From Candidatus Kuenenia stuttgartensis (GTDB lineage: Bacteria; Planctomycetota; Phycisphaerae; Phycisphaerales; SM1A02), in contig CAMDMA010000023.1 of the NCBI GenBank assembly GCA_945902075.1, positions 1 to 52,449 of the forward strand: a stretch of DNA of 52,449 bases, in the 5' to 3' direction. Both the position numbers and the translations under genes were made by a program. Below are positions 1 to 52,449 of the stretch, piece by piece (the first letter of the stretch is position 1; every line of letters starts with the position of its first letter). The notes under the pieces are model-generated. The model saw nothing but the letters and a program-made list of their open reading frames with translations. It ran no database searches and was not told the DNA's origin.

Positions 1-180
1 CCACGGCTTCCACCACCACGGCTTCCACCACCACGGCTTCCACCACCACGGCTTCCACCACCACGGCTATCACCACCACGGCTTCCACCACCACGGCTTC
101 CACCGCCACGGCTTCCACCACTACGGCTTCCACCGCCACGGCTATCACCACTACGGCTATCACCACTACGGCTTTCAGAA
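1..180 (-). repeat. 15-bp tandem repeats encoding SRGGG/SRSGD pentapeptides in the RNase E tail
   Basis: Direct 15-bp units (plus-strand form like caccaccacggcttc) run from the window edge to about 180, with single-base variants. They are in frame with the RNase E gene and encode Ser-Arg-Gly-Gly-Gly, Ser-Arg-Ser-Gly-Asp and Ser-Arg-Gly-Gly-Asp. There are no spacers, so this is not a CRISPR array. RG-rich repeats of this kind are typical of disordered RNA-binding tails. The array extends to the left beyond the window. Confidence 0.9.
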
Positions 181-3100
181 CCACGATCTGCGCTGGGCTC
201 GCGCGTGGTTACGCGGGGTTCACCTGCATCGACGCGCGGTGCGTTGACCGTTGGCGCTGCATCACCGCGCGGCTCGCCTTGACTGCGACCGCGTCCTCCG
301 CGACGCCGACGACGCCGACGACGCTCGCCGCCGCCATCCGCGCCGCCCTCTTCCGAACCCTCACCAGAGCTCTCACCCGAACCACCGCCGTCGCCCTCCT
401 CGGAGTCATCGCGCGCGGCTGCCTCCTGCGTGACGACGTCCGCTTGGGACGACCCGCCATGCGAGGTTCTCTGGTTTGGTCCGCGGGAACCTGCTCTCGT
501 GGTTGACCGTGCTTGTGGTTGAGCCTTGGAATCAACTGCGGAATCATCGGAACGCTCTCCATCCGTATTCGAATCAGCCGTGTTCGAATCAGCCGTATTC
601 GAATCAGCCTCGGAATCGGAACCGGCATCGGTCTCAGCAGATCCCGCACCGTCACCAGAGCGACCACGTCCACCGCGCCGTCGTCGACGCCGCTTGCGCT
701 TCCGCCCACCCTCTTCCTGTGAACCCTCAGGATGTTCACCCGTTGAAGTTGCATCAAGTTCGCTGTCGAACTCGGGCTCCGCTTCGGGTACGACCTCGGG
801 AACATCAAATGGAGGCTTCCCGTAGGCCTTGCGAATCTCGTCGCCCTGTTCACCAGTCAGCAGCGACTGATGGCCCTTGACCTCGATGCCGAGTTCGGCA
901 CACTTCGCAAGGACTTCCTTACTTGTGAGCTCGATTTCCTTCGCGATCGCGTGAACCCGGATTGGGTCGCTCGGCTCGCGCGGCGGCGGCGGCGGAGCAA
1001 CAGGCCGGGGACGTCGTGCTTCCGGCTCCGGCCGAGCAGACGATTGTCCTGTTTGAGATCCAAGGGGACCTGTGCGATCGGTACCCTCGACCAACGCGGT
1101 TGATGGGGCGCTTTCGCCATCGCGACCTTCACCGCGACCGCCACCGCGTCCACCACGACGACGGCGGCGTCGGCCGCCTCTTCCGCCCTCACGACCACCC
1201 TCGCGACCACCCTCGTGACCACGCGCATCTGTTGCCGAACCCGCAGAGCCGCTCGCGGTGTTCTCGAAATCGTCCGACGCATCGTCGGTTTCAATCGTTT
1301 CGGAAACGCTCAGTTCGTCGTCATCGATGTCCGGGAGGTCATCGAATCCACCGGAGAGAATGATGGATGTCGCATCCGCAGCAACCGGCTTCCGTCGGCG
1401 ACGACGGCGCTTTCGTCCGCCTCCGTGTTGTCCTTGTTGTTCGCCTCCGGACTGCACGCCTTCGTCCTCTTCAATTTCCGTTGGGAGGCTTGCGAGTGAG
1501 GGCAGGGGTAGACGGATCGGTCTATCCAGATCAACGTCGGCATTGCGGTCGTCATACGCGTACAGATCGACTCGGTCGACAGCGATCGCGTCACTGATGC
1601 GAACCTCGATACGCTTCGCGAAGAGATCTTCCATCTCGACCATCGCCCGGCGCTTGCGCGAAAGCAGCACTCCCGCGACCTTTGAGGAGCACACGACTTC
1701 GACGCGCGCAACGCGCTCCATGTCGAGGACGAGTTGGATGCGTCGCATCGCATCGGCAGCGACGCTGTCCGGCATGCGAATCTCGCCATGGCCCGCGCAG
1801 TGCGGGCAGTCCATGTAGTGCGTCTTTCGCAGGCTTGGACGCATGCGCTGTCGCGTCATCTCGACGATGCCAAACTCGCTGATCTCAGTCACAGTCGACT
1901 TTGCGCGGTCCTTCGCAAGGTTTTTCCGCAGGCGTTCTTCGATATCGCGGCGGTGCTTCGACGCTCGCATATCGATGAGATCGCTCACGATCACGCCGCC
2001 AAGGTCGCGCAAACGAATCTGTCGGGCGATCTCATCAACGGCTTCTTGGTTGGTTTGGTACGCGTTGGTTTCGCTGTCGCGCGCGCTGCGCGAGCGACCG
2101 CTGTTTACATCGATCGCAACGAGTGCTTCGGTCTGGTCAAGGACAAGCGCTCCGCCGGACGGCAGCGGAACTTCGCGCGCGTGGATGAGTTCCACTTGGC
2201 GCTCGACATCGAACGCGTGAAAGATCGGCATGCGCCGGTCATAAAAGTGCACTTTCGCCGATGCCTTCGGCGCAACAACATCGAGAAATGCCTTCGCGCG
2301 ATGAAACGCACTCTCACTGTCGACGACAATTCCATCGACCGCCGCATCGATCGAATCGCGAATTGTTCGAAGGAGAATGTCGCCCTCGGTGTAAAGGCCG
2401 CATGGCGCGCCAACGGCGTTCATGCGCCGCTCCATCACATCCCAGAGTCGCGTGAGGTACTGCGCATCGCGGGCGAGTTCAGTTCGCGTGGCGTCGAAAC
2501 CAGCGGTCCGCAGAATAAATCCAAAGCCCTCGGGAAGGTTGAGCGAGTCGAGGATCTTCCGCATCTTGCGGCGTCCCTCCTCGTCGTCAACTTTTCGGCT
2601 CACACCGACGTTGTCCATGTCCGGCATCATCACGAGCAGTCGGCCCGGAATCGAGAGGTAACTCGTGACGGTTGGCCCCTTCGAGCCAAGTCCTTCTTTG
2701 AGCACCTGAACAATGATTTCCTGGCCGCGCCGCAGCGCTTCCTGCATCATCGGGCGCGAGCGTCGCGGGATCTTGCGGCCGACCTTTTCGGTCTTGTCAC
2801 GCTCGCCGGGGAAGTACTTCGGATGAAGATCGGAGATGTGGAGAAAGCCGTTCGCGCCCTCGCCGAAGTCAACGAATGCAGCCTGAATAGCGGGCTCAAC
2901 GTTGACAACGCGTGCCTTGTAGATCGAGCCAACATTGGTTGAAGTGGCGGCGCGCTCCGAGAAGTACTGCGAGAGCTTCCCTTGCTCAAGAATCGCGATG
3001 CGCGTCTCGTCGCCGGGGACATCGTTGACGATCACCAGTTGCTTGGGCTTGTCTCCGCGATGGGAGTCGAGTGGCTCGTCATGCCCCTTCAGGCTTCCCC

Positions 3101-3485
3101 CGAGTCCACCATTGAAGCCAACTTCGAACGCGCGCCCTTCGTCGTGCTGCGCGGGAAGGTCAAAGTCGCGCGTTCCAGCGCGCGCGTAGGCAGCTGCTGC
3201 GTCCTCCGCGTCCGACATTTCTTCCGCGATTTCCGCTGCCATCTCTGCGGTGTCTGCTTCCGAATCTTGAGGCTCGTCACCGTTCAAGTCACTCACTTCA
3301 AAGCCAAGCCCAAGGCCGGGATCGCCAGCGAACTCTGGGCTTTGTTCCGTGTCGGAAGTGATGTCTGCGATCGCCTCTGTCGTGGCGCGCGTGCGGTGAG
3401 GTGTTTCGTTGGACGATTCCCGATCGCGGCGTTCGGCCTGCGTGGGAAGGGGAGTTTCGTCTTCGTGCTGCGTGTTGATGTCCAT
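1..3485 (-). CDS. rne: Ribonuclease E/G family protein with embedded IF-2 N-terminal-like domain (3' end outside window)
   Basis: Endoribonuclease of the RNase E/G family, expected to act in mRNA decay and rRNA processing. The frame is open from ATG at 3485 to base 1, so at least 1161 residues are present and the stop is outside the window. Order seen: acidic N-terminal extension (about 1-165); S1-like domain near 180-240 with GSIYKARVVNVEPAIQAAFV; catalytic core with the metal-binding Asp motif VAIDVNSGR (Asp about 459) and the second Asp in SDLIDM; the zinc-link motif CPHC near 558. After a basic linker comes an IF-2 N-terminal-like module (about 844-885, RVHAIAKEIELTSKEVLAKC). The tail is Arg/Gly/Asp/Ser-rich with 15-bp repeats and continues past the window edge. 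Such tails usually bind RNA or degradosome partners. The start lies 7 bases after the upstream ORF's stop and has a weak GAAGCGAG Shine-Dalgarno. Confidence 0.93.
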   Translation of the reverse strand, partial: MDINTQHEDETPLPTQAERRDRESSNETPHRTRATTEAIADITSDTEQSPEFAGDPGLGLGFEVSDLNGDEPQDSEADTAEMAAEIAEEMSDAEDAAAAYARAGTRDFDLPAQHDEGRAFEVGFNGGLGGSLKGHDEPLDSHRGDKPKQLVIVNDVPGDETRIAILEQGKLSQYFSERAATSTNVGSIYKARVVNVEPAIQAAFVDFGEGANGFLHISDLHPKYFPGERDKTEKVGRKIPRRSRPMMQEALRRGQEIIVQVLKEGLGSKGPTVTSYLSIPGRLLVMMPDMDNVGVSRKVDDEEGRRKMRKILDSLNLPEGFGFILRTAGFDATRTELARDAQYLTRLWDVMERRMNAVGAPCGLYTEGDILLRTIRDSIDAAVDGIVVDSESAFHRAKAFLDVVAPKASAKVHFYDRRMPIFHAFDVERQVELIHAREVPLPSGGALVLDQTEALVAIDVNSGRSRSARDSETNAYQTNQEAVDEIARQIRLRDLGGVIVSDLIDMRASKHRRDIEERLRKNLAKDRAKSTVTEISEFGIVEMTRQRMRPSLRKTHYMDCPHCAGHGEIRMPDSVAADAMRRIQLVLDMERVARVEVVCSSKVAGVLLSRKRRAMVEMEDLFAKRIEVRISDAIAVDRVDLYAYDDRNADVDLDRPIRLPLPSLASLPTEIEEDEGVQSGGEQQGQHGGGRKRRRRRRKPVAADATSIILSGGFDDLPDIDDDELSVSETIETDDASDDFENTASGSAGSATDARGHEGGREGGREGGRGGRRRRRRGGRGGGRGEGRDGESAPSTALVEGTDRTGPLGSQTGQSSARPEPEARRPRPVAPPPPPREPSDPIRVHAIAKEIELTSKEVLAKCAELGIEVKGHQSLLTGEQGDEIRKAYGKPPFDVPEVVPEAEPEFDSELDATSTGEHPEGSQEEGGRKRKRRRRRRGGRGRSGDGAGSAETDAGSDSEADSNTADSNTADSNTDGERSDDSAVDSKAQPQARSTTRAGSRGPNQRTSHGGSSQADVVTQEAAARDDSEEGDGGGSGESSGEGSEEGGADGGGERRRRRRRRGGRGRSQGEPRGDAAPTVNAPRVDAGEPRVTTREPSADRGSESRSGDSRSGDSRGGGSRSGGSRGGGSRGGGSRGGDSRGGGSRGGGSRGGGSRGGGSR
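564..608 (-). repeat. 15-bp x3 in-frame tandem repeat (ADSNT) in RNase E
   Basis: Three near-identical 15-bp units (gtattcgaatcagcc, one copy with g for a) encode an ADSNT pentapeptide repeat in the acidic C-terminal part of the RNase E-like protein. The unit length keeps the frame, so copy-number change alters length but not reading frame. Confidence 0.85.
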
Positions 3486-3491
3486 CTCGCT

Positions 3492-3971
3492 TCAATTCTC
3501 TGGCCCAAACCAGACTGCGAGGCTGTGGACGAGCGACTTCGAAGGACTTGGATGGAGAGCGGCCGGGACGGCTCCGCGATGCGGAGCCTGGACGAGTACG
3601 CCTCCGAAACGGACGGGGCGTGTGGCGCGCGAACAGCGTGCCGTTGCGCGGAGAACCGCGCGCTCGCGTCGCAGGCGTCGCTGCAGCCGCCGTCGGGGTC
3701 GCGAGTCGTGGACCGACGGGCTTTGCAGGCTCGATCCATCGAATCGAAGCAGCAAATCCGGCCAGATCCCGTCGAGTCGCGCGACGGTCGTGCGCAGCGG
3801 CGCACGCGATTTCCATTCGGTCTTGGGTGACGCGAAAGCGCCAACCGCAAGACCGCCCGACCGTCCAGGGGGCGTGCCGTCGATACGAGCAAGGAGCGCG
3901 CAATTCGTCGGCACGACCGTTCGTCCTGATTGGGGAGCGGAACATCCGCTCGCGCCAAGAAACTCGTTCAC
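3492..3971 (-). CDS. Unrecognised small basic protein upstream of RNase E (tentative)
   Basis: A 159-codon frame starting at GTG (3971) and stopping 6 bases before the RNase E ATG, in the gap between ptsI and rne. I do not recognise the protein. It is Arg-, Pro- and Ser-rich (for example RRRLQRRLRRERAVLRA), with no membrane segment or clear motif. Its codons end often in G or C, as in the neighbouring genes, which favours a real gene over chance. However, two other minus-strand frames are also open here, as happens in GC-rich DNA. The frame stays open upstream of the GTG without a better start. If real, it would be transcribed with rne, and the spacing would allow translational coupling. I tried to read it as the DUF2344 protein often found beside rne genes and saw no match. 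Confidence 0.35.
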   Translation of the reverse strand: MNEFLGASGCSAPQSGRTVVPTNCALLARIDGTPPGRSGGLAVGAFASPKTEWKSRAPLRTTVARLDGIWPDLLLRFDGSSLQSPSVHDSRPRRRLQRRLRRERAVLRATARCSRATRPVRFGGVLVQAPHRGAVPAALHPSPSKSLVHSLAVWFGPEN

Positions 3972-4009
3972 GGCCTCAATTTCGTTGTATTCGACCCCGA
4001 AACGCGCGT

Positions 4010-5797
4010 TTACTCGGCCATCCAGCCGCCGAACGAATCGGGATCGATCTTTCTGAGCTCGTCGCGGAGGGTGTTGAGCACCTGCCGGTCGGAATCGAAC
4101 GAGCCAACCCGGCGGGCCAACTGTTCGCAGTGGGGGATGTCGACCGAACGGATGACTCTCTTGATGAGAGGAATCTGACTCGGGACAAGTGACAGTGTAC
4201 GCATTCCTAACCCGATCAGCAACATCGTGTAGATGGCTTCACCCGCCATCTCGCCACACAGTGAGACGTCAATGCCGGCGCGGCGACCTGCGCGGATGAC
4301 CTGCTTGACCAGATAAAGCACCGCGGGAGACGCACCTGAGTACAGATTTGCCACGCGTTCATTGCCGCGGTCGACCGCAAGCGTGTACTGAATGAGGTCA
4401 TTGGTGCCGATGGAGAAGAACGAGCATTCATCGGCGAAGGCGCGCGCCATCAGTGCTGCGCTCGGTACCTCAACCATGATGCCCGTCTGAATCGCTCGGT
4501 CGTAGGGGATGCCCTCTTCATCAAGCTCCTCCGAAACATCGTTGAGGATCATCTTGGCTTGGCGAAGCTCCATGAGCGTCGACACCAACGGAAACATGAC
4601 CTTCATCGGCCCAAACGCGCTCGCGCGCAGGATCGCGCGGAGTTGCGTCTTGAAGAGCTCGCGGTTCTGCAGGCAGTAGCGAATAGATCGCAGGCCTAGA
4701 AAGGGGTTGCGCTCTGGCTCGTGTGCGCGCTGCTGGGTGTATTTGTCCGCTCCGAGATCAAGTGTGCGGATGGTGCAGGGGCGTCCTGCGAGCAACTCAA
4801 GCGTTCGTTTGTACGCAGCGAACTGCTCATCCTCGCTCGGCTCGTGGTCATTCGTGAGATAGAGAAACTCCGTGCGGTAGAGCCCAACTCCGTCGCCGCC
4901 ATTGGCAAGCACGCTTTCGACTTCGTGAGGAAACTCAATGTTTCCAAGCAGCGAGATGCGTACGCCGTCCTTCGTCACGGCCTCAAGCGGAGCTGTCTCG
5001 CGCAGCACGCGGCGGTAGGTCGAGAAGCGCTCTTGTTGCGTGCGATACTCCTGGAGTGTGCGCTCAGTCGGCCGCACGATGACGACCCCGGTGTCGCCAT
5101 CGACGATGACCTCGTCGCCATCCTCCACGCGCTCCATCACGCGCTGGCAGCCAACAACGCATGGGATCTCGATCGCACGTGCGACGATCGATGTGTGGCT
5201 CGTGCGACCTCCGAGATCGGTAGCAATGCCGAGGATTTTCTTACGATCCATGCCAGCGGTTTGCGACGGCGTCAGTTCGTGTGCAACGATGATCACGGGC
5301 TCGTCGAGAGCAGAGAGCCGCGACTCATTCTCGCCCATCAATTTTCCGAGCACGCGGCGATCAAGATCAAGGACATCATTTGCCTTCTGTCGGAACACAT
5401 CGTTCCCGATCGCGCGAAACTGCTCGGTGATTTTGCGAAACGCCTCGGCGACAGCGAACTCTGCGTTCACGCGATCATTGCGCATGTGCTCGCGGATCGG
5501 GCCAAGAAGCGCGGGATCTTGTAAGAGCCCAAGGTGAAATCCGAAGATCTTCGCCGCTTCGCGACCGAGTTGTTGCTCAGTGCGGTCGCGGAGGAGAACG
5601 AGATCGGCGTTCGCGTCGCGGAGCGCAACATCAAGTCGCGCGAGTTCGATATCGATTTCGTGTTCGGCGATCTCGCGGCGGGGGACATGGGTTTCCGCCT
5701 CGCCGAGCACGAACACGCGACCGATGACAATTCCGGGAGAAACCGGAATGCCTTTGACGGTCTGCATGACTTTCTGCGGTTGCGGGGCGTTGGGCAT
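4010..5797 (-). CDS. ptsI: Phosphoenolpyruvate-protein phosphotransferase (PTS enzyme I)
   Basis: Cytoplasmic enzyme I of the phosphotransferase system: it takes phosphate from phosphoenolpyruvate onto a histidine and passes it to HPr. At 595 residues it is the usual length for plain EI; there is no GAF domain, so it is not PtsP. Visible motifs: phosphohistidine loop GGRTSHTSIVAR with His about 201, LYRTEFLYL in the PEP-binding barrel, GTNDLIQYTLAVDRGNERVA, and the CGEMAG signature near the end. The first Met (5797) gives about ten extra residues; MQTVKGIPVSPGI at 5767 is an equally good start and resembles other EI starts. No HPr or EII gene is visible nearby. Many planctomycete-type genomes use such an incomplete PTS for regulation rather than sugar import; that is inference here. 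It lies downstream of dnaK, separated by a terminator. Confidence 0.95.
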   Translation of the reverse strand: MPNAPQPQKVMQTVKGIPVSPGIVIGRVFVLGEAETHVPRREIAEHEIDIELARLDVALRDANADLVLLRDRTEQQLGREAAKIFGFHLGLLQDPALLGPIREHMRNDRVNAEFAVAEAFRKITEQFRAIGNDVFRQKANDVLDLDRRVLGKLMGENESRLSALDEPVIIVAHELTPSQTAGMDRKKILGIATDLGGRTSHTSIVARAIEIPCVVGCQRVMERVEDGDEVIVDGDTGVVIVRPTERTLQEYRTQQERFSTYRRVLRETAPLEAVTKDGVRISLLGNIEFPHEVESVLANGGDGVGLYRTEFLYLTNDHEPSEDEQFAAYKRTLELLAGRPCTIRTLDLGADKYTQQRAHEPERNPFLGLRSIRYCLQNRELFKTQLRAILRASAFGPMKVMFPLVSTLMELRQAKMILNDVSEELDEEGIPYDRAIQTGIMVEVPSAALMARAFADECSFFSIGTNDLIQYTLAVDRGNERVANLYSGASPAVLYLVKQVIRAGRRAGIDVSLCGEMAGEAIYTMLLIGLGMRTLSLVPSQIPLIKRVIRSVDIPHCEQLARRVGSFDSDRQVLNTLRDELRKIDPDSFGGWMAE

Positions 5798-5829
5798 GAA
5801 GTTGACAGTCTAGCGAATCACAAAAGTGA

Positions 5830-5859
5830 GGCGGCCCACAGCTTGCGCTGTGGGCCGCC
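5830..5859 (-). terminator. Rho-independent-like terminator after dnaK
   Basis: Perfect inverted repeat: GGCGGCCCACAGC (5830-5842), loop TTGC, GCTGTGGGCCGCC (5847-5859). On the minus strand it is followed by a short T-rich stretch (TCACTTTTG). It lies in the gap between the dnaK stop and the ptsI start, so it should end the dnaK transcript. Confidence 0.75.
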
Positions 5860-5871
5860 AAGTTTCCTGAG

Positions 5872-5893
5872 GATTCCACGCACACGCGGAATC
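5872..5893. terminator. Second short inverted repeat after dnaK
   Basis: GATTCC...GGAATC palindrome (gattccacgcacacgcggaatc, 22 bases) between the dnaK stop and the stronger hairpin at 5830-5859. It may be a helper hairpin of a tandem terminator. No T-run follows it directly. Confidence 0.35.
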
Positions 5894-5917
5894 AACACGG
5901 GTTGAGCCAACGTGATT

Positions 5918-7831
5918 TCACGCGTTCCCGTCTTTGACCTCGTACTCAGCGTCGATGACATCGTCCTTCGGCTTTGCACCGTCGGTCGCGCCGGTCTCGC
6001 CATTTTTCGCAGATTCATACGAGATCTTCCCGAGTTCCTGCGCGGCTTGATTGAGCGCATCAAGTGACTTCTGCATTGCTGCGGCGTCGTCGCCCTTCAC
6101 GCGCTCCTCGACATTCGAGATGGCACTCTCAATCGAGCTTCGCGTCGCAGCAGGAACCTTGTCGCCGAGATCAGTCATCGTCTTCTTGACGCCGTAGACG
6201 ACTTGTTCAGCCTGGTTTCGCAGGTCGATGAGTTCACGGCGCTGCTTGTCTGCGGCGGCGTTTGCCTCGGCCTCGCGCTTCATCTTCTCGATGTCATCTT
6301 TCGACAGACCAGAGGAACCCGTGATCTTGATCTCTTGTTTCTTATTCGACGATTTGTCGGTGGCGGAAACATTGAGAATTCCATTGGCGTCGATCGCGAA
6401 TTCGACCTCGATTTGCGGCGTACCGCGCGCCGCCGGTGGAATCCCGGTGAGATCGAACTTGCCGAGGCTGCGATTGTCGGAAGCCATCGGTCGCTCGCCT
6501 TGCAGCACATGGATTGTCACGGAACTCTGATTGTCGCTCGCGGTCGAGAAGGTCTCCTTCTTCGACGTCGGGATTGTCGTGTTGCGTGGAATGAGCGTCG
6601 TCATCACGCTGCCGAGCGTCTCGACCCCAAGCGAAAGCGGGGTGACATCGAGAAGAAGTACATCCTTCACGTCGCCCGCAAGCACGCCGCCCTGAATCGC
6701 CGCACCGATCGCCACGACCTCGTCGGGGTTGATCGAGCGGTCGAGCGCATCAGTCTTGAAGATTTCCTTCGCGATTTGTTGCACCTTGGGGATGCGGATC
6801 GAGCCTCCGACCATCACGATCTCCTGAACCTCAGAGGGTGCAAGTTTGGCATCCTTGAGTGCCTGCTCGCATGGTCCGCAGAGCCTCGTGAAGAGATCCG
6901 CGCAGAGGTCTTCAAACTTCGCGCGGGTCACCGTCACTTGAAGGTGCTTTGGGCCATTCTGATCAGCGGTGATGAACGGAAGGTTGACCGTCGTCTCCAT
7001 CTGCGTAGAAAGTTCGATCTTCGCTTTCTCTGCAGCCTCTTTCAGCCGCTGCAGCGCCATCGCATCCTTCGTGATGTCGATCCCTTCACGCTTGCGGAAC
7101 TCCTCAGCGAGGAAGGTGATCAAGCGGTCGTCGAAATCGTCGCCGCCGAGGTGTCCGTCGCCGTTTGTCGAGAGCACTTCGAAGACGCCATCACCCACAT
7201 CGAGGATCGAGACGTCGAAAGTACCGCCGCCGAGATCGAAGACCGCGATGCGTGCATTCTTCTTTTTCTCGAGTCCGTAGGCGAGCGCAGCGGCCGTGGG
7301 TTCGTTGATGATGCGCTCGACCTTGAGGCCTGCGATCTCACCGGCGTCCTTGGTCGCCTGGCGTTGGGCATCGTTGAAATAGGCGGGCACGGTGATGACC
7401 GCACGCTCGACCTTCTCGCCGAGGTAATCTTCTGCCACCTTCTTCAGTTCTTGGAGCACGAGCGCCGAGATTTCTGGAGGCGTGTACTGCTTGCCACGGA
7501 TGTTGACTTTGACGAGATCCTTGGAGACGTCATCGCCACCGCTGATCACTTCGTAAGGCACCATGCGTTGTTCCTTCGCCACTTCGTCGCGGCGGCGACC
7601 CATGAAGCGCTTGATGGAATAGATGGTGTTCTTTGGGTTGGTGACCTGTTGGTGCTTTGCAGGTTGGCCGACGAGGCGTTCGCCCTTGTCGGTGAATGCG
7701 ACGACCGAAGGAGTCGTGCGGTTTCCCTGCGCGTTGATGAGGACCTTCGGCTGGCCGCCTTCCATAATGGCGACGCACGAATTGGTGGTGCCGAGGTCAA
7801 TGCCGATGATCTTGCTGGTTCCGCTAGACAT
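5918..7831 (-). CDS. dnaK: Chaperone protein DnaK (Hsp70)
   Basis: ATP-dependent Hsp70 chaperone, 637 residues, the normal length. The nucleotide-binding domain begins with [18 protein letters not shown] and contains [20 protein letters not shown] and [11 protein letters not shown]. The substrate-binding domain follows ([14 protein letters not shown]), then the helical lid, ending [14 protein letters not shown], like other bacterial DnaK tails. The ATG at 7831 has a good Shine-Dalgarno (AAGGA in GGAAGGAACCCAACT). No grpE or dnaJ lies next to it in this window. I looked for a CIRCE operator (TTAGCACTC-N9-GAGTGCTAA) upstream and did not see one, so HrcA control is not supported from this sequence. 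A long open frame on the opposite strand is a shadow of this conserved gene. Confidence 0.98.
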
Positions 7832-8039
7832 AGTTGGGTTCCTTCCCGCCGGGAGGGTTGCTCCGGGCGAAGCTGACTGCGTTCCCGCCGTCTGGCGAGG
7901 TCGCCGCGAATTGCAACCTCTGTGCCAAGCGAATCGCCAGATTTAGGCACCGATACCCGCCCGAACTGGCGATCGGCCTCTCCATGTCTGCCACATTGGC
8001 ACCGAAGGCGTCGCGCGGAGGGGTTGTTACGCTGCCGCG

Positions 8040-9062
8040 ATGCGATCGACCGATGCCGCGGAGTTTGAAAGCGTTGCCGAGCTGATGCGAGAGGCCACGT
8101 TGCTGGCGGTCGCCGCGAGGCGCGAATTGCCCGCGCACGCGATCGTGCAGAAGCCCGATGGATCTCTTGTAACCGCCGTCGATGTGGCGTTGCAGGTCCT
8201 GATTTTGAACGAACTTGAGCAGCGGTTTGGTGCGCGACCAGTCATCGCCGAAGAGGATGCTGATTCGATCGGCGGCAAGGAAGACGCGCAGGCGCACTGT
8301 CGCGCGTTGTTGCGGCAGTGGAGGCCCGGGTTGGGAGACCGAGAGATCGCGCGCGCGCTTGCCTGTGGAGGGCTTGAGGGGTCGACGCGGGACCTCGATG
8401 CGGTTTGGGTACTCGACCCGATTGACGGAACGCAGGGGTACGTTGACGGCGACCATTGGTGCCCGTGTCTTGCGCTGCTGTCGCGGGGGGAGCCCGTGTT
8501 TGCGGTCAATGGTCATCCTTCGGTACTCGGCGGTGTGTTACTCGTCGCAGAGCGCGGCAGCGGATGTTGGTCGCGGCCGCTCAAGGGCGGCGACGCGAAG
8601 CGAGCGATGGTTTCGCAGGCACCGCTCACACCGGGCGAACCAATGCGGCTTGTTGCTCCTGCGCGGGCAACGGCATCGCAGATCGCAGCGCGCCGCTCGG
8701 TGGGCGAGTCCATTGGTCATCCATGCACACTTGTCCACTCAGATAGTCAGGCCAAGTACGCCCATGTGATCGCGGGACTCGCCGATGTTGCGTATAGCCG
8801 CCGCGGAAATGGTCCTGGGAAATACGTCTGGGATCACGCTGGTGCAGTGCTCCTTGCGCGAGAGGCAGGCGCGTGGGTGGGCGACACAAACGAAGGGGAA
8901 GTCGATTGCTCGCTTGGCCGGAGACTCGGTGGAAACGATGCGGTGATCTGTGCCGCGCGCGATCTCGGCCCTCAGGTGGCGGCGACGCTTGCCGAGCGCG
9001 ATATTGCCGAAGGAACATCACGGAACAGTGCAGGGCACGGAGAGCGAGCGCGCCATGGCTGA
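8040..9062 (+). CDS. Inositol monophosphatase-superfamily phosphatase, 3'(2'),5'-bisphosphate nucleotidase-like
   Basis: Magnesium-dependent, lithium-sensitive-type phosphatase, 340 residues. Metal-binding motifs in order: EEDAD near residue 75, DPIDGTQGY near 130, and WDHAGAVLLAREAGAWVGD near 275. The insert and the sequence after DPIDGT look more like the Hal2/CysQ branch, which turns 3'-phosphoadenosine 5'-phosphate into AMP in sulfur metabolism, than true inositol monophosphatase. This is judged from motif spacing only. The start has no clear Shine-Dalgarno. The stop overlaps the ATG of the next gene (ATGGCTGA), implying translational coupling with the EEP-family phosphatase. It diverges from dnaK across a 208-bp gap in which I see no clear operator. 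Confidence 0.85.
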   Translation: MRSTDAAEFESVAELMREATLLAVAARRELPAHAIVQKPDGSLVTAVDVALQVLILNELEQRFGARPVIAEEDADSIGGKEDAQAHCRALLRQWRPGLGDREIARALACGGLEGSTRDLDAVWVLDPIDGTQGYVDGDHWCPCLALLSRGEPVFAVNGHPSVLGGVLLVAERGSGCWSRPLKGGDAKRAMVSQAPLTPGEPMRLVAPARATASQIAARRSVGESIGHPCTLVHSDSQAKYAHVIAGLADVAYSRRGNGPGKYVWDHAGAVLLAREAGAWVGDTNEGEVDCSLGRRLGGNDAVICAARDLGPQVAATLAERDIAEGTSRNSAGHGERARHG

Positions 9063-10011
9063 GCTTCGGGAATCCGGTTGGTCCGGGCTGCGAGTTGCAA
9101 AGTTTCCAGCGGTCCTAGCGCTTGCGTTGTTGCTCTTCTCCGATGTGGTCACCGACTCTTGGGCGCTGTTGCAAGGATTGTGGTGGGTGCCACGACTGCT
9201 ACTCGCCCTTCCAGCGTTGCTCTGGTTGATTGGGCTTTTTCTCTTCGCGCGCCTCCTCCGCCGGGACAAGGTCGAGAGTCGCCGTCTTCTTCGTTGGATG
9301 GCGCTTGCGTTGCTCTTCGTGGTGGTGCACCTCTTCCGAGTGTGGGGATTTCCCGCGGAACGCCGGGCTGATTCACTCCGGCTTGTGCATTGGAATGCGT
9401 GCTTCATTTCTGAGTCCGAAGCGGTCGAAGCAGTGAATCGCATACTCGCGCTTGACGCAGATGTGATCATTCTCACCGATGCCGGTGCGCCGACTCTTGG
9501 TGTGGGCGTGCAACGGTTTGGCGCGGCTGGGTATCAGATTGATTCACCCGGCCGATTCACCGTGCTCTCTCGCCTTCCGGTTGTTGAGGCGCGGCCGCTG
9601 ATCGCATCTCGGTCACGATTTGTTTCGCGCGTACAACTGTTGACTCCGAAGGGTGACCTGTCGATCGAGGCGGTTGATCTTCCGAGCATGCCGTCGTTAC
9701 CGCGCGCCATCACTGTGCGCTCACTCGTTGCAGATCTCGCGCAGGTTCGCAGCAGTCTTCCGGATGTACTCGTTGGTGACTTCAATATCACCAGGGGCAG
9801 CGCATCGTTGTCTGCTCTCGCACCTGACGCACACGAGGCATTTGCCACCGCGGGAACTGGTTGGGGCGGAAGTTTCCCGCGGGCATGGCCTTTGTGGCCG
9901 ATTGACCTCACGCTGGTGCGAAGCCCTTGGCAGGCGGTCCGCTCACAGATTGTCGATTTTGGATTTGGTCGACACCGCGTGCAGATCGTGGATCTTCAGC
10001 ACCGACCATGA
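9055..10011 (+). CDS. Membrane-anchored endonuclease/exonuclease/phosphatase (EEP) family protein
   Basis: 318 residues when started at the coupled ATG 9055, which overlaps the upstream stop; longer upstream starts in this frame lie wholly inside the previous gene. Three hydrophobic segments come first (about residues 14-32, 40-62 and 80-100), followed by the EEP fold: LRLVHWNACF, the DADVIILTDAG strand, and VLVGDFNIT, whose Asp and Asn are catalytic in the family. The final His motif, usually SDH, appears as GRHRVQIVDL, so the last Asp is not conserved. Members act as phosphodiesterases or nucleases on diverse substrates, so the substrate is unknown. The N-terminal helices place the catalytic domain at the membrane. 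Confidence 0.78.
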   Translation: MAELRESGWSGLRVAKFPAVLALALLLFSDVVTDSWALLQGLWWVPRLLLALPALLWLIGLFLFARLLRRDKVESRRLLRWMALALLFVVVHLFRVWGFPAERRADSLRLVHWNACFISESEAVEAVNRILALDADVIILTDAGAPTLGVGVQRFGAAGYQIDSPGRFTVLSRLPVVEARPLIASRSRFVSRVQLLTPKGDLSIEAVDLPSMPSLPRAITVRSLVADLAQVRSSLPDVLVGDFNITRGSASLSALAPDAHEAFATAGTGWGGSFPRAWPLWPIDLTLVRSPWQAVRSQIVDFGFGRHRVQIVDLQHRP

Positions 10012-10034
10012 TCGAAGGCCGAAATTTAGGCGCA

Positions 10035-10106
10035 CGAATGCAGGTACGAATGCGGGCACGAATGCAGGCACGAATGCAGGCACGAATGCAGGCACGAATG
10101 TGGGCA
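10035..10106. repeat. 12-bp tandem repeat, 6 copies, between convergent genes
   Basis: Six direct 12-bp units (cgaatgcaggca and variants) fill the gap between the stop of the EEP gene (10011) and the stop of the convergent pseudopilin gene (10110). Four central units differ by at most one base. The array is outside any convincing gene on the plus strand. Confidence 0.92.
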
Positions 10107-10109
10107 AGA

Positions 10110-10937
10110 TTAATCTGCCGCTTCGTAGGTCACGCGGTCAACCCACCGCCAAGCAGACTGGAAGACGAGGCCTCCAGCAAACGACGATTGCACCGAGGAC
10201 GGGAGCGATCGATAGATGGCGTTGTCGGCGTCGGCAAGCCAATCAGTGCTGCCATCGCCCTTGAGTCGGTTGGCGCCGGTCACGTGATTAAAGTCTCGTC
10301 GCGTCCGCATGCCATCAACCACCAAGACGACGCTTGCGAGGTTGCGCCCACGCATCGGACTCCCGGTGGTCGATGTGCTGAGCGGGTCCATGTGGCTGCG
10401 GAAGTGGTAGTTCGAGTACATCGTGCCGCCGATCCCGAGGTTGAGACCGAAGCCTGAGAGGCGGTTCGCGTAGCGCTCGAAGTTGTGATCACCGCGGTGA
10501 CACGGGCAGTAGAGCAGGCGCGAATCAGGAAGGTGCAGCGTCGAGAGCAACAGCCCAAGTCCCTCAAGGCGTGAGCCGACGGGGTTTGTGATCGCCATCG
10601 CCTCGCCCCATTGGGCAGTTTGCGGATTGCTCGTGACGGTGAGTGGTGGGAGGCGATCGTTATGACTTCCGAGATATTCCGTCAGCGCGCAGCCAACTTG
10701 TCGGAGGTTTGCAAGGCATTGGATTTTGAAAGCGGCGTTTCGAGCGTGTTGGAGCGACGGCATCAAGAGCGCCGTCAGAATGGTGACAATCGAGATCACC
10801 ACGAGAAGTTCAAAGATGGTGAAGCCGCGCGTCGCCAGTCGAAATCTCGGAAGCGCTTGAGAAGGGAGACAGCCCACGGGCTGATGCGCCAAGACTGCAG
10901 AATCGCACGAAGCGAGGCAGACAGCGGATCGGTCCAT
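10110..10937 (-). CDS. Type II secretion/pilin-like protein with prepilin N-terminal methylation motif
   Basis: Contains the prepilin peptidase site and hydrophobic helix RGFTIFELLVVISIVTILTALL followed by MPSLQHARNAAFKIQCLANLRQVG, the hallmark of the large planctomycete family of pseudopilins with a DUF1559-like C-terminal part. The globular part has a late VVDGMR segment. The cleaved protein would sit in the inner membrane or be assembled into a pseudopilus. The start is uncertain: ATG 10937 gives a 37-residue leader, a GTG at 10877 gives a more typical 18-residue leader, and an upstream ATG at 11000 is also in frame. It diverges from the ECF sigma gene and is a single gene, with no other secretion gene nearby. 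Confidence 0.85.
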   Translation of the reverse strand: MDRSAVCLASCDSAVLAHQPVGCLPSQALPRFRLATRGFTIFELLVVISIVTILTALLMPSLQHARNAAFKIQCLANLRQVGCALTEYLGSHNDRLPPLTVTSNPQTAQWGEAMAITNPVGSRLEGLGLLLSTLHLPDSRLLYCPCHRGDHNFERYANRLSGFGLNLGIGGTMYSNYHFRSHMDPLSTSTTGSPMRGRNLASVVLVVDGMRTRRDFNHVTGANRLKGDGSTDWLADADNAIYRSLPSSVQSSFAGGLVFQSAWRWVDRVTYEAAD

Positions 10938-11177
10938 GCTCGCGTGTTGCGGATGATTGCGGCCTGCAACCAACGGAAACTCCTCGCGGCACCATCGCAC
11001 TTACACCGAATGGCAAGTGATCCGGACCTCGATAGGCTACCGCCGAACCGTTGGGAAGTAAGGAGCTTCGTGTGGAATTCGCGTGGAAAGCGAGTACCTT
11101 CCTTCGAGTTTCAAAAAGCGTCCCGCTCGGACTTGAGTTCCGAAGAGTGGAGCGCCCCTCGAACTTGCGGCTCGCGT

Positions 11178-11756
11178 ATGGATTCCCAAGAGCACATCGA
11201 CTGGCAGCTCATGCAGCGCGTTGCGGCCTCGGACGAGGAAGCAATCGAGCAGTTGTACGCCAGGTTTGGGGCACTGGTCTATCAGTCGGCGCGGCAGGTA
11301 CTCCGATCGCGGGCAGAGACTGAGGATGCGGTTCAGGAAGTTTTCGTTCGGCTCTGGCGCACCGCAGATCGATTCGATCCCCACCGAGCCAAACTGGTGA
11401 CTTGGGTCATGTTGATAACCAGGCGCCATCTGATCGACCGATTGCGGAGGCAGTCGGCGCGGCCCGATCGCGCCGAACTCGACGGGTCGCGGTCGGATGG
11501 CGGGGGAGCAATTGCGCGTCCGGTGTCGGAAGGTGTTGCGGAGGGCGGCGAGGGTCGAGACCGACTGCGCCGCCAATTGAGTCGGCTTCCCGAGCTGCAG
11601 CGGACTGTGATTGAGCGGGCCTACCTCCAGGGATTTAGCCTTCGGGAGATCGCCGCGCAGCTTGACGCACCGCTTGGCACCGTGAAAAGCGCCTTGAGCC
11701 GCGGACTGACGCGGCTCCGAGAACTGGAGGGGGGCGAGGAGCGTCGCGGCTCATGA
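11178..11756 (+). CDS. ECF-type RNA polymerase sigma factor
   Basis: 192 residues from ATG 11178; the frame is open further upstream but those residues show no sigma homology. Region 2: EEAIEQLYARFGALVYQSAR, then ETEDAVQEVFVRLWRTADRFDP and WVMLITRRHLIDRLRR. Region 4: LPELQRTVIERAYLQGFSLR, then EIAAQLDAPLGTVKSALSRG, a helix-turn-helix for the -35 element. The arrangement resembles the SigK/RskA type, in which the sigma factor is held by a membrane anti-sigma encoded just downstream, as here. The final TGA overlaps a following ATG (ATGA at 11753). Which signal releases the factor is unknown. Confidence 0.92.
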   Translation: MDSQEHIDWQLMQRVAASDEEAIEQLYARFGALVYQSARQVLRSRAETEDAVQEVFVRLWRTADRFDPHRAKLVTWVMLITRRHLIDRLRRQSARPDRAELDGSRSDGGGAIARPVSEGVAEGGEGRDRLRRQLSRLPELQRTVIERAYLQGFSLREIAAQLDAPLGTVKSALSRGLTRLRELEGGEERRGS

Positions 11757-11890
11757 GCGAGACGCACAGACAAAAACTCTGTCGCAAGAGGGGTCGAGCC
11801 AGGAGCCAGTGCAGCTTGGATGAGTTTGATCGTGCTGAGAATGGGCCGTCATTTGCTTTGTTCATCGAAGCATGCAACCGCTTGTTCTGA
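11753..11890 (+). CDS. Possible 45-residue ORF coupled to the sigma gene (tentative)
   Basis: Starts at an ATGA overlap with the sigma-factor stop and runs 45 codons (MSETHRQKLC... to ...ACNRLF). I recognise no family. Its value is positional: ATGA coupling is used at several gene pairs in this window, and anti-sigma genes are usually coupled to their sigma gene, yet here the anti-sigma start is about 350 bases further on. It may be a real small protein, or the remnant of an earlier anti-sigma start. Chance cannot be excluded for an ORF this short. Confidence 0.3.
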   Translation: MSETHRQKLCRKRGRARSQCSLDEFDRAENGPSFALFIEACNRLF

Positions 11891-12105
11891 GCGTCCGTAT
11901 GGCGGTCGGCAGAGTTTTCCCGCTTGGTACGTTGCGCAGGTCGGGGAAGACCAGTGTTTGGCGCACTGGAATGACCCGCTGCAATGTTCTGCTGGAAACG
12001 CCCATGCGGCGCGAAAGTGCATGCGGAAATGCATGCGGAAATGCATGCGGAAATGCATGCGGAAATATGCAAGGAAATATGCAAGGAAAGGTCGGTCGGA
12101 AGCAG
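11891..12105. other. Leader region before the anti-sigma gene
   Basis: About 215 bases between the small ORF and the chosen anti-sigma ATG. The plus-strand frame of the anti-sigma gene stays open back to 11872, so an N-terminal extension including the repeat-encoded ACGN/MQGN residues is possible. The extension has no recognisable domain, which is why I start the gene at 12106. The region contains the 12-bp repeat array described separately. No clear promoter was seen. Confidence 0.5.
12019..12090 (+). repeat. 12-bp tandem repeat, 6 copies, just upstream of the anti-sigma start
   Basis: Four copies of gcatgcggaaat (12019-12066) followed by two of the variant atgcaaggaaat (the last one ends aaag). 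The array ends 15 bases before ATG 12106. Each variant unit carries an AAGGA ribosome-binding-like motif and the units contain ATG triplets in the anti-sigma frame, so copy number could affect translation or add ACGN/MQGN tetrapeptides to the protein. Confidence 0.9.
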
Positions 12106-13050
12106 ATGTCGGAGCACGAAGTACTTTCCCTTGACGAACTTTTCGAACTCGCATCGTTCGAGGTCTTGGGTCTCCTCGACCCGGTCGATCTTGTTCGATT
12201 CGAGCGCGGTTTTGCTGCGTCGGCACCTTCGGTGCAGGCGGAAATCATCGGGCTGCAGGAGCGTATGGCCCGCGACCCGATCTTCCGCGATACCACGCAG
12301 GACGCGATACTCGGTTCGGGTTCGGTCTCAGGCGTAGGAGAGCCGTCCGCGTCGCTTCGACTTCGCACCCTCGCGCGTGTCATCGAGGCAATCGAAACGG
12401 AATCTGCCTCTGCAAAGCCCATCGCAACGATTGGCCCGGTTTCTCGAGCAGTCGCCGTGCAAGTGTCAGAGGGGCAATCAACGCGTGGATCTTCGGCGAT
12501 CACCGCAGAATCCATGCGCGACCTGATCTCTGACCTCTCCGCGCGCAATCGCGAGTCGCGGGCCCCAACGCAGCTCGTCTGGCGTGCTGCTTCGTTCATT
12601 TTGCTTGCGGCACTCATCGTCTCAATGTTTTTCAACATCAGGTTGACGAAGGTTTCCGAAACACTCGCCGATGCGACCATGGGTCAGGCACTTGAGACGG
12701 ACGCAATTCGGCTCGCTGCAGAGTATTCGGGCTTTGATTTTGCATCGAGTCGACATGTAGATCTCGTGCCGGTTGGCGGAGCACGCGTCGGTCATGTGAG
12801 CGTGTTTCTCGATGAGAAAAACGGTCGTGTGGCAGTGCACGGCATCGGCTTCAATCCAAACGAAATCGTTGAGATTGTTCTGCTTGACGAGGCGGGGAAA
12901 ATTCTCGCCTCATCACAATTCACAGTCGCGGCCAGCAGCTTTGGTGGACTTTGGGAAGCGGGATCTGCCGCGATCGCTGCAGGCCGTATCCAGATTCGTG
13001 GGTCCGCGAGCGTCGGTTCCGCAGACGTTGTGCTTTACACGCAAGCCTGA
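12106..13050 (+). CDS. Membrane anti-sigma factor (RskA-like)
   Basis: 314 residues from ATG 12106. The N-terminal cytoplasmic part has the anti-sigma start DELFELASFEVLGLLDPVDL, matching the RskA-type sigma-binding region; no zinc HxxxCxxC motif is seen. One membrane helix lies around residues 165-185 (AASFILLAALIVSMFFNIRL), followed by a periplasmic domain of the anti-sigma-K C-terminal type (VFLDEKNGRVAVHGIGF, then LLDEAGKILASSQF). It would hold the adjacent ECF sigma factor inactive at the membrane and release it after proteolysis, as known for RskA. It sits about 350 bases after the sigma gene and is preceded by an unusual repeat array that may alter its translation or N-terminus. It is convergent with the ABC-F gene (45-bp gap). 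Confidence 0.82.
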   Translation: MSEHEVLSLDELFELASFEVLGLLDPVDLVRFERGFAASAPSVQAEIIGLQERMARDPIFRDTTQDAILGSGSVSGVGEPSASLRLRTLARVIEAIETESASAKPIATIGPVSRAVAVQVSEGQSTRGSSAITAESMRDLISDLSARNRESRAPTQLVWRAASFILLAALIVSMFFNIRLTKVSETLADATMGQALETDAIRLAAEYSGFDFASSRHVDLVPVGGARVGHVSVFLDEKNGRVAVHGIGFNPNEIVEIVLLDEAGKILASSQFTVAASSFGGLWEAGSAAIAAGRIQIRGSASVGSADVVLYTQA

Positions 13051-13095
13051 AACGAAATCGACTCAACCGCAAGCACACACGCGCAGCGAATCGCG

Positions 13096-15084
13096 TCAAC
13101 CGCTTTTGCGGATCCACTCCTCTTCAAGATCAGACTGTTCTTTCTGAAGTTCCTCGCGCTTGGCGAGGAACTTCTTCGTTTTCGTAGTGTCGCTCGCGAC
13201 CTTGGGGTCGGCGAATGCGCCGTCGATGACGCGGAGTTCGCGGCCGATATCCGCAATGCGCTTTTCGATTTTCTCGATCGGCAGGCTGGTGAAACGCCCC
13301 TTCAACTTCGGAGCCGAGGTTCGTTCAGCGGAGGCCTTCGCAAGAGGCTGTGACGCTTGCAACTTGGGCGCCGTGGACTTTGCACTACTGGGCTTGCGTT
13401 CACGCTCTGAGGCTGCAGCGCGCTCGGCCTTCTGCTTCGCCTCCCACTCGCTGTACCGACCCTCGAAGACGCGCGTGTTGCCCTCGCCATCGAGGATGAT
13501 GATCTTGTCACAAACATCTTCGAGGAGCGCGCGATCGTGCGAAATCAAGAGTAGCACGCCGCCGTAGCCGCCGCGACCGTCGGCGCCGCCGCCGAACTTG
13601 AGCAATGACTCCTCAAGACGCTCCGCACTTGGAATATCAAGGTGATTGGTGGGCTCGTCGAGGACAAGGAGGTTCTTCGCGCTGGCGATGAGCGACGCGA
13701 GGACAAGTCGTCCGCGCTCGCCACCAGAGAGGTCGCCGATGGGCTTCTCTTGCTCTTGCCCGGTGAAGAGAAACGCGCCCGCGAGATTGCGTGCTTCTTG
13801 TTCGTTCGCGCGTGGTGCTCCTTCGAGCGAGCGGATGGTGTTCTGAAGGAACTGCCACACAACAAGCGAGCGATCGAGGTGATCATGGTTCTGACGGAAC
13901 CAGCCGATTTCAAGTCGCGGGCTGCGCTTAATGGTGCCAGAGTCGGCCTCAAGATCGCCGAGGAGCGTGCGGACGAGCGTGGTCTTACCAGCACCGTTTG
14001 GGCCGATGATTCCAATCCGCGCGCCGGGCCGTGCCGAAAGCGTGAGATTTCGGAAGCAGTGGCGATCGCCGAAACTCTTCGAGATGCCTTCCGCAACGAA
14101 CGCGAAATCTCCCATCTGCGGCGGGGAGGGCAAATCGAGACTCATCACGCCCATTTCAGCGTGCTTCTCGACGAGCGAATCTTCCTTGAATCGCTCGAGC
14201 CGCGATTCGCGGCCGCGCGCCTGCTTCGCGCGTTGGCCTGCCTTGTAGCGGTCGATGAACGCCTGCTCCTGACGGATCTTGTCCTGTTGCTTCTCGTGCT
14301 GGCGTTCGACGGTCAGCATGCGCTCAACTCGCAGCGTTCGATAGGCGGCGTAGTTACCGGGATACTCGCGGAGTACGCCGCGATCGATCTCGATAATGCG
14401 GCTTACGACGCGATCGAGGAGCCAGCGGTCGTGGCTTACGACGACAAGCGCGCCCTTGAATTCGTCGGCGAGAAACTCTTCGAGCCAGCGACGTCCTTCG
14501 ATGTCGAGGTGGTTGGTCGGTTCGTCGAGGAGCAGGAGGTCGGGGTCCGACAGCAGCAGACGCGCGAGTGCAAGTCGCGCCTTCTGCCCGCCAGAAAGCC
14601 CCTTGACTGGAAGGTCGAAGTCTTCGTCCGTAAAGCCGAGACCATGCAGCGCGGCATCGATCTTGTGGCCGACGGAGTATCCACCTGCAGCCTCGATCGC
14701 CTCCTCGAGCGCCACTTGACGCGCCATAAGTTTGTCGAGTTCGGCGGGTTCTGCGGTCGCCATCCGTTCGAAGACGCCCTCGAGTTCTTGCTGATGAATC
14801 TCGATTGAAGCGAACGCCTCGGCCGCGGCACCGCGCAGCGTCTTATCCATCGGGAGCTTGGGGTCCTGCTCAAGGTAGCCCACCCGCACAGTCCGCGCGA
14901 TTTGGACCTCGCCTTCGTCCGGCTGCAGCACACGCGCGATGAGTTTGAACAGCGTGCTCTTACCGCAGCCATTGCGACCGACGAGACCGACGCGCTCGCT
15001 CTCGTGAATCGAACCGCTCACGCCATCGAGAAGAAGGCGGAGACCGTGACCGTAGCGGAGGTTGGAGAGCGTGACGAGCGACAT
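13096..15084 (-). CDS. ABC-F family ATPase (Uup/EttA-like, ribosome-associated)
   Basis: 662 residues with two ATP-binding cassettes and no membrane segment, so not a transporter. Cassette 1: Walker A GRNGCGKSTLF, signature LSGGQKARLALARLLL, Walker B LLLLDEPTNHLDIEG. Cassette 2: GPNGAGKTTLVRTLLGD, LSGGERGRLVLASLIA and LLVLDEPTNHLDI. Between them is the long charged ABC-F linker (EKQQDKIRQEQAFIDRYKAG). The C-terminus has a Lys/Ala-rich linker and a coiled coil (PIEKIEKRIADIGRELRVID), as in Uup-type members. ABC-F proteins act on translating ribosomes; the exact subgroup cannot be fixed by eye. There is no sign of an antibiotic-resistance context. Confidence 0.95.
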   Translation of the reverse strand: MSLVTLSNLRYGHGLRLLLDGVSGSIHESERVGLVGRNGCGKSTLFKLIARVLQPDEGEVQIARTVRVGYLEQDPKLPMDKTLRGAAAEAFASIEIHQQELEGVFERMATAEPAELDKLMARQVALEEAIEAAGGYSVGHKIDAALHGLGFTDEDFDLPVKGLSGGQKARLALARLLLSDPDLLLLDEPTNHLDIEGRRWLEEFLADEFKGALVVVSHDRWLLDRVVSRIIEIDRGVLREYPGNYAAYRTLRVERMLTVERQHEKQQDKIRQEQAFIDRYKAGQRAKQARGRESRLERFKEDSLVEKHAEMGVMSLDLPSPPQMGDFAFVAEGISKSFGDRHCFRNLTLSARPGARIGIIGPNGAGKTTLVRTLLGDLEADSGTIKRSPRLEIGWFRQNHDHLDRSLVVWQFLQNTIRSLEGAPRANEQEARNLAGAFLFTGQEQEKPIGDLSGGERGRLVLASLIASAKNLLVLDEPTNHLDIPSAERLEESLLKFGGGADGRGGYGGVLLLISHDRALLEDVCDKIIILDGEGNTRVFEGRYSEWEAKQKAERAAASERERKPSSAKSTAPKLQASQPLAKASAERTSAPKLKGRFTSLPIEKIEKRIADIGRELRVIDGAFADPKVASDTTKTKKFLAKREELQKEQSDLEEEWIRKSG

Positions 15085-15147
15085 AGTGGCCCCGTGGAGG
15101 GGTCGGAAGGGTAGCAGACGAGTGTGATGGTCGGAGCGGCGCGCAGT

Positions 15148-16020
15148 TCAACGCTTCGGCACGGGCTTGCCGCGCCATTCCCACACCCAAGCGACGAATC
15201 TGCGGTCACGCGGAGGAAGGATGAACCGACAGATCGTCGCAACGATGGCGGGCGAGGTCAGTCCAATCACCGCGGAGGTGACGATGAAGAGTACCGAGAC
15301 AAGCGTCGCGAAATGCAACGAATAATGCGCTTCCGTCACTTGGGACCACGTGGGTGTCGCGAAGGTGCGAATGCCGTCAGTCCAGAGCAGCGCAATAGCC
15401 AGTGGAAATGCGCATCCCATCATCGCCGGGAGAGCGCAAACGACGAGACGAGACCACCGGGAACGGCGCATCACGATCACGCCGAGGAGCATTGCGAACG
15501 GCGTTGCGAGCACAAGCCCGATGAGCGCAAGCGGTGCATAGACAATCCAGACCCCGATGTCCCAGCGCGCTGCAGCGAGTGCGGACTTCCCGGTTTCTGT
15601 CGCGAGCCATGACAAATCGGCCTCTGTCCATGGCCCAAGATTCGAAGTCTCGTCGCGCTTCACCAGTGGATCTTGGCGATAGGCCTTCTCGACGCTCGTC
15701 GCGCATTCACCACTCGCGTTTTCGCTGACCGCAACGGTGAATCCGCCGGTGATGAGCCCAAGTGCCACCACCACCGCGAACAGGGAAGCGACGAGCGTCG
15801 TCGCGATCACGGATTTCATTCGGTTCAACCACGGCGCGCCGGTTGGGTACTCAAACAGCGCGCTTGCGGTGCCGCACTCGCCACATCGAACGTAGAGCAG
15901 CCCTGTCTGCGCGTCGCGCTCAATGGCGCGGCCCGCGAGCGGATGAAGGCACTGCATGCAGAGGCGATCTCCGGAGAGCGTCTCGCGAGGCGGGGCGTGG
16001 TCGGTGCGTTGGTCAGTCAT
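15148..16020 (-). CDS. Zinc-ribbon multi-pass membrane protein
   Basis: 290 residues from ATG 16020, which overlaps the stop of the upstream gene (ATGA). The N-terminus has a short zinc ribbon, CMQCLHPL plus VRCGECG (two CxxC knuckles), and then about four hydrophobic helices (SVIATTLVASLFAVVVALGL; VYAPLALIGLVLATPFAMLL; VVCALPAMMGCAFPLAIALL; LVSVLFIVTSAVIGLTSPAI). I do not recognise a named family. It shares architecture with the upstream protein, so the two are likely an ancient duplication or partners in one membrane complex. Function is unknown. Confidence 0.75.
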   Translation of the reverse strand: MTDQRTDHAPPRETLSGDRLCMQCLHPLAGRAIERDAQTGLLYVRCGECGTASALFEYPTGAPWLNRMKSVIATTLVASLFAVVVALGLITGGFTVAVSENASGECATSVEKAYRQDPLVKRDETSNLGPWTEADLSWLATETGKSALAAARWDIGVWIVYAPLALIGLVLATPFAMLLGVIVMRRSRWSRLVVCALPAMMGCAFPLAIALLWTDGIRTFATPTWSQVTEAHYSLHFATLVSVLFIVTSAVIGLTSPAIVATICRFILPPRDRRFVAWVWEWRGKPVPKR

Positions 16021-16727
16021 AGCGAGGGCACTTGCATAACTTGTGGGCGTAAGAGCACTCCGGAGAGTCCGCGCACAGACTGTTCGTGTTTGCGGCGATA
16101 CTTTCGCGCAGCAGAGCGTTGGAGTCGCGCATAGATCAGATTGAAGGCGATCGCGAGAATGAAACTGAGAAAGAGCGTCGCAGCGAGTGCGAGGAGTATC
16201 GCGATGATGCCTGTCTGCGGAGTGCGACGCCACGGCATGGGGTTCAGGGTTCCAGATGCGGTCACAATCGCAAGGAGGCCGATCGCCACGGGGAGCGCAC
16301 CGATCGTCCAAGCAAGCAACCAGCGAATGGGCGCGCGGCAGGTCGGTGCCATGGCCGTGGCGGACAGGGCGGCAAGGACTGCGGCCACGCCGATGAGGAT
16401 GCCCAGGCCTGCGAGCCATTCGGGGTCAAGTCCTATTCCGCGGGTTTCAAATTGCTTGAGTCGCAGTCTACTTTCAGCGACCATCGCAACGATCCCGACA
16501 ACACCGCCGCCTGCCAACTGGCCACAAGTCAACGCGATTCCCATGCGGAGGTTGAGCGCGCGCGCGCGTGCCCAGAGGCGGAAGGGTGCGCGCGCCGCAC
16601 GCAGATTCCATCGCGCAGCGAAGCCACAGCGCGGACAAGTTGCGACCCAAAGCCTGGTCTCGCTGCTAAATACGCGCGACGAACTGTCGAGCAGCTTTCC
16701 GCAGCGGGCGCAGGCGTGAGGGACCAT
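16017..16727 (-). CDS. Zinc-ribbon multi-pass membrane protein, paired with the next gene
   Basis: 236 residues from ATG 16727 (MVPHACARCGKLL). Two CxxC knuckles (CARCGKLL and ATCPRCG) form a predicted N-terminal zinc ribbon; then come four hydrophobic segments (for example IALTCGQLAGGGVVGIVAMV, WLAGLGILIGVAAVLAALSA, WLLAWTIGALPVAIGLLAIV, IIAILLALAATLFLSFILAI). The C-terminus is basic. Longer in-frame starts exist, but the region before MVPH lies in the divergent gene. It overlaps the downstream paralogue by ATGA, so the two are probably translated together. Family and function are not recognised. Confidence 0.72.
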   Translation of the reverse strand: MVPHACARCGKLLDSSSRVFSSETRLWVATCPRCGFAARWNLRAARAPFRLWARARALNLRMGIALTCGQLAGGGVVGIVAMVAESRLRLKQFETRGIGLDPEWLAGLGILIGVAAVLAALSATAMAPTCRAPIRWLLAWTIGALPVAIGLLAIVTASGTLNPMPWRRTPQTGIIAILLALAATLFLSFILAIAFNLIYARLQRSAARKYRRKHEQSVRGLSGVLLRPQVMQVPSL

Positions 16728-16772
16728 GCGTGGACAATACCCTCCCCGGACTCGGCGTACACTCTGACCCCC

Positions 16773-17249
16773 GTGAGAGATCCAGCCGCCCGCCGCCGCC
16801 GATTCGCCTATCCGATCGTGACGCTCTGCGTCGCGGGCATCATCTTTCTGTTCTCGCAGGGCAAACTTGCGTTGGAGCCGCCGGTGGCACCCGCCGCGTA
16901 CGAAGCGTTCGCGCGCGAGGTGGTCGATGATGTGCGCGCGGGTCGCCCCATTCGACAAGCGAGTCACCCGTCGCTCGAAAGAAGTTTTTCGTTGTTCGTG
17001 CCGGAGTCGATTCGCCGCGCCGATGGCGGGGCGGTGACGGTTGCGCTGCTTGATGAAGGAAGCGAAGGCAGCGCACAACTCGCGGATCCGTTCGCGCGGG
17101 TGGTCGAGGTGCGGGCAACCGATGGCGGGACGTGCTACCTCATCGTCCGCTTCGAGGGTGGCGTTGGGCAGCTGACGGGTGTCGTTCGACAGCCGACGGC
17201 TGAGGAAGGTGGAGCGGACGAGGTTGGTTCAGGAGGGGTTGCGCAGTGA
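16773..17249 (+). CDS. Single-pass membrane-anchored hypothetical protein
   Basis: 158 residues from GTG 16773. A basic N-terminus (RDPAARRRRF) precedes one membrane helix (AYPIVTLCVAGIIFLFSQ), then a soluble, probably periplasmic, domain with no motif I recognise (SFSLFVPESIRRADGGAVTV; TCYLIVRFEGGVGQLTGVVR). The stop overlaps the GTG start of the aminotransferase gene (GTGA), so the two are coupled. It is the first gene of a three-gene coupled operon that diverges from the zinc-ribbon pair across 45 bp. Confidence 0.7.
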   Translation: MRDPAARRRRFAYPIVTLCVAGIIFLFSQGKLALEPPVAPAAYEAFAREVVDDVRAGRPIRQASHPSLERSFSLFVPESIRRADGGAVTVALLDEGSEGSAQLADPFARVVEVRATDGGTCYLIVRFEGGVGQLTGVVRQPTAEEGGADEVGSGGVAQ

Positions 17250-18130
17250 AGGCTTGGATCAACGGTCAGTTTGTCGGGCTCGCCGAAGCGAAAGTGGGCT
17301 ATTTCGACGGCGGTTTTCAACACGCGATCGGATTGTTCGAGACGATGCTTGCGCGCGACGGCGCGGTGCTGCGACTTGAAGCGCATCTTGAGCGCCTCGC
17401 GGCGAGCGCGAAACTCCTCAGGCTGTTTGACAACCTTCGGATTGAGCCGCTCGCGGAGACGATTCAGTTGTGTCTCGCTGAGAACGCGATGTCTGACGCG
17501 CGCATTCGCGTGACCGTGACCGGCGGTGATCTCGGAAAGCCCTTCGCCGGCGCAAACGCGAGCGATGGACGGCCCGCGGCTCCGCAGCCAACCGTCGCGA
17601 TCCATCTGCAGCCGCCAACGCGCTATCCCGATGAGCTTTTCACGCACGGAGTTGGTGTGACGATCGCCGACAATCGCGCCAATCCGCTTGACCCCTTCGC
17701 CAGTCACAAGACGCTTGCGTATTGGCCGAGGATCGCGGCGCTCCAACGTGCGGCCGAGGCAGGGTGTTCGGAGTCGCTTTGGTTTTCGATCACCAACCAT
17801 CTCGCAAGTGGAAGTGTGTCGAGTGCGTTCGTCGTGAAAGATGGTCGAATCGTGGTGCCGTTTGCGCGTGGCGAAGAGCCTGCCGGCGCGATGCCTTCCG
17901 CGGTGCTTCCAGGTTGCACGCGCGCAGCAGTAATGATGTGGGCCGAAGGCGTCGGTATCGAAGTCGAGCGAAGAGCGATTTCAATCGATGATGTGTTCAG
18001 CGCTGACGAGGTCTTTCTCACAAATTCGAGTTGGGGCGTCTTGCCAGTGATCCGCGTGGAGCGGCACACGATTGGCGACGCGAAACCAGGTCCAATCGCT
18101 CGACGCATGCGGGAGAAGTGGCTCGCATGA
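17246..18130 (+). CDS. Class IV aminotransferase-fold protein (aminodeoxychorismate lyase / BCAT-like)
   Basis: 294 residues, the fold-type IV PLP family that includes PabC (folate pathway) and branched-chain aminotransferases. Seen: start KAWINGQFVGLAEAKVGYFD, HAIGLFETML, the PLP-lysine motif SHKTLAYWPRIAAL, LPGCTRAAVMMWAEGVGIEV and ADEVFLTNSSWGVLPV. Odd point: where the family has Glu-Gly-x-x-x-Asn (the Glu that contacts the PLP ring nitrogen), this protein reads ASGSVSSAF, so both Glu and Asn are Ser. It may have altered chemistry or be a regulatory or degenerate member. Translation is coupled on both sides (GTGA in, ATGA out). Calling it PabC would be a guess; there is no other folate gene here. 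Confidence 0.8.
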   Translation: MKAWINGQFVGLAEAKVGYFDGGFQHAIGLFETMLARDGAVLRLEAHLERLAASAKLLRLFDNLRIEPLAETIQLCLAENAMSDARIRVTVTGGDLGKPFAGANASDGRPAAPQPTVAIHLQPPTRYPDELFTHGVGVTIADNRANPLDPFASHKTLAYWPRIAALQRAAEAGCSESLWFSITNHLASGSVSSAFVVKDGRIVVPFARGEEPAGAMPSAVLPGCTRAAVMMWAEGVGIEVERRAISIDDVFSADEVFLTNSSWGVLPVIRVERHTIGDAKPGPIARRMREKWLA

Positions 18131-18534
18131 CGCAGGGCTCGAACGGTGCGCCGGATTCAGGAGAAGGAGGGCCGCGAGGCAGCTTTCCCGGAGGTTTTCG
18201 TGTGTACGGAATCGGTCGCGACGCTGCGACTCGGTTTCGCATGAAGCCGCCGTGGCGCGCGCGCGCCGCAGCAGGGCCGCTCGAGCGCGCACTTGTCGGT
18301 GCGGGCACATTCTTGCTCGCGATTCCGGTGGCGCTGTCGATGCTCGCGCTTGGGGTACTACTCCTCGCGACGTTCTTGGGATGCGCGGCGGTGTTCGTCG
18401 CCTTTGCACTCGCTATGTGGCTGGTACGGTCGCTCTTCGGCGTCGGAGGATCGCGTCGAGCCGTTGCACGCGGGACGGTCGATGATGGCCGCGAAAATGT
18501 GCGTGTGCTTCGGCGAAACGATCCGAGCGGGTGA
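18127..18534 (+). CDS. Small hypothetical membrane protein
   Basis: 135 residues from ATG 18127, overlapping the aminotransferase stop (ATGA). The N-terminal third is Gly/Pro/Arg-rich and soluble; then come one long or two closely spaced membrane helices (LVGAGTFLLAIPVALSMLAL, then LLATFLGCAAVFVAFALAMW) and a short basic tail. No family recognised. Last gene of the coupled operon; dnaE starts 78 bases further on. Confidence 0.65.
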   Translation: MTQGSNGAPDSGEGGPRGSFPGGFRVYGIGRDAATRFRMKPPWRARAAAGPLERALVGAGTFLLAIPVALSMLALGVLLLATFLGCAAVFVAFALAMWLVRSLFGVGGSRRAVARGTVDDGRENVRVLRRNDPSG

Positions 18535-18611
18535 TGTTTCGCGCGCGTGCGTCGCGCATACTCGGCTGTACGATGGGCGGCGATCCGCACCGACACTTTG
18601 AAGGATGAACG

Positions 18612-21600
18612 ATGGCTGAAGGAACAGCACCCGTGTTCGCACATCTCCACCTGCACACGGAGTATTCGCTCCTCGATGGTGGCAACACCATCGATCGGTT
18701 ACTCAAGCGGGTGAAGGAACTCGGCATGGACGCTGTCGCGGTCACCGACCACGGCAATATGTTCGGTGCGATGGAATTTTATTTGAAAGCCAAGGATGCT
18801 GGCGTGAAGCCGATCCTTGGTATCGAGGCCTACGTCGCCGTTGATCGCGACGGAAGGCACGGCGACCGCCGCGATAAGACGCACACCGGTGAAAAGGACG
18901 GCGGCCACCATCTCGTGCTGTTGGCGGAAAACAACGTCGGCTATCGCAATCTCCTCAAGCTTTCGTCAGACGCGTTTCTGAATGGCTTCTATTACCGCCC
19001 GCGTATGGACAAGTCCACGCTTGCGGGATGGCGCGATGGCATCATCGCGATCAACGGCCATCTCGGTTCATCGATCGCGTCGCACCTCACGGACTTCGTG
19101 CGTTCGGGGCAGGATCCGATGCACTGGCGCCGCGCGGTCGATGAAGCGCAGTGGCACGCAGAAAATTTTCAACCCAACGAGAAGGGCGAACCTCGTTTTT
19201 ATATCGAGCTCCAGCGGCATGTGCCTGAGCAAGAAGAGATCAATCCGTTCTTACGGAAACTCGCGGCTGAGCTCGGTCTGCCGCTGGTGGCCGACAACGA
19301 TGCACACTTTCTGCGACGCGAGGATCATGACATCCATGACACGCTCTGCTGCATTTCCATGCAGAAGAACAAGGATGACTCGGCGCGATTGAAGTACCCG
19401 GAAAGTCTCTATGTGAAGAGTCCGGCGGAGATGGCTGCGCTGTTCCCTGACGACGGTGAGGCGATCTTGAACGCGGGTCGGATCGCGCAGCGTTGCGATG
19501 TCAAACTTCCGAAGGGCGAGAATCACGCGCCTGTCGTGAAGGTCAAGCATCCCGGCTACGGACCGAAGTATGACCCGGCGATCGATGGAGATCTGACCGA
19601 GTGGTTCAAAGCCTATTGCCGCGAGATTGAGACGATTCCGGTCGATACGACGAAGGATGTCGAACCAAGCGATGCTCTCAAAGCTGGGTGTGATCGCGCA
19701 CTTCGCGATCTGTGCGAGGCGGGCGTCATCTGGCGATACGGCCATGATGGAGTGACACCCGCGATTCGTGCGCGGCTCGATCGCGAGTTGCGCATTCTCG
19801 CTGACAAGTCGATCAGCGCATATTTCTTGATCGTGTGGGACTTCGTCAACTGGGCGCGTCAGCGCGGTATTCCCGCCAATGCGCGTGGTTCAGGCGTTGG
19901 CACGATGGCGGGCTATGTGCTCGGTCTCTCGAACGCGTGTCCCGAAAAGTACGGCCTTCTCTTCGAGCGCTTCACGGACCCGGATCGTTCAGAGTATCCC
20001 GATATCGATATCGATATCTGCCAAGACGGACGCGCCGCGGTCATCGACTATGTGCGCAAGAAATACGGCCATGTCGCGCAGATCATCACCTTTGGCCGCC
20101 TCAAGGCCAAGGCTGCGGTGAAGGATGTAGCACGCGTCATGGGGCTGCTTCCAGCCGAGGGGCAGAACCTCGCGAATCTCGTTCCGGCTGAGCTCGACAT
20201 CACCATCGAGGAAGCGATTGCGAAAGAGCCGCAACTCGTTTCGTTGATTTCACGAGATCCGCGCATTGCTCGCGTCTTCGACCACGCGCGCGGACTTGAG
20301 GATCACGCACGCAACCAAGGCGTGCATGCAGCGGGTGTGATCGTTGCCACGCGGCCGCTTGACGACATTGTTCCGCTTTGTCGCGCGGCCGGCGGCGCGG
20401 AGGAGGCAGTGACACAATGGGATGGTCCGACTTGCGAGAAGATCGGTCTGTTAAAGATGGACTTTCTCGGCCTGCGCACGCTCTCGACGATTGAGTTTGC
20501 AAAGAAACTCATCCGCGAGACGCTTCCCACAGATGAGATCGCGCGCGCGGTGGGCCGTTCGCCTCTGAAGAAAGCTGATGTTTCCGCGAGCGATCCGTAT
20601 TGCGATCCGTATTGCGATCCGCTCGACTTGGATCGCATACCACTCGACGACAAGCGCGTCCTTGCACTGTTTGCGCGTGGCGATACCAACGGTGTGTTCC
20701 AGTTCGAATCAGGCGGTATGAAGCGCCTACTCGTCGATATGAAGCCTGACCGGCTTGAGGATCTGATCGCAGCGAATGCGCTCTTCCGCCCAGGTCCGAT
20801 GGATCTCATTCCCGATTACAACGCGCGAAAACATGGGCGGCAAGCGGTGCCCAAGGTTCACGAAGTCGTCGAACGCTTCACAGCCGAGACCTACGGGATC
20901 ATGGTGTATCAAGAGCAGGTGATGCAGGTGCTGCATCACCTCGGCGGTATCCCGCTGCGCGAGGCATACTCGGTCATCAAGGCGATCTCAAAGAAGAAGC
21001 AGGACATCATCAACGGTGCGCGCGACAGCTTTGTCAAGGGTGCTGCGGAGCGTGGCCTTCCCGAGGCGAAGGCGACCGAACTCTTCGAACTCATCCTCAA
21101 GTTCGCCGGCTATGGCTTCAACAAGAGTCACTCGACGGGCTACGCGATCATTGCCTATCAAACGGCGTATCTGAAGACGTATTTCCCCGCGCACTACATG
21201 TCGGCGGTGCTGTCATTTGAAAGCCAGGCGCGCAAGATCGAGGAATGGTCGGTTTATCTCGATGATTGTCGAAAACTCGTTTATCCCGAGGGCGCGCCGC
21301 CAAGACTGAAAGTTGCGGATGCGAAGGCATCGTCAATGACGGCGAGCGCTGCGCCGCGCATCGGTGTCGAAGTGCGACCGCCTGATGTGAACCTCTCGGA
21401 AGAGGACTTTGCGGTTGTCTGCGAACCCGGCGAAAAGGTGCAGGCGTGGGCCGGTCATATTCGCTTTGGTCTGAAGGCGATCAAGGGCGTCGGCGGCGGA
21501 GCGATTCGCGCGATCATCGATGATCGTCAGAAGAACGGACCATTCAAGAGCATCTTCGACTTCTGCGAGCGCCTTGACTCACGCAGCATCAATCGCGCCG

Positions 21601-22574
21601 GGCTTGAGGGTCTCGTGAAAGCCGGTTGTTTCGATTCGCTGCACGGCACAGAGCAACGCGCAGCGGTGGTGGCGAGCCTTGAGAGCGCGATTTCGGCGGG
21701 ACAGAGTCTCGCGCGCGATCGCGCAGGCGGTCAGGAGACATTCTTCGGGATGTTTGAGGCGGCGATGCCGAAGCAATCGGCGGGCGCGTCGTCGGTGGCA
21801 CTCAAGAAGACCGCTCCGTGGGATGCGATGGAAGCGCTTGGCTACGAGAAAGAGGCGCTTGGCTTTCACGTCTCAGGTCATCCGCTCGATATCTGGCGCG
21901 AGCAAGTCGCGCAGTTCTGCACCGCTGACCTCAAGCGCGCGGCGGAGCTCCCACAGGATGCACCGATCGTGGTCGCGGGACTTGTCTCGCGTACGCGCGC
22001 GCTCGTGTCGCAAAAGGGAAAGAATCCGGGCGCGAAAATGATGATCTTGGGTCTTGCCGACACGCATGCATCCATGGAAGGGGTGCTCTTCCCGGATGCC
22101 TTCGCGAAGTTCGGTGATCTTGTCGCCGGTGATCGCGCGATTATTCTCATCGGATACATCGACCGCGCTCGCGGTGAGCCAAACATCATCATCGACCGCG
22201 TCATTCCGATTGAAGAGGCGGAGATGCATCTCGCCATGCGGCTCGAAGTGGCGATTGAGTGCGCGGGTGATGCCGCGGGCGCGGCAGAGGGCACGCTTGA
22301 GATGCTTGCCGGACTTCTGAAGCAGGCGAGTAGCGGGGCGAGCATGTCGGTCGGTCGACCCGCGGAAGTCTTTGTTCACCTCGATGGCGACGCACGGCGC
22401 ACAACGCTGCAGTCGCACCGATTGCGAGTGGTGCCTTCGCGCGCGTTGCTCGATTCGCTTCGAAGGCTCGTTGGAGCCGATCGCGTTCGCGTGAAGGGTG
22501 GTTGGACGCCCGAGCGGCGCAAGCCAAAGCAGTGGGGCGGTAAACGGTCGAGCGATGAGGCGGTCGAGGTCTAA
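18612..22574 (+). CDS. dnaE: DNA polymerase III alpha subunit
   Basis: Replicative polymerase subunit, 1320 residues, somewhat longer than E. coli DnaE (1160). PHP domain at the N-terminus with FAHLHLHTEYSLLDGG and VTDHGNMFGAMEF. Polymerase core: NARGSGVGTMAGYVLGLSNA, then the paired active-site Asp in YPDIDIDICQDGR, FQFESGGMKRLLVDMKPDRL, FRPGPMDLIPDYN, and FNKSHSTGYAIIAYQTAYLK. A helix-hairpin-helix region (FGLKAIKGVGGGAIRAIID) and an OB-fold precede the C-terminus. The start has a good ribosome-binding site (GAAGGATGAACG). A 12-bp duplication creates DPYCDPYCDP in the core. This is the DnaE1-type enzyme, not PolC or DnaE2. Confidence 0.97.
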   Translation: MAEGTAPVFAHLHLHTEYSLLDGGNTIDRLLKRVKELGMDAVAVTDHGNMFGAMEFYLKAKDAGVKPILGIEAYVAVDRDGRHGDRRDKTHTGEKDGGHHLVLLAENNVGYRNLLKLSSDAFLNGFYYRPRMDKSTLAGWRDGIIAINGHLGSSIASHLTDFVRSGQDPMHWRRAVDEAQWHAENFQPNEKGEPRFYIELQRHVPEQEEINPFLRKLAAELGLPLVADNDAHFLRREDHDIHDTLCCISMQKNKDDSARLKYPESLYVKSPAEMAALFPDDGEAILNAGRIAQRCDVKLPKGENHAPVVKVKHPGYGPKYDPAIDGDLTEWFKAYCREIETIPVDTTKDVEPSDALKAGCDRALRDLCEAGVIWRYGHDGVTPAIRARLDRELRILADKSISAYFLIVWDFVNWARQRGIPANARGSGVGTMAGYVLGLSNACPEKYGLLFERFTDPDRSEYPDIDIDICQDGRAAVIDYVRKKYGHVAQIITFGRLKAKAAVKDVARVMGLLPAEGQNLANLVPAELDITIEEAIAKEPQLVSLISRDPRIARVFDHARGLEDHARNQGVHAAGVIVATRPLDDIVPLCRAAGGAEEAVTQWDGPTCEKIGLLKMDFLGLRTLSTIEFAKKLIRETLPTDEIARAVGRSPLKKADVSASDPYCDPYCDPLDLDRIPLDDKRVLALFARGDTNGVFQFESGGMKRLLVDMKPDRLEDLIAANALFRPGPMDLIPDYNARKHGRQAVPKVHEVVERFTAETYGIMVYQEQVMQVLHHLGGIPLREAYSVIKAISKKKQDIINGARDSFVKGAAERGLPEAKATELFELILKFAGYGFNKSHSTGYAIIAYQTAYLKTYFPAHYMSAVLSFESQARKIEEWSVYLDDCRKLVYPEGAPPRLKVADAKASSMTASAAPRIGVEVRPPDVNLSEEDFAVVCEPGEKVQAWAGHIRFGLKAIKGVGGGAIRAIIDDRQKNGPFKSIFDFCERLDSRSINRAGLEGLVKAGCFDSLHGTEQRAAVVASLESAISAGQSLARDRAGGQETFFGMFEAAMPKQSAGASSVALKKTAPWDAMEALGYEKEALGFHVSGHPLDIWREQVAQFCTADLKRAAELPQDAPIVVAGLVSRTRALVSQKGKNPGAKMMILGLADTHASMEGVLFPDAFAKFGDLVAGDRAIILIGYIDRARGEPNIIIDRVIPIEEAEMHLAMRLEVAIECAGDAAGAAEGTLEMLAGLLKQASSGASMSVGRPAEVFVHLDGDARRTTLQSHRLRVVPSRALLDSLRRLVGADRVRVKGGWTPERRKPKQWGGKRSSDEAVEV
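20592..20621 (+). repeat. 12-bp in-frame duplication in dnaE
   Basis: gatccgtattgc occurs twice, followed by a half copy (gatccg), encoding DPYCDPYCDP in the palm/finger region of DnaE. It is in frame and probably a recent slippage product. Confidence 0.85.
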
Positions 22575-22643
22575 AGCCGCAAATAGTGACGTGTTTCGTG
22601 CCGTCGCCCATGTACGACGGGCGTCGACCTCGAAGCGTTCATA

Positions 22644-23801
22644 TCAAAGCGCCGCGAGGCGCTCGGCAACATCCTTTTCGGCGAGTGCGTCGAGGAGTGG
22701 GTCGAGCTCGCCTGCGAGTAACTTCGGGAGCGCAAAGCTTTGTTCGACGCGGTGGTCCACCGCGATCGCCTCTTTGAAGCGATAGGTGCGAATCTTCTCT
22801 GCACGGTCGCCCGAGCCAATCATGGAGCGGCGTGCGGCGCTACGGCGTGCATCGATCTCGCGCTTACGAACCTCGAACACACGCGCACGCATCAGTCGCC
22901 ACGCTTTCTCGCGATTCTGTCCTTGGCTTCGCGTTTCCTGCATGCGAACTTCGATCCCGGTCGGCAGGTGAATGAGGTGGACGGCGGTCGCAACTTTGTT
23001 GACATTCTGCCCGCCGGGGCCTTGCGCAGTCGTGACCATTTCCTTCACTTCGGCGGAGTCGAGCACTCCATCGACTTCTTCGGGTTCGGGCATGATCGCG
23101 ACGGTCGCGGTGGAGGTGTGGATGCGCCCTTGCGCCTCGGTCGCTGGCACGCGCTTTACTTGATGCGTGCCGCCTTCAAATTGAAGCGCGGCGAACGCGC
23201 CAACTCCCTCGACGGTCGCGATGGCGTGGGTGAGTCCGCCTGCGTCGCCGGGTTTCGTTTCGACGATCTCGAAGCGCCATCCACGACGTGCCGCGTAGGT
23301 GCGGTACATCTCGAAGACCTCACCGGCCCAGAGTGCTGCCTCGTCGCCGCCGACACCCATGCGCACCTCGAGCACAAAACTCGCGATACCTGCATCGTCG
23401 CCGGTAACGAGTGCCTTGATGATGCGCTGGGCGAGTTCGCGTGCATGCGATTGCAGCGTGGGCCGCTCGGCGCGCGCCATCGCAACCATCTCTGCGTCGT
23501 CGGAGGCGAGAAGTTCGGTCAGTCCCGCGAGTTCGCGGGCGGCAGCGCGAAGCTGCGCGAGCGGTTCGAGCGTCCTCGCGAGCAAGGAGCGACGCTGCGA
23601 GAGCGCGGTTGACTTTCGATGGTCGGCCGCGATGGCAATGTCCTCGAGTTGTGCGGCGATTCCGTCGTCCTCCGCCGCTTGCGCTGCGAGGATGCGACGC
23701 AGATTCTCCGGGAGGAGCTCATCGACGAGCGGGTCGGATGACCCGGGATCGAAACTGGCAGGGGACGGAGGCAAGGCGGTGGAGGGTACGGGATCGACCA
23801 C
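22644..23801 (-). CDS. prfA: Peptide chain release factor 1
   Basis: Class I release factor for UAA and UAG. The stop-codon tripeptide region reads RVPATEAQGRIHTSTATVAI (PxT type, hence RF1 and not RF2). The catalytic GGQ motif is in TTAQGPGGQNVNKVATAVHL. A long N-terminal coiled-coil domain and MGVGGDEAALWAGEVFEMYR are also typical. I chose GTG 23801 (385 residues), because the upstream part of the frame runs through the rpmE terminator and looks random; no strong Shine-Dalgarno precedes it, so the start is not certain. It is downstream of rpmE, as in many bacteria, but a terminator sits between them. Confidence 0.95.
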   Translation of the reverse strand: MVDPVPSTALPPSPASFDPGSSDPLVDELLPENLRRILAAQAAEDDGIAAQLEDIAIAADHRKSTALSQRRSLLARTLEPLAQLRAAARELAGLTELLASDDAEMVAMARAERPTLQSHARELAQRIIKALVTGDDAGIASFVLEVRMGVGGDEAALWAGEVFEMYRTYAARRGWRFEIVETKPGDAGGLTHAIATVEGVGAFAALQFEGGTHQVKRVPATEAQGRIHTSTATVAIMPEPEEVDGVLDSAEVKEMVTTAQGPGGQNVNKVATAVHLIHLPTGIEVRMQETRSQGQNREKAWRLMRARVFEVRKREIDARRSAARRSMIGSGDRAEKIRTYRFKEAIAVDHRVEQSFALPKLLAGELDPLLDALAEKDVAERLAAL

Positions 23802-23851
23802 GGAGAAGCGACGATGGCTTCGGGAGGGACCCAAAGGCAGAGTGGTAAAAC

Positions 23852-23877
23852 AAACAGCCGTCGTGAGACGGCTGTTT
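23852..23877 (-). terminator. Terminator between rpmE and prfA
   Basis: AAACAGCCGTC (23852-23862), loop GTGA, GACGGCTGTTT (23867-23877). On the minus strand it is followed by a T-rich run (TGTTTTACC). It lies just past the rpmE stop, so it should end or attenuate the rpmE transcript before prfA. Confidence 0.85.
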
Positions 23878-23916
23878 GCAGAGATCGAGTTGATACGCGA
23901 AGCGTGGCTTCGCGGC

Positions 23917-24144
23917 TTACTTCTTCTTGTTGGCGTCGAAATACTTGCCGGCGAACTTCTTCTGGAAGCGCTCAACGCGGCCAAGGGTGTCGACGAACGT
24001 CTTTTGTCCGGTGAAGAAGGGGTGCGACCCCGACCAGATTTCGACGTTCATCTCAGGTACCGTCGCGCCGACGGTCATGACGACCTCGCCACGGAAGGTG
24101 ACCTTGCATTCGGGGTAGTACTTCGGGTGGGTGTCCTTCTTCAT
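23917..24144 (-). CDS. rpmE: 50S ribosomal protein L31 (bL31), cysteine-poor form
   Basis: 75 residues, start MKKDTHPKYYPECKVTFRGE with a good GGAG Shine-Dalgarno (CAGGAGCTGCC). The family motif HPFFTGQKTFVDTLGRVERF is clear. The zinc-binding form of bL31 has four Cys (CxC and CxxC); here only one Cys is seen (PEC) and the WSGSHPF stretch has Ser where Cys is expected, so this is the zinc-free type. It is transcribed toward prfA. The divergent gap to thioredoxin (24145-24371) shows no clear promoter by eye. Confidence 0.96.
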   Translation of the reverse strand: MKKDTHPKYYPECKVTFRGEVVMTVGATVPEMNVEIWSGSHPFFTGQKTFVDTLGRVERFQKKFAGKYFDANKKK

Positions 24145-24371
24145 GGCAGCTCCTGTCGAACCTTCTGGTCGGTGAAAGATCGGAGAGTGTACAGAGGCGG
24201 GCAGCGGATGCAAGTCGGTCGAGCAAGACTGACCACTTATTGGACGGAGGCCTCACGGACGAGACTCGGGACGAAACCTGTGACGATCTGCGACACTCGC
24301 CCGCTCGTGACGCCTGATCCGCCGTTCAACGGAAAAGGCCGAAACCCACAGTTCATTTTGGAGAGACAACC

Positions 24372-24719
24372 GTGGCCGACTCGCCCAACACCTTCAACGC
24401 CACCGCCGCAAACTTCGACGCCGAGGTCGTGCAAAGTTCGGTCCCCGTGCTTCTCGACTTCTGGGCTGCTTGGTGCCCGCCGTGCCGGATGCTGAAGCCT
24501 GAACTCGCCGCGCTTGCGCCAGAACTTGTCGGGAAAGTGCGTGTCGCTTTCGTCGACGTCGATGCGGAACCCTCGATCGCGGGTGCGTTTGAGGTTCGCG
24601 GCATTCCTGCGTTGTTTTTGATGAAGGATGGCGAAATCATTGATTCGTGGACTGGCTATTCGCCGCGTGCAGCCGTGAAGGCGCGGCTCGAACAGCATGT
24701 CGGGCCGATCGGTGGCTGA
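24372..24719 (+). CDS. Thioredoxin-fold protein with WCPPC active site
   Basis: 115 residues from GTG 24372 with a GGAGAG Shine-Dalgarno. Thioredoxin fold with active site [20 protein letters not shown] and the cis-Pro loop [12 protein letters not shown]. Classical thioredoxin has WCGPC; WCPPC is found in TlpA/DsbE-like and some thioredoxin-like proteins. There is no signal peptide, so it should be cytoplasmic. The last 23 bases overlap the start of the copper ATPase gene, suggesting coupled expression and possibly a shared role in copper or thiol stress; that link is inference. Confidence 0.9.
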
Positions 24720-27045
24720 GATCGTGCAGACGGTTCGCACCGTCACCGTTGAGGGCATGCACTGCGCAGCCTGCGCGTCAAAAGTTGAGGCCGCAGTGCG
24801 TGGCGTGCAGGGTGTGCGCGAGGCAAGTGTGTCGTTCGCGTCACGGAAAGCGCGAATTGCGTTCGATCCGGAGCGCACGGATCTCTCAGCGATCGCGTCG
24901 AAGGTCAAGCGCGCTGGATTCGCACTTGCGCTTGACCGCGATCCAACAGTGCGGGCTGCGCGCGAGCGTGCAGCGGAGCGAATGTTGGTTTGGCGGGTCG
25001 CCGTCGGTGGAGCGCTTGGACTTCCGCTTGCGGCGATTGCGATGACGCACGGAGCAGTGGAGATTGTTGCTGGAATCGGTGGCGGATGGACGCAATGTGC
25101 CCTCGCGACGCCAGTTTTCGTTTGGTGTGGTTGGCCGATTCACGCTGCAGCGATGGCGCGCGCGCGCGCACGCGGCGTTGATATGAACACGCTTGTCTCA
25201 CTCGGAACGAGCGTCGCATTCCTCGCCAGCGTGTGGACGCTGGTGCAGATGTCGTTCATCAGCCATGGCAACGACCTCGGTGCTGGCGCGTCGACCGATG
25301 CGCGCATGCACGGGAATACACATCTTTGGTTTGAGGCCGCGGCGATCATCATCGTGTTCGTGTTACTCGGGCGCATGCTTGAGGCGCGAGCCACTGCCCG
25401 CGCCGGCGACGCGTTGCGCGCGCTTGCGGCGCTCGCAACGTCGAGGGTACGGATTGTCGAGGCGAGCGGTGAGCGTGAAATTGCTGCCGACCAGATCGAA
25501 GCTCGTATGCGCGTCCGTGTGCGTCCCGGCGAGCGGGTGCCAGTCGATGGAACCATCGTCGATGGCACCAGCGAGGTCGATGAGTCGATGCTGACGGGCG
25601 AACCGATGCCGGTATTGCGACGCGTCGGAGACGCGGTTGTTGCGGGCACAATCAACACGCTTGGTGCACTCGAAATCGAAGCGTCATGTGCGGCGGCGGA
25701 GACAGTGCTCGCACGAATCGTCGAATTGGTCGACGAAGCGCAGACAACAAAAGCGCAGATTGCTCGCGTCGCAGACCAGGTTGCGGCAATTTTTGTGCCG
25801 ATGGTGATCACGATCGCGTGCCTTGCAGCAGCGGCGTGGTGGTGGCTTGGTCCGGCGGAGTTGGGTGCCACGCGCGCTATCGAAGCGCTGGTGAGCGTAC
25901 TCGTTGTGGCATGCCCTTGCGCGCTCGGGCTCGCGACGCCGGTTGCCATCATGGTTGCGTCGGGTCGCGCGGCACAAGCTGGAGTGTTGTTCCGCACGGC
26001 GGCTGCACTCGAAAAACTTGCGAAGGTCGAGGATGTTGTCTTCGATAAAACCGGCACGCTCACCGAAGGGTTGCCGAGAGTCGAGGTGGTGCGACCGATG
26101 CCCGGCATCACACACGAGCGCGTGCTTGCGATCGCTGCGGCTGTTGAATCGAAGAGCGAGCATCCGATCGCGCGCGGAATCGTCGACGAAGCGAACGCGC
26201 GTGGCGTACAACCGCTTGATTCGACTGACTTTTTCGCGGTTCCCGGAAGCGGGGCCCGCGCAAAAGTCATGGACCGCGAGCAAGGTGGCGCGCCCTCGAT
26301 CGCGCGCGCCGTGATTGTTGGTCGCCCGACTTGGCTGTTGGCTGAGGGAATTGTCATGCCCGCCGATGTCGCCTCGGATCGCACCGTGGTTGCGGTAGCG
26401 ATGGATGGTGTTTTCGTCGGATCAATCGAACTGATTGATCGTGTGCGTGCGTCGGCGATGGTTGCGGTCGTCGCGCTTACGGAACTCGGTGTTCGCGCAT
26501 CGGTTGCGAGTGGCGACGGCGAAGCAACAGTAAAACGGGTAGCGCAGGAACTTGGTCTCGACGCGACACGCGCTCATGGATCGATGGATCCGCTTGCGAA
26601 GGCTTCGTTTGTACGTAGCCTCCGAACGCGCGCCGCTGTGGCATTTGTCGGTGATGGCATCAACGATGCTCTCGCGCTTGCAGAGAGTAGCGTTGGTATC
26701 GCGGTCCATCGCGGCTCCGACATCGCGAAGGCGAGTGCTGATATCACCCTCGTCACGAGCGACCTTCGCGCCGTTGCGAATGCGATCACACTTTCCCGGC
26801 AAACGCTGCGGATTGTGCGACAAAATCTCGCGTGGGCATTTGGATACAACCTCGCACTGATTCCTCTTGCGGCTGGCGCACTCTGGCCACTCACGGGTTG
26901 GATGCTCCCACCCGTGGCGGCAAGCGCGGCAATGGCGCTCTCAAGCGTGAGCGTTGTCGCGAACAGTCTGCGGCTTCGTCGCGACGAACAAACTACGCGC
27001 GGCGTTGGCGAGAAACGCGCCGAATCGGCACCCCTTCGTAGATAG
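24697..27045 (+). CDS. copA: Copper-exporting P1B-type ATPase (CopA-like)
   Basis: 782 residues. One heavy-metal-associated domain at the N-terminus with [20 protein letters not shown]. Transmembrane metal site CPC in [17 protein letters not shown], the mark of Cu+ pumps. Actuator TGEP in [17 protein letters not shown]; phosphorylation site [14 protein letters not shown] motif [14 protein letters not shown]; hinge [20 protein letters not shown]. Eight predicted helices as in CopA. ATG 24697 lies inside the thioredoxin gene. The 3' end overlaps the end of the convergent synthetase gene by 53 bases on the opposite strand, so the two mRNAs are antisense there. No copper-sensing regulator gene is visible nearby. 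Confidence 0.95.
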
Positions 27046-30000
27046 CGTCGGGAAGGAGCGTCTCGCGCTTCATCACCACCGAGTGCGGCTCGACGATGGT
27101 GTCCATGCCGACGTCAGCCCCGTACAGCATCACAGTGTTGGCACCAACGGTCGCGCCATCGCGGATGTACACATGATCGACTTTGAGTACGCGATCCTCA
27201 AAAGTGTGCGCCTGAAACAGCGCCTGTACCGTCACGTCGTCGCCGAAGTGGAGCATGTCAGGATCAACCACGTGCGAGAAGCCTGTGCCAAGAAGCGCGC
27301 GGCGTCCGATGCGACAGCCCATCGCGCGCAGAAAGCCGACGAGGATCAGCGAACCCTCGAGAAACGTCAGTGGCACAGCAGCCCACATTCCCCACGCGAC
27401 ATAGAGAAAGTCCCAACGGCTACACCAGCAACTCCAGAGCGGATGGGTGCCCGGCTTGACGCGGCCAACAAGAAGCCATTTCAGCGCAAGAATCGAAAGC
27501 GCGAGAACCGCGAGCGCAGCAAGTAGCCCGAGTGGAAGCGCCAGGAATCGAAAGACTGCTGGTGAGACGCGCGATTCGGCGACCTCCATCACTCGAAACC
27601 ATAAGAGCGCAACAAAGACAGGTCCGATCGGCAGCGCGAATCGAGCAAGTTCCCACATCCATCGATTGATGCGCCGGAGGAGCGGTGGATCGTGTGTGAG
27701 TTCACGCGGCGCATCGATCACTTCGCGCCGAGGAAGGCGAAAGACAGGGTGCCCGAACCATGAAGCACCAGCAGTGTCGGGGAGGCCATCGCCGCGCGTC
27801 GATATACCAACAAGAGTTTCACGCGCGATGCGCGTACCAGATGGAAGGACCGCATGATTTCCAACAAAACAGGATTCCGCGATTACGACTGGTTCGATCG
27901 TTGCGGTGCCGGCTTGCAGTCGTGGGCCACCGAGAAAGATTCCGTCGGCAAAAAATGTTTCGCGGCCGATCTCGACGGAAGATGGAATGACATCGGTGAC
28001 CGTTGAAATCTCGCACCCGCGCCCAATACGCGCGCCGGCAGCGTTGAGCCACAGTGGCCAAAGAAGCGTCCCTGAAAGCCACTTTCCTGCAGCTTCAACT
28101 AAGGCCGACTGAAGCGAAAGTCGCAGCGCGGTAAAACTCCCAAGCGCATACGGCTCGGTCGGGGCGCGGCCAAGCATCCGAACCAAAATGGCTTCGAGGA
28201 GGACCGTGCCAATTCCGGCAACCACGGTGGCCCCGCCGATGAGCGCAAGTCCGGTGAGCGACGGAACCAGTGACTCAGCTCCGCCAAAGAGCGTGTCGCG
28301 CAGCGACCCGTCGATGCGAAGACCAAAAATTCGCAGGGCGAGCGACCATGGCAGGAGGAGGAGTGCGAGAATACTCGCAACCATTCCTGCGCCAAGAATG
28401 AAACGGAGGAGCGCAGGCGCGGGGGCAGCCACGGATGGCGGTTGTGGCGCGGGTGCAACGCGCTCGGCTGGAATTCCATCAAGAATCATGCGTGCGTGTG
28501 GGAGTCCAGCGCGCAAATTTGAGAGCGCACGCAGCACCGAACCTTCGCCGAGCTCGGCACCTGGTGACATCCCCGCACGCGTCTCGAGCGTGGCGCCGCG
28601 CCGAACCGTGATGGGTCCGATGACGAGGGTTCCTGCTTCAAGTTCGATCGTTCGTAACGACGCATCTTGACCGATGGTCGCAAAATCTTCGAGGGTGAGG
28701 AGATCCCAGCCGCCATCCGTCAGTCGCACACCACGGTGAATGTGCACATGAGCTCCGATGCGTGCACCGAGCAATCTGAGTGCGAAGGGCGCAATCGAAA
28801 GTGCCTCGAAGAGTTCCCATGGTGCCATCGACACGAGCCGAACCACGATCCAGTGTCGCACGTGCCAGAGGCTCCACGCACGCACCCTCATCGGTCGATA
28901 GCGGCCGATGAGGATCCATTTCGCAGCGAGTCCAACGATGATCGTGAGTGTTCCGTAAGCCGCAACCGCGACGACGCCTGCAGCGGCCAGGAGGATGGTT
29001 CCAACGAGCCCTTTTTGGAGCTGCTCGCCGAGAAACTCGCCGGCGTCAGGAATCCACATCCACTGGGAAACTGCAATTAAGAGCCCCGTGAGAAACAGCG
29101 TTTGCAGTAGCGTCGCGAGAAAGGGTCGCGAGGTCCCAACGATGTCCGTAGGGGAGGGGTTCACGCTCGCAGCGGGGTCGTTCACGCTCGCAGCGGGGTC
29201 GTTCACGCTCGTAGCGGGGTCGATCATGCTCGCAGCGGGGTCGATCATGCTCGCAGCGCGTCTTCCCGGATGACTGCGGTTTCGTTGCGAATCACTTTCT
29301 GCGTTCGTTGTCGCGGTGTCGAGCGCGCGGGCAGCGTCGCGGGCGGTTCGGTGTTCATAGGCGAGCCGCACGGTCGCATCGCGCGTGGACTCATTCGCGC
29401 GCAGGCGCGAGATGACCATGGCGATGGTGAGGCTATCAAGGCCGAGGTCATCGAAGAAATCGGCCGTCGCGCAAATCGGTTCATCGCCTGCATGATCAGC
29501 GCCAAGTGTTTGCGACATCGTACGAGTGATCGCTTCGAGAATGAGGCGTTCTGTTTCGGTTGAAGCTTCGTCGAAGCGCAGATTTTTGCTGCGAATCGCA
29601 GCGGTACGACTCGCTCTTCCTACTTCTGGCAATTTTTTGCGATCGACCTTCCCTCCGACAGAACGCGGAACAGACGCAATCGTCGCGATGACCGAGGGCA
29701 CCATATAGGGCGGGAGTTCCGCAGCTAGGAAGGCACGAAGCGCATCCGCGTCGATTGATGCTGCGTCGTACATTGTCGCGCGTCGCGCAACGACATGAGC
29801 GACCAACCGTCGCTGCGCTCCGGTGCCCTCGACGGTACACGCAGCCTCGAGCACTGAAGGATGCGCTGCAAGCTTTGCTTCGATTGCGCCGAGTTCCACG
29901 CGATATCCACGAATTTTCACCTGAGCATCGATGCGGCCGTGATAGTGAAAGTCGCCGCGCGCGTCACGGTGGACAAGATCGCCCGTGCGATACACGCGTC

Positions 30001-31165
30001 CGAGCGTGCAATGTTCGACAAAGCGTGCGGCTGTTGTTTCAGGCTGTCCGCGATAACCGCGCGCAAGGGAAGCACCGCCGACAACGAGTTCGCCTTGTGA
30101 ATCATCAGTGATCTCACGAAGTTCCGCATGGTCCGGATCAATCACCCAAGCGTGCGTTCCCGGAATTGCGCGGCCAATCGTGACAGCTTCACCCGAGTGC
30201 ACCGTTGATCGCAGGCAGGTGACGGTGCATTCCGTTGGGCCGTACCCGTTTTCGAGCCGACGTCCGCGAGACCACAGGTTTGCGAGATCCGTTGGAAGAG
30301 CTTCTCCGCCAACGTACAGCAGGTGAATCGCCGGAAGTGCGTGCTCGGGATCGGCGCAGTCGAGCGTGCGAAGTAGCGTCGGTGGCGGGCAGAATACGGT
30401 CGCGCGCTCGTGCTGTAACCAACTCAAGAGGTCGGGGCCGAGACGCGCAGTTTCGTCGTCCATGACGAGGACGGTTGCACCCGCTGCCCACGCAAGCCAA
30501 ATCTCTTCGAGGCTCGAGTCGTAACTTGCTGACGAACCTTGCACCACGCGATCTTTCGCAGACAGTGCAAACTCTGTCCGATCGCCTTCAACAAGGTTGA
30601 AAATCGAGCGGTGCTCAATCTCGACTCCTTTGGGCTTGCCCGTTGTTCCTGAGGTGTAGATCACATAGGCGAGGTTTGTCGGTTGAATCGCGAGTGGAGT
30701 GTGTTCGTGCCAATCGCGGGGATGGGCGTCGCGAACTGCATCGTCGATCGCGCGCGGCGTGATACGCACGATGGTTGGGAACGCGGTTGTCAGTTCGACC
30801 CCGCGCGCGTCGTCGGCAATCACGGCGATTGGTCTTGCATCGCGAACAATTTCTTCTGCGGCGCGCGTTGGAAACGAAGGGTCGATCGCGCAGTACGCGC
30901 AGCCCGCGTGCATGGCACCGAGCATCGCGGCGTAGAGGTGGGGATCGGTGCGCGGAAGCGCGAGAATGACGATCGCGTCGGGTCGGACTCGCGGCGCGAG
31001 CAGAGCAGCGATCGCGCGCGCCATTCGGTCGAGTTCCGCGTAGGAGAGCACGCATCGGCTGCGCTCGGAATTTGGTGGAATGTCGAGGGCAATCGCACGA
31101 GGCGCGTCGTTGCGCGAGGCGATAAAAAAGTCAAGGATGGTTCGGGCGTCTGTGTTCGTCGCCAT
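26993..31165 (-). CDS. Pls/PosA-type nonribosomal peptide synthetase (A-PCP-membrane-hexapeptide repeat)
   Basis: 1390 residues. Adenylation domain: [55 protein letters not shown], and [12 protein letters not shown] with the catalytic Lys. Carrier domain: [13 protein letters not shown] (phosphopantetheine Ser about 577). After a repeat linker (634-668) come several membrane helices ([40 protein letters not shown]) interleaved with left-handed beta-helix stretches ([40 protein letters not shown]; near the end [20 protein letters not shown]). This A-PCP-TM-C architecture is that of epsilon-poly-L-lysine synthetase (Pls, about 1319 residues) and poly-ornithine synthetase relatives. The amino acid used cannot be read with confidence. 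It follows the SET gene by 6 bases and is likely in one operon with it. Confidence 0.9.
29159..29262 (-). repeat. 21-bp x5 in-frame tandem repeat in the synthetase linker
   Basis: Five 21-bp units (plus-strand form ttcacgctcgcagcggggtc plus one base, with variants) encode DPAASVN / DPAASMI heptapeptides between the carrier domain and the first membrane helix. The units are near-identical at DNA level, so the expansion looks recent. It should change linker length, not the fold. Confidence 0.92.
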
Positions 31166-31171
31166 GCCGAC

Positions 31172-31726
31172 TCACGCGCTCCCAATCACCGACTGGAGGT
31201 GCGGAGCAATTCGCGCAGCGCGCGCGCGCCGTTGGGCGGCGTCAAGATGCACAAATCCACGGACGAGTCCAAGGCACTTCGCGGCACCGCAGCCGCAGTG
31301 GAACGGCTCCGCCATACTTATCTCTGTCGTTGTGTAGTCAAAGGTGATTTCATCACCCGCCCCAATCGCGCGACGCGCGAAGAGTATTCGGCCATACACG
31401 CGGGCATTCGGATTGCAGGCGTGGTTCAGAAAACGCCAAGGATGTCGTGCTCGCATCTCGGACGACTCAAGTTCGCTGTCACACTCAATGTGTACATCGA
31501 TATCGAGTTGAATGGAGTAACGCGTGGGATGCCGCTGCAAGCGTCCATCGATCAATAGAATGCGAGCGCCGCGCGCGATGTCGCGTGTCGCCACGAGACA
31601 TGCGCCAGACTGCGTGTCTCGAACGGTGTATGCAAAACGGCATGTCATGGATGAGGCGGTGGGTGTTGCAGCAAGGGGCACGGGTCGGAGTCCGAGGGGA
31701 TGCGTTTGGGAAGCGTACCGCATCAC
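31172..31726 (-). CDS. SET-domain protein, putative lysine N-methyltransferase
   Basis: 184 residues from GTG 31726; a shorter start at ATG 31648 (MTCRFAYTVRD) is also possible. SET-domain motifs are seen: GACLVATRDIARGARILLID at the start of the fold, FLNHACNPNARVYGRILFAR (the NHxCxPN motif that binds S-adenosylmethionine and shapes the knot), ARRAIGAGDEITFDYTTTE (GDEITFDY, active-site Tyr), and a post-SET-like FHCGCGAAKCLGLVRGF with Cys residues for zinc. SET proteins transfer methyl groups to lysine. The gene ends 6 bases before the start of the Pls-type synthetase and is transcribed with it, so a link with the product or with the synthetase is likely. The substrate is unknown. Confidence 0.88.
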   Translation of the reverse strand: MMRYASQTHPLGLRPVPLAATPTASSMTCRFAYTVRDTQSGACLVATRDIARGARILLIDGRLQRHPTRYSIQLDIDVHIECDSELESSEMRARHPWRFLNHACNPNARVYGRILFARRAIGAGDEITFDYTTTEISMAEPFHCGCGAAKCLGLVRGFVHLDAAQRRARAARIAPHLQSVIGSA

Positions 31727-31774
31727 GGCTTCGGATTCGATGGCCGAGTCAGCGAGCCGCGTGCTGACTCGCGA

Positions 31775-32593
31775 TCAGATCTTTTCGGCGATGATTTCAA
31801 GGACCGTTGGCGTGAGAAAGATCGAGGCGGGATTCCGCTCAGCCCGTTCGAGGGCGGCGAGAACCTCCGCCCCCCACGCGGCATCGCGTCGACCCAATTC
31901 AAGGAGTCGCGGAACGTTTGTTCGGACAAAGCCAGCGGGCCAGTGCCAAAGTCGCTCGTTTGGCAGCGCTGCCAAGCCTATCGGCCGAGCACTCCGAATG
32001 GAAAATCCGCGTTCAGCCAACAGCTTTGGCAGTGCAAGAGCGATGTCCGGTTCGCCGCCCTCTTCGCGCCAGCTCTCGTAGACCGCGTCGACGAAATCAC
32101 GGAATTTCGGCTCTGGGGGCAACAATTGGTAACTGCCGTACACGGCATATTCGTGAAAAATTGCTGTTCCGCCCTTGCGAAGGCATCCAGCGAGGCGATC
32201 AACAAGCATGCCAACATCCGGCACGAAGCAGGCAACCCAACGGCACCACACGGCATCAAGCCCCGTGAGCGCGAGCGGCGCGTGCATGAGGTCCGCTTCG
32301 ATGCAGTCGATATTGGAATACGCGCCGTCTCGTGTTTCGCCTCTGAGATACTGGAGGAATCGGACGCTGCGTTCGACCGCAAACACCCGTCCCGTCGGCC
32401 CGACAAGCCGCGCGAGATCAAGTGCAGCGAATCCAGGTCCCGCTCCGATGTCTGCGACTGTCGACCCCAATCCGATTCCTGCCGATCGCCAGGCTGCGTG
32501 GACCTCATCGCGCCAGACCTCGTGTTGAAATCGAAGCCGATCGATTTCGGCGTCGTGCGTTCCAAGAACATAGTCGCGTTCCCTTTGAGCCAT
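31775..32593 (-). CDS. Class I SAM-dependent methyltransferase
   Basis: 272 residues. Rossmann-type SAM-binding motif I VADIGAGPGFAALDLARLVG, acidic end of strand 2 VFAVERSVRFLQYLRGE, then NIDCIEADLMHAPLALTGLD and an RKGGTAIFHEYAVYG strand. The C-terminal half holds the substrate pocket and does not match a family I can name. There is a 48-base gap to the SET gene, same direction, so it is probably the first gene of the synthetase operon. With the SET gene this makes two methyltransferases next to one peptide synthetase. The substrate is not predictable from the sequence. Confidence 0.85.
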   Translation of the reverse strand: MAQRERDYVLGTHDAEIDRLRFQHEVWRDEVHAAWRSAGIGLGSTVADIGAGPGFAALDLARLVGPTGRVFAVERSVRFLQYLRGETRDGAYSNIDCIEADLMHAPLALTGLDAVWCRWVACFVPDVGMLVDRLAGCLRKGGTAIFHEYAVYGSYQLLPPEPKFRDFVDAVYESWREEGGEPDIALALPKLLAERGFSIRSARPIGLAALPNERLWHWPAGFVRTNVPRLLELGRRDAAWGAEVLAALERAERNPASIFLTPTVLEIIAEKI

Positions 32594-32721
32594 GGCGCGG
32601 GTATACCGGGGATTCAGGTCTGAAGGGGAGTTGCCGCGTGGTTGAACTCCGCAGAATCAAGACTTCCGTGTCATCTGACGATCATGGCGTAGCCGAATGC
32701 TGGCTGCGGTCGGACGAATGC

Positions 32722-32892
32722 ATGTTGAGGACTCGCGCGCACACGTTCATCCTCCAGTCCCGCCTCGCGATATCGCTCGCATGGGTTGCTGGGTACACCA
32801 ACGTCATCGCAGTTTTGGTGACGGGCTATGTCGTGAGTCACGTGACCGGACACGCGAGTGCCCTTGGGCGTGACGTCTCCGAAGGGCTCTGG
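32722..32892 (+). pseudogene. N-terminal remnant of a DUF1275 (YoaK-type) membrane protein
   Basis: ATG 32722 opens MLRTRAHTFILQSRLAISLA followed by WVAGYTNVIAVLVTGYVVSH and VTGHASALGRDVSEGLW. This is the first membrane helix and conserved VSHxTGH segment of the DUF1275 family, which normally has about 220 residues and six helices. After residue 57 the frame no longer matches the family and the DNA turns, in another frame, into an amine-oxidase sequence. I read this as the left part of a gene truncated by a deletion. Confidence 0.7.
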
Positions 32893-33926
32893 AGTGGCGT
32901 GATGCGATGGACGGGTGGAAGAAGTTTGAGACACTCTCCTCAAGCTTTCCCGACGGATCTCCCCAGAATCATCCGGATGCTGCGGAGCTCGACGCGCAAA
33001 CATTCGCCGATTGGATTAAGGCGCATCTTCGGACCCGATTCGGACGTTGGTACTTTGAATCAATGTCGCGTGCTGTTGGCTTTCTCGGGCCAGCAGAATC
33101 AACTGAGGTGTCGCTCCTGCACGTGGCTTGGGGGCAGCACGTCGCGCCGCAATCGGAGCATCCCGAAGCAGAGTTGCTACATGGCGGTGCGGGCCAAATT
33201 CCCGAATTGATTTCGCGCGAATTCACGGCGTCTCTTCGCACGAACGCCATCGTGACGACGATCTCGCATGGGCAAGATGGAGTCGAGGTTCGATGGTCGA
33301 CGCCTTCGGGGACAACAAACGAAGCACGCGCGCGTGTCGCGATCCTTGCAATGCCTCCCTCCGCAGCCGACGCGATCACATTCGTTCCGCCGCTTCCAAC
33401 AGCAAGGGTTGCACTCGGACGACAGATGCGGATGGGTCGGTGTGCGAAAGTACTCATTTCCTACCAAACGCCGTTTTGGCGCGCGCATGGATTGGCTGGG
33501 CTTGGGATCGGCAATCGTTCGTGGGTTGAACTTTGCGCCGACAGCAGTGACCCGCGTACCGATGTTGGAATTTTGGTGGCGTTTGTCGTGGGCGATCGCT
33601 ACACGCGATGGAGTGCGCTCGCGAGCGACGCGCGTCGCGAGGCGATACTGGATGATATTGAGGCCTACTTTGGTCTTGAGGCTCGCACGCCTGTGAGTTA
33701 CGACGAAGCGGACTGGTCCCGCGAAGAGTTCATCGGCGGTGCGTTTTCTGCCTACATGCCGCCTGGAGCGTGGACCTCATGCGGACGCGCACTGGTCGAA
33801 CCTGTGGGCTGCGTGCACTGGGCCGGCACCGAGGCTGCGATGCGTTGGCCCGGATTTTTCGATGGAGCGGTCCGTGCTGGGGAAGCGGCCGCGGACCATG
33901 TGCGCGCGTTTCTATCGGATCACTAG
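32893..33926 (+). pseudogene. C-terminal two-thirds of an FAD-dependent amine oxidase, N-terminus lost
   Basis: In the frame with ATG 32907 the sequence matches flavin monoamine oxidases from about one quarter into the protein: HPDAAELDAQTFADWIKAHL, LLHGGAGQIPELISREFTAS, ARVAILAMPPSAADAITFVP and the C-terminal FAD motif CVHWAGTEAAMRWPGFFDGA (Thr-Glu, then MxGxxxGAxxxGE-like). The GxGxxG dinucleotide-binding N-terminus is missing, and directly upstream lies a DUF1275 fragment in another frame. The 339-codon ORF has no internal stop, so the loss could be recent, or a truncated protein could still be made, but without the FAD-binding fold it should be inactive. Confidence 0.75.
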
Positions 33927-33961
33927 GGGAATTCTTCTCGATCGAGCGCACTTCGCAACTG

Positions 33962-33967
33962 TATAAT
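33962..33967 (+). promoter_or_regulatory. Consensus -10 box (TATAAT) before the WbpM-like gene
   Basis: TATAAT at 33962-33967, directly preceded by TG (no spacer base). No matching -35 box is obvious 17 bases upstream (cgatcg at 33939-33944). It overlaps the first possible ATG (33966) of the WbpM-like gene, so if it is a real promoter the gene must start at the next ATG, 33990. Confidence 0.5.
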
Positions 33968-33989
33968 GCGCCCTCTTTTGAGCCCCCGA

Positions 33990-35900
33990 ATGGAATTGGA
34001 AACCAGACTGCGACTCCCTCGCTCGATCGACGCGCTCCCGCGTCGTGTGAAACAGTGCGCGATGGTTGCTTGGGATGCATTGTTGGCCGCCGCGGTACTT
34101 CCCATCGCGGTCGTCTTGCGAGTTGGCTCGATCGATGCGTTCACCCAGCCCGCGTGGTGGCAGCTTCTTGTGTTCGCTGCGATCGTCCCTCCGGTGTTCC
34201 GTTGGTGCGGTCTCTATCGAGAGATCACTCGGTACATCGGTCCTCGTTACGCATGGCTTCTGGCGAAGGCATGTATCGCATCCGCACTCGTGTACTTCGC
34301 GGTACTTGCACTCTCTGGCGAGAGTGGCGCACGTGTGCCACGGACCTCAGTGCCGATTGCTGCGATGTTGCTCTTTGGCGGAACAGGTGCCATGCGGCTC
34401 TTGGTTCGTTACGTTCTTCACTCCGCGGCAAACATTCGACGTCGTGTCGCGATTTTCGGAGGTGGAGACGTCGGTGCGGGGCTCCTTTCTGCGTTAGGTC
34501 ACGACCGCGCGTCGCTCGTCGTCGCGATCATCGACGACAATCCATCGCTCGCGGGTCGAAATCTTCGCGGGGTGCCCGTGTTTCCGACGGCAGCGATGGA
34601 GGCCGAATTCACGCGGCTTCGTGTGGACGCGTTACTTGTGGCGCTCGCTCCATCAGCACGGGCGAAGAGACATTCGGTACTCGAACGCGCAACAGCGATG
34701 GGCGTGCGAGTGCTCGCGGTACCGACGTTTGCAGAGATCGACGACGGCCGCGTGCGAGTAGACCAGCTCCGCGCGATTGCAATCACGGATCTGCTTGGCC
34801 GCGTGAGCGTGCCACCGGATGGGCGGCTTCTCGCGCGAAATGTCACGGGGAAGACAGTTCTTGTCACAGGCGCAGGTGGCTCAATCGGAAGCGAACTCTG
34901 TCGGCAGGTGCTTTCCCTCTCGCCGCGTGCGCTCGTACTCGTCGACAACAGTGAGTTCAATCTGTTTCAAATCGACGCTGAACTTAGCCGTCTCGCGCAG
35001 CACTCCGCGCCAGGCGCTGTGCGGCCGATGATGCATCGGTACCTCGCGACCGTGACGGACGCAGTTCGTATCGATCAGATTTTGGCAACGCATCGGCCAG
35101 ACACGATCTACCACGCCGCGGCCTACAAGCATGTTCCGATTGTCGAGGAGAATGAGGCAGCTGGCGCCGAAGTGAACGTTCTCGGGACCTATCGCGTTGC
35201 CGAGGCGGCGTTGCGGCATGGCGTACGCGACTTCATCTTTATCTCGACCGACAAGGCAGTGCGCCCGACGAGCGTGATGGGCGCAACCAAGCGACTCGCC
35301 GAAGTAGTGCTGCAATCGCTGCAGGCTGAATTTGGCGCGATTCGCGATATCCGGTTTACGGTGGTTCGCTTTGGAAACGTGCTCGGTTCAAGCGGAAGCG
35401 TCGTACCGATTTTCGAGCAGCAGATCGCGCAGGGCGGCCCACTCACCGTGACGCATCGTGAGGTGACCCGCTACTTCATGACCATTTCTGAGGCGGTGCA
35501 GTTGGTCCTTCAGGCTGGCGCTCTCGGCGAGGGCGGCGAAGTCTTCGTGCTCGACATGGGCGAGCCGGTTCGCATCGTGGACCTCGCGCGCAACATGATC
35601 AGACTTTCTGGCCGCACGATTCGCGAGTCTTCGAATCCGCACGGTGATATCGAGATTGTGTTCACAGGACTTCGTCCTGGTGAGAAGATGTTCGAAGAGC
35701 TTGTGATTGGTTCGCATCTCGTACCGACATCGCATCCGGCGATTCTGCGCGCACGCGAAGGATTCGACTCGTGGAGGCGTGTCGAGCAGTTGCTTCAGTC
35801 GATGGAGGCTGTGGTCTCGCAGCATGATCCGAAGGCTGTTCGGTCCCTCTTGGCGCAGCGAGTCGTTGGCTACGTGCATGAGAGCTCCGCGGGAGTGTGA
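33990..35900 (+). CDS. Membrane UDP-sugar 4,6-dehydratase, WbpM/CapD/FlaA1-like
   Basis: 636 residues from ATG 33990; ATG 33966 overlaps a TATAAT box and is less likely. Four N-terminal membrane helices (MVAWDALLAAAVLPIAVVLR; WWQLLVFAAIVPPVFRWCGL; LLAKACIASALVYFAVLALS; PIAAMLLFGGTGAMRLLVRY), then a CoA-binding-like Rossmann domain (RRRVAIFGGGDVGAGLLSAL), then a short-chain dehydrogenase domain: TGAGGSIGSELCRQVLSLS, YHAAAYKHVPIVEENEAAGA, FIFISTDKAVRPTSVMGATK. The last has Met-x-x-x-Lys in place of Tyr-x-x-x-Lys, the hallmark of the WbpM group. These enzymes form UDP-4-keto-6-deoxy-GlcNAc, the first step to QuiNAc or FucNAc in surface polysaccharides. It converges with the transferase gene (5-bp gap). 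Confidence 0.93.
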   Translation: MELETRLRLPRSIDALPRRVKQCAMVAWDALLAAAVLPIAVVLRVGSIDAFTQPAWWQLLVFAAIVPPVFRWCGLYREITRYIGPRYAWLLAKACIASALVYFAVLALSGESGARVPRTSVPIAAMLLFGGTGAMRLLVRYVLHSAANIRRRVAIFGGGDVGAGLLSALGHDRASLVVAIIDDNPSLAGRNLRGVPVFPTAAMEAEFTRLRVDALLVALAPSARAKRHSVLERATAMGVRVLAVPTFAEIDDGRVRVDQLRAIAITDLLGRVSVPPDGRLLARNVTGKTVLVTGAGGSIGSELCRQVLSLSPRALVLVDNSEFNLFQIDAELSRLAQHSAPGAVRPMMHRYLATVTDAVRIDQILATHRPDTIYHAAAYKHVPIVEENEAAGAEVNVLGTYRVAEAALRHGVRDFIFISTDKAVRPTSVMGATKRLAEVVLQSLQAEFGAIRDIRFTVVRFGNVLGSSGSVVPIFEQQIAQGGPLTVTHREVTRYFMTISEAVQLVLQAGALGEGGEVFVLDMGEPVRIVDLARNMIRLSGRTIRESSNPHGDIEIVFTGLRPGEKMFEELVIGSHLVPTSHPAILRAREGFDSWRRVEQLLQSMEAVVSQHDPKAVRSLLAQRVVGYVHESSAGV

Positions 35901-35905
35901 TCTAC

Positions 35906-36997
35906 CTACGCGGAAGCGTTCACTTTGCCGGCCTCACGCGAGAGTTCAGCTTGGTGCGGCTCGCGACCCGCGCCGCGCCGAAGAGTGTTTGCGGTCAGTC
36001 CGCAGTACAGCGCCATGACGAGCGTCACGGATGTCACAGATGTCGCGCCAGTGTGCTGCACGAACGATGCAATCGGCAGCACAAAAAACATGTTGATCGC
36101 GAGGTAGCGGCCCGTAACGGCGAGATGCGTCCGACCGTCACGAACAAGCCGCTGGTACGCATGGGTGCGGTGCGCTCGCGCAGGGTGTTCGCGGCGCACG
36201 ACGCGGACGGCGAGCGTGGTGGTTGCATCCACGACGAAGACTGCCGGAAGCGTGATCGCCGCGAGCGGTGTGAGTCCGCCGCGTAATGCGAGGGTCGCGA
36301 GCAGCCATGCCATGACGAGCCCGAGAGCGCCGCTTCCCGCATCGCCCATGAAAATTCGTGCGCGCGAGATGTTGACCAATCCGAAGCCCGCGACAGCCGC
36401 AGCAACGGCGAGTGCAATATCGCGGGTGGCATCGACTTCGGAGGAATGCGCTGTGGAGAGCATCGCGGCACTCGCGCAGACGAACACGCCCTCCATCGCC
36501 GCGAGCCCATCGATTCCATCCATGAAGTTCACCAGATTGATGAACCACGCAGCGATGAGTGCGAGGAGTAACACGGTTCCGAGTGGGATAAGCGCGGCGA
36601 AGACTCCGCCTGAAGTATCTGAGGGCTGGAGGACGCCAAAGGTCGCGGCCCAGATCGCTGCCGCCGCACCGAGCATGTGTACGGCGAGGCGCGGTGCCGC
36701 GCCGACGCTCTTTCGATCATCGATAAAACCGATTGTTGCCACGCCGACGATTCCCGCAACTCCAGCGATTGTGGCCGCTGGAAGCGCACCGGTTGCAATC
36801 GGAATCGATATCGCAGCCAGCATTCCGACGACGAAGACAACGCCACCGCCGCGCGGGACTGGCGTTGTGTGTGAACTACGCTCGCTTGGTACATCGATCA
36901 TCGCGTAACGAATCAGCACGCGACGAAAGAGCAGCGTTCCGAGGAACGTCGCCGCAAACGTCGCGAGTGGAATGGCTCCTGCGAGTGGATCGCTCAT
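35906..36997 (-). CDS. Lipid-carrier sugar-phosphate transferase, WecA/WbpL-like (MraY superfamily)
   Basis: 363 residues from ATG 36997, overlapping the upstream stop (ATGA). About ten membrane helices. Family motifs: VPSERSSHTTPVPRGGGVVF at the first cytoplasmic loop, GVATIGFIDDRKSVGAAPRL with the Asp-Asp pair, NLVNFMDGIDGLAAMEGVFV, IFMGDAGSGALGLVMAWLLA and a histidine-rich loop (REHPARAHRTHAYQRLVRDG). These proteins load the first sugar-1-phosphate onto undecaprenyl phosphate. It works downstream of the adjacent epimerase-type gene and likely starts the repeating unit made with the WbpM-like enzyme. Confidence 0.93.
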   Translation of the reverse strand: MSDPLAGAIPLATFAATFLGTLLFRRVLIRYAMIDVPSERSSHTTPVPRGGGVVFVVGMLAAISIPIATGALPAATIAGVAGIVGVATIGFIDDRKSVGAAPRLAVHMLGAAAAIWAATFGVLQPSDTSGGVFAALIPLGTVLLLALIAAWFINLVNFMDGIDGLAAMEGVFVCASAAMLSTAHSSEVDATRDIALAVAAAVAGFGLVNISRARIFMGDAGSGALGLVMAWLLATLALRGGLTPLAAITLPAVFVVDATTTLAVRVVRREHPARAHRTHAYQRLVRDGRTHLAVTGRYLAINMFFVLPIASFVQHTGATSVTSVTLVMALYCGLTANTLRRGAGREPHQAELSREAGKVNASA

Positions 36998-38088
36998 GCC
37001 GCACCTCCGAAGGTCGAGCGAATCGCGTCTTTGGTTGAGATTGCGGGCGTCCACCCCGCGCGTGATGCGAGGGTGTCGTCGGAAATCGCGCAGGATTCAA
37101 TGAGGCGGTTGAGCGACGCAAGCGCGGGCACTCCGATGCGCGTCATCGGAATAGAACATCGATGCAGCGAGCGAAGAAGGAGAGCGGGGCAGGGAACCAC
37201 GCGCAGTGCGCGTCCCTGCGCCTCGGCAATCATCCGCGCGACGGCCAGGATGCTCGGCGCAAGACCGTCACTCGGCATCGCGCACACGCCGTCAAGAGCA
37301 GGATGACTGGCGGTGACGATCATCGCATCAACTGCGTTTTCAACAGCGATCATGCTTCGACGCGCTTCGCCCGCACCGCTCGGAATCGGCCGCCCGCGGG
37401 CAATCCATGCAGCGAGTTGGGCGATCGCACCCGGAGCATGGGCGCCGTAAATCGCGGGAAAGCGCAGAATTCGCAGACTCGTTGTGCTTCCGTCGATTTC
37501 GCATCGCGCGTGATGTTCTGCTTCGAGTTTGCTCCGGCCGTAGGGAGTCGTTGGAGTTGGTCGAGTTTCTGCTGTGATTGCGAGACAGGAGCCGCTGGTC
37601 ACTGCGGCGATCGAACTGACGAGTACGAAAGATTTGGCTCGCCCGCGGGCAGCGCGAGCGAGAAGCCGCGTTCCTTGGGCATTGACGCGGACGAATTCCG
37701 CTTCGCTTGGTGTTGCTGGCGGATAGCGGTGCGCGAGCCCGGCGAGATGAAAAATCGCATCGCAATCAAGGGGCAGTCGTGCGATCGATGCATCGTCGAG
37801 ATCTGGAAGTGCAACGAGTTCGAGAGACCCAACCTCGCTCGCTTGGCCGTGGAGATCACGAACGCAACGCAAGACCCGCCAACCACGCGACTCGAGTGCC
37901 GATGAAAGGTGGCGCCCCAAAAAACCGGACGATCCTGTGACGAGGGCGGTCAGTCGCCCGCCACCTGCCGTCTTTTCGCGTTGTTGGTGTGTTGATTCTT
38001 GCATCGCACACATGAATGGATCGACGAGTGTACCTCCGTCTGCGACCCGCCGCGCCGTGCTTTCGTTCCCTATGTTTGCCTCAGGCAT
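36994..38088 (-). CDS. NAD-dependent sugar epimerase/reductase, WbpV-like
   Basis: 364 residues from ATG 38088, which overlaps the stop of the upstream glycosyltransferase (ATGCCTGA); the alternative MCAMQES starts at 38013/38004 lie closer to the Rossmann fold. NAD motif LTALVTGSSGFLGRHLSSAL, FHLAGLAHRYPPATPSEAEF, VLVSSIAAVT, and the catalytic YGRSKLEAEHHARCE (Tyr-x-x-x-Lys). Enzymes of this kind beside WbpL reduce or epimerise UDP-4-keto sugars (WbpV makes UDP-QuiNAc). Coupled to both neighbours, so glycosyltransferase, epimerase and lipid transferase form one operon. Substrate inferred only from neighbours. Confidence 0.88.
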   Translation of the reverse strand: MPEANIGNESTARRVADGGTLVDPFMCAMQESTHQQREKTAGGGRLTALVTGSSGFLGRHLSSALESRGWRVLRCVRDLHGQASEVGSLELVALPDLDDASIARLPLDCDAIFHLAGLAHRYPPATPSEAEFVRVNAQGTRLLARAARGRAKSFVLVSSIAAVTSGSCLAITAETRPTPTTPYGRSKLEAEHHARCEIDGSTTSLRILRFPAIYGAHAPGAIAQLAAWIARGRPIPSGAGEARRSMIAVENAVDAMIVTASHPALDGVCAMPSDGLAPSILAVARMIAEAQGRALRVVPCPALLLRSLHRCSIPMTRIGVPALASLNRLIESCAISDDTLASRAGWTPAISTKDAIRSTFGGAA

Positions 38089-39244
38089 CCGAAAGTGCGC
38101 GTCGATAAAACGCGAGAAATGCCTCACGAACATGCTCGCGGCTGAAGTCGCGAAGTGCGCGGACGCGCGCCGCTCGTCCAAGCTGTGCGCATCGTGCACG
38201 GTCGACTGAAAGCATCGCGATTGCCGCCGTGAGCGCAGCGACATCCCCGACCGGAACCAAGATGCCCGTCTCGCCGTCAACGATCGCATCGGTCAAACCG
38301 TAGATCGCGGTTCCGATGCTTGGCACTCCGCTGGCGGCAGCCTCGAGCACCGTCATTCCAAATCCTTCCCGGTGGCTTGGGAGGACGAAGATGTCTGCTG
38401 CTGCCATAAATTCTTCTGGGCAACGCGTCATGCCGGTGAATGTAGTCCGCGTCGTAACCGATTGGAGCGTCACCCGTGTTGCGTCGCGCATACCACCCTC
38501 ATCCGGGCCAGCAATCACAAGGTGAACCGAAGGATCGCATCGTGCAACTCGGGCAAAGGCCTCAGCAAGTTCCGGAATTCCTTTGTCACGATTGAGTCGT
38601 CCGACGAAGAGTACAACTGTTGCGTTCTCTGGAATCCCAAGTTCGCCCCGCACTCTCGCACGAGTGGCCGGATCTGGCCGAAAACGGTCGCCGTCTACGC
38701 CACAAATCGATCCATTCCCGAGAACTTCAATGCGCGCTGCCGGCGCAACGCCCTGCGCGGCGAGAAATGCGCGCTGGGAATCGCAGTCGGTGAGAAGATG
38801 CGTCGCGCACCGTGCGAGCACGCAGTCGAGCTGCCGCAACACGCGCCGAGTCACTCCACGTTTCGTCGCCCAAACTTGTCCGCCAAACCAGTGCACGCGC
38901 ACCGGCACTCCAACCAGTCGACCCGCGATTGTCGCGAGCAGTCCCGCTTTCGGCGTCATCGAGTGCACGGCGTCGAATCGCTCCTTCCGGAAGTACAGGC
39001 AAAGCGTCGTCAAGGTGCGAAGGTCGCTGAACGGAGCGATGGGGCGCGTGATATTCAGTCGAACAAACCGCGCGCGTGCACGCAGTGCCGGATACAAGTC
39101 GGTTTCGTCGCCGTTGGTGAGGATCGTCACGTCATAATGCTGCGCGAGTGCGTCAACATGATCGACCATAAACATGTTGAAGGCGTAGGGCACGGTCGCC
39201 ACGAGGCAGATGCGGCGGCGGATGGACGGGCTTGCGGGCTTCAT
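38081..39244 (-). CDS. Family 4 glycosyltransferase
   Basis: 387 residues if started at ATG 39244 (MKPASPSIRRRICLVATVPY); an upstream ATG at 39298 adds 18 basic residues. GT-B fold, cytoplasmic. N-terminal acceptor domain ends with RVHWFGGQVWATKRGVTRRV; the C-terminal donor domain has VLFVGRLNRDKGIPELAEAF and the EX7E-type motif FVLPSHREGFGMTVLEAAAS. Resembles EPS/O-antigen glycosyltransferases that follow WbpL-type initiation. It is the first gene of the operon; the divergent gap to the helicase gene holds no clear feature. Confidence 0.9.
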   Translation of the reverse strand: MKPASPSIRRRICLVATVPYAFNMFMVDHVDALAQHYDVTILTNGDETDLYPALRARARFVRLNITRPIAPFSDLRTLTTLCLYFRKERFDAVHSMTPKAGLLATIAGRLVGVPVRVHWFGGQVWATKRGVTRRVLRQLDCVLARCATHLLTDCDSQRAFLAAQGVAPAARIEVLGNGSICGVDGDRFRPDPATRARVRGELGIPENATVVLFVGRLNRDKGIPELAEAFARVARCDPSVHLVIAGPDEGGMRDATRVTLQSVTTRTTFTGMTRCPEEFMAAADIFVLPSHREGFGMTVLEAAASGVPSIGTAIYGLTDAIVDGETGILVPVGDVAALTAAIAMLSVDRARCAQLGRAARVRALRDFSREHVREAFLAFYRRALSDA

Positions 39245-39460
39245 CGCGAGAGTGCCAAACGGCAGTGGCAGCATCCGCCATCGCCAGCGCGCGCGCAACT
39301 GCGTTATCGCCTCTCGAACTCCGAATCATCGGTGATTATGCCCCGACTTCGCGCGTGACTTTGGTTGCATGAGGTATTTCCTCGCGCACGACTCCGCGCG
39401 GTTCGACATGCGGGTCCGCCATCGAAGGCAGGCAATGACGGTGTCGGGTATCCTGTGCGG

Positions 39461-41365
39461 ATGAAGGACACTTTTGCAGAGCTCGGTCTCGGGCCAGAAC
39501 TGTTGGCCGAGCTCGCGACGCTTGGATACGAAGAACCCACGCCTATTCAGAAGGCTGCCACTCCGCCGCTGCTCGAGGGAAAGGACATCCTCGGCCAGGC
39601 CGCGACTGGTACTGGGAAGACCGCAGCATTCGCGCTTCCGTTGTTGCAGCGGGTCGGCGGAACCAAGCCGGCTGCGAACAAGCCGCTTCTTCTTGTGCTT
39701 GTCCCCACCCGCGAACTCGCGGTGCAGGTTTCTGAAGCATTTCATCGTTATGGCCGCGGACTTGGGATCTCGGTCGCCCCGATCTACGGAGGCCAAGACT
39801 TTCATCGACAAACCATCGCGCTGCGCCGCGGCGCGCATGTGGTGATCGCCACTCCCGGTCGCGTGCTTGACCATATGCGGCGCGGAACAATCGATTTCAG
39901 CGATCTCGTCGCGGTCGTCCTTGACGAAGCGGATGAGATGCTCGACATGGGTTTCGCTGAGGATCTCGAACTCATCTTGGAGGCGACGCCAGAAACGCGT
40001 CAGACCGCGCTCTTCTCAGCAACACTCCCGCCTCGCATTGCCGGGATCGCCGAGCGTCACCTCAAGTCGCCGGTTCGCATCTTGATTCCTCGCGACACAG
40101 GCGCGAACGGTACCGCGCCAAAGGTGCGTCAGACAGCCTACATCGTGCCTCGCGCGCACAAGATTGCCGCGCTCGGACGTGTGCTTGATCTTGAGAGCCC
40201 GACCCTCGCGATCATCTTCTGTCGCACGCGCATCGAGGTCGATGAACTCGCGGAGCGACTCATCGGGCGCGGTTATCGCGTCGAGGCATTGCACGGTGGG
40301 ATGTCGCAGACTGAACGCGATCGTGTGATGAAAAAGGCGCGTGGTGCGACGGTCGACCTACTTGTCGCGACAGATGTCGCCGCGCGCGGAATTGACATTG
40401 AGCACATTTCACATGTCGTGAATTTCGATGTGCCTTCGTCGCCGGAGGCGTATGTCCATCGCACTGGCCGCACAGGTCGTGCTGGCCGCGAGGGTGTTGC
40501 AATTACGCTTGCGGAGCCACGCGAGCATCGTTTGCTGCGGAACATCGAATGGGTGATGAAGCAGAAGATCGCTATCGCGACGGTCCCGACACCGCACGAT
40601 GTGAAAGCGCGACGACTTGACCTTACGAAGGGCGCAATCCGCGAAGCGCTGCTGCAAGGTGAACTGGATTCATTCCGTGTGGTCATCGAGTCACTCGCGA
40701 GCGAGCATGACATCATGGATGTCGCGGCGGCTGCGGCGCGACTCGCGCACGAGGCGTCGGCGGGCGCTGGTGCGCAGGAGGATGACATTCACATCCCGGC
40801 GTACGAGAGTTTTGCGCGCCCAGATCGAAGCGGTGCAGGAGGTCAGCAAGGAGGTGGCTACAACCGTGGTGGCCATTCTCAGCAAGGTGGCGGCGGCTAT
40901 CAGCGCGGTGGCGGCTACCAAGGTGGCGGCGGCTACCAAGGTGGCGGCGGCTACCAAGGTGGCGGTGGTTACCAAGGCGGCGCTGGCTACCAAGGCGGCG
41001 CTGGCTACCAGGGCGGCGGTGGTCAGCAAGGTGGTGGTGGTTACCACGGCGGTGGTGGTTACCAGGGCGGCGGCGGTGACTTCCAAGACGGCGGTCGTGG
41101 TGGGCATGCTCGCGACATGGTGCGTGTCTACATCGCGGCTGGGCGGCGTATGGGAATTCGACCAGCAGATCTGGTGGGCGCCATCGCCAATGAAGCGAAA
41201 ATCAATCCGCGCGGAATCGGCGACATCGAGATTGCCGATGGTTTCTCGCTGGTCGAACTGCCTTCATCAGACGCCGATCGAGTGGTGGAGGCGCTCCGCG
41301 GTGCAACGCTCCGCGGTCGCAAAGTGACCGTACGTCGTGATGACGGAAAAACTCGACAGCGCTGA
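39461..41365 (+). CDS. DEAD-box RNA helicase with Gly-rich repeats and DbpA-type RNA-binding domain
   Basis: 634 residues from ATG 39461. Helicase core in order: Q motif GYEEPTPIQKAA, motif I AATGTGKTAAF, motif II VVLDEADEMLD, motif III LFSATLPPR, motif VI YVHRTGRTGRAGREGVA. After residue about 460 follows a Gly/Tyr/Gln repeat region, then a C-terminal DbpA-like RNA-binding domain (HARDMVRVYIAAGRRMGIRP; ADGFSLVELPSSDADRVVEA). The layout is that of DeaD/CsdA cold-shock helicases, which unwind rRNA and mRNA; whether this is CsdA or RhlE-like is not decided. Monocistronic in this view. Confidence 0.95.
   Translation: MKDTFAELGLGPELLAELATLGYEEPTPIQKAATPPLLEGKDILGQAATGTGKTAAFALPLLQRVGGTKPAANKPLLLVLVPTRELAVQVSEAFHRYGRGLGISVAPIYGGQDFHRQTIALRRGAHVVIATPGRVLDHMRRGTIDFSDLVAVVLDEADEMLDMGFAEDLELILEATPETRQTALFSATLPPRIAGIAERHLKSPVRILIPRDTGANGTAPKVRQTAYIVPRAHKIAALGRVLDLESPTLAIIFCRTRIEVDELAERLIGRGYRVEALHGGMSQTERDRVMKKARGATVDLLVATDVAARGIDIEHISHVVNFDVPSSPEAYVHRTGRTGRAGREGVAITLAEPREHRLLRNIEWVMKQKIAIATVPTPHDVKARRLDLTKGAIREALLQGELDSFRVVIESLASEHDIMDVAAAAARLAHEASAGAGAQEDDIHIPAYESFARPDRSGAGGQQGGGYNRGGHSQQGGGGYQRGGGYQGGGGYQGGGGYQGGGGYQGGAGYQGGAGYQGGGGQQGGGGYHGGGGYQGGGGDFQDGGRGGHARDMVRVYIAAGRRMGIRPADLVGAIANEAKINPRGIGDIEIADGFSLVELPSSDADRVVEALRGATLRGRKVTVRRDDGKTRQR
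40883..41095 (+). repeat. 18-bp-type tandem repeats (GGGGYQ) in the helicase
   Basis: About ten variants of an 18-bp unit encoding GGGGYQ/GGAGYQ/GGGGYH between the helicase core and the C-terminal RNA-binding domain. Most differences are silent or Ala for Gly. Such Gly/Tyr linkers can drive RNA-dependent condensation; that is known for similar helicases, not tested here. Confidence 0.9.
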
Positions 41366-41382
41366 AAACGTGGTGCACGAAA

Positions 41383-41859
41383 TCATGCGCCAAGTGCTTT
41401 CCGTTTGCCGACGACGAAAGTCAGGTGGTGATCAACGTGGTGGGAGTACATCTCAACGATCTGTTGCAGCGTGACCTTGCCGCGTTGGGTGTGTATGCCA
41501 GTGCGCTCGAAGTCCGAGGGCGCGAGTGAGCGGAGCCACCGGGCGGTGAAACGACGATTTGCTTCGAAGAGCGCGAGGACTTCCGCGATATCCGCCGCCA
41601 CGCTCGGAATGCGGGCAATGAACGCATCCTCGTCATACGAGACGAGCAGAGGATTCGACTCCGCGACGATGCGTCTCATACGGTGTGTCGATGCGAGATC
41701 ACTATCAAGGAGGTGCACCATGATCTCCTGGATACTCCACGTTCCTGGGGCGATGCGTGTATTGAGTTGCGAAGCACTGAGTGCGGCGCAGGCAGCATGC
41801 ATTTTTGCAGGTCCGGATTCGTACGAGGTGATGGCATCAGAATTGTCCATTGAAGTCAT
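41383..41859 (-). CDS. DinB-family protein (metal-dependent four-helix bundle)
   Basis: 158 residues. Four-helix bundle of the DinB/DUF664 type: APGTWSIQEIMVHLLDSDLA (helix with the first His of the metal site), FEANRRFTARWLRSLAPSDF, and MYSHHVDHHLTFVVG with the C-terminal His pair. Members are often bacillithiol or mycothiol-type transferases or unknown; the substrate is not predictable here. The first ATG (41859) is used; MDNSD at 41850 is also possible. Convergent with the helicase gene, 17-bp gap. Confidence 0.85.
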   Translation of the reverse strand: MTSMDNSDAITSYESGPAKMHAACAALSASQLNTRIAPGTWSIQEIMVHLLDSDLASTHRMRRIVAESNPLLVSYDEDAFIARIPSVAADIAEVLALFEANRRFTARWLRSLAPSDFERTGIHTQRGKVTLQQIVEMYSHHVDHHLTFVVGKRKALGA

Positions 41860-41913
41860 GCGGCCAGTCTAGAGAAAGTGACGGGCAGACGAACTTCGCA
41901 AGTCGACGTCGCT

Positions 41914-42378
41914 TCAGCGATTCGTCCGATGTTCACCAGTCGCGCGCTCGTGCTCCGCTTCTTCTTCCTCACCAACACTCGCTAACCAAATCGGGCCACC
42001 AAAAATCGCAAGTGCGCAGAAAACGAACGCGGCACCCGCTGCGGCGAAGTCCCATCCGATCAACGCAGTCGCGAGCACAAAAGCAACAAGAGCCAACGTC
42101 GTAGCGATCTCAATGGTCGCAAGGATTCCACTCCCGCGTTCACTACTCGCTGTGGGCAGATTTTCCTCGATCATGCGCGCATTTGGTGCGGGCTGCCAAA
42201 CCCCGACACGCAGGAGTGGGAGCGCTCCGAGCAGAAGCCCAAAGGTGATCGCCGCAGGAGCGACGACAGGAGGGTGGAGCAGTGAACCTACAACCACGGT
42301 CGCCCCCACAGCGAGCGCAAGTCGCCTTGTCCAAGTTCGCAGGCGCTTCCGGAAAGAAGCCGATTTTTCATTCCTCAT
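41914..42378 (-). CDS. Small membrane protein of unknown function
   Basis: 154 residues. A basic N-terminus (RNEKSASFRKRLRTWTRR), two helices (LALAVGATVVVGSLLHPPVV; AAITFGLLLGALPLLRVGVW), a polar loop (ENLPTASSERGS), then two more (ATIEIATTLALVAFVLATAL; AGAAFVFCALAIFGGPIWLA) and an acidic tail (EEEEAEHE). I do not recognise a family, and no catalytic motif is seen. It is divergent from the isocitrate dehydrogenase gene, with a 198-bp gap. Confidence 0.65.
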   Translation of the reverse strand: MRNEKSASFRKRLRTWTRRLALAVGATVVVGSLLHPPVVAPAAITFGLLLGALPLLRVGVWQPAPNARMIEENLPTASSERGSGILATIEIATTLALVAFVLATALIGWDFAAAGAAFVFCALAIFGGPIWLASVGEEEEAEHERATGEHRTNR

Positions 42379-42459
42379 GGCACCACCTTTCGGGACTGAT
42401 TGGTAGCGGTGGGGGAGATCAAACTATGAGGGGATCGCTTCGGTTGAGGTACGATCTGA

Positions 42460-44823
<2,364 letters not shown>

Positions 44824-44854
44824 GCGGGTGCATGCGCGCGTGATCGCGACGAGT

Positions 44855-44950
44855 GCATACGACAGCCCCTACATACGACAGCCTCTGCATACAACAGCCT
44901 CTGCATACAACAGCCTCTACATACAACAGCCTCTACATACAACAGCCCCG
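44855..44950 (+). repeat. 16-bp tandem repeat, 6 copies, running into the icd terminator
   Basis: Six direct 16-bp units (consensus acatacaacagcctct, with g for the first a in some and cgacag for caacag in the first two). The last unit ends in ccccg and forms the left arm of the terminator at 44941-44968. Every unit carries (c)aacagcc or gacagcc, so the repeats echo the left stem of that terminator. Confidence 0.92.
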
Positions 44951-44968
44951 TGTTCCCACGGGGCTGTT
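44941..44968 (+). terminator. Rho-independent terminator of icd
   Basis: Perfect 12-bp stem AACAGCCCCGTG (44941-44952), loop TTCC, CACGGGGCTGTT (44957-44968), followed by TCTT. Just downstream of the icd stop; the 5' arm is part of the last copy of the repeat array. Confidence 0.9.
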
Positions 44969-44986
44969 TCTTGCATCAAGGCAAGC

Positions 44987-46057
44987 GTGGTGGCTCGTTA
45001 CTCGCTACCGCGGCTTTCCCGCTCACTTGCCTCGACAAGTTTCTTCTCGAAGGTGCTCGTCATTCCGCGGGGCACGGAGTTCGTCGGCACGGCACCGGAC
45101 GGGAAACCCGGCCTGCGTTGGACCACGGTCTACGGCGTGGTCGGTCTGAATGCGAACATCGCTCCGAGTGTGGTCGCCGATGGTCAGAACGAGAAGGGCC
45201 TTGCGTTTGGCATGCTGTATCTCCCGGGATACGCGAAGTTTCTCGCGCCGGTGCCAGCAGCGAACGACCGCGCGATTGGTTCATGGGAAGCGGGGGCATA
45301 TCTCTTGTCGACTTGCGCCACCGTCGATGAAGCGGTGATGGCGCTTCGGGAGAAAGTGCAGATCGTTGAGCAGACGTTTCCTGCCTTCGCGATGTCTCTT
45401 CCGGTGCACTATTGGCTTGGCGACGCGAGCGGCAAGGTCGTGATTGTCGAATTCGTCGATGGCAAGATGAACGTGTACGACAACCAATTGGGAATTCTTA
45501 CGAACTCGCCCCCGTTCGATTGGCACTCCATCAACCTCACGAACTACGTGAATCTCTCACCGGTCAACGTTTCGTCCGCGCAACTCGGAAGTGTCGTTAT
45601 TCCGAACTACGGTCAAGGATCGGGCTTGCTCGGATTGCCCGGTGATTTCACGCCGCCGTCACGCTTTGTTCGTGCGGCGATCTTCTCGCAGGTTGCGACG
45701 CCCGCTCCGACAGCGGTCGACACCGTGAATCTTGGTTTCCATGTGCTCAACACCTTCGACATCTTTGATGGCGCGATCAAGAGTAACACCGCCAATCAGA
45801 CGTTGAATACGAAGGGCTTTCTGTCGTCGTCTGGCGCGCCCAAGATTGTGAACACCGACACCACCGAATGGGTCGTCGCGCACGATCGCACAAATCTCAA
45901 GACCTATGTGCGAACCTACATGGGTCTCGAGGTGCAGATGGTCGATCTCAAGAAGATCGATTTTGCAAAGCCCGGCCTACGCACGATCGACTTGAAGACC
46001 GATTTTGCGCCGACCGACATCACCGGAAACGCCGTACCGCTCGCGACGGGCAAGTGA
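44987..46057 (+). pseudogene. Choloylglycine hydrolase-type (linear amide hydrolase), N-terminally truncated
   Basis: From about 45047 the frame matches the Ntn-hydrolase family of bile salt hydrolases and penicillin V acylases: SKVLVIPRGTEFVGTAPDGK, WTTVYGVVGLN, VADGQNEKGLAFGMLYLPGY, GILTNSPPFDWHSINLTNYV and LNTFDIFDGAIK, to a normal C-terminal end (356 codons from GTG 44987). The family's N-terminus, with the nucleophile Cys after the initiator Met and usually a signal peptide, is missing: before SKVLV is unrelated sequence derived from the icd terminator region. Without the Cys it cannot be active. It may be a recent deletion product; the rest has no stop or frameshift. Confidence 0.78.
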
Positions 46058-46094
46058 AGCGCTTTTCTCATTGTTGTCTACGCGAGACAAAAAC

Positions 46095-46130
46095 ACTCGC
46101 CCCCGAGAGCTTTCGCTCACGGGGGCGAGT
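46095..46130. terminator. Strong hairpin after the truncated hydrolase
   Basis: ACTCGCCCCCG (46095-46105) pairs with CGGGGGCGAGT (46120-46130), with an inner GAGC-TTTC-GCTC stem. Plus strand followed by TGTTTCTT, so it ends plus-strand transcripts; on the minus strand the downstream run (TGTTTTTGTC) can also serve. Confidence 0.88.
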
Positions 46131-46352
46131 TGTTTCTTAGATGAGCCGTGCACTTCAACGCACGCGTTGAGAGTGTGACTTCGCGGCGACGGCGGCCGGC
46201 GAGACCAGCGAGGCCGAGAAGCGCGAGCGCACCTGGCGCAGGGACGGCCGAATAGGTGAAAGTGCCCGCCGCTTCACTCGTGGTGAGCAACGAGGCTTCT
46301 TCAGGCCTCCGTCCCTCACGGTTCGGCCCAAGTCGGGAGAGAGGTTTTCAGG
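46117..46352 (-). pseudogene. Orphan PEP-CTERM sorting tail, no start codon
   Basis: On the minus strand a short open frame without any start codon encodes ...TTSEAAGTFTYSA then VPAPGALALLGLAGLAGRRR (46186-46245) and one more Arg. This is the typical PEP-CTERM exosortase signal: Pro-x-Pro motif, hydrophobic helix, basic cluster. Normally a stop follows the Arg cluster; here the frame runs 22 more residues to a TGA in the hairpin at 46117-46119. The upstream part is cut by a TGA near 46353. It is best read as the end of a lost secreted protein gene. Confidence 0.7.
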
Positions 46353-46623
46353 AAGCGTTTCAGCGCGGTACTGGAACAGCAGGAGACGAGCTTTGAGCCA
46401 GAAGACATCACGCGTCCAAACCCTCGCAGCACTGCATGCCCGAACCAAGCAACCTCTCAGCTGCGTTCTCTCGAAAGGCCTCGATGGCACTTGTCAGATA
46501 ACTCTGTCGTACCATTCTCGAACTCTTAGCGAGATCGACGCATCGGAGGTCACGTGCGGAGAAGGCTTGGGTGCCTGAAATTCTCCCCCAAGCCGGCCGC
46601 GCCGAGACAGGAATGTCCGGGGC
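46353..46623. other. Region with no convincing gene; weak hairpin before the fasciclin gene end
   Basis: A 61-codon plus-strand ORF from TTG 46393 shows no recognisable features. GGCTTGGG (46564-46571) pairs with CCCAAGCC (46587-46594) across a 15-base loop and lies just past the end of the minus-strand fasciclin gene, so it could be its terminator, but the T-run is poor. Confidence 0.4.
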
Positions 46624-48363
46624 TCACCGCGTGGAGTTCATCGACTCCAGCGCGCGATCCATCGCCCGACGGTAAGACCAGGCCCGTTTGGATGCGTCGT
46701 CGTTTGCGGATCCTTGTTCGAGGGCCGCCGCGAGATCCGCCTTGGTAACCGGACTCATGGCATCCTCCCCGAGGAGTACCACCGCCGCGATGGCAAGTTC
46801 GTAGAGCGCGGCGCATGACGCGACATCTCCCGCGTTGAAGCGGGGGACCCCGCGTTCGATGGCGAGATCGAAGATCGCAGCAGCCTGACGCGCACGTTGT
46901 GGCGAAGCGGTGGCCGGTGTCGCTGGCGCGGCACTCTGAGCTGGGAGCACCCGGTCGATCACATGGAGAATGCCGTTCGCTGCTTCGATGTCCGCGACCT
47001 CGATGCGCGCGCCGGCAGCCGTGATTGCGCCCGACTCGAGGGCGAAGGCGACGACGCCGTCACCAAGAAGCGTGCGAGCCGAGCTTTGCGAGAGCATCTC
47101 TTCTCGTCGGATCGCCGTGGGCAAAACATGCGCGGCGAGTACGGCGGTGAGCGCACGCTTGTCTTCAAGGAGTGCCTTGAGCTTCTCGGCGGGCACTGCT
47201 GCGAAGGCCTTGTTCGACGGCGCGAGCAATGTCCAGGGGCCGGGGTTGGCTTTACCAAGCTGCGGTCCAAGCCCGGCTGCATCGATGGCCGCGCGCAGCG
47301 TGGCAAACCGTTCGTCCGCGAACACGATCTCTTCGATGCTCCGAAGTTCAGGCAGCATCACGGCATCGATCACATGGACCAGACCACCGTCGAAGGCGAC
47401 ATCGGTCGCCACGATTTGCGCGCCGTCGACGGTGAGCGCGGCGGGATCGATGTCGAGCGACTGGCCGGACAGTGCCTTGAGTCGCCGGCGGTCAAGAACC
47501 GCCGAACTCTCGAGCGACTGCGCGACCACATGGTGCTTCAGGATCGCCTGCAGCGTTGGCTTGCCTTCGGCACTCGTCAAAAATTCCACTTGTGCGCTTG
47601 GGAGCTTGGCGAAGGCCTCGTTGGTCGGCGCGAAGATTGTGACTTTCCCGCCCTTGGGGAGTTCGAGGCCCGCGGCCTTCACCAGCGCAAGCAGGGTGGT
47701 CAGGTTTGCCTTCCCCGCAACCGATGCCAGGGATCCCGCAGACGGCTGCTCGGCTGCTACCGCGTCGCCGATCGAGCGGATCCAGTCCATCTCGAGCGCG
47801 AAAGGTCCCTCCTTCTTATCCGAGAGGGTGATTCCCACCGACTCGATCGATGCGGGGTCGAGCGTCGGCGCGTTCCGCACGCGTTGGCCGAAGCTATTCG
47901 CATCACACTGGTCGAAGGGAATTGCCACCTCGATCCACTCGCCGGCCTTGGTCTCGAAGACACGCTGGTAGCCACCCGCCATGAGGCGCAGGCGCGAGGA
48001 CCGGATATCACACTGATAGGTGCGGCCGTCGCCCTTCACGCGGATGAGGAGACCCTTCTTCCCAGCGAAGGCTCCTTCGGAGACTGCGGTGCGGATTTGG
48101 GAGAAGCCGCCGTTGTTCTCGAGCGAAAGCTCGCCCTCGAAGCGCAGCGTTCCACCATCGCCAGCGGAGATGCGTCCGGTCGAGAGTCCACCCATGACGC
48201 CGTCGAGGACGGTTTGCCATCCCTTGGTTCCGCTGTCGAACTCCAGATTCGACTCGGGCGCGCGCGGGGGACGGGCGGCTGGTGCGGCGGCGCAGGGCGC
48301 GCACACTGCGCAGGCGAAAAGGACGGCGAGATTGCGTGAGATTAAAGTGAGAAGTTGCGGCAT
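46624..48363 (-). CDS. Secreted protein with CIA30-like and two fasciclin domains
   Basis: 579 residues from ATG 48363 (MPQLLTLISRNLAVLFACAV, signal peptide with likely cleavage after CAAAPA); an ATG 7 codons upstream is also open. Residues about 45-190 match the CIA30-type galactose-binding fold (NLEFDSGTKGWQTVLDGVMG, FEGELSLENNGGFSQIRTAV, VAIPFDQCDANSFGQRVRNA). Two fasciclin domains follow: ANLTTLLALVKAAGLELPKG with VTIFAPTNEAFAKLP and VHVIDAVMLP, then RFATLRAAIDAAGLGPQLGK with WTLLAPSNKAFAAVP and LHVIDRVLP. A C-terminal helical part follows (about 100 residues). Fasciclin domains mediate adhesion. CIA30-fasciclin fusions are not something I know as a standard arrangement. Confidence 0.9.
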   Translation of the reverse strand: MPQLLTLISRNLAVLFACAVCAPCAAAPAARPPRAPESNLEFDSGTKGWQTVLDGVMGGLSTGRISAGDGGTLRFEGELSLENNGGFSQIRTAVSEGAFAGKKGLLIRVKGDGRTYQCDIRSSRLRLMAGGYQRVFETKAGEWIEVAIPFDQCDANSFGQRVRNAPTLDPASIESVGITLSDKKEGPFALEMDWIRSIGDAVAAEQPSAGSLASVAGKANLTTLLALVKAAGLELPKGGKVTIFAPTNEAFAKLPSAQVEFLTSAEGKPTLQAILKHHVVAQSLESSAVLDRRRLKALSGQSLDIDPAALTVDGAQIVATDVAFDGGLVHVIDAVMLPELRSIEEIVFADERFATLRAAIDAAGLGPQLGKANPGPWTLLAPSNKAFAAVPAEKLKALLEDKRALTAVLAAHVLPTAIRREEMLSQSSARTLLGDGVVAFALESGAITAAGARIEVADIEAANGILHVIDRVLPAQSAAPATPATASPQRARQAAAIFDLAIERGVPRFNAGDVASCAALYELAIAAVVLLGEDAMSPVTKADLAAALEQGSANDDASKRAWSYRRAMDRALESMNSTR

Positions 48364-48795
48364 GGTCGCCCGCGGCTTCGCCACTTTTCATCCCGTAGAT
48401 GCCGAATTCGCGGCGGCCGCTCAACACCTTGGTGCGGCGTCGGTTGGTTGCCAGCGACGTGCAGACTTTCGATTGCCCTTTCCACGACTCAGATTCATCG
48501 TTCTTGGATCAGTCTTCGGCACGATCGATGGGACTCGACACATCGCCCACCGCGTTGGTCGGGCAGGCCGACTTTTTGTCGTCTTGGGGCATGCTCAAGG
48601 GCGGTGCGGCTTGCGCGGTGTGCTTCAGACCTCTGTGATCGTGCCCCGCGACACGAAAGCGCAGCCCCCACCTCGAGGCGCGCTTGAAGCCGGTGGCTGA
48701 ATGTTCGCGCTTCGCGTCGGGTTCGCCGGCTGAGTGTGTTCCGATGCCCTGGTCGAGCGCTTCGTGGCGGCTGAAAGTTGGAAACCCAAGTCGGT

Positions 48796-48860
48796 CCATG
48801 ACCATCTCATGATCATGTCATGACCATCTCATGATCATGTCATGACCATGTCATGACCAT
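48796..48860. repeat. Tandem repeat rich in CATGACCATCTCATGATCATGT
   Basis: Two 22-bp units (catgaccatctcatgatcat plus gt) followed by shortened units (catgaccatgt, catgaccat). The units themselves contain TCATGA palindromes, so the array is both directly repeated and self-complementary. Confidence 0.85.
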
Positions 48861-48922
48861 TCACCAGCGCCACCCCTTCATCCGAGTTTCTCGGACTTTC
48901 AGAAGGTTCATCAAACAAAGGA

Positions 48923-48959
48923 ACTCAGCGTGCGCAGCATAACTGTGCGCACGCTGAGT
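48923..48959 (-). terminator. Strong hairpin after the EF-hand protein gene
   Basis: ACTCAGCGTGCGCA (48923-48936) pairs with TGCGCACGCTGAGT (48946-48959), a 14-bp perfect stem. On the minus strand it is followed by TCCTTTGTTT. It sits 25 bases past the stop of the minus-strand EF-hand gene. Confidence 0.88.
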
Positions 48960-48983
48960 CCGGATTGATGCCCGTGGTTGAAC

Positions 48984-50198
48984 CTAGAGTCGCCAACGAC
49001 TGCGCCGGCCGACATTTCGAACAAACGCATCCAGAATCTGCGAACTCTCATCGCCGCTCAGTTGGCCATCCCCGTCGAGATCAAAGCGGGCGACTGTGGC
49101 CTGTTGGTTATCCCAGTCGTGATTCGCCGACATTTCTGCGACCTTCGCCCGCTCAAGCAGGGCGCGACCCGCAGCGATTTTTCCTAGTTGCTCAGGGGAC
49201 TCCGCGGCGGTGATCGCCTCAAGCAGCCAACTTTCAAAGTCAGCGTATTCGAGCTCGCACTTTGTGATGAGCTTGTCCGCCTCGACCTGCGCTCCGCCTC
49301 CAGAGAGCGGGGCGGCGTCGCGCTTTCGAATCGCGTCGACGGCCTTTCGGCGAAGGACATCAAGACGCTGGACTGCTTCATCGCGCAGCGCGAGAAAGGC
49401 AGGAGAGGGGTGCTCAGACGCGATCGCTCTGAGATGTTCGAGGGTCCCCGAGGGAACGTACGCATTTGGATAGGCCTCCGCGAGTGCGTTCAACTCGAAC
49501 TCCCCAGCAAGGGCCTCGGGCATGCTGGCCGACAGTTCGGTGATCGTGAGGTCGTTCAACTCTCGGATCAATATTCGAGCTTGCAGCAATTCTCGCGCTT
49601 CAACCGCTCCAATCACAGTGCGATTTGCCCGCGCGGTCGCGGCCCGTCTTGCTGAGTCTCGATCCGCGTTCGTCCTCATCTGGGGTTCGGCTGCTTCACG
49701 AGCTGCGAGTAAAAGGTCGAGTTCGCGCCAGTAGCGTTCAATGCATTGGGTCGCGCTCTCGGAGGAGATACCTCTCAGGTGGCGCTTGGCCACCATGCCA
49801 ACATCGATGCGCTCTCCAGCAATGCCTGCAGACGTGTGCATTCGGTCGCGGCGGATCTCGCGAATCGCATCGGGGATCAGCGCCAACTGCTCATCAGTCA
49901 GGATTGCGCGGAGTGAATCAAGAAATGCGAGCGAGGTCTCCCGCCCCGGAGTGTCGGTCGCCAAATCTGCGGAGAGTGCGAGGAGAATCTCACGCTGGCC
50001 TTCGTCGAGCCGGAGAGCCCGCTCCAGAAGCGGGAGATCGCGAACAAGGACGACAGGTGTGTAGTCACCATCAACTGCTTTGGTCGCCAAAACTGCCATT
50101 GAAGACAGAGGCACCGCGCTTGCCGGAGAAGCGGCCAACGCATGGAGCAACAACGCAACGGATAGCCCGCAGGCCCGAGGGCCGATTCGCATCTTCAT
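48984..50198 (-). CDS. Secreted helical protein with a C-terminal EF-hand-type calcium site
   Basis: 404 residues from ATG 50198, with a purine-rich Shine-Dalgarno (GGAGGGGAG). Signal peptide MKMRIGPRACGLSVALLLHA then LAASPASA. The middle is mostly helical and polar, with no fold I recognise; only two Cys. The last 35 residues carry RFDLDGDGQLSGDESSQILD, a canonical EF-hand loop (Asp-x-Asp-x-Asp-Gly-x-x-x-x-x-Glu), of the single-EF-hand type common at the ends of planctomycete exported proteins. Likely periplasmic or surface. A leader inverted repeat lies just upstream. Confidence 0.82.
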   Translation of the reverse strand: MKMRIGPRACGLSVALLLHALAASPASAVPLSSMAVLATKAVDGDYTPVVLVRDLPLLERALRLDEGQREILLALSADLATDTPGRETSLAFLDSLRAILTDEQLALIPDAIREIRRDRMHTSAGIAGERIDVGMVAKRHLRGISSESATQCIERYWRELDLLLAAREAAEPQMRTNADRDSARRAATARANRTVIGAVEARELLQARILIRELNDLTITELSASMPEALAGEFELNALAEAYPNAYVPSGTLEHLRAIASEHPSPAFLALRDEAVQRLDVLRRKAVDAIRKRDAAPLSGGGAQVEADKLITKCELEYADFESWLLEAITAAESPEQLGKIAAGRALLERAKVAEMSANHDWDNQQATVARFDLDGDGQLSGDESSQILDAFVRNVGRRSRWRL

Positions 50199-50802
50199 CC
50201 TGAACTCCCCTCCACGCTGCGCGACACACAGGTGACGTCCTGTGTTTCACGACCGCGTGGTCTTTCAATTGCGCTGGAGAGGTTCGCGAAACGACCCGCG
50301 AGCAACCCGGCGTTGGCCAACTATGCCGCGATACTCACGGGTTGCAAGCACGCGGTACTTGAGATCTCCCTGAATCACGACAATGTTCACCGTCACAAAC
50401 GGAAAAAAATCGGCTCGAGAGAGCCAGCGAAATGGTTATCAGTCGCTCAAAATGCGCATGGATTCTCGTTTGTCGTGTTACGAGACTCTCAAAGAGAGAG
50501 GCACTCAAAGGCGTCGCGCGCCGCGAAAGCGTGTGTTTGCGGGACGGCGGTTGCAGACAAGACGCAAGTCGAACAAATCAATTTCGTTATCAACCCTTTC
50601 GAACCGTCTAATAATGCGAATATCTAGCAGTATTCAGAAACCAATTTGCGAAACCCGCAATTCGGCCGATGTTCTCCCGTCCACTGAATCGTCTCCAGTG
50701 GTTGCGACTCATCCCGTTTCACTGGGCGATTTTTGAGTCTCTCTGCCTCCCGTCACAGGCAGTTCGTCGAGTGAACGACTGAGTCAAGTTTCCGAGGTTT
50801 CT
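50199..50802. other. 604-bp divergent intergenic region
   Basis: Lies between two divergently transcribed secreted-protein genes and is visibly more AT-rich than its surroundings, especially 50380-50650. Plus-strand ORFs here have no family features. A possible AT-rich -10-like taataat sits at 50609-50615, 190 bases before the right-hand gene; no good -35 was found. The inverted repeat at 50226-50245 is listed separately. Confidence 0.45.
50226..50245. promoter_or_regulatory. Perfect 7+7 inverted repeat upstream of the EF-hand gene
   Basis: ACACAGG (50226-50232), TGACGT, CCTGTGT (50239-50245). The central TGACGT is nearly self-complementary. It lies 28-47 bases before the ATG of the EF-hand gene, so it may be an operator or a leader hairpin. 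Confidence 0.4.
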
Positions 50803-52449
50803 ATGTTCAACGCTCTCTCCCACACGTTCCGCACGATTGTTCGAATGGTTCTGCCCTCACTCGCAGCAACTGCTGCGGTGTCGTCACAGGCCGGCGCGCA
50901 GCAGTGCGTTACCACGTCCAACCACGTCTCGATCGCGGGCTTGAATGTCTCCGGAATGACGTTCTCCAACTACGTGAACGCCGCAGTGGGCGTTGCCGTC
51001 GACGGTGGGGCGTTAGTGTCGGTCGACGCGACAGGTATGAGCGGCGTGCAACTGAACTACATCAGTTCGAAGGCGGAATACGTCGTAGATGACGGCATCT
51101 CGGGCGCGGTGGCGCTCACATCGTCGCAACTCGAGCTCAACCTCTCTGCGCTTTTCTCCCGAATCTGCTCTGGGGCCACCGTGACGGTGAACGCCTCAGG
51201 CATGTCCAACGCCCAGATTCTCGTCACCGACGAGTTTTTCGCGCTTGTTGACTCGCTGAGCAACCTCGCGTCCGACAAGACGATTTTGGTCAACGCGTTC
51301 GAAGTCTCGGGGCAGACGGTCACCGGGACGGGCGCTCTCACCATCAACTCCGCGACGCTGACGGGCGTCTCGGACCTCCGCAACATCGCGTCGACGATCA
51401 ACCTCACCGTTCCCTCGCCCTTCTCGGTTTCAGGCGCCTTGAGCAGCCTCGCCGTGCGTGGCAACCAGCTCGGTAGCCTCAGCTTCAACGGCGGCGGCAC
51501 GCTGACCGTTGATGGCGAGATGGGTTCGCACGACCTCGAAACTCGCGCGGCTGGCGTCACGCTCGCCTTCGCGAACTCTTCGGTCACGTCGGGCTCGACG
51601 GTGACCCTCTCCGTCGTCCAGGCCGCGAATAAGACGATCGCTGGTCCTGGCTCGGTGGACATCAACGGCACCGCGGTCGCCGCGAACACCAGCTTCGCTG
51701 GCATCGCGAACGCGCTGATCCCGACCGGCCTCTCGGTCGCTTCGGGTATCGACTTCACCCTCACCGCGGCTCAGGCCAATGGCCTTGAGGTCGTTGGTTC
51801 GGGTCGCGTCCTCCTCTCGGGTGGCGCGGTCGGTGCGAACGCGTCGCTCACGAACCTCGCCTCGACGCTCGACGTCGGTTCGACGACGGGTTCGTTCTCG
51901 GTAGCTTCCGGTGCAACGTTCACCCTCACCGCTGCGCAGGCTGATGGCCTGACGATCGCGGGTGCAGGCACGACGAACATCGACGGAAACGTCGCTGCAA
52001 ACGCGAACTTCACGCTCATTTCGACGTTGCTCAACATTCCGGGCGAGGTCGGCGCAGGCAAAACGCTCACCCTGACGACGGCCCAGGGCAACGGCCGCAC
52101 GCTCAGCGGCGCGGGCTCAGTCGCCCTCGTCACCAACGAACTAACCGACTCCGTCAACTTCCGCGGCCTTACGACCGCGGGTTTCTCGTTTACTGGATCG
52201 GTCACGTCGGGCAACACGATCTCGATCAATGCGGTGCAAGCCACCGGCTGCGCCATCTCTGGTGCGGGTACGGTCGACATCCTCTGCACGAGCGGCAACG
52301 ACACCGTGACAGCTGGAAACATTTCGGCTCGCCTCGCGGTCAGCGCGCTTGCCGGAATCGATAACGTCACCGTCGGAGCCGGTAACGACTCCATCGACGG
52401 TGGCACAGGCTCCGATACGGCCAACTTCTCGTCGAGCTTCGCAAGTGCA
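50803..52449 (+). CDS. Large secreted repetitive beta-rich protein, RTX-like end (3' end outside window)
   Basis: 549 codons seen, open to the window edge. GAGG Shine-Dalgarno before ATG 50803. Signal peptide: MFNALSHTFRTIVRMVLPSL, AATAAVSSQAGAQQ. After it come degenerate repeats of about 50-60 residues with a recurring LTAAQANGLEVVGSGRVLLS / LTAAQADGLTIAGAGTTNID / LTTAQGNGRTLSGAGSV pattern, Thr/Ser/Gly/Ala-rich and with few Cys, as in beta-solenoid surface proteins. At the right end GIDNVTVGAGNDSIDGGTGS is an RTX-type calcium-binding nonapeptide stretch, so the protein is probably exported and calcium-stabilised. I do not know the family. Function may be adhesion. Confidence 0.85.
   Translation, partial: MFNALSHTFRTIVRMVLPSLAATAAVSSQAGAQQCVTTSNHVSIAGLNVSGMTFSNYVNAAVGVAVDGGALVSVDATGMSGVQLNYISSKAEYVVDDGISGAVALTSSQLELNLSALFSRICSGATVTVNASGMSNAQILVTDEFFALVDSLSNLASDKTILVNAFEVSGQTVTGTGALTINSATLTGVSDLRNIASTINLTVPSPFSVSGALSSLAVRGNQLGSLSFNGGGTLTVDGEMGSHDLETRAAGVTLAFANSSVTSGSTVTLSVVQAANKTIAGPGSVDINGTAVAANTSFAGIANALIPTGLSVASGIDFTLTAAQANGLEVVGSGRVLLSGGAVGANASLTNLASTLDVGSTTGSFSVASGATFTLTAAQADGLTIAGAGTTNIDGNVAANANFTLISTLLNIPGEVGAGKTLTLTTAQGNGRTLSGAGSVALVTNELTDSVNFRGLTTAGFSFTGSVTSGNTISINAVQATGCAISGAGTVDILCTSGNDTVTAGNISARLAVSALAGIDNVTVGAGNDSIDGGTGSDTANFSSSFASA

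Follow-up and report, generated by a model that had tools for sequence, protein, structure and literature searches.

A SET-domain methyltransferase gene beside Pls/PosA-like synthetases of several bacterial phyla: a candidate module for a methylated cationic poly-amino acid

Which substrate would a SET-domain methyltransferase act upon when its gene is placed immediately ahead of a synthetase resembling those that polymerise basic amino acids? Pls makes ε-poly-L-lysine and PosA makes δ-poly-L-ornithine (excerpts of PMC10522769), and descriptions of such cationic polymers to date concern chains of plain diamino acids that are antimicrobial and cell-penetrating (excerpts of PMC10522769 and PMC9606270). 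The question is raised by a planctomycete DNA stretch of 52,449 nucleotides, hereafter the window, for which an earlier note had proposed a methylated poly-amino-acid pathway from a methyltransferase gene, a SET gene and a gene for a 1390-residue synthetase lying in this order on the minus strand. All three open reading frames (ORFs) are borne out by their coordinates and by Pfam (Table 1). The SET stop codon is separated from the synthetase start by 6 nt and the class I methyltransferase gene from the SET gene by 48 nt, while a promoter scan returned no match and terminator-like sites number 8 compared with 5.5 in shuffled sequence. At its 3' end, the synthetase ORF overlaps by 53 nt (26993-27045) with a convergent ORF for a heavy-metal P-type ATPase (24697-27045, plus strand). 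On the other side, a flavin amine oxidase ORF (32907-33926, plus strand) aligns with its 443-position Pfam model from position 120 onwards only, with a DUF1275 remnant scoring under the cut-off just ahead of it (region 32422-33926, plus strand); both are apparently decayed genes.

Table 1. Position of the genes in the window and of the regions encoding the synthetase domains
Feature	Position	Strand	Basis
Class I SAM methyltransferase, 272 aa	31775-32593	minus	ORF call, Pfam
SET-domain methyltransferase, 184 aa, GTG start	31172-31726	minus	ORF call, Pfam, AF2, homologue alignment
NRPS-like synthetase, 1390 aa, ATG start	26993-31165	minus	A, carrier, linker and membrane/hexapeptide C-terminal domain
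Adenylation domain, aa 9-514	29624..31141	minus	Alignment of 19 synthetases
Carrier (PP-binding) domain, aa 546-615, DSL serine at aa 578	29321..29530	minus	Pfam, alignment
Tandem repeat of a 21-bp unit, 4.8 copies, in frame within the linker that joins carrier and membrane domain	29159..29258	minus	
C-terminal polymerisation-type domain, aa 680-1385	27011..29128	minus	TIGR02353, hydropathy, AF2, partial fold matches

The synthetase is comprised of an adenylation (A) domain, a carrier domain and a membrane-type terminal domain of about 700 residues, with no canonical condensation or thioesterase domain, as revealed by matches to Pfam AMP-binding (214 bits), AMP-binding_C, PP-binding and Hexapep, and to NCBIfam TIGR01733 (360 bits, exceeding the cut-off of 317). 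In the AF2 model of the C-terminal part (pLDDT 90.6, pTM 0.90), considered together with its hydropathy, three hydrophobic helix pairs are each followed by a β-helix-like stretch, which is the threefold repeat modelled for PosA (excerpts of PMC10522769). This domain architecture and the retention of the pocket Asp and Glu are shared with Pls and PosA; unlike those enzymes, the window synthetase falls in a separate clade and, while covering nearly the full length of TIGR02353, the model of the Pls/PosA terminal domain, it scores 330.9 bits, below the cut-off of 423.1 that is surpassed in none of the 151 genomes of the window's order. Foldseek returned no solved structure covering the whole C-terminal domain, and its three matches at E ≤ 0.001 are serine acetyltransferases (hexapeptide acyltransferases) over parts of it. 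Seven synthetases of the clade (L062, L063, L101, L103, L114, L115, L132) carry an additional C-terminal DUF418 membrane domain, in six of the seven with an HGSNAT_cat match as well, suggestive of a fused acylating step; the SET gene is present at five of these loci and absent at two.

The specificity code of the window A domain is DSECYGGVTK (D216, S217, E220, C259, Y284, G286, G307, V315, T316 and K506), read from an alignment of 19 synthetases including that of the window and placed by what we take to be the GrsA positions, with Glu220 at position 239. Asp216 and Glu220, the residues expected to bind the α-amine and the side-chain cation, are invariant in the 19, and the full code recurs at 18 of the 19 order-level loci (DSECWGGVTK in the other, G057) and at 58 of the 64 named-genome loci with a fully readable code, these being drawn from the best 80. 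It is not the code of a known diamino-acid substrate and differs from the classical DAESIGTVVK and the DMEHNGTVSK of PosA. When the string was afterwards matched to PMC10522769, the identical ten residues were found in a CHPA homologue from Bdellovibrionales, the A domain of which (OFZ39577.1, 'Bdello_A') activates L-arginine modestly, favours none of four diamino acids, and is proposed by its authors to take a 'larger analog', while an Ala at code position 2 marks the Lys type (excerpts of PMC10522769). Lysine, the monomer that the earlier note had in mind, is therefore unsupported by both the code and this assay, and the substrate might be L-arginine itself. The terminal amine of the side chain is bound in PosA by Glu221, with hydrogen bonds to Thr304 and Ser313 (excerpts of PMC10522769). 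The Glu is kept in the window synthetase but Thr304 is replaced by Gly307, Ser313 by Thr316 and Asn280 by Tyr, so the pocket would appear to be roomier, with fewer hydrogen bonds around a bulkier cation, such as would be needed by a methylated side chain or by a guanidino group. A chain built from a positively charged amino acid is the probable product of the synthetase.

The SET protein matches Pfam SET (PF00856) at 43.1 bits (cut-off 22.4) and carries the single PF00856 domain that a profile search finds in the window genome. Its AF2 model has a mean pLDDT of 90, reaching about 95-98 over residues 31-180; confidence is low over the first 30 or so residues, so translation may really begin at the ATG of codon 27. 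Twelve residues are invariant in 48 pathway SET proteins (W97, H102, C104, P106, F129, Y131, E135, P141, F142, C146, C151 and G157), and the NHxCxP and FDY motifs and post-SET cysteines that sign the SET fold are all present; with the active site so conserved, the enzyme should be catalytically active. Its nearest solved relative is BurB from Burkholderia thailandensis (9l4t, 9l4v), a compact SET enzyme of specialised metabolism that methylates free methionine to S-methylmethionine and whose pocket closes upon SAM binding (excerpts of PMC12542666). BurB ranks first in a profile search (9e-20, MLL1 following at 1.8e-15), in Foldseek (2.5e-11, the best other match being 2.2e-8) and in VIA (Z 14.7, 128 residues aligned, rmsd 3.5; second BurB match Z 14.4), where ASH1L comes next (Z 13.0, 116 aligned, rmsd 1.8). 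This lead is modest, as the rmsd to BurB exceeds that to ASH1L and, with the single window sequence as query, BurB (2.5e-9) and MLL1 (3.7e-9) tie. The two proteins have the tyrosine, histidine, cysteines and an (S/T)TE motif in common, yet they are only about 26-29% identical and the partner of the window protein is a Pls-like synthetase. By hand alignment, BurB Tyr124 is kept as Tyr131, and Ser88, which lies between substrate and SAM in BurB, corresponds to the invariant Trp97; the BurB S88A variant retains over 60% of activity (excerpts of PMC12542666).

Since profile and fold both place BurB closest among solved structures, the SET protein might likewise be a methionine S-methyltransferase supplying the A domain with S-methylmethionine, a sulfonium cation that Glu220 could bind. 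Such a monomer lacks the amine on its side chain that isopeptide bonds require, and it is also shorter than lysine although the pocket seems to be larger; the Trp at the Ser88 position also speaks against it, and we regard this reading as improbable. A SET enzyme acting on free lysine has a precedent by description in the pea Rubisco large-subunit methyltransferase, which is reported to methylate the free amino acid as a side reaction and, unlike the window protein, is a plant protein methyltransferase (cited in excerpts of PMC8085414). The best reading of the window protein is a dedicated small-molecule methyltransferase for a sister clade of Pls/PosA, with the module perhaps yielding a side-chain-methylated cationic monomer. 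Among weaker actinobacterial relatives, two SET genes (L227, L228) lie 1-2 kb from AMP-binding enzymes and a third (L230) adjoins a condensation-A-carrier-thioesterase protein amid polyketide-synthase-like ORFs recognised by eye, settings consistent with other candidate small-molecule methyltransferases.

The association of the SET gene with the synthetase is real and is broader than the earlier note could know. Across 151 genomes of the window's order, a synthetase match above 300 bits occurs in 19 and a close SET homologue (E<1e-13) in 16, and each of these 16 SET genes, of which that at L074 is cut short, immediately precedes the synthetase in the same orientation, leaving three synthetases without one (G008, G045, G057). 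The hypergeometric probability of such an overlap, 6e-19, assumes independent genomes, which these related ones are not. Weaker SET matches occur in 19 further genomes, bringing the number at E ≤ 1e-3 to 35 of 151. Since the close homologues are found solely beside the synthetase in these genomes, a ribosomal protein, the other target that the earlier note had considered, is disfavoured. Two tandem SET genes precede the synthetase in G078 (L076, 6656-7249 and 7280-7960).

The pairing extends well beyond the order. In the best 80 loci of a scan of named genomes, seven ordinary multi-domain NRPSs (L153-L159) were set aside, and 35 of the remaining 73 loci have a SET gene upstream, the gap being 305 nt in L088. 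These 35 belong to Planctomycetota (20), Actinomycetota (5), Verrucomicrobiota (3), Acidobacteriota (2), Armatimonadota (2) and to no named phylum (3). Removal of nine loci without a fully readable code left 64, and 57 are usable exact-code loci, L091 with 479 bases upstream having been left out because absence of SET was called only with at least 700 upstream bases. Within these 57 from the best 80, the SET gene is adjacent in 33, from at least five phyla, and absent in 24. No SET gene was found at the 7 Pseudomonadota, 4 Gemmatimonadota and 3 Myxococcota loci of the same best 80, two of which (L126, L149) are truncated upstream. Other full codes from this set are accompanied by SET in one case of six and the DSECWGGVTK synthetase of G057 lacks it, numbers too small to weigh.

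Classical systems provide the control. Among 150 Kutzneria-family genomes, the classical terminal domain exceeds its cut-off in 102 and a SET protein at E<1e-58 occurs in 10, in every case directly upstream of a DSECYGGVTK synthetase (two being L086 and L139); of 11 more genomes with weaker SET matches, four were inspected, and none has the gene beside such a synthetase. None of 20 classical Pls-type regions contains a SET gene; their codes are DAESIGTVVK (10), DGESVSVVNK (2), DFEYLGTVTK and DFECLSAVTK, the other six being partial or not meaningful and including L203, which has less than 400 bases upstream. Across the phylum of G156 (labelled Verrucomicrobia), covered with 240 genomes, no SET match is better than 5e-25 and 47 have some match at 1e-10 or better; the clade terminal domain is strong only in G156, which lacks SET, with two others at 440-460 bits. 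The earlier note had named two outcomes that would tell against its proposal, a SET gene not conserved next to Pls-type genes in related genomes and a pocket lacking the acidic residue for a second amino group. With the pairing conserved and Glu220 present by comparison with the Pls and PosA codes, neither has occurred.

The class I methyltransferase fares differently. The window protein is a member of Methyltransf_11 (48.4 bits), but clear homologues occur at just 5 of the 19 order loci, with a weak sixth, and only three lie immediately upstream in the same orientation, and named-genome homologues, from the best 80, are seen at L080-L083 and L151. It is lineage-specific, conserved among close relatives alone, and probably outside the core module, and the candidacy of this gene as a core partner was rejected. 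Thus, of the pathway first proposed, the association of SET gene and synthetase stands as real and widespread, whereas its lysine and two-methyltransferase parts are unsupported.

The history of the two genes was traced in a FastTree tree of 100 synthetases, from which seven duplicates shared by the order and named sets had been removed. The 83 clade synthetases form a group apart from the 17 classical enzymes (local support 100%), and the presence of SET requires 16 changes compared with 33.6 in shuffles, the label of SET-less being given to L084, L091 and L144 on too little upstream sequence. Because numerous internal branchings are unresolved and certain rows are long or truncated upstream, the tree is read only for its broad pattern, namely that SET is clustered, is present in deep planctomycete branches, and was gained or lost many times. 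Distances between SET proteins follow those between their synthetases (r=0.80 over 48 pairs, L074 with its short ORF left out; none of 999 permutations in a Mantel test was as high). An old partnership with repeated loss is the preferred reading. Against this background it is very improbable that the genes are coincidental neighbours and that the SET protein serves a ribosomal or other housekeeping target. That idea would draw on the 24 of 57 same-code synthetases, from the best 80 named loci, that lack SET and on three genomes in which a close SET gene is unlinked to the synthetase; it is opposed by the adjacency at 16 of 16, 10 of 10 and 33 of 57 loci, by the empty classical regions and by this co-diversification.

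When the genomes of 22 loci without SET were searched, three were found to have a close unlinked SET gene (G157, G167, G170), six a weaker one (G155, G158, G162, G165, G045, G008) and 13 none; for the 17 exact-code loci among them the numbers are three, five and nine, the nine including the isolate Novosphingobium aerophilum. The same search recovered SET in five of five SET-bearing genomes. No synthetase of this type lies near the unlinked SET genes in the stretches examined, and no replacement methyltransferase recurs at SET-less loci among 40 neighbour clusters listed, as judged by eye with few checked against Pfam. An ORF of amino-acid-permease type lies within 2 kb upstream of the synthetase at six SET-less loci (L085, L089, L090, L123, L125, L129), four of them from sphingomonads and that of L129 confirmed by Pfam. 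Either the SET product is not an obligatory monomer, or the SET-less lineages get the monomer otherwise.

The SET enzymes characterised to date mostly methylate lysines in proteins. With its catalytic residues conserved and histone methyltransferases close behind BurB in the VIA fold list, the window protein might accordingly mark a lysine on the synthetase, or on some other protein, by methylation that serves regulation or self-protection. This seems unlikely when its SET-I region is about 7 residues shorter than that of MLL1 by profile alignment, its best fold match is BurB, its close homologues occur solely beside the synthetase in the 151 genomes, and the synthetase persists without it at many loci.

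An unchanged code where SET has been lost fits tailoring after loading, or another source of the monomer, better than an obligate methylated monomer. For this reason, tailoring after loading, wherein the A domain would take an unmethylated cationic amino acid (arginine or one like it) and methylation of carrier-bound units or of free chain amines would fall to the SET protein, is kept as a near-equal rival to methylation of the monomer first, and is a serious if lesser possibility. The code would be expected to stay the same if SET acted downstream of activation, and the fused acyltransferase-like domain of the seven clade synthetases hints at tailoring of the chain. The L-arginine activity of the identical-code A domain also favours it, although that activity is just modest and the polymer only predicted (excerpts of PMC10522769). 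Also weighing against it, the closest solved SET relative seals its pocket over a single amino acid.

The reading placed first, tentatively and with somewhat less than an even chance, is a two-gene module of synthetase and adjacent SET protein in which the latter methylates a free cationic monomer and the former polymerises it. The SET protein would be a pathway enzyme of the BurB kind, compact and directed at a small molecule rather than at a histone-like protein, and its most likely step would be side-chain methylation of the still free monomer ahead of loading, for instance the conversion of lysine into N-ε-methylated lysine. The DSECYGGVTK A domain would then activate this cation, a larger amino acid than either lysine or ornithine, and load it on the carrier domain of the synthetase, and the C-terminal domain would join the units at the membrane, as in Pls and PosA, to give a methylated, more strongly cationic homopolymer.

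The module belongs to the cationic poly-amino-acid kind and differs from Pls and PosA in its SET partner gene and its code. Neither 'SET domain' nor 'methyltransferase' is matched in the main text of PMC10522769, and no paper joining a SET protein with a Pls-type synthetase was found among the top-ranked open-licence literature matches. A clade of synthetases spread over many phyla, whose DSECYGGVTK code a published study did not tie to a true substrate, hereby gains a linked methyltransferase as a clue, and this link reduces the question of the substrate to a small set of assays. The SET protein of the window is a further candidate, beside BurB, for the involvement of SET enzymes in small-molecule metabolism. 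It is conceivable, if rather doubtful, that these genes represent a widespread and undescribed class of bacterial polymer, a methylated polycation that a Pls-like synthetase with a matching enlarged pocket would assemble after a SET enzyme of the histone-methyltransferase fold had methylated the free cationic amino acid on its side chain.
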